Both the position numbers and the translations under genes were made by a program. From a virus, in IMG/VR virus record IMGVR_UViG_3300042444_000523, positions 1 through 24,886 of that record: a DNA stretch of 24,886 nucleotides; one strand, written 5' to 3'. Positions 1-24,886 of this stretch are shown piece by piece. The notes under the pieces were generated by a model. The model did no database searches, was not told the DNA's origin, and saw nothing but the letters and a program-made list of their open reading frames with translations. Position 1 is the stretch's first letter. Each line of letters starts with the position of its first letter.

Positions 1-227
1 ACATTAGGGTAGCACGTGATATTGTTACCTACGAAACAGTAGAACTTACTGATGAACAAGTAATGCAGTTTAAGAAATGGTTGATTGATAGTCAGGGTTA
101 TGATGAAAAGGAAGTAGAAGACCCTGCAGAAATTGGTGCATCCTATCTGTACGATTGGTTGGGTGAAGAAGATATTGAAACAACAGTAGTAAAAACCTAT
201 TCACAAACCGATGTAAATTATAAATAA
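1..227 (+). CDS. Hypothetical protein, 5' end outside window
   Basis: The frame starting at base 3 is open from the left edge to a TAA at 225-227, giving at least 74 residues, so the gene starts outside the window. The visible part is acidic and mixed alpha/beta, with stretches such as VELTDEQVMQFKKWL and GASYLYDWLGEEDIETT. It resembles the many small accessory proteins of phage early regions, but I recognise no family. It is followed after one base by the next gene, so both are probably co-transcribed. That it is coding is supported by the open frame, the acidic composition and the tight packing; its function is unknown. Confidence 0.7.
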   Translation, partial: IRVARDIVTYETVELTDEQVMQFKKWLIDSQGYDEKEVEDPAEIGASYLYDWLGEEDIETTVVKTYSQTDVNYK

Positions 228-228
228 T

Positions 229-522
229 ATGAAAGAAACAACACACCGTCCTATTGAGGACATTTGGAATGAATTATCAAACCACCCTGATTTTATTGCT
301 GGTGCTTATTATGATAAGGGAACTATTTTAGATTATGTTGCTGACGAATTACAAGACGGTTCTTATGATGATGATGATAAATTATATGAGGACGCGGAAT
401 GGGTAATTGAAAATAATGCAAGACGAATAGAAAAAAATATTAATAGCAGTTGGGAGTGTGGTATGCAAGGTTGTATTTTTTCTGACGATTGTGATTTACC
501 AACTGAACAAAAAAATAATTAA
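229..522 (+). CDS. Small acidic hypothetical protein
   Basis: A 97-residue acidic protein that starts one base after the previous stop and ends one base before the next start. An Asp-rich patch (SYDDDDKLYED) lies near residues 45-55. Two cysteines in the tail (CGMQGC) and a third in DDCDLP give a small Cys cluster near the C terminus. There is no signal peptide or membrane segment. The leader is A/T-rich with no Shine-Dalgarno sequence. I do not recognise the family. Its place in a chain of tiny same-strand genes suggests an accessory or early phage protein, but nothing in the sequence shows a reaction or partner. Confidence 0.7.
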   Translation: MKETTHRPIEDIWNELSNHPDFIAGAYYDKGTILDYVADELQDGSYDDDDKLYEDAEWVIENNARRIEKNINSSWECGMQGCIFSDDCDLPTEQKNN

Positions 523-523
523 T

Positions 524-697
524 ATGCCTAACTTAAAATTTAACAAGGAAGAATTGAACGCAATCGTAGGAGTAATAGAATTTTTTGAAAGGGTGTGTGC
601 TAACGCAGCAACTGAACCTGCAGACCTTGCACCACAAAAAGAATATTTATTCAAACAATTATATAACGTATTAGATAAAATAGAAAAAGCAATATGA
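524..697 (+). CDS. Small helical hypothetical protein
   Basis: I place the start at 524 (MPNLKFNKEEL), giving 57 residues, rather than at the in-frame ATG at 458. The 458 start would overlap the preceding gene by 65 bases and add a hydrophobic stretch unlike the rest, whereas 524 lies one base after the preceding stop. The protein looks all-helical, with amphipathic segments around EELNAIVGVIEFFERV and EYLFKQLYNVLDKIEKA. No known motif is visible. Its stop overlaps the next ATG (ATGA at 694-697), a sign of translational coupling. Function unknown. Confidence 0.65.
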   Translation: MPNLKFNKEELNAIVGVIEFFERVCANAATEPADLAPQKEYLFKQLYNVLDKIEKAI

Positions 698-906
698 AAC
701 TAAAAACTTACAAATTAGAACGTGACAACAAAAAGCTAATCATCCAACAGATTGAATGGTTAAAGAACGAAACAGGTGACGATTTTGACTGCGACTATAT
801 CAAGTCACTAATGCCGCTAAACAAGAAGGAATTGATTGAAGTGTGGACTGCACTGGTGGTGCGTTTAAAATACCCACCATTAGATTGGTTGCAGATTTAT
901 TTTTAA
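694..906 (+). CDS. Small hypothetical protein
   Basis: A 70-residue protein whose ATG overlaps the preceding stop by four bases (ATGA), so it is probably translationally coupled to that gene. It is Lys/Glu-rich and helical at the N terminus (KLERDNKKLIIQQIEWLK), has an acidic centre (GDDFDCDYIKSLM) and ends in an aromatic segment (PPLDWLQIYF). It is the last gene of the left-hand plus-strand run: the next 285 bases hold a promoter-like pair, a hairpin and two terminators. I do not recognise a family. Confidence 0.65.
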   Translation: MKLKTYKLERDNKKLIIQQIEWLKNETGDDFDCDYIKSLMPLNKKELIEVWTALVVRLKYPPLDWLQIYF

Positions 907-922
907 AAAATCTTTATAAATA

Positions 923-954
923 TTTGGAAGTTCGGTCTTAATTTCCTATATTTA
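923..954 (+). promoter_or_regulatory. Bacteroidota-type promoter candidate
   Basis: TTTG at 923-926 is followed after exactly 20 bases by TATATTTA at 947-954. This is near the Bacteroidota primary-sigma consensus (TTTG at -33 and TAnnTTTG at -7), with one mismatch in the last base of the -7 element. It would start transcription at about 959-962, exactly at the long-range hairpin beginning at 961. The same spacing is found at 1560-1591. Not tested experimentally. Confidence 0.5.
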
Positions 955-959
955 TATTA

Positions 960-1100
960 CGAAGGGTGGTGATTTACTCATATTGATAGTGCCATTTCAT
1001 ATTGTTAGTTATACAACAGCCACCCTTCTTTTATAACGTTTCTTTTTTATACGGTTGGATATACCCTGCAGCTTTATAAGGTTCACTGCAGGGTTTTTTT
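960..1100 (+). ncRNA. Candidate structured small RNA
   Basis: No convincing ORF lies here. The predicted start follows the promoter-like pair at 923-954. The first bases form a perfect 9-bp stem (961-969 with 1020-1028) enclosing 50 bases. Inside are a small TTGT/ACAA stem-loop near 1002-1018 and a direct repeat of TCATATTG-N-TAGT (near 978-989 and 996-1007). The RNA would end at the intrinsic terminator at 1063-1100, about 140 nt, or at the second terminator near 1164 if read through. It could instead be only a structured trailer of the upstream operon. It is not a tRNA: no T-loop consensus and no 3' end that fits. Confidence 0.4.
1063..1100 (+). terminator. Rho-independent terminator
   Basis: The perfect 9-bp stem ACCCTGCAG (1063-1071) and CTGCAGGGT (1086-1094), with a 14-base loop, is followed directly by a run of seven T (1094-1100). 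It would stop transcripts from the left-hand operon and from the promoter-like pair at 923-954. Confidence 0.85.
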
Positions 1101-1125
1101 AAAATCTGTTTTAATGTTGAATATA

Positions 1126-1164
1126 ACCCTGTAGCTTTTCACTGACGCTATGGGGTTTTTTTTT
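1126..1164 (+). terminator. Second tandem intrinsic terminator
   Basis: ACCCTGTAGC (1126-1135) pairs with GCTATGGGGT (1147-1156) over 10 bp, two of them G-U pairs, and is followed by nine T (1156-1164). It resembles the terminator 60 bases upstream in both stem and loop (shared ATA-CCCTG-AGCTTT core), so the two look like a duplicated pair. It separates the small-RNA block from the endonuclease gene. Confidence 0.8.
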
Positions 1165-1191
1165 GTCATTTATTTTTGCTATAATAATGGT

Positions 1192-1551
1192 ATGGAAAAA
1201 TGGAAAAGAATTAAGGGTTACGATTATGAAGTTAGCACTGCTGGTCGTGTACGGAATTTGTCTGGCAAAATCCTGAAGCTAAAAACTGATAATGGGTACA
1301 AACGTATTGGTCTGCACAAGGACAAGAAGCAGGTGTTTTTTAGGGTCCACAGGTTGGTTGCAGCAGCGTTTATCCCTAAGATAAGGGGTAAGGAACAAGT
1401 CCACCACATCAACCATATTAGGCACGACAACAGGGTGGAAAATCTGCAGTGGGTGACAGGTGAGGAAAATATGTATTATAGGAGTGCCAATACCCTATCC
1501 TACCGTTTCCTGTTGAGGTTCTATAAAAAACATAATGTGGATAACTTTTAA
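1192..1551 (+). CDS. NUMOD4-HNH homing-type endonuclease
   Basis: A 119-residue nuclease. Residues 1-22 carry the NUMOD4 signature (EKWKRIKGYDYEVSTAGRVR), a DNA-recognition motif of mobile phage nucleases. Residues 52-90 carry the HNH nuclease core: HRLVAAAFIP, then HHINHIRHDN (71-80) and NRVENLQWVT (80-89). The paired histidines at 71-72, N80 and N84 are the expected metal-binding and catalytic positions. Such proteins nick or cut DNA at specific sites and spread between related phages. I chose the start at 1192 because the earlier in-frame ATG at 1150 lies inside a terminator stem and would add an unrelated hydrophobic leader. It is free-standing; I see no intron or intein around it. The 119-residue length is compact, as is common for this type. 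Confidence 0.85.
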   Translation: MEKWKRIKGYDYEVSTAGRVRNLSGKILKLKTDNGYKRIGLHKDKKQVFFRVHRLVAAAFIPKIRGKEQVHHINHIRHDNRVENLQWVTGEENMYYRSANTLSYRFLLRFYKKHNVDNF

Positions 1552-1559
1552 AAAATATA

Positions 1560-1591
1560 TTTGGTGGGTAAATAATGCTGCCGTACCTTTA
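1560..1591 (+). promoter_or_regulatory. Bacteroidota-type promoter candidate
   Basis: TTTG (1560-1563) and TACCTTTA (1584-1591) are separated by 20 bases, the same arrangement as at 923-954. Transcription would begin near 1597, about 14 bases before the 28-residue membrane peptide gene, and could continue into the 191-residue gene. Confidence 0.45.
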
Positions 1592-1610
1592 CACTCTAAA
1601 CAAATAAAAT

Positions 1611-1697
1611 ATGGCATACACATTATCAATCGCACCTTACTTTATCGCAGCAGCGTTAGTAATTTATAAGTTCAACAGATTAACAAAACTTAAATAA
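1611..1697 (+). CDS. Tiny single-span membrane peptide
   Basis: A 28-codon ORF (starts MAYTLSIAPYF) preceded by an A-rich leader (AAATAAAAT) and a promoter-like pair at the right distance. Residues 4-19 form one hydrophobic segment (TLSIAPYFIAAALVIY), followed by a basic tail (KFNRLTKLK). That is the layout of a single-span membrane peptide with its positive end inside. It could be a membrane-acting phage peptide, for example holin-like or a host-modulating microprotein, but no homology is recognised. Very short ORFs can occur by chance; the leader, the promoter candidate and the membrane pattern are what favour it. Confidence 0.45.
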   Translation: MAYTLSIAPYFIAAALVIYKFNRLTKLK

Positions 1698-1732
1698 AAA
1701 AACGGGGGACAGCGTACTGAACATAAAAAGTT

Positions 1733-2308
1733 ATGGCTAAACAATCAAAAAGACAACAGCGTCTACAAGCACAAAAGCAATCAGTATTAATGGTAGGACC
1801 TAATGGTACTGAAGTTATTGACGATTATGAACAATTTGTTAATGACCGCGATGAATTGATGTGGAAGCAGTACAACAATTGGTTTAAGAATTTTAAATCT
1901 TATTTCCAATTATCTACGATGTATGAGGTAGTCCACCAACATACATTTAAGATGGAAAAAGAAGAATTTACTATTCAGTTCTTTAATGACCCTGCAATTA
2001 TAGAACAAGTAAATAACAGCTACAAAAGCACTAAGGAAATATTAGGTGTGCTACAAATTATGTGCGAAAGCAAATACGAAAGCTGTATTGTAATGGTTGA
2101 AAAGAGTGACACTTGTGATAAGGATTTTAGTGGTCGCAAATATGACCTTACCGATTTTTCAAAAGTTGTTACAAGTTTGAATATTAACCATCACCGCGAA
2201 GGTTACATTAATACTCTACCGTGGGTGTTCGTGCAGAACTTGAAGGTGGATTATATGGAAAATATTGAACAACAAGAAGCAGCTAACGTATATAGCGTAT
2301 TAGATTAG
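1733..2308 (+). CDS. Hypothetical phage protein, 191 aa
   Basis: A 191-residue protein with a strongly basic N terminus (MAKQSKRQQRLQAQKQ), which could bind nucleic acid or simply be disordered, and a mixed alpha/beta remainder without membrane segments. Segments such as EEFTIQFFNDPAIIEQVNNS and CIVMVEKSDTC suggest a folded domain of roughly residues 40-190. I recognise no family or catalytic motif. It starts 35 bases after the 28-residue peptide gene, with an A-rich leader (CATAAAAAGTT) in place of a Shine-Dalgarno site, and is followed by an intrinsic terminator, so it is the last gene of the plus-strand block. Function unknown. Confidence 0.75.
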   Translation: MAKQSKRQQRLQAQKQSVLMVGPNGTEVIDDYEQFVNDRDELMWKQYNNWFKNFKSYFQLSTMYEVVHQHTFKMEKEEFTIQFFNDPAIIEQVNNSYKSTKEILGVLQIMCESKYESCIVMVEKSDTCDKDFSGRKYDLTDFSKVVTSLNINHHREGYINTLPWVFVQNLKVDYMENIEQQEAANVYSVLD

Positions 2309-2334
2309 GTTTTTCATAACTTCCTGTTCTACTA

Positions 2335-2363
2335 ACCCTGTCCATTCGTGGATGGGGTTTTTT
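2335..2363 (+). terminator. Rho-independent terminator ending plus-strand block
   Basis: ACCCTGTCCA (2335-2344) pairs with TGGATGGGGT (2349-2358) around a TTCG tetraloop. The stem has 10 bp with two G-U pairs and is followed by six T. The stem shares its ACCCTG/GGGGT base with the terminators at 1063 and 1126. Confidence 0.85.
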
Positions 2364-2378
2364 ATTTGCACCAGCACA

Positions 2379-2426
2379 ATATTGTCTGGCAAGATTTTGC
2401 CAAACAACATTTTTGCCAGACAATAT
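2379..2426. repeat. Three-copy alternative hairpin between convergent operons
   Basis: A perfect 14-bp inverted repeat, ATATTGTCTGGCAA (2379-2392) and TTGCCAGACAATAT (2413-2426), encloses a 20-base loop. The loop contains a third, near-identical copy, TTGCCAAACAACAT (2397-2410), which can pair with the first arm instead, with two mismatches. The element lies between the plus-strand terminator and the stop of the last minus-strand gene at 2438. No T-run follows on either strand, so it is not a standard intrinsic terminator; it may protect the 3' end of the minus-strand mRNA or bind a protein. Confidence 0.7.
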
Positions 2427-2437
2427 CTGACGTGAAA

Positions 2438-2716
2438 TTATTTTTCCTTGATAGGCACACAATTCGGTACCATACGACCATCTACTTCTTTAAGACCAAT
2501 TGGTTCGTAACCTTCCCAACAAGCACCTTCTAAATCATCACCTTCAGCAAAAGATTTTTTCATTCCTGCTTTAATAGCACCGCACACTTTCTTAGCTGTT
2601 TCTTCATCACCATATCGTGCCATTTGGTCTGCCATACATTCATCCCACGGGTAGTCCTTCATTTCTTCTTTTGGTGCTTCACCAAACTTCAATTTTACAA
2701 TCTGTTCTAATTTCAT
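2438..2716 (-). CDS. Small conserved four-cysteine phage protein
   Basis: A 92-residue protein with the start placed at 2716 (MKLEQIVKLKFG). The in-frame ATG at 2749 would overlap the upstream connector gene, while 2716 has the typical A/T leader (AATTAATTAAA). It contains two blocks that I have seen repeatedly in phage head-region proteins: YPWDECMADQM...AKKVCGAIKA (residues 22-50) and CWEGYEPIGLKEVDGRMVP followed by NCVPIK (66-90). The four cysteines (27, 45, 66, 86) could bind a metal, though this is only inferred. It is the last gene of the virion operon, 11 bases after the connector gene. A structural or assembly role is likely from context; the exact function is unknown. Confidence 0.7.
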   Translation of the reverse strand: MKLEQIVKLKFGEAPKEEMKDYPWDECMADQMARYGDEETAKKVCGAIKAGMKKSFAEGDDLEGACWEGYEPIGLKEVDGRMVPNCVPIKEK

Positions 2717-2727
2717 TTTAATTAATT

Positions 2728-3357
2728 TTAATATCCACAATCCATACAAGGAGGGTTATAGTGTGCCTGGTCTGAATATACATCCAAATTACGCATCGTT
2801 TGTGCTAAACTGTAACCATATCTTGATGTGTGGTTTAAGTATATTGGTGAGTTGTATTTTTCGCTGCGATTTGCAATCATACCGTCCCTCGTAGTTTGAG
2901 TATTATATTGAGGGAATTTGTTTTGTCCTTTACCAGTAATTAGATAATCCTGCAAACGCATCATATAAAAGTCCGCACGTTGCTTTTGAATTGTACGAAG
3001 ATATTTCATCGTTTCAATATCCACGCCATTACGTCCACCTTCTAATGCACCAGGTTCTACTATACCCACGTTCATCGTTCTTAAATGCAGGTGCGGTATC
3101 ATTTCGTAATATGCGACCTGTATAAGATAATTTGCGATGTAGTCATTTACTAAAATTAATTCATCAGCATTAAAAGTATTTCCTGTTGCACTTACTTGAT
3201 TTAGTAAGTGGTCATAAAATAAAGTTCCTAATAATGGCTGCAAATGTAAATCACTTGCTATTCCAATTTCAGCACGAATTGCTGATATGTCCACATTACG
3301 ATTAGTATTTGTGAACGCTTTTAATTTATTTTCACTTACGAGTAATACGTTAGCCAT
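2728..3357 (-). CDS. Putative head-tail connector (DUF6712-like)
   Basis: A 209-residue, mostly helical protein. The N-terminal half shows the pattern of the DUF6712-type phage adaptor: a short strand (NVLLVSENKLKAFT), a helix starting VDISAIRAEIGIASDLHL, the QPLLGTLFYDHLLNQV block near residues 40-55, then a long helix rich in Tyr and Met (NDYIANYLIQVAYYEMIPHL). The C terminus ends in CMDC-G-Y, a possible metal-binding pair. Proteins of this type sit on the portal and form the first ring of the neck. It starts one base after the portal stop, which supports the assignment. I rely on recalled family pattern and neighbourhood, so the connector role is probable and not proven. Confidence 0.6.
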   Translation of the reverse strand: MANVLLVSENKLKAFTNTNRNVDISAIRAEIGIASDLHLQPLLGTLFYDHLLNQVSATGNTFNADELILVNDYIANYLIQVAYYEMIPHLHLRTMNVGIVEPGALEGGRNGVDIETMKYLRTIQKQRADFYMMRLQDYLITGKGQNKFPQYNTQTTRDGMIANRSEKYNSPIYLNHTSRYGYSLAQTMRNLDVYSDQAHYNPPCMDCGY

Positions 3358-3358
3358 A

Positions 3359-4522
3359 TTATATTTTTGTTGGGGTTTCAGGATTATCTACTACTAATGG
3401 TGCTTCATTCACATCACCAGTTTCGTATATGGAAAGAGGTTTAATTTCAAATGTTGTTGGTTGTTGGAACTTGATAGAACACAATTTATCAAACACACTT
3501 AACAATTGTTTTTGGTATGGCATAATAACTGTCTTTCTTACAAACTCAATATGTGTTACAATTTCATCTTTACTACCCAACTTGTTAGCAGTGCTAATAC
3601 CAAATAATTCACCACTTGAAATACGATGTGCAGACAAAATAGAACGCACAATATCATCATAAATTGTTTGATAGTATTGGTCGTTTCCACTTGTAGCTAT
3701 TTGTGTAATTTCAGGTGATAGTTCCTTACTTTCGTTAAAGGATATAATTGGTCTACCTGCGTTATTAACTGATGTGAATTGACTTTCTAATGCACGTGTA
3801 ACTAAACGCTGTTCTTCGTCACCAGGGATGCCGTTATTCATATTAATCCATAAAGAAGGTAACATACCATTCTTTAAATTGTTAGCGTGAAATTCTTTTA
3901 TATTCACATCAATTTCAATTGATGCAAGACCGCCACTGTAGTCAGGGTGCGGATAGTACGATTGTGATGGTGAATATTGTTTGTAGTAATAGATTTGATT
4001 AGGGTCATTTTTTTCTTGGTCAAAACAAGCGTACTCTTTTGGTGGGAACTTTTTAGTGTTACTCCAATCAGGTGAGTAGTAATATTTTTCTACCTTATCT
4101 GTTTCAGGGTCAATCTTACCACTTCTAATTCTACTAAAATCTATATGGTATATTTCAGCAATTGATTTTCTATCACGTGACCAAATTACGTTTAACGCAA
4201 ATCCACCAAACAAGATTAAATCTAATGTAGCTTTTTCAAACACGTCCATTACTCTTTCTGATGGGTTAATTAAATTAACTGTAGCCATCGGGTTGTTCAT
4301 ACTTACAATACCATCACCACACACTTGTTCTTTCTTAGATATTACGATAGCTTTATGGATAGCACAATTGTTATATCTTGATATTAAAAATTGAGGCATC
4401 AAATTTCCTTCACCATAAAGGACATAATCTAATCTGTTTAGTACTTCACTAAAAATTGGAAGTAATGGTTCTTGCGTAAAATTGGTTTTACCTAATTGGT
4501 ATTTTATTTTTTCTTCACTCAT
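3359..4522 (-). CDS. Portal protein
   Basis: A 387-residue protein with the portal layout: an N-terminal wing that begins with helices around residues 22-60 (ISRYNNCAIHKAIVISKKEQ), the GGFALNVIW core (106-114), strand-rich residues 117-165, the Y-x-x-P-H-P-x-Y loop and IKEFHANNLKNGMLPSLW (208-225), and a long stem helix (IVTHIEFVRKTVIMPYQKQL, 321-340). The portal is a dodecameric ring at one vertex of the head through which DNA enters and leaves. At 387 residues it is shorter than many portals (about 400-700) but complete. The connector gene follows after one base and a small beta-rich gene precedes it by two bases. The large terminase gene usually found next to the portal is not in this window. 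Confidence 0.85.
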   Translation of the reverse strand: MSEEKIKYQLGKTNFTQEPLLPIFSEVLNRLDYVLYGEGNLMPQFLISRYNNCAIHKAIVISKKEQVCGDGIVSMNNPMATVNLINPSERVMDVFEKATLDLILFGGFALNVIWSRDRKSIAEIYHIDFSRIRSGKIDPETDKVEKYYYSPDWSNTKKFPPKEYACFDQEKNDPNQIYYYKQYSPSQSYYPHPDYSGGLASIEIDVNIKEFHANNLKNGMLPSLWINMNNGIPGDEEQRLVTRALESQFTSVNNAGRPIISFNESKELSPEITQIATSGNDQYYQTIYDDIVRSILSAHRISSGELFGISTANKLGSKDEIVTHIEFVRKTVIMPYQKQLLSVFDKLCSIKFQQPTTFEIKPLSIYETGDVNEAPLVVDNPETPTKI

Positions 4523-4524
4523 AA

Positions 4525-4896
4525 TTAATCTTGTATGTAGATATAGTTGTTATTGTCTTCGTCAGGTGATATATACTCAGTATAAGTATTACCTTTTTCA
4601 GCAGTACCTAATAATCTTACCATCCCTGTATATACTTTTGTTTCACCATTACCGAATATGTCTAATTGGTATTGTCCCTCGTAGTTCAAATCGTTACCAA
4701 CTAAGTTTAATGTAATAGTACAATATCTTATGTTAGAAGTAAATTGTGCAGGGTTAGAAGTGCTAATAGTATAGGACTTTTCTTCCTGCGATAGAATGTT
4801 TAAAAAAGTAAGTGTATATCCCGAAAAGTCGGTTCTTGAATTATTGTTGATGTTTAACACCAAATAATTTACTTCGTTCTTGTTTATTATTAACAT
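4525..4896 (-). CDS. Small beta-rich structural protein, unknown role
   Basis: A 123-residue protein made of alternating strands: VNYLVLNINNNSRTDFSGY at the N terminus, a central ITLNLVGNDLNYEGQYQLDI, and a last third with YTGMVRLLGT. It ends in a repeated Tyr/Asp pattern (EYISPDEDNNNYIYIQD). There is no signal peptide or membrane segment. Its place between the tail-tube-like gene and the portal, preceded by an intrinsic terminator at 4941-4970, suggests a virion protein such as a head decoration or head-fibre protein. That is inference only. The start has a TATATTTA box seven bases upstream of the ATG and no Shine-Dalgarno sequence. Confidence 0.65.
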   Translation of the reverse strand: MLIINKNEVNYLVLNINNNSRTDFSGYTLTFLNILSQEEKSYTISTSNPAQFTSNIRYCTITLNLVGNDLNYEGQYQLDIFGNGETKVYTGMVRLLGTAEKGNTYTEYISPDEDNNNYIYIQD

Positions 4897-4903
4897 ATAT
4901 AAC

Positions 4904-4911
4904 TAAATATA
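4904..4911 (-). promoter_or_regulatory. TATATTTA box upstream of start
   Basis: Read on the minus strand, TATATTTAGT lies seven bases before the ATG at 4896. The same octamer precedes three other minus-strand starts (4904, 7413, 8952, 14539). No TTTG element lies at the expected distance, so it may be a leader signal for translation or a phage-specific -10 box. Confidence 0.3.
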
Positions 4912-4940
4912 AAAAAAATCAAATTGGAATGGTATAATAG

Positions 4941-4970
4941 AAAAAAAGGGACATAAAGTCCCTCTTTTCT
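4941..4970 (-). terminator. Intrinsic terminator after tail-tube-like gene
   Basis: On the minus strand the sequence reads as an A-rich run, then GGGAC (complement of 4958-4962), a five-base loop, GTCCC (complement of 4948-4952) and seven T. It lies 45 bases after the stop of the tail-tube-like gene, inside the operon, and so probably reduces expression of portal and connector genes relative to capsid and tube. Confidence 0.75.
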
Positions 4971-5014
4971 TAGATTTAGATATAGAAATTCGGTCAAACG
5001 ACCTACTAAGTCAA

Positions 5015-5551
5015 TTATCCTACAATAGCTGCACCAGTAAATACTGAAGCTAACGCACCATCAATAACTCTTGATGGTTCAAATTCTTGTGCTGTGAAAA
5101 TTAATTCAAATCCGTTTCTATCACCTAATGCAAGTCCTGTTGATGCAGAACCACCTGATAGATAAGCAAAATTAACTTGACCCATTAAGTATTGTGTGTC
5201 GTTTTGGTCAATCACAATAATTTGTAGAGTGTCGTTTTGACCTAACACTTTTAATTGGTTACGCTTTTCTTGGTCATACTTGAATAAAACTGCAGTCAAT
5301 ACTTGTTCCCAATACACCGTACCATTTTCGTAGTTTTTGGTAGTAGTTTGAACATATGAACTTGTGTTTCTTTTCAATTCAAAACCATATAAAGTTGTAC
5401 CTGTAGTTGATGTAGCACCAGTAATTTCGCCTGTACCGTTATATGTGTAGCCAGTCACCTCGCCACCACCACCTACTACGTAGATTTTTTTAACGCCACC
5501 AATACTATCTGAACAACCTAATGCTGCACCTGCTGAAATAAAGCAACTCAT
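5015..5551 (-). CDS. Probable tail-tube / major tail structural protein
   Basis: A 178-residue protein starting MSCFISAGAALGCSDSIGG-VKKIYVV. This opening (two cysteines, then D-x-I/x-GG-[IV]-K-x-[IV]-Y) is one I associate with a structural protein of crAss-related and other Bacteroidota phages, usually described as tail tube or major tail protein. The body is beta-rich with a long helix-like stretch (TVYWEQVLTAVLFKYDQEKRNQLK, near residues 79-103). The last part, DRNGFELIFTAQEFEPSRVI, resembles the end of tube-type folds. It lies between the capsid gene and an intrinsic terminator, which fits a highly expressed virion protein. The tail-tube call rests on recalled similarity and context; another virion role is possible. 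Confidence 0.55.
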   Translation of the reverse strand: MSCFISAGAALGCSDSIGGVKKIYVVGGGGEVTGYTYNGTGEITGATSTTGTTLYGFELKRNTSSYVQTTTKNYENGTVYWEQVLTAVLFKYDQEKRNQLKVLGQNDTLQIIVIDQNDTQYLMGQVNFAYLSGGSASTGLALGDRNGFELIFTAQEFEPSRVIDGALASVFTGAAIVG

Positions 5552-5585
5552 AATATTTTAATTTATATTTTTTTTAATTTATGTT

Positions 5586-5606
5586 AAAGGGGACTTTCAC
5601 CCCTTT
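5586..5606 (-). terminator. Hairpin after capsid gene, possible weak terminator
   Basis: AAAGGGG (5586-5592) and CCCCTTT (5600-5606) form a perfect 7-bp stem with a seven-base loop, 16 bases after the capsid stop as read on the minus strand. The following minus-strand sequence is only TTTAACAT-like, so termination would be partial; the hairpin may also stabilise the capsid mRNA. Confidence 0.5.
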
Positions 5607-5622
5607 TGTTTTTTTAATTTAA

Positions 5623-6594
5623 TTAAGATAAACCGTTAGTTGCGAAGTAGTTTGTACCTGCAAATGCCGCGATGTTAGCTGAGTAAGAATAATTCGCACG
5701 AATTTTCAATACATCAAAATCACGTGACCAAAACGCATCCATCTTTTCGTGGTCTGACATTAAGTCAAATCCGCAGAACATATATTGTGCTGGTCCGATT
5801 GTTACTTTATTAGAACCTGCCAAACCTAATGTAGGTAATACTTTCACGTTAGTTGATGGGTGTATTGCACTCATATTTCCTGTTACGTTAGTTGTACCGA
5901 TATAGTTTTGGAAGAAGTTTGCTTTCACTAACGCCTGATTGTATAGACGGAAGTTAGAGTAAGACATAAATACTACTAAGTCATCAAACGCTAATGCGTC
6001 ATCAGATAATGCAGAAATTAATTTGTCTACTTCAGTAATAGGGTTACCATTAGAACCATAAGCTGCGGTTGGTGAAAAAGTTGTACCTGATGCAGAAACT
6101 GCTACTGATGTTGCACCTGATTTAATCAATTCGCTGAAGCCGTTAAAGCTATCACCAGAAACTGTTAATGCAGTCCATAATTTTCCTTCAATTCTTTGTT
6201 GAATTTGCTTCACTTTTAAATCAATAATTTGTGAAAGGAATGGCACAGTTTCAGGGTCTTGACCTGCAGGTAATAATAATGATTGGTATGTGTCCCATAA
6301 TTGTTGGAAACATAATTCTTCATTTACGCGTTCGTGTTGTGAACTTAAACTAATTTGTGTGAAAGTTGTTGTGTTACCTGTTGGGTCCCATCCACAAGCA
6401 CCTTCTTTAAAGTTTAATGATGAGTTTAACAACTGAACTTGTTGCGTACCGCGTACACCTAATTTGATAGTTGTGTTCGCTGGTGTTGTTGCACCGATAA
6501 GTGCTTTAGCTACAATTTCTTGTGAAGATTGGTCTGTGAAACCAGTAATACTTGAAACTACATAACTAAATTCGTCTTTTGAATAAATTTTCAT
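5623..6594 (-). CDS. Major capsid protein
   Basis: A 323-residue protein in the position and of the size of an HK97-fold major capsid protein. It has a short N-terminal arm; a middle with the long helix ETVPFLSQIIDLKVKQIQQR (about 124-143), which fits the HK97 spine helix; a central domain with a Gly/Ser/Thr-rich loop (165-187); and the C-terminal VTIGPAQYMFCGFDLMSDHE block with a strand-rich end (DVLKIRANYSYSANIAAF). Many copies assemble the icosahedral head around the scaffold. It follows the scaffold gene after 23 bases, and a hairpin lies just downstream. It has no delta-domain, which fits a separate scaffold gene. Its leader (GAATTAAAATG) is A/T-rich without a Shine-Dalgarno sequence. 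Confidence 0.8.
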   Translation of the reverse strand: MKIYSKDEFSYVVSSITGFTDQSSQEIVAKALIGATTPANTTIKLGVRGTQQVQLLNSSLNFKEGACGWDPTGNTTTFTQISLSSQHERVNEELCFQQLWDTYQSLLLPAGQDPETVPFLSQIIDLKVKQIQQRIEGKLWTALTVSGDSFNGFSELIKSGATSVAVSASGTTFSPTAAYGSNGNPITEVDKLISALSDDALAFDDLVVFMSYSNFRLYNQALVKANFFQNYIGTTNVTGNMSAIHPSTNVKVLPTLGLAGSNKVTIGPAQYMFCGFDLMSDHEKMDAFWSRDFDVLKIRANYSYSANIAAFAGTNYFATNGLS

Positions 6595-6617
6595 TTTAAT
6601 TCGTTTTTGTTTTTTAA

Positions 6618-7376
6618 TTATTTTTTATTTGCGTTTCTAAAAGCTAATATTGATGACACTTTACTATCATCAGTAACATTAGAAACATTATTAAATTCTG
6701 TTTTACCGTCAGCTATTTTTTTAGCTGCAGGTTCTTTTTTGAAAGCGTTAAATTCATTTTCAACTGAGTACATTTTTTGTTCCATTTGGGACATTTTTTC
6801 AGCCATCTTTTTCATAAAGTCCTTTAACATTTCCATTAATTCAATTTGGATTGGGTCACCACCGTCTACACCTTCTGGCATTTCATCTTCTGAAGCATCT
6901 ACTTCAGCGTCACCTTCTTTAATGGCTTCTTTTATAGATGCAATAATACCGTCTTTTGTTTCAACTTCAGTTCCGTCTTCTAACATATGGACACCATCGG
7001 GTGCAGGGATGCCGTCTGGCATATCTTCGGTTACTACTTTAACAGCAGCACCTTCAGCCAAACCTTCACCTTCTACCTTAACGATTGTACCATCTTTCAA
7101 TTTTGCTTCAAGGAAAATTTCTTTAACTGCAGTAATTTCACCGTTAGAAACTTCAAACTCAAAATGGTCCTTAGTACGGTACTTACCGTCTTCTAATGAA
7201 ACCGCTTCAAATTCCGCATTAATTTTCACTACTGATTTACCAACTTCTAACGCCTCAGCGTTTATAATCGTGTCGTCTTGTAATTTAAAAGATTGAGGTA
7301 TAGCTTCTTCCGTCATAAAACCAAACTGAACCATTAATTTCTTAATTTCATTTACAGCGTTTTTTGATTTAGACAT
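6618..7376 (-). CDS. Capsid scaffold protein with duplicated beta domain
   Basis: A 252-residue, very acidic protein directly upstream of the capsid gene. Residues 30-86 and 91-150 look like two copies of one domain: both start KL-x-D-x-TI, have a Gly-V segment, a DG-containing turn (LEDGKY, LEDGTEV), and end GEITAVKE or DGIIASIKE. Residues 176-214 (MEMLKDFMKKMAEKMSQMEQ onward) form a coiled coil typical of scaffold dimers. The basic C-terminal tail (LAFRNANKK) fits the capsid-binding end of scaffold proteins. Scaffold proteins direct correct shell size and are removed, often by the prohead protease encoded just upstream. The function is inferred from position, coiled coil and charge; I do not know a named family for the duplicated domain. 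Confidence 0.65.
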   Translation of the reverse strand: MSKSKNAVNEIKKLMVQFGFMTEEAIPQSFKLQDDTIINAEALEVGKSVVKINAEFEAVSLEDGKYRTKDHFEFEVSNGEITAVKEIFLEAKLKDGTIVKVEGEGLAEGAAVKVVTEDMPDGIPAPDGVHMLEDGTEVETKDGIIASIKEAIKEGDAEVDASEDEMPEGVDGGDPIQIELMEMLKDFMKKMAEKMSQMEQKMYSVENEFNAFKKEPAAKKIADGKTEFNNVSNVTDDSKVSSILAFRNANKK

Positions 7377-7412
7377 AATCTATTTTTTTTATTTGTTTAT
7401 TAATTCTACTAC

Positions 7413-7420
7413 TAAATATA
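7413..7420 (-). promoter_or_regulatory. TATATTTA box upstream of scaffold gene
   Basis: The minus strand reads TATATTTAGT, 36 bases before the scaffold ATG, within the 67-base gap after the protease gene. This is the largest distance of the four copies and would suit a -10 element with a 30-base leader. No TTTG lies 20 bases upstream. Confidence 0.3.
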
Positions 7421-7443
7421 TAAATGCGTATATATTCCCACTT

Positions 7444-8946
7444 TTATTTATATTTTTTTAAAACTTCTACTACTTTCTGCAGGAACATTTCCTCACGACA
7501 GAACGCAGCCACTTCTTCAAAATATCCCGAAACGGAGTACCCTGCTAATTCACCTGACTTTACCATTTCCCATACCTTGTCACCTTCAGGTGTTTTTGCT
7601 ACCTTCATCGCAACAAACCACGTACCTATTGGTAAATCATTATAACCATACTTGTTGGATTTATCTTCCATATCTTCCTTAATCCAACTTTCTACCACAT
7701 ACACATCTTTAACTGCTGTACCATCGTGCATCAAATCGTTATTACGTGTGTATTGGTTCTTCATATATTTTTCTGCTATCATTTTTATTGTGTCAACTGA
7801 AAAATAAACTGAATAATTTTCACCATCTTTTGTGCGACGTGGGATGCGTAAATCAGGCACCATCGCAGGTCCGATAATCACACGCTTTTCTTCATCAGCA
7901 GCAAATTTCTTTTCTTTCTTTTTCTTTTTAATACCAGGGTCTTCATATCCACCAATTGAACCTACATCATAACCAAAATCATTTAGCTTACTTTCACTCC
8001 AACTTAGTGCGGACTTACCACCCCAACTATCGTACATTAACTTACCACATCCATCATCATATGACTTACTTGATTGTAAATCTACTTCGTGTCTTGATAA
8101 GTAACTATACATTCTTTTAACGGTGTCTAAACTAATAGGTTCACCATTAGCTAATTGATTAGCACGTATTTTTCCTACCTCAGTTCCACAACTTCCCCAT
8201 CCATTTTCTTCTACATATTTGAGTACTGCTTTCGCATTATTCTTAACACTATCAGGATAGTCACTTACACTTTCCATTTCTACTTTACTGAATGATGGAT
8301 GTGCAGGTACAACTGTTGAAGGTTGTTCCATTCCTAATACCCTTGTGTCTAATGGTGCTTGTGGGTCAATTTTACCCTTATTTACGGACGCTTTATTAAT
8401 TATGGTAGCATCTTTCGTATATTCTATCCTCGCCCAAATATGACGACAATTATAGCCACCACGCCATACTATTGCAGGGTCACCTTCATCGTTCAATTGT
8501 GCGTCCATATCTTCCAACCTCCACACATAATTCTTTTGGATTAATTCCCTACAAAAATCCCTTGTTGTTGGAATAATTGCTGGTGCTTGTGCAGCAGGGT
8601 TCAATACGTATTTATATCTAACCTTATATTCTGTTTCATCTTCTGCTGATGGTGCATTAGGTTGAGTAGCATTAACTGCAAACCCTTCCTTACCCATCGG
8701 TGTTATTTTTGATATAACCCAACCATCATCAAATAAGTCCTGTTCATTTTCTGCAACAGCAGCTAATTTTTCTATATACTTATTATCTTCCCCATCAGGA
8801 ATGTGAAACTCTTGTTGTTTTACTTTATTAAAGTACATCCAATTTATTTCAATCGCAGGTTCATCAACAAGTGATATACTATCTATACCACTAACTTCGT
8901 CATCTTCTTCTATTTTTAGTTCAAATACTTTATCTTTTCTTATCAT
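7444..8946 (-). CDS. Multidomain XkdF-type prohead protease fusion
   Basis: A 500-residue protein with several recognisable parts. Residues 7-32 (FELKIEEDDEVSGIDSISLV then DEPAIE) are a common opening of Bacteroidota phage prohead proteins. Residues 129-174 (RDFCRELI...GGYNCRHIW) match the conserved end of Mu gpF-like minor head proteins. Residues 229-320 (VKNNAKAVLKYVEENGWGSC, then IRANQLANGEPISLDTVKRM, then DGCGKLMYDSWGG) are a block I have seen in phage head proteins but cannot name. Residues 356-476 are the XkdF-like serine protease: H407 in DLMHDG, the VESWI and IGTWFVAMKV strands, and GYSVSG with the likely nucleophile S471. A Lys-rich linker (340-347) separates the protease from the rest and could be a self-cleavage region. 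The enzyme would process scaffold and capsid proteins during maturation. It is longer than plain XkdF proteases because of the N-terminal parts. Confidence 0.75.
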   Translation of the reverse strand: MIRKDKVFELKIEEDDEVSGIDSISLVDEPAIEINWMYFNKVKQQEFHIPDGEDNKYIEKLAAVAENEQDLFDDGWVISKITPMGKEGFAVNATQPNAPSAEDETEYKVRYKYVLNPAAQAPAIIPTTRDFCRELIQKNYVWRLEDMDAQLNDEGDPAIVWRGGYNCRHIWARIEYTKDATIINKASVNKGKIDPQAPLDTRVLGMEQPSTVVPAHPSFSKVEMESVSDYPDSVKNNAKAVLKYVEENGWGSCGTEVGKIRANQLANGEPISLDTVKRMYSYLSRHEVDLQSSKSYDDGCGKLMYDSWGGKSALSWSESKLNDFGYDVGSIGGYEDPGIKKKKKEKKFAADEEKRVIIGPAMVPDLRIPRRTKDGENYSVYFSVDTIKMIAEKYMKNQYTRNNDLMHDGTAVKDVYVVESWIKEDMEDKSNKYGYNDLPIGTWFVAMKVAKTPEGDKVWEMVKSGELAGYSVSGYFEEVAAFCREEMFLQKVVEVLKKYK

Positions 8947-8951
8947 AATAT

Positions 8952-8959
8952 TAAATATA
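8952..8959 (-). promoter_or_regulatory. TATATTTA box upstream of protease gene
   Basis: The minus strand reads TATATTTAAT ending just before ATTATG of the protease gene, with five bases between the box and the ATG, in a 20-base intergenic gap. Confidence 0.3.
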
Positions 8960-8966
8960 TATATTT

Positions 8967-11777
8967 TTATAGTGTACTTAAATCCTTAAGACGTGCTTGT
9001 TTATTCATTTGTGAAACCATATCTTTTTCTACCACGTATGATTTAACTATTATTGGTGCTTGTTCTTGTGAAGGATTAGATAAGATTGGATTGTCTTGTC
9101 TTGTTGTTAATAGGTTGGAATTAAAAGATGCACCACCACCTGCCTGGTTCATCATACTTAACATCGGACCGAATAAATTTACGGCACCACGTGTAAGTAT
9201 AGCCTCCCCTTTTTCCGCTTCAATTAATGTACCACCTTCTGCGTGTCTTCTTCCACCAATCATTCCACCCTTTTCCATACCTCTTGTAGTTGATGATGAT
9301 TGTTGACCACCACCGCCACCTTCATTTGATAAACTATTTTCATCAATTGATTTTAATTTACCAATACCTGATGCTACAATTGTTGCAATACCTAACGCTG
9401 CACTTATCTTCGCTTTTGTTGCGTATGCTGCCGCTATTGGTATCCCTGCAGGTCCTAATGGTGCAACTGATGCACTGAACGCAATAATACCTCTTGATGT
9501 GTCAGTAATAATACGTGCAATAGAAACACCTGCATCCAATATTGCTGCTGCTTTTTGTAATTTAATATTCTTACCTGCAATAGCACCTATTAATCCTGCT
9601 AAGTTTTGACCTATTTGAATAGTCATATCTGCACTTGCACGTTTGCTATCTACCTCTAATTTATCTAATTGTATTTGACGTGCAGTATTATTTTCAGCGT
9701 TCTGTCTTCTTTTTTGACCTAACGCATCCATTTGCATATCAAATTGTTCCTGAGTAAGTTTTTTATTTTCTAATGATATTCTTAATGCTTCTTCATCCCT
9801 TCTAAATTGTTCTTCATTAGCAGTATATTCATCGTTATAGGCTTTTCTAAGGTCAATAAAACGTGCCTCCATCATTTTCTTCAACCCCTTATTACCAAAT
9901 ACACTATCACCATATAGTTCACTAAACTTAGTAGCGTCATCTATACGCTGTTGATTTACTGCTAATTCTACTTCAGCACCTCTTGATATTAATTCATTTT
10001 CCCTTAATTGAAAATCTTGTTGTTGTTGGAACCTCTTTAAGAAATATGTTTCCCTAATTTTTAATATATCTTCGTCCGCTTTTATTTCTAAATTTTTTCT
10101 AATTTCTTCCCTTTCTTCTATAGATGAACGCATAAAATCTTCATCAAAACTTAATGCGTTTAAATCCTGATTATATTTTTTAACTCTTGCTGTTGTTTCC
10201 CTTTCTTCAGCGTCTTTAATTGCATCAATTCTTATTTGGTCTACTTTATCATAATACGCTTCTAATCTTTTAGCATCCGCATCTAAAGCATCATTAAAAA
10301 TCTTACTATTTTCTTGTTGTGCAACTTTAAGTAAATTACCTTGTAAGCCTTCATTCTTAATTCTTGCCGCTAATTTTTCATCTAATAAATCCCTAAGTTT
10401 ATCGCTTTGTGTGTCTTCCTTGTCAATTTCTAATTTAATCCTTGCATCAAGTTCACGCATATATTTGTCATAACCATCCTTTTGTATGTTGAGTGAAGCG
10501 TTACTTTCAAATAATATTCTTTCTAATCTTAATTCACCAGCCTTTCTACTATTATCAGCAATCGCATCATCAATTTCTTTCTGTCTTTCCTTTTCTTGTT
10601 CTTTAGTAATTGTTGAATTACGTAATAATGCAGCTTGTGCTTTTTCAATCGTCTTTAATGCATCCTTGTTTGCTTGTACTCTATCGTCTAAATTCTTTCT
10701 TTCTAATGCTGTAAGTTCAACAATACTTGCACCTCTTTTCTTAGCCTCGTTTAAAGCAACTTGACCTTCAACTTTAATTACATCCTCAGTTCCTTTAATA
10801 CCATTCTGTAACGCTTTAAATGAACCTGCTAATCTTTCATTTTCTTTTGCTGCAGCTTTAGCACCTGTAACCCATTCTGAAACTACCTCAAATAATTTTG
10901 TTAAAGCAATAATAATACCACCGATAAGAATGCCACCTAATGCAAGTTTAAATGCGTTCCACGCAACTGTTAAAGCAGTTGTTGCAACAGTAGCTTGTTG
11001 TTCTGCAATAACTAAACCTTTTGTTTCTAATGCAGCAATTTTGGTTTTTTTGATATAACCATCTTCAACTACTGTAGCCTGTAATAAATCACCGCTTAAT
11101 TTTTTTATTACTAATCTTCGTCTTTCAAAACTTTCAAAATTATCTTTTAAAGCTGCTTCATTTTTTAATACAAATGTAGTATTTGCTTTTAACGTGTCAT
11201 TAGTTTCAGTTAAACTTCTATTAGCTGCATTTGATTGTATTGCTGTACCTTCTAATGTATTGTTATATTCTTTATTTGTTTCTGCAGCTTCTTTTGTTAT
11301 TTCATTTAATCCTAAAAAGTTATTAAATATATCTTTAAAATCGTCAACTGTTTCATTCAATTGAAACCTAATATCTTTTAAACTAAATGATGAAAAGGTC
11401 TTTAATACACTAATTGCACCATTTAATTGTGATGCAATCTGACCAATAGGTCCTGGTATTAATTGTAATGACCCTAATAAGTCCCTTGACTTAGCGTTTG
11501 TTTGTGCTAATTGGTCTTGTGCAGCACCTAATGTACTTGCTAATAATTTAAACTCAGCAGTACCTTCCTTCGTTCTTCTAAGTTCTGCGGTTAATATCCT
11601 TACTTGTTTCTGTAAGTTGAGTGACTTATCAATAACAACATCTAATGGTTTCCCGTCAATATCGTATTGTATTTTTAGACCTTTACCTAAATCTACTAAT
11701 TTACCTGTCTTTTCAACCGCCTGGTCTACTTGGGAGGAATTAACTTCAACTTCAATCTGTAGTTTCTTATTAGCCAT
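8967..11777 (-). CDS. Tail tape measure protein
   Basis: A 936-residue protein with classic tape-measure architecture. The N terminus (KKLQIEVEVNSSQVDQAVEK) and helix LRRTKEGTAEFKLLASTLG (67-85) recur in this family. A hydrophobic segment lies at about 275-299 (FKLALGGILIGGIIIALTKL). Residues 300-730 are almost continuous charged coiled coil (repeated Lys/Glu/Asp-rich heptads, e.g. EEREEIRKNLEIKADEDILK). A second Ala/Ile-rich hydrophobic region follows at about 740-825. The C terminus carries the GGMIGGRRHAEGGTLIEAEK-GEAILTRGAV motif typical of tape-measure ends. The protein sets tail length and is expelled at infection. By the general rule of about 0.15 nm per residue the tail would be near 140 nm. 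Its start overlaps the preceding small gene by eight bases. Confidence 0.9.
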   Translation of the reverse strand: MANKKLQIEVEVNSSQVDQAVEKTGKLVDLGKGLKIQYDIDGKPLDVVIDKSLNLQKQVRILTAELRRTKEGTAEFKLLASTLGAAQDQLAQTNAKSRDLLGSLQLIPGPIGQIASQLNGAISVLKTFSSFSLKDIRFQLNETVDDFKDIFNNFLGLNEITKEAAETNKEYNNTLEGTAIQSNAANRSLTETNDTLKANTTFVLKNEAALKDNFESFERRRLVIKKLSGDLLQATVVEDGYIKKTKIAALETKGLVIAEQQATVATTALTVAWNAFKLALGGILIGGIIIALTKLFEVVSEWVTGAKAAAKENERLAGSFKALQNGIKGTEDVIKVEGQVALNEAKKRGASIVELTALERKNLDDRVQANKDALKTIEKAQAALLRNSTITKEQEKERQKEIDDAIADNSRKAGELRLERILFESNASLNIQKDGYDKYMRELDARIKLEIDKEDTQSDKLRDLLDEKLAARIKNEGLQGNLLKVAQQENSKIFNDALDADAKRLEAYYDKVDQIRIDAIKDAEERETTARVKKYNQDLNALSFDEDFMRSSIEEREEIRKNLEIKADEDILKIRETYFLKRFQQQQDFQLRENELISRGAEVELAVNQQRIDDATKFSELYGDSVFGNKGLKKMMEARFIDLRKAYNDEYTANEEQFRRDEEALRISLENKKLTQEQFDMQMDALGQKRRQNAENNTARQIQLDKLEVDSKRASADMTIQIGQNLAGLIGAIAGKNIKLQKAAAILDAGVSIARIITDTSRGIIAFSASVAPLGPAGIPIAAAYATKAKISAALGIATIVASGIGKLKSIDENSLSNEGGGGGQQSSSTTRGMEKGGMIGGRRHAEGGTLIEAEKGEAILTRGAVNLFGPMLSMMNQAGGGASFNSNLLTTRQDNPILSNPSQEQAPIIVKSYVVEKDMVSQMNKQARLKDLSTL

Positions 11778-11970
11778 TTGCTATACTTTCTTTTAATTGG
11801 TCTTGAAATGATAAGTTTATAATATGCTTATCACCCATTATTGATTTAATGCTACTAAAATCAATTTTATTTTCTGTTCTAATACTTTTCCTCATTTCAA
11901 CCACATCCCCAAAATCTGTAATAAGGATGTGGTCTAAGTTAAACTCTATATCTTTTCTATATATATTCAT
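11770..11970 (-). CDS. Small protein upstream of tape measure
   Basis: A 66-residue protein (MNIYRKDIEFNLDHILITDF...) lying between the TP-linked fibre gene and the tape measure, overlapping the tape-measure start by eight bases. The overlap suggests translational coupling. Many tailed phages encode tail-assembly chaperones just before the tape measure, so that role is possible, but this protein is shorter than typical chaperones, shows no frameshift site that I could find, and matches no family I know. The second half (KIDFSSIKSIMGDKHIINL) looks alpha/beta. Confidence 0.6.
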   Translation of the reverse strand: MNIYRKDIEFNLDHILITDFGDVVEMRKSIRTENKIDFSSIKSIMGDKHIINLSFQDQLKESIANG

Positions 11971-11980
11971 ATTCTATTTT

Positions 11981-14533
11981 TTAGCACTGTACTGATGAAA
12001 ATGCAGTTATTTGTCCTGTACTATTATTAATATCCCACGTCGCACCATTTATATAAACATAATCATATCCTGTTAATGGATTAGGGAATGTGTCTACATA
12101 AACATAACATCCTACTGCAAAATCAAATGGTCCACAATCAGAATAGAATGTTCTATTATTTGCTGCATCATCACAAACACCACTTAATGTATTTCCTCTA
12201 CCACAACCTGTATATGTTGTTAAAGGTATTGCAGTTGCTGTCGGAGTTGGTGTAGGAGTTGCAGCACCAGGTGTCGCAGTTGGAGTTGCTGTAGGAGTTG
12301 CAGTTGGTGCTGCTGAACAAGCAGTACAAGCTGTTTGTGCTGTTCCTGTTTGTGCTGAACCATCCCTTACAAATTCCCTTTCATCCGTTCCATCAGACAC
12401 CCAAAAAGTGTCATTAACTATCATATCACTATATACGTTACCATATGTTGGTGATGATAAACCTAATACCTTAGTTAGAGTACATAAAGACGTACCTTGA
12501 ACTGTTACATTTACTGCAGCATATTCACCACCACTACAAGCTGATGGACCATCAATTAAACTCACATAACCACTAAATGTAGTTTCAAATGGAGTTGGAG
12601 TAGGCGTACTTGTTGGAGTAGGAGTAGGTGTATTAGTTGGTGGAACTGCTGTCGCAGTTGGAGTAGGCGTAGGCGTAGGCGTGTCAGTTGGTGGAACACC
12701 TGTTGCTGTTGGCGTAGGGGTTGGTGTATTTGTTGGCGGTACACCTGTTGGTGTAGGCGTAGGAGTTGCAGTACTTGCAGGAGTATATCCTGTACAAACA
12801 TATCCTGTATTACAATTACCTTCTAAATAAGTTAATGTTAAATAAGATTGGTCTATACCTGTTGTTCCAATTGGGTCATACTGAACTACACCACTAATAA
12901 CTTGTATGCACTGCTTGTATGTACCAGGTCCTACTGAAAAAGCACGTGCAGTTAATGTACCAAAACAATCGTTATATTGTAATGTTGCAATTGTTCCACC
13001 TTCAGGTCCTGGTATTGTTGTTCCTGTTACTACAATTGGAAAGCAATAGCACTGACCTACAGGTGCAGGGGTTGCAGTTGGCGTAGGAGTACTTGAAGGA
13101 GTTGGAGTTGGTGTATTTGTAGCAGTAGGAGTTGGAGTTGGGACCGTACAACAAACACCTGTATTAACTACTGATGATGCACTTGCAAGTGTAGCATTAT
13201 TATTTACATAATAATATACATTTACAGGAACACCATTTGGACACAGGTCGTTTGGATATGTACCAGCAGTGTCGTATATTTTAAACGCTTCATTACCATT
13301 ACAATCAAAATATCCCGTATATACTTTATTATTTCTAAAAGGGTCTGTATTACCTGTCGCAGCATTTAAATCTGCTTGACCTATAATTGCGTTATAGAAG
13401 TAACAACTACAAACTGGTGTGCTTGTAGGAGTAGGCGTAGCTGTTGGAGTAGCAGTAGGCGTAGGAGTTGGAGTTACAGGAGTACAAACTGTACCTGCAT
13501 ATACTATATTATTATAATCTTCTTCGTTAGGTGAACTTAATGAATTAACTTGTAGACAATCTGAAATTGAATTTGAACCTGTTGTAAAAAACTCAACCGA
13601 TTGAACAACACCTTCACAATCTATATAGAATAATTCTAATGGAGTGTCTAATACATTAAATGTTACACCTGTTACACAAGAAGGTGGGTTACCATCACAA
13701 TTTACTACTGCTGATTTAACAATCTTATTTGAATTGTCTGTATTATCCCTCATAACAAAATACCACGTTCCGTCAGGTATGTTTGACCACGTAGCACCTG
13801 TTGAAACTGTATAACCTGTTGTAGTTCCTGAAGCTGCTGCTGCTGAAGCGTAATAATATTGATTAAATTGATATGTTCCTGAACCTCCTGTACCGCCACT
13901 AATAGTTAAATATCCAATCTGACCAACACACGTATTTGATATACTAAAATCAACTGGTGATTGTGTAGGAGTAGGGGTTGGAGTTGCAGTTGCAGTAGGA
14001 GTTGGAGTACTTGATGGAGTAGGCGTAGGAGTTGGTGTAGCTATATTAACTGTCATACTACTACATATTCTGTATAAACAATTCTGTCCTATAAATCTAA
14101 ACTCAAAACTATATGTACCACCACTAAATGTTGTTAAACCAAATTGTGATGGTACTATTGTAAATGTATTTGTTCCACCCGTAACCACTACCGTATTTGG
14201 AGTAGTTGTATTTACACTTTCATAATCAACCAACCTCCACGTGTTCATATATGTTTGGTTTGGAACCTGACAGTGAACTGATAAGTAAGGTACAGTATAT
14301 AATGGATTAATAAAATTATTTGAAAATGGTTCTGCACCATTCATATTGAAAGTCCTTGTATGACTAAAGGTAATACCTGTTGTTGATATTGTTGTAGCGG
14401 TAAGACCACTTATTGTTCCTATAACACAATTATCATTTATGTCGTGTACAATTTCAACATCATACTCCACCAAATTTTGATTTGGATATACGAAGTTCTG
14501 ATTATTTACTTGTGCTACATATTTTCTACTCAT
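11981..14533 (-). CDS. Modular tail fibre with TP-rich linkers and Cys domains
   Basis: An 850-residue beads-on-a-string protein. A beta-rich N-terminal domain (1-164) probably anchors it to the tail. Five Thr-Pro-rich linkers (about 165-190, 353-373, 465-491, 582-648 and 742-770) separate globular units at 191-352, 374-464, 492-581, 649-741 and 771-850. The units starting near 284, 374 and 492 share a pattern: an initial Cys or CxC, [YF]-x-DC-x-G, a Cys before a hydrophobic strand, and a last Cys (IDCEGVV, FDCNGNEAF, NDCFGTL). The units at 649-741 (ACTACS) and 771-850 (NRTFYSDCGPF, FSSVQC) are also Cys-bearing. No signal peptide or enzyme motif is seen. The layout suggests a repeat-built adhesin whose domains bind host surface glycans or proteins. 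It starts 38 bases after the baseplate gene, with a TATATTTA box five bases before the ATG. Specific targets are unknown. Confidence 0.75.
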   Translation of the reverse strand: MSRKYVAQVNNQNFVYPNQNLVEYDVEIVHDINDNCVIGTISGLTATTISTTGITFSHTRTFNMNGAEPFSNNFINPLYTVPYLSVHCQVPNQTYMNTWRLVDYESVNTTTPNTVVVTGGTNTFTIVPSQFGLTTFSGGTYSFEFRFIGQNCLYRICSSMTVNIATPTPTPTPSSTPTPTATATPTPTPTQSPVDFSISNTCVGQIGYLTISGGTGGSGTYQFNQYYYASAAAASGTTTGYTVSTGATWSNIPDGTWYFVMRDNTDNSNKIVKSAVVNCDGNPPSCVTGVTFNVLDTPLELFYIDCEGVVQSVEFFTTGSNSISDCLQVNSLSSPNEEDYNNIVYAGTVCTPVTPTPTPTATPTATPTPTSTPVCSCYFYNAIIGQADLNAATGNTDPFRNNKVYTGYFDCNGNEAFKIYDTAGTYPNDLCPNGVPVNVYYYVNNNATLASASSVVNTGVCCTVPTPTPTATNTPTPTPSSTPTPTATPAPVGQCYCFPIVVTGTTIPGPEGGTIATLQYNDCFGTLTARAFSVGPGTYKQCIQVISGVVQYDPIGTTGIDQSYLTLTYLEGNCNTGYVCTGYTPASTATPTPTPTGVPPTNTPTPTPTATGVPPTDTPTPTPTPTATAVPPTNTPTPTPTSTPTPTPFETTFSGYVSLIDGPSACSGGEYAAVNVTVQGTSLCTLTKVLGLSSPTYGNVYSDMIVNDTFWVSDGTDEREFVRDGSAQTGTAQTACTACSAAPTATPTATPTATPGAATPTPTPTATAIPLTTYTGCGRGNTLSGVCDDAANNRTFYSDCGPFDFAVGCYVYVDTFPNPLTGYDYVYINGATWDINNSTGQITAFSSVQC
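12227..12310 (-). repeat. Thr-Pro linker tract 5 (fibre gene)
   Basis: A degenerate hexanucleotide repeat (plus strand GGAGTT/GGWGTW type) encodes the linker ending in PGAATPTPTPTATAIP. It is the shortest-period repeat in this part of the gene, interrupted by an Ala-rich core. Confidence 0.8.
12591..12783 (-). repeat. Thr-Pro linker tract 4, longest (fibre gene)
   Basis: The longest linker, about 64 residues, with a higher-order repeat: the unit VPPTNTPTPTPT or VPPTDTPTPTPT occurs three times (TGVPPTN, TGVPPTD, TAVPPTN), showing tandem duplication of a 14-18 residue unit. Confidence 0.85.
13062..13142 (-). repeat. Thr-Pro linker tract 3 (fibre gene)
   Basis: A degenerate GGAGTT/GGCGTA hexamer tract encoding PTPTPTATNTPTPTPSSTPT plus a short TATPAPV end. 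It joins two Cys domains of similar pattern. Confidence 0.8.
13416..13478 (-). repeat. Thr-Pro linker tract 2 (fibre gene)
   Basis: A hexamer tract encoding TPTPTPTATPTATPTPTSTP between the unit ending GTVC and the unit beginning CSCYF. Confidence 0.8.
13965..14042 (-). repeat. Thr-Pro linker tract 1 (fibre gene)
   Basis: A hexamer tract encoding a 26-residue linker (TPTPTPTPSSTPTPTATATP, then TPTPTQ) between the N-terminal anchor-like domain and the first modular unit. Confidence 0.8.
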
Positions 14534-14538
14534 ACTAT

Positions 14539-14546
14539 TAAATATA
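14539..14546 (-). promoter_or_regulatory. TATATTTA box upstream of TP fibre gene
   Basis: The minus strand reads TATATTTAAT, five bases before the ATG at 14533, in the 38-base gap after the baseplate gene. It is one of four copies of the same octamer before minus-strand starts. Confidence 0.3.
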
Positions 14547-14571
14547 AAATTTTCTTTATTGGGTTATGAAA

Positions 14572-17500
14572 TTAGGTTATTAAAGAAGAACCATTATTTG
14601 GATTTAATTTAATTATACCTGTTGCTGGTTGTACGCCTAAAGTTGTCATAGTACCTGTACATAATACTCCACCATCAACAGTTATTTCAATATCAGTTAT
14701 TGTACCATTAATATTAGGTGTTACAAATGTTGCGTCATATATACCGTTTGAAGTTAATTTTACTAAGTTTGTTACAGCATTTCCACTATAACCTGTAAAT
14801 CCTCCACCAACTAATATTGAACCGTCGTTCATTTCGTATATATCATTAACGTAACCTTCTGTATATATTCCACCACTAAATTGATTATAAGGGAATGAAC
14901 TATCAAAACTACCGTCAGCGTTTAATCTAAACATCGCACCAACAACATTATTAAAATATTTGTTTGTCCCTGAAGGGTCACATCCAACTAAAATTTTACC
15001 GTTTGATTGAACTTCAACATCATAAACATATAGTGGAAATGTATATCCTGTTGTTGTGTCTAAAATAAATGAAGTGTCAACTGAACCATCAGAATTTAAC
15101 TTTATTATACCATTACAATCATAACCATTATATTTGTTAAAATTACCTGCAATCAATATCTTATCATTAGGATAAACATATATATCATATACTCTACTTG
15201 AATAACTACCAGCGAACTGACTACCACCACTATTAAAAGTTGTGTCTAATGTACCATTACTATTAAGTCTCATTAATCCTGTATATCCACTATATGTTGA
15301 ACCTACATCATTACCATAAATTATTTTACCATCAGATTGTAGTTCAATTCTTTCTTCATTAAATGAACTACCACCACTGGCTATAAATGTAGGTGTAAAT
15401 CCAGTGTCAGTAGAACCATCAGAATTTAATCTTTTTAAATTCCAACCACCATTTAAACCAGTAACTAATATCTTACCATCAGTTTGTTCCTTAATATCGT
15501 ATGTTTGACTATTTCCTGTTATACCTGAAGTAATAAATGTTGTGTCTAACGTACCGTTATTTAATAATCTTGTTACAGTTGCAACTGATGTACCACTATA
15601 TGATGTATATCTATGACCAATTATTATTTTACCTGAACTTAATATTTCAGCATCCCAAGATATACCAGCACCGCTTGTTGAACCACTAAATCCACCACCA
15701 ATACTCATAAAAGTTAATGCAGGAGTAGGTGATGGCGTAGGCGTACTTGTAACTGTTGGAGTTGGAGTTGGCGTAGCTGTCGGTGGTACAGGTGTACTTG
15801 TTGGTGTAGGAGTTGCAGGTAGTGCAGTACTTGTAGGAGTTGGGGTTGGAGTAGCAGTCGCTTCTGGTTCATCCGTAAATAATACCTCAACCTCAAATTC
15901 AAAATTATATACAAAACTACGTGGTGGTGGTGAACCATCAGGTAATATTTTATTTTGGATAAACACAAAACTACCTAACGGTGCAGCAAAAAATGGGGTT
16001 GGTCCTGCTGTTTCAATTAATTCCCTTACAATTCCTTTATCACCATTTTCTTCGTCTTGTGTAAAATAAGTTTGATATATATTAATTGTCGCACGTCTTC
16101 TACCAAATGATGGTGAAGCAGCTATTACAATTGCATATACGGTAATATCATTTGATTGATTAAACGTATAACGGTATAACTCGTCAATTTCATTAAAAAT
16201 AGTATATTGTTCACCTGTTGTATTATTAACAAGTAAAACATAACTTGTGTCAGGTAATGAACTATCATAAAAAGGTGTCTTACTTACAGAAACATTAACT
16301 GAGTAATTATCTAAATTGTAATATGATGCAGTAGGAGTTGGTTGTGGCGTAGGAGTTGGCGTAGCTGTAGGTACAGTAGGTATTGTTGAACCTGTTGTAA
16401 TTACACCTAACGCTGCTGCTGCACTTGTAAAACCAGAACAACTTGTAAAGACGTTTAATCTTGCTTGTGTCTGTCCGCTATTAATTAAGAACACATCGTT
16501 TGATTGATTGAATGTTGTTGAAACAGGTGCATCTTCTAATTGTGCTAAGAAGAAAAAACGCTGAGGGTCATAATTCCAATCTATCAATCCACCATTATTA
16601 TATGTATTTTCTGTTATTTCATTTATTGCAAATGGTATATATGGTGAAGTTGGACTATTACCAAATTGAATAGAACTTGTATATCCTGAAGCTGCACCAC
16701 CTAATGAACCAATAAAATAATCATATAATATACTCCAATAGTATAAACTATCATAAACCGTTTCAGCACTAAAATCTGTCTTAAACTTATAAACATATTC
16801 AGGTCTATCACAATAATAATATTGGAAATACCTTTCAGGGAATTGTTTAGGTGTAGAGTTATACTGCACCAATTGTACTTGTGTTAATTCCTTGTTAGTT
16901 AGGTTGAAGTTGTTAATACTATTCCACGTGAAATATTGATTGTTGACTTTAATTAAATCATTCACGCGTAAGTTCTTAACATCACTTAATTTTAAATCAA
17001 AATAGCCATCTATAAATCTTGTTTCCTTGTTGAATATATTACCCACTCTATTTTCGTAAAATAGATTATACATACCATTATTGGTATATGTGTTGTATGA
17101 CACAATAGCTTCATTAGGATTAACTGAGGACACTTCTGATTGGAATAAGTTACATATACTATCGTTTGTAATTTTATTATCATCAGGGTTACCCATCGGC
17201 ATCGTATGACTAATTACAGGTGAAATAATAGACCCTGATGGTGCTGCACCACTTGTATTAGTTACTTTAAAGAAGTTGGTTGTAACACCCGTTAAACCGA
17301 TTGTAATACCTGTCTGTAAAAATGGGTTAAAGTTTCCTAAGTTAAAGAATAATTTAGGTTTGGTCTTAACACCTTTATAAATCCAATCCACCGTAGTTCC
17401 AACTTCTTGTGAACTTTCTACGTAGTTAATTCCTAATGGTATTTTAACTGCACCTGCTGGATAGTCAGGATTATTATTTGGGTTCCACTGCCTAATCATT

Positions 17501-19500
17501 TCAGGTGAAAAGGTAGTTTCAATTCTTTTTGTTTGTGCTTTAAAATCTGTTGGATTTACCTGCTTCAAATATCCATAAACAAATCCCTTACTATCTTTCC
17601 AATCCTTATTACCTTGGTCACCATCTTCTAAGTCAGTTAATATCAATTCACTTTCTACGAAGTTCTGTGCAGGTTGTACTTTAAATCCTTTATCGTATGA
17701 TAATTTATCGGTCCAATCGTATATATTACCTGTACCAATATAATAGTCATAACTTTCTACATTAATTTGTAGTGGGTCATTTTCATCAGGTATAAATAAT
17801 AAATTAAATTTCTTAGCTATTGAACTAAGTATGTCTATCTGTTTTATATTTTTGTCTACGACCTGTCCAAAATCTACATAATCATTTTCATTTATTCCTA
17901 TTACTTGATTTACTTGACCTGGTAAAAAGGACATAGCTTGACTTGAAATTGGAACTGATGCACTTGAACTTGCATACCTTTGAGTTACACCAAACGTTCT
18001 TGTGTAGCCTGTTGTAAGTGGTGGTATTTCAAAATCATAATCATCAAAATCATTAAAAATTGTATTGCGTAAAGTTAATATACCCGTAATTGTGTCACTA
18101 CAAAATGCTGGTACACCTGAACCTGCACGAACAACATACGCACTCCACGTTCTTGTTGAACCTGATGATGTATATTTCCACCTCAATTCAACACCGTCTG
18201 ATGTGAATGTTTGTGGTGCTTGTGTTGTGTAAGATAATTTAGTATTGTCGTCACTAAAATATCCATACATATATAATAATTTGAACCACGGTATTTTTTT
18301 AAACGAACCACCAATCTTATATCCATTCTGATTGAATATCATTTCAATTAACGAATATACATTCATCGCAGGTTTAAGTTGATTGTCCCTTATTCCATCT
18401 TCAGGTGAATTAATCCTATATCTGTCTGCACCAGCAGTATAAGCTGCTGCTGCGTCCGCAAAACTACCTGTTATAGTTGTTGTATATAAAGATGTACCTG
18501 TTGTTCCTGTTAATAATACATTATTAAAGCTACCTGATGTAACATAATTGTAACCATTATGCACGACAGGGTACATAAAATTAGATGGAACTACTGATGG
18601 GTCTTTTAATGTTTCGTACCTCCACTTACTTAACACATTAGCTTGTGTAAAATAGTGGTTCATATAAAAATCTACATCCCTAAAATTAAGGTCTTTTAAT
18701 AATTTTGTTCCTACATTACCATATAAATCACCGATGTTTGAGTATAATGTTACGTCATACTCTACCTTGCTATTCAATACAGACACCGAATTTAATTTCA
18801 TAAAGCCTGTAAAATAACTTTCATCGTCAATCAATACATTACACTGCACTTTTTTTAGCACGTCAAAATATAAACCAATACTATCCACATTAAAAAAATC
18901 TTCAAAAAATCTATTGTTCTTTTTTGAACCAGGTAATTTAAGTCCTACCGAATAATCTGAATTTCTTTTACTAATGTCTTCAATTTCTGCGAAGGATTTA
19001 TTTATTGTAATTGGTATGTCATCATACAAATCTAAAAAATCAAATGTTGGTACTGAATAATCTGTTAGCTGTTCATTAGGAAGAAAATATATACTAAATG
19101 TACCACCTGACACTACAGGCGTATTTTGCTGTCTAAAATATAATATGTCACCAGTCAATATGTTAGTGTAGTCCACATTAAATTGTGACCAACTATTAAA
19201 TACTATTTTTGTAAATGGTTCATCAGCACGTTTAACTACTAATGAAAAATAATTTGAACCTATTGTTGTGCTGAATAATCTGCAGTTCCAAAACATCGTA
19301 CCAGGACAGTTTGCTTTAATAGCTATATAACCTCCCGATGTTCCAAAAGTTCCCACGTATGGGTCTGTAACTGTACCTGTACCTGTATAACCTGATGCAG
19401 CACCTGACGTTTCATCAACTGATGCACTTGTGTTACCTGTTACGGTAATATCTGATGGTTTATTTGTTCTTACTCGTAATACTGTTTGTTGTTGCGACAT
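14572..19500 (-). CDS. Baseplate/tail-tip protein with C-terminal beta-propeller
   Basis: A 1642-residue protein. Residues 1-170 form a beta-rich N-terminal region. Residues about 175-290 (ITINKSFAEIEDISKRNSDY, then FTGFMKLNSVSVLNSKVEYD, then NIGDLYGNVGTKLLKDLNF) match a tail structural block of Bacteroidota phages, probably a baseplate hub or tail-tip component. The body continues to about 1040. A short TP linker (1041-1058), a beta-rich domain (1059-1212) and a long TP linker (1213-1262) follow. The last 375 residues contain seven repeats of the delta-60 (DUF5122) type, each D-[IV]-x-x-x-x-x-GKI-[LI]-[VI]-x-G followed by [RK]LN-x-[DN]G-x-x-D-x-[ST]F. Seven such repeats are expected to close as a seven-blade beta-propeller. 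It therefore joins a baseplate body to a likely receptor- or glycan-binding tip in one chain. It lies three bases downstream of the tail protein gene at 19504-21090. Confidence 0.8.
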   Translation of the reverse strand: MSQQQTVLRVRTNKPSDITVTGNTSASVDETSGAASGYTGTGTVTDPYVGTFGTSGGYIAIKANCPGTMFWNCRLFSTTIGSNYFSLVVKRADEPFTKIVFNSWSQFNVDYTNILTGDILYFRQQNTPVVSGGTFSIYFLPNEQLTDYSVPTFDFLDLYDDIPITINKSFAEIEDISKRNSDYSVGLKLPGSKKNNRFFEDFFNVDSIGLYFDVLKKVQCNVLIDDESYFTGFMKLNSVSVLNSKVEYDVTLYSNIGDLYGNVGTKLLKDLNFRDVDFYMNHYFTQANVLSKWRYETLKDPSVVPSNFMYPVVHNGYNYVTSGSFNNVLLTGTTGTSLYTTTITGSFADAAAAYTAGADRYRINSPEDGIRDNQLKPAMNVYSLIEMIFNQNGYKIGGSFKKIPWFKLLYMYGYFSDDNTKLSYTTQAPQTFTSDGVELRWKYTSSGSTRTWSAYVVRAGSGVPAFCSDTITGILTLRNTIFNDFDDYDFEIPPLTTGYTRTFGVTQRYASSSASVPISSQAMSFLPGQVNQVIGINENDYVDFGQVVDKNIKQIDILSSIAKKFNLLFIPDENDPLQINVESYDYYIGTGNIYDWTDKLSYDKGFKVQPAQNFVESELILTDLEDGDQGNKDWKDSKGFVYGYLKQVNPTDFKAQTKRIETTFSPEMIRQWNPNNNPDYPAGAVKIPLGINYVESSQEVGTTVDWIYKGVKTKPKLFFNLGNFNPFLQTGITIGLTGVTTNFFKVTNTSGAAPSGSIISPVISHTMPMGNPDDNKITNDSICNLFQSEVSSVNPNEAIVSYNTYTNNGMYNLFYENRVGNIFNKETRFIDGYFDLKLSDVKNLRVNDLIKVNNQYFTWNSINNFNLTNKELTQVQLVQYNSTPKQFPERYFQYYYCDRPEYVYKFKTDFSAETVYDSLYYWSILYDYFIGSLGGAASGYTSSIQFGNSPTSPYIPFAINEITENTYNNGGLIDWNYDPQRFFFLAQLEDAPVSTTFNQSNDVFLINSGQTQARLNVFTSCSGFTSAAAALGVITTGSTIPTVPTATPTPTPQPTPTASYYNLDNYSVNVSVSKTPFYDSSLPDTSYVLLVNNTTGEQYTIFNEIDELYRYTFNQSNDITVYAIVIAASPSFGRRRATINIYQTYFTQDEENGDKGIVRELIETAGPTPFFAAPLGSFVFIQNKILPDGSPPPRSFVYNFEFEVEVLFTDEPEATATPTPTPTSTALPATPTPTSTPVPPTATPTPTPTVTSTPTPSPTPALTFMSIGGGFSGSTSGAGISWDAEILSSGKIIIGHRYTSYSGTSVATVTRLLNNGTLDTTFITSGITGNSQTYDIKEQTDGKILVTGLNGGWNLKRLNSDGSTDTGFTPTFIASGGSSFNEERIELQSDGKIIYGNDVGSTYSGYTGLMRLNSNGTLDTTFNSGGSQFAGSYSSRVYDIYVYPNDKILIAGNFNKYNGYDCNGIIKLNSDGSVDTSFILDTTTGYTFPLYVYDVEVQSNGKILVGCDPSGTNKYFNNVVGAMFRLNADGSFDSSFPYNQFSGGIYTEGYVNDIYEMNDGSILVGGGFTGYSGNAVTNLVKLTSNGIYDATFVTPNINGTITDIEITVDGGVLCTGTMTTLGVQPATGIIKLNPNNGSSLIT
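15718..15865 (-). repeat. Thr-Pro linker tract before beta-propeller
   Basis: A 49-residue linker encoded by degenerate hexamers with PTPTSTPVPPTATPTPTPT as its centre. It shares the VPPT-containing unit with the longest tract of the neighbouring fibre gene (12591-12783). Confidence 0.85.
16327..16380 (-). repeat. Short Thr-Pro linker in baseplate gene
   Basis: About 18 residues (TVPTATPTPTPQPTPTAS) mark the boundary between the baseplate body and the following beta-rich domain. Confidence 0.75.
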
Positions 19501-19503
19501 ATG

Positions 19504-21090
19504 TTAGAAACCTTTATTCACAAAAAAGTTGTTTGCAACCTTCATCGTGATTTTATATTTATTTAATTTTTGGTGCTTCTTAGTAATTGTTTGTACTTCA
19601 GTTGATAGTATTTGTACTGGCTGTAAATCCTTGTACACTTTATCTTGTCTATCAATCGGTGAAATATAATCAGGCTTCATAATATATACTTGTGGTGAGT
19701 AGAACATTTGTTCTAACCAATTACCAACAGGTACATTTATAAAATCTGTTTCCAATACTATTTCTTGTTCAACATCCGTAGCAAATGTTTTAATGGTTCT
19801 ACCCATATCCCTATCAGGACTTGTAAGGTTGGTTGCGTAATATCTACTATCATAAGTTTGTCTTGATATTTTTTTGGTGTCTTGTCTATACGCAGTAAAT
19901 GTGTAGTAGTCATATCCACCTCTATTATTTAAGAACGTTACTCTTACATCTTGTGGAAGACAATTCCCGTTAATGTAAAAATAAAATACTTCACTAATTG
20001 GTCCTACTGGTCCTACTGCTGTGCGTGATGCACTATTAGTTGGAAACCCGTAACACAATTGAACTGTATAATAAGCTACTGTTGAAAAATCTATTGTAGC
20101 ATATATGTTGTTAATATCAACAGGTCCGCAGGGTAAAGAAAATACAGATAGAGTGTCTGTAAATCCTGTTGGTGATGCGTATGTTGTACCACTCCAATTC
20201 AAGGGTTGTGAAAAGAAATTTATGCGTTCGTTATTTTCATTATAAAATTGGAAGAAAGCAAAATCCGTTTCAGTAAATTGTCTGTCCCCTGTTAAACCGT
20301 TCAAGTAATATAATACGTAATTTTCTTGTGTTTGTATAGTTTGGATGCGTGGTGCATCAGTTAAAAATCTACCTGTTTCTGATTGCTGTGGAACTGTTGG
20401 TCCGTCCATTAAGAACTGACTGATTGGTGCTAAGTTTAAATTATTATCTATTGTAGCAAAATAATTGCTATTCAATTCTGCAACCTGTCCAACTGTTTGG
20501 TCAAAGTTTGGCATTATATAATTTTCTTCCAATTGGAATGTACCACCAATTAAATCAAAATACTTTCCTGTATTAACATACTGACCGAAATTATCGTATA
20601 TCGTAGGACAACCTGGTATTGGTGACCAGTGTTCAAAATCGTTTGTAGGTGTTGAACCTGTCCATTCTGTTACTAATGTGGTACCACTCAAATATCTATA
20701 ACCGTATTTAAAATTAGCTGTAATATTATTTGGAAATGGATTGTTGATATTGATTTGATTGTTAGTTTGTTCCCAATCACTTAACCAATAAAATCTGTAA
20801 TGTTCTGTATTAATGTAATTGGATAGATAGTCATAAGGTCTTACATTAAAGCTATAGCTATACACCGCACCATTTTGTGATATATTAAATGGTACTACTG
20901 CCATACTACCAACTTTACTATCGTCAGCATACAAGTCAACAACCATTTCTAATGAAGGGACATATGTTGAACCTGTTAGGTTTATGTTATATGTATTGCC
21001 ACGCTGATAAATCATATCCGCAGACCTTCTTATTTGGGAGTAACTATTAATTGTTGTACCAGTTTGTACTGATGAATATCCAAACGCCAT
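19504..21090 (-). CDS. Tail structural protein (distal tail/baseplate)
   Basis: A 528-residue, Tyr/Asn-rich, beta-dominated protein. The N terminus (SADMIYQRGNTYNINLTGST) and the C-terminal block with VTFLNNRGGYDYYTFTAYRQ (about 380-399) and YDSRYYATN are features I know from tail proteins of Bacteroidota phages. The final third (LETDFINVPVGNWLEQMFYS, then QILSTEVQTITKKHQKLNKY) resembles the part of such proteins that packs against the tail tip. It starts one base after the gp10-like gene stop and ends three bases before the baseplate gene. A distal-tail or baseplate-ring role is likely from context; the exact component is unsure. It has no enzymatic motif, signal peptide or membrane span. 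Confidence 0.65.
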   Translation of the reverse strand: MAFGYSSVQTGTTINSYSQIRRSADMIYQRGNTYNINLTGSTYVPSLEMVVDLYADDSKVGSMAVVPFNISQNGAVYSYSFNVRPYDYLSNYINTEHYRFYWLSDWEQTNNQININNPFPNNITANFKYGYRYLSGTTLVTEWTGSTPTNDFEHWSPIPGCPTIYDNFGQYVNTGKYFDLIGGTFQLEENYIMPNFDQTVGQVAELNSNYFATIDNNLNLAPISQFLMDGPTVPQQSETGRFLTDAPRIQTIQTQENYVLYYLNGLTGDRQFTETDFAFFQFYNENNERINFFSQPLNWSGTTYASPTGFTDTLSVFSLPCGPVDINNIYATIDFSTVAYYTVQLCYGFPTNSASRTAVGPVGPISEVFYFYINGNCLPQDVRVTFLNNRGGYDYYTFTAYRQDTKKISRQTYDSRYYATNLTSPDRDMGRTIKTFATDVEQEIVLETDFINVPVGNWLEQMFYSPQVYIMKPDYISPIDRQDKVYKDLQPVQILSTEVQTITKKHQKLNKYKITMKVANNFFVNKGF

Positions 21091-21091
21091 A

Positions 21092-21724
21092 TTAATTTGT
21101 TTTTGTTTCTATAAAAATATAGTTTATTTTATCTATAAATTGTTCAAAAGTATATTGACCTAACGCATCCATAAACTTAGTGTTGTCTACCAACTGTTCA
21201 AATAGTTTATCTTCTATATCTGCTGGTGCAATACCGAACTTCTTTATGTTCTTTTGTATAGCGAACGCCATACCTTTTTGAAGGTCTATATTAAACCTTA
21301 CATTTTTTTCTTTTATCCAATCTAACAACACTTTCATCGGTAAAGGTTTCTGTCCTTTCTTTACTCTTGACCTGTTGATAATATACGCAGTAGAAACTTG
21401 TGATTGTAGTGCATTATACTTATTTACACTTCTATCTGTTGCAGCTATTCCTCTACTACCCATCCATTCTAATATCGCATCAATAGGTACGCCTTTCTTT
21501 CCTGCTGCACGTCCTGACTGAACCCACTGGAAATAGTCATTAGCAAAAAATTCAAATATGATATTACCTTTTACACTTGTAGGTACTACCATAATAGATG
21601 CACGTAAAGAACCTGAGGCAACCTTGTTACCAAACTTTCCTTCACGACCATAAGGATATAACTTTTCAGTTAATAATCCTTTTAGTACTTCATCCATTAT
21701 GTTAGCTACAGTTTCTATATCCAT
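21092..21724 (-). CDS. HK97 gp10-like neck/tail-completion protein
   Basis: A 210-residue protein with features of the HK97 gp10 family that joins head and tail: NKVASGSLRASI (33-44), the FQWVQSGRAAGKKGVPIDAI segment (65-84) followed by the LEWMGSRGI helix, and a C-terminal GMAFAIQKNIKKFGI (about 150-164). The GR-x-[AP]GKK-x-[VP]P turn and the I-x-x-W-[IM] helix are the family hallmark. The tryptophan helix appears twice: VPIDAILEWMGSRGI and LPMKVLLDWIKEKNV, which may be an internal duplication. Its ATG shares one base with the stop of the preceding gene (TAATG), indicating coupling. At 210 residues it is longer than typical members (about 130-170). Confidence 0.6.
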   Translation of the reverse strand: MDIETVANIMDEVLKGLLTEKLYPYGREGKFGNKVASGSLRASIMVVPTSVKGNIIFEFFANDYFQWVQSGRAAGKKGVPIDAILEWMGSRGIAATDRSVNKYNALQSQVSTAYIINRSRVKKGQKPLPMKVLLDWIKEKNVRFNIDLQKGMAFAIQKNIKKFGIAPADIEDKLFEQLVDNTKFMDALGQYTFEQFIDKINYIFIETKTN

Positions 21725-22071
21725 TATTCACTTGTTACTATATATAAAATCCATTCTTTATTATCTTCATCCCAATCATATATATTACCATCAGTCGGGT
21801 AAGGTATTGGTGCTTCCCACACACAACTGTCTTCGTTTAAAGTCCAACTGTTGTAAGGTTGTTCTATTCTAAATGCATCCCTTTCCCTGTCGTATATCAT
21901 TCCAACACCTGCATAATTTTTTCTTAATGGTGTTCCACCTAATATATGAACACCTCCTTGTGTATTGTAAGATGTTTGTACCCATTCACCTTCTATTGTG
22001 TCTATAAAATCTTGTTCTGCAACAATTACATCTACCACTTTATCATTTTCTATTTTTGCGTAATGTGACAT
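21724..22071 (-). CDS. Conserved phage protein, unknown function
   Basis: A 115-residue protein of a recognisable family that recurs in cyanophages, SAR11 phages and other environmental phages. The opening YAKIENDKVVDVIVAEQDFI is followed by WVQTSYNTQGGVH, LRKNYAGVGMIYDRERDAF, the PYNSWTLNEDSCVWEAPIPYP segment and a final YDWDEDNKEWI. Function has not been assigned as far as I know. Members are often encoded next to tail-fibre or structural genes, as here, between the glycine-rich adhesin (five bases upstream) and the gp10-like gene. The Trp/Tyr-rich surface would suit a role in fibre assembly or in the virion, but this is inference. Confidence 0.75.
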   Translation of the reverse strand: MSHYAKIENDKVVDVIVAEQDFIDTIEGEWVQTSYNTQGGVHILGGTPLRKNYAGVGMIYDRERDAFRIEQPYNSWTLNEDSCVWEAPIPYPTDGNIYDWDEDNKEWILYIVTSE

Positions 22072-22076
22072 ATTAT

Positions 22077-22937
22077 TTATGAATTATATAATGAACTACT
22101 TAAAAAAGTGTGAACTGTAAAAGAACCACTTGTAGTTACTATTCCTCCTGTTCCAACTTGTGAACCAGGATATTTTATTATTACTATTCCACTACCGCCT
22201 GTTCTTCCTGCGACATTAGTTCCGTTCCCGTGACCACCTGCACCACCGCCTGTGTTGATTGTACCATTTGTACCTAATCCACCATTAACTCCACCATTAC
22301 CTCCACCACCTGGTCCACCTAATGCAGCAGTTGCAGTTCCTCCACCGCCACCGCCACCACCTGCGTAAAATGTTCCATAAAATAAACTACCTGAACCACC
22401 AGGTCCACCTTGTGATGCTGTTACACCACCTCTAACACCATTTTGTCCTGCACCACCGCCACCGCCACCATTTGATAAACCTGTTGCAGAACCTGTTGCA
22501 CCATTATAACCTTGTATAATTGGAAAGTTTGTTGGAGTATTTCCTAATCCAGCGAAACCACCATTTCTTGTACTTCCCCTATGTTCGCCACCACCTGCAC
22601 CACCATTCAATCCTTGTGTACCTGTTCCTGCTAAACCACCACCACCTGCACCTCCACCTGCTGTCATAATTTGACCAAACGCACTATTACCTCCATTAAA
22701 ACCTTTTTGACTTACTGCACCACCTGCACCTCCTGCACCAACAGTTACTCCGTATGCTGAACCTGAAATTACATACGTAAAATCATTTCTAAATCCACCA
22801 CCACCTGCACCACCTGCACCATTTGTTGACCCACCACCTCCACCTGCTACAATAAGATATTCAACTTGATAAGAACCTGCGGGATAAAACGAACCTGTGT
22901 CAGGTATTTCCCAAAAACTAATTGGAGTATAATTCAT
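22077..22937 (-). CDS. Glycine-rich tail adhesin
   Basis: A 286-residue protein dominated by polyglycine. After a short lead, VEYLIVAGGGGGS (26-38) opens the glycine-rich domain, which contains many GG-x-GG-type runs (AGGAGGGGF, GGGGGGAGQNGVRGG, GGPGGGGNGGVNGG). It closes with the typical strand TGGSGIVIIKYP, followed by a tail ending TVHTFLSSSLYNS. Comparable domains, such as the tip of phage S16 gp38, fold into packed polyglycine-II helices whose loops bind outer-membrane receptors. A host-binding role is likely. Its ATG shares a base with the stop of the collagen-like fibre gene (TAATG), so the two are probably made together and may form one fibre and tip. The exact receptor is unknown. 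Confidence 0.75.
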   Translation of the reverse strand: MNYTPISFWEIPDTGSFYPAGSYQVEYLIVAGGGGGSTNGAGGAGGGGFRNDFTYVISGSAYGVTVGAGGAGGAVSQKGFNGGNSAFGQIMTAGGGAGGGGLAGTGTQGLNGGAGGGEHRGSTRNGGFAGLGNTPTNFPIIQGYNGATGSATGLSNGGGGGGAGQNGVRGGVTASQGGPGGSGSLFYGTFYAGGGGGGGGTATAALGGPGGGGNGGVNGGLGTNGTINTGGGAGGHGNGTNVAGRTGGSGIVIIKYPGSQVGTGGIVTTSGSFTVHTFLSSSLYNS

Positions 22938-24886
22938 TAGATTAAGTTTTTAACGTTATTCATATATAAATTAGAACCATCAACTGATATTAAAGTTACA
23001 ATATCAACTACACCTGAACCTGTTGTTGCAGTATAGAATGAACCTGATGGTTGTTTTATGTTATTACTAAATGTTACTGTTCCTGTTCCTCCATTAGACA
23101 CAACAAGATTTACTGTTTGACCTGGTATAATATTAGACGCAGACACAAAAGTATTTACACCTGTTGGTAATGTTAATGTATAAAAGTTACCATTAGTTAA
23201 ATTTAATGATGCTGTATTAGTTGCAATTGATAATGCATTTACTACACCATAAACAGAACCTGATATTTTTAATGAACCTGTAATATTATTACTTGCTGCA
23301 TCAAACGATAATGAACCTGTGATAATTGTTGAACCTTGTGTAATTATTGAACCAGTTATAGTTGTTGAACCTTGAAAAGTATTAGAACCTGTAATAGTTG
23401 TTGCACCTCTTAAAGTATTTGAACCTGATAATGCAATAGTACCACTTGCAACTAACGTACCTAAAGTAGCAATAAGTAAAGAACCTGTAACTCTTGTAAT
23501 ACCATCTAATGTATTAGAACCTGTAATTTGATTTACACCTCTTAATATATTTGAACCTGATGCACCGAATGAACCTGTACTACTTAATACAGAACCACTT
23601 ACTCTTAAACTACCTGTAATTGATTGTGTTGTTGCTATTGAACCTGTTGTTATTAATCCATTTCTATCACCACTAACAGGAACACCATTAACAAGGTATT
23701 GACCTGTAATATCTATTGAACCTGTTACAACTATATTCCCTGTATATGGACTTGCAAATGAAGTACCACTTGTTCCTGAACTTCCTGATGCACCTGTTGC
23801 ACCACTCGTACCTGATGAACCATCAGCACCACTTGTGCCTGAACTTCCTGACACACCTGACGTTCCTGATGTACCGTTAGAACCAACTAAACCATCAGCA
23901 CCACTTGTACCACTTGTACCTGAACTACCTGCTACGCCTGATGTACCTGAACTACCATTAGAACCCGATGTACCACTACTACCATTAATTCCACTCGTAC
24001 CTGATGAACCATCCGTACCACTTGTACCTGCTGTACCACTTGAACCGTTACTACCTGATGTTCCACTCGTTCCATCAGCACCACTTGTTCCATTACTTCC
24101 ACTTGAACCTGATGTTCCTGAACTACCATCACTTCCTGAACTGCCACTTGTTCCACTGCTGCCATCACTTCCTGATGTACCTGAACTACCATTACTTCCT
24201 GACGTACCACTTGTACCTGAAGAACCGTCACTACCTGAAGTACCTGACGTTCCACTTGACCCATCACTTCCATTTGAACCTGACGTTCCTGACGTACCGT
24301 TAATACCCGATGTTCCTGAGGTACCACTTGTACCTGATGGTAATTGTCCTATTATTAAAAGTATATTATCGTTATTATTAAACTCAAATGTTGATTGTAC
24401 TAATGTAACAGGGAATGTCCAATAACTATTTGGTGCAACTTCTACACCTGTTCCTACTACCCACTTTTGATATTGTGTTGAATTAGCTGATGATTGTAAA
24501 ATGATTGTTGTTCCTGATGGTATTAAACCTAAGAACACATCAATATCATATCCGTCTTTATCTAAGTGTGATATATTAATTTGTGTTGAACCTGATTGTG
24601 TTGCGTTATTCCATAAGATGTATGTGTTACCAGGGTTTCCTGAATATTGATTTGTATTTGCTTTATAGTCAAATATAACATTTGATTGTCCATCAATACC
24701 TGATGTTCCACTCGTGCCTGATGTACCTGTTGAACCACTACTACCTGAGGTACCACTACTACCATTACTTCCACTCGTTCCTGAAGAACCTGCAACACCA
24801 CTTGTTCCTGATGTTCCTGCATTACCTGTTCTACTAAACATTACTGAAAGTGAATTATCATTTTGTGGTAATTGACCTTCTACATA
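22937..24886 (-). CDS. Collagen-like tail fibre, 5' end outside window
   Basis: The frame is open through the right edge: 15 codons (YVEGQLPQNDNSLSV) precede the first Met at 24841, so the start lies outside the window and at least 649 residues are visible. The order is: a short Gly-Thr-Ser tract (about 24712-24829), a beta-rich globular domain (about 24345-24710), a long collagen-like G-[ST]-S tract (about 23765-24336), a region of ITGS-containing repeats (about 23250-23740, e.g. TTITGSNTFQGSTTITGS) that looks like a trimeric beta-solenoid shaft, and a C-terminal head of about 100 residues. The collagen-type tract has almost no proline, so any triple helix would rest on glycine and small side chains. 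It is the first tail-fibre gene seen in the operon and is coupled to the glycine-rich adhesin. Confidence 0.8.
   Translation of the reverse strand, partial: YVEGQLPQNDNSLSVMFSRTGNAGTSGTSGVAGSSGTSGSNGSSGTSGSSGSTGTSGTSGTSGIDGQSNVIFDYKANTNQYSGNPGNTYILWNNATQSGSTQINISHLDKDGYDIDVFLGLIPSGTTIILQSSANSTQYQKWVVGTGVEVAPNSYWTFPVTLVQSTFEFNNNDNILLIIGQLPSGTSGTSGTSGINGTSGTSGSNGSDGSSGTSGTSGSDGSSGTSGTSGSNGSSGTSGSDGSSGTSGSSGSDGSSGTSGSSGSNGTSGADGTSGTSGSNGSSGTAGTSGTDGSSGTSGINGSSGTSGSNGSSGTSGVAGSSGTSGTSGADGLVGSNGTSGTSGVSGSSGTSGADGSSGTSGATGASGSSGTSGTSFASPYTGNIVVTGSIDITGQYLVNGVPVSGDRNGLITTGSIATTQSITGSLRVSGSVLSSTGSFGASGSNILRGVNQITGSNTLDGITRVTGSLLIATLGTLVASGTIALSGSNTLRGATTITGSNTFQGSTTITGSIITQGSTIITGSLSFDAASNNITGSLKISGSVYGVVNALSIATNTASLNLTNGNFYTLTLPTGVNTFVSASNIIPGQTVNLVVSNGGTGTVTFSNNIKQPSGSFYTATTGSGVVDIVTLISVDGSNLYMNNVKNLI
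23250..23740 (-). repeat. ITGS-type shaft repeats
   Basis: About 160 residues with an irregular 10-14 residue period built around ITGS or SGS (TGSNTLDGITRVTGS, SGSNTLRGATTITGS, TGSIITQGSTIITGS). It is a pattern of fibre shafts with stacked beta-turns. Confidence 0.7.
23765..24336 (-). repeat. Long collagen-like G-S/T-S tract
   Basis: About 190 residues of Gly-x-y triplets, mainly GTS, GSS, GSN, GSD, GAD and GVA. Many synonymous codons differ between neighbouring copies, so the tract is conserved at the protein level rather than being a recent pure DNA expansion. Confidence 0.85.
24712..24829 (-). repeat. Short collagen-like tract
   Basis: About 40 residues of Gly-x-y triplets (GTSGTSGVAGSSGTSGSNG) near the visible N-terminal end of the fibre, separated from the long tract by a globular domain of about 115 residues. 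Confidence 0.8.

Follow-up and report, generated by a model that had tools for sequence, protein, structure and literature searches.

Phages are known to encode antisense RNAs that block the translation of phage genes, such as sar of P22, c4 of P1 and P7, and OOP of lambda. These RNAs are encoded in cis or are processed from the transcript which they target. Trans-acting sRNAs with a seed in a loop are known in bacteria, including Bacteroides, and in HK022 the put antiterminator RNAs form their fold right at the 5' end of phage transcripts. The c4 antisense RNA has been reviewed (PMC12197685). The mRNAs of Bacteroidota are without Shine-Dalgarno sequences; initiation is tuned by low structure and by adenines preceding the start codon, and is lowered by pairing close to the start (PMC6847099). 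Little has been published on sRNAs from phages of Bacteroidota, and the open-access papers that we searched describe none.

The candidate RNA analyzed here resembles sar, c4 and OOP in being phage-encoded and structured and in its proposed control of phage genes by pairing, but it has a promoter of its own, shows no overlap with its putative target and exposes a seed of six constant nucleotides on a free stem. With the bacterial seed-loop sRNAs it shares the short seed in a loop and the own promoter and terminator; in contrast to them it is encoded by a phage, in a setting without Shine-Dalgarno sequences, and its seed would be aimed at the start codon itself. Like the put RNAs it folds at the extreme 5' end of a phage transcript, but it also occurs in phages that have no downstream gene on its strand, and in most members a terminator follows.

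Promoter and coding content of the locus

The window, i.e. the whole stretch of DNA analyzed, is a viral record of 24,886 bases from IMG/VR and represents a fragment of a phage. Its minus strand carries genes for portal, head protease, a collagen-like tail fibre and other structural proteins, while the left end holds small genes on the plus strand. Among the latter, a sequence-only reading had proposed a small RNA unit (positions 923 to 1164) with a promoter of the type TTTG-N20-TATATTTA and without ORF. Both elements of this promoter were located on the plus strand. The -33 element TTTG (923-926) fits the consensus TTTG/TAnnTTTG of Bacteroidota-type (sigma-ABfr) promoters (PMC6847099) and is kept upstream of the RNA in 11 aligned relatives. 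After a spacer of 20 nt it is followed by the -7 element TATATTTA (947-954), where TATATTTATA shows little or no variation among the aligned upstream regions of the 11 relatives. The arrangement TTTG-N18-22-TATATTTA occurs twice in the window, as compared to 0.24 expected occurrences. Judged from the -7 element, the RNA would start at approximately 958-961.

No ORF of at least 60 aa lies inside the unit, in agreement with the earlier reading. The ORF for an HNH endonuclease (1150-1551) overlaps the second terminator solely by virtue of an upstream start codon, the conserved start being at position 1192.

The closing stem and its conservation

Directly after the predicted start, the closing stem P1 is formed by the arms 961-970 and 1019-1028 of the plus strand. 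The proposed 9-bp stem 961-969/1020-1028 is indeed 100% complementary, and 10 bp are reached when one G-U pair is counted. The RNA from 959 to 1030 has a predicted folding energy of -23.5 kcal/mol (z = -5.1; none of 200 shuffled sequences was equally good), and the centroid fold places an inner hairpin and the apical loop region at 984-1004. In this region a short UGA/UCA helix is paired in all 11 aligned sequences, with one compensatory pair.

The sequence-only reading had suggested searching for compensatory changes in P1, uncompensated loss of the stem being the outcome that would speak against it. We found strong compensation: in the alignment of 11 sequences, five of the nine pairs show compensatory double changes, which was matched in none of 500 shuffles, and slid controls were far lower. 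For example, the first pair is G-C, C-G or U-A among the relatives, and the third is A-U, G-C or U-A. In divergent members the stem is completely rewritten (GACCGGTCGGA/TCCGACCGGT, GTCGGGGG/CCCCCGAC and GGGGAGCCC/GGGCTCCCC). Alignment A6, which contains opposite-strand matches, was left out of the pair counts, and counts on stems that had been chosen for their complementarity are circular and were excluded as evidence. Such maintenance of the structure by compensatory change is expected of an autonomous small RNA.

Distribution of the RNA among related phages

Searching with the portal protein yielded 51 and later 80 related contigs. Altogether, the family comprises 49 distinct RNAs with a median length of 67, carried by dozens of related uncultured phages of the Bacteroidota type. 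There is usually one RNA per genome, and most records contain exactly one copy. Two copies, together with two portal operons, were found in L094 / record G010 (57 kb), which probably joins two related phages in one chimeric or concatenated assembly. The position of the RNA is the same in the relatives: it is located 3' of a run of small genes and 5' of variable cargo genes, facing the end of the structural operon.

The link between stem and transcription start, which the sequence-only reading had considered unlikely for unrelated elements, is retained throughout the family, since each of the 49 versions lies directly after a promoter -7 box. In the clearest members TATATTTATA is found directly 5' of the stem, and in other members a -7-like box is located 0-9 nt 5' of it. 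An own promoter at a fixed distance is thus, like the compensated stem, a property in which the element behaves as an autonomous small RNA.

Members were recovered by several routes. A covariance model built from the 11-sequence alignment revealed more divergent members in related records, with an adjoining -7-like box. A pattern that combined the -7 box with the loop motif UGCCAU and made no demand on the stem added more members; where the genomic context was right, the stem is present, and the few chance matches in unrelated contigs are without it. Conversely, a search of all collected loci that was blind to the motif (stem of at least 8 bp with at least six G-C pairs, starting at most 8 nt from the -7 box) returned 27 distinct elements, and all 27 contain UGCCAU in the loop. 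Among 59 loci collected via the putative target protein (see below), the stem was found in 29, of which 28 contain GCCAU and the other one TGCCA; a relaxed search of these loci added five RNAs with diverged -7 boxes. These results bear on the possibility that the element is a terminator or a chance structure with no further role. P1 with its U-tract does resemble a terminator with a large loop, but the presence of UGCCAU in 27 of 27 elements and the covariation already contradict this explanation, the constant proximity to the promoter also speaks against it, and we regard it as highly improbable.

A comparison with 50,697 phage records showed no similarity, an exact-pattern search with the 5' arm sequence matched only unrelated coding DNA, and no such element was detected in Nonlabens phage P12024S, the nearest isolate according to the portal protein (28.5% identity). 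In the relatives L233, L234 and L235 no RNA of the family was found. The Rfam 15 covariance models gave no match at the gathering threshold in the window or in L060, and the window contains no detectable tRNA. The open-access papers searched hold no description of such an RNA family.

Terminators and downstream genes

P1 is followed by a short U-tract (1029-1032, plus strand), a possible first termination site, which is longer in many other members. The two intrinsic terminators of the earlier reading are also present on this strand. Terminator 1 (1063-1100) consists of a perfect 9-bp stem (1063-1071/1086-1094) and a T run, and is kept in L013 and L005/L007. Terminator 2 (1125-1164, originally placed at 1126-1164) is a near-copy of it, with an 11-bp stem (1125-1135/1147-1157) that includes two G-U pairs and is followed by a T run; in L007 a G-U pair is changed to G-C (GCTATGGGG to GCTACGGGG). 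Both were missed by a simple terminator scan because the latter permits loops of 3-8 nt only. The 3' arm of terminator 1 can also pair with the 5' arm of terminator 2 (1086-1103/1117-1134), which would give an antiterminator-like alternative. The best Rfam match below threshold, the trpB motif, scored 34.6 bits on the terminators (1063-1164), its cut-off being 59.

The double terminator is common only to the window, L013 and L005/L007; elsewhere one terminator or just the U-tract is found, and terminator sequence and spacing vary among the relatives. Thus, the proposed RNA of 140 nt with a double terminator holds for the subgroup of the window, while neither its length nor the double terminator is a property of the family, in which 961-1028 is the conserved unit. 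Since the U-tract that ends P1 in many members could itself terminate transcription, the 3' end could be near 1032 instead of 1100.

In the window and in the relatives closest to it, the next gene on the same strand encodes the HNH endonuclease, and other, non-homologous genes are found at this place elsewhere. The free-standing endonuclease gene (1192-1551) is directly 3' of the RNA in only some close relatives and is probably a mobile insertion. In G020, L027 and L045 a downstream gene on the same strand is absent. No relatives were found for a downstream gene of 191 aa, which argues against its role as a conserved partner. Together with the restriction of the double terminator to close relatives, the variable downstream genes delimit the conserved unit as promoter, P1, loop and U-tract. 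A cis-acting leader (riboswitch or attenuator) or a put-like antiterminator for downstream genes would also be a structured RNA at the start of a transcript followed by terminators, and in L044 and L148 an ORF begins right after the U-tract. However, such a leader should be accompanied by a conserved downstream gene, and instead these genes are non-homologous between relatives or missing on that strand, and the terminators are not conserved in sequence or spacing; we therefore consider a role of this kind quite improbable, and the variable or absent downstream genes point to an autonomous RNA. In line with the earlier proposal, the comparative evidence strongly supports a phage small RNA under a promoter of its own: 49 versions, the fixed distance to the -7 box, the compensatory changes in the stem, the independence of downstream genes and the lack of coding capacity.

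The loop motif and its candidate target

The most constant part of the RNA is the loop motif UGCCAU (990-995, plus strand), which is nearly invariant across the 49 members: GCCA is found in all of them, and the preceding and the following U in 48 each. GCCAU has a mean unpaired probability of 0.78, as compared to 0.61 for the remaining loop positions. The motif UGCCAU is complementary to AUGGCA, i.e. to a start codon and an alanine codon, and we propose that it serves as antisense seed against AUGGC(A) start codons. Mimicry of CRISPR repeats or of an anti-Shine-Dalgarno sequence was also considered and was rejected on the ground that the stem sequence is not conserved.

When the gene start regions of 13 phages were ranked by their predicted pairing with the phage's own RNA, a family of ~75-aa proteins (c10) came first. 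Its mean rank was 0.015-0.02 among all phage genes, while the lowest mean rank of any family in 200 seed shuffles was 0.11. The c10 gene is located on the same strand, 0.3-2.8 kb upstream of the RNA. ATGGC starts are present in 22 of the 63 genes just upstream of the RNA and in 40 of 480 genes elsewhere (p = 8e-8). The upstream ATGGC genes pair better with the RNA than other ATGGC genes (p = 5e-4), and own RNA-target pairs reach a mean of -13.8 kcal/mol, as compared to -12.25 kcal/mol after permutation between phages (40 pairs, p = 1e-4; p = 1e-4 and 2e-4 when only 25 and 22 dissimilar pairs were kept), p-values that are optimistic since the pairing statistics rest on homologous, non-independent sequences. 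Complementarity to a translation start that exceeds shuffled controls and is specific for the own phage is what an antisense RNA should show, a few members being without a local target. The earlier suggestion that the RNA could act on phage mRNAs thereby becomes specific, the loop being complementary to phage start codons and chiefly to that of one small upstream gene.

The better pairing with the own target and the excess of upstream ATGGC starts would be left unexplained if the loop served to bind a protein of the phage or the host, or as a decoy that imitates an anticodon-like loop or some other loop, with an incidental complementarity to start codons. Protein-binding hairpins usually do have this appearance, with a short invariant motif carried by a covarying stem, but on balance we consider this explanation improbable. 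Mimicry of the tRNA-Gly(GCC) anticodon loop does not fit the loop size, which is 8-10 nt and not the 7 nt of an anticodon loop.

The duplexes predicted between RNA and target are of modest strength, with energies of -8 to -20 kcal/mol. In G007 and G002, the closest relatives of the window, 14-15 bp can form between UUUGAUA[2 nt]GCCAUUU and AAAUGGC-UAUCAAA. The window ends before the target position, and the target of this phage would, as read from these two relatives, be the same gene. The best match inside the window (10 nt, at the start of the gene at 694) is within chance expectation, being equalled in 59 of 300 shuffles; it is a perfect complementarity between 995-1004 of the RNA and 690-699, at the start of the directly upstream gene (694-906). 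In L230 the target starts with AUGGUAC, and the RNA of L230 is among the best partners for it. Where the c10 gene does not start with ATGGC, the pairing can be taken over by the neighbouring gene, which by our reading of its sequence encodes a winged-helix-like protein (no Pfam match). L121 and G025 have the same RNA, which pairs with the start of this gene at -18.1 and -17.4 kcal/mol, and the RNA of L045 pairs with it through a different part of the loop. The c10 protein is predicted to be a three-helix bundle (pLDDT 90). It belongs to no Pfam or PHROG family and has no convincing match in the PDB by sequence or fold, its only good structural matches being uncharacterised phage proteins.

In six members (L051, L033, L027, L123, G027 and L168) no local target scored above shuffles; in L033 and L051, ATGGC genes located further along pair at -15 kcal/mol. 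In outgroup phages, which do not have the RNA, ATGGCA starts are retained, and in L233-L235 the gene of the target family starts with ATGTCA and not with ATGGC. The invariance of UGCCAU where no local target exceeded the shuffles suggests that another constant partner may exist, either in the host or as a protein bound by the loop. One may imagine an autonomous sRNA whose motif mainly pairs with AUGGC mRNAs of the host, or with several of the phage, and which contributes to host takeover. AUGGC starts are present in many genes, and the motif is kept even in members in which the upstream gene does not start with AUGGC. However, the extended pairing follows the upstream gene of the own phage, which a generic seed against the host would not need, and no portal relative was found in genome_contigs. 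We regard this explanation as unlikely, albeit the least unlikely of those weighed against our model.

A hydrophobic ORF of 28 codons (MAYTLSIAPYFIAAALVIYKFNRLTKLK) with an ATGGCA start and a promoter-like TTTG on its 5' side was noticed at 1611-1697.

Proposed mode of action

We consider it probable that the element is an autonomous antisense sRNA of the phage, the UGCCAU loop of which pairs with AUGGC starts, mainly that of the ~75-aa upstream gene, and blocks ribosome binding. This model is based on the observed conservation, covariation, autonomy and complementarity and on the better pairing with the own target; that the RNA is expressed, pairs physically and represses rather than activates is what we infer from them. 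An RNA of ~70-78 nt would be transcribed from its own promoter of the host type, or of up to ~140 nt in the window if transcription reaches terminator 1. The freely covarying P1 would close the RNA and present the single-stranded loop with UGCCAU. The loop would then pair with the AUGGC start codon and flanking bases of phage mRNAs, mainly that of the three-helix protein and sometimes that of the adjacent winged-helix-like gene, and by blocking ribosome binding it would repress initiation at AUGGC starts. Pairing over AAAUGGC would cover exactly the initiation site, and translational repression would thus be the simplest outcome.

We conclude that these RNAs most likely represent a new family of phage antisense sRNAs, in a lineage without Shine-Dalgarno sequences. 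The family is ubiquitous in a widespread group of aquatic phages and offers a defined seed and a candidate target. It could be a natural case of sRNA control where no Shine-Dalgarno sequence is available for blocking, so that the RNA would act on the start codon itself. It is tempting, though rather speculative, to regard UGCCAU as a universal anti-start-codon seed against AUGGCA, through which a regulon of mRNAs from the phage, and perhaps also from the host, would be controlled in a phylum whose translation starts without the help of Shine-Dalgarno sequences.

Other features of the window

Among the structural genes (ORFs 3359-4522 and 7444-8946), the portal protein of this phage is short, with 387 aa as compared to 449-450 aa in some relatives. 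A protein of 500 aa encoded upstream of the portal gene matches both the C-terminal region of portal proteins and a head protease, as if the portal were split.
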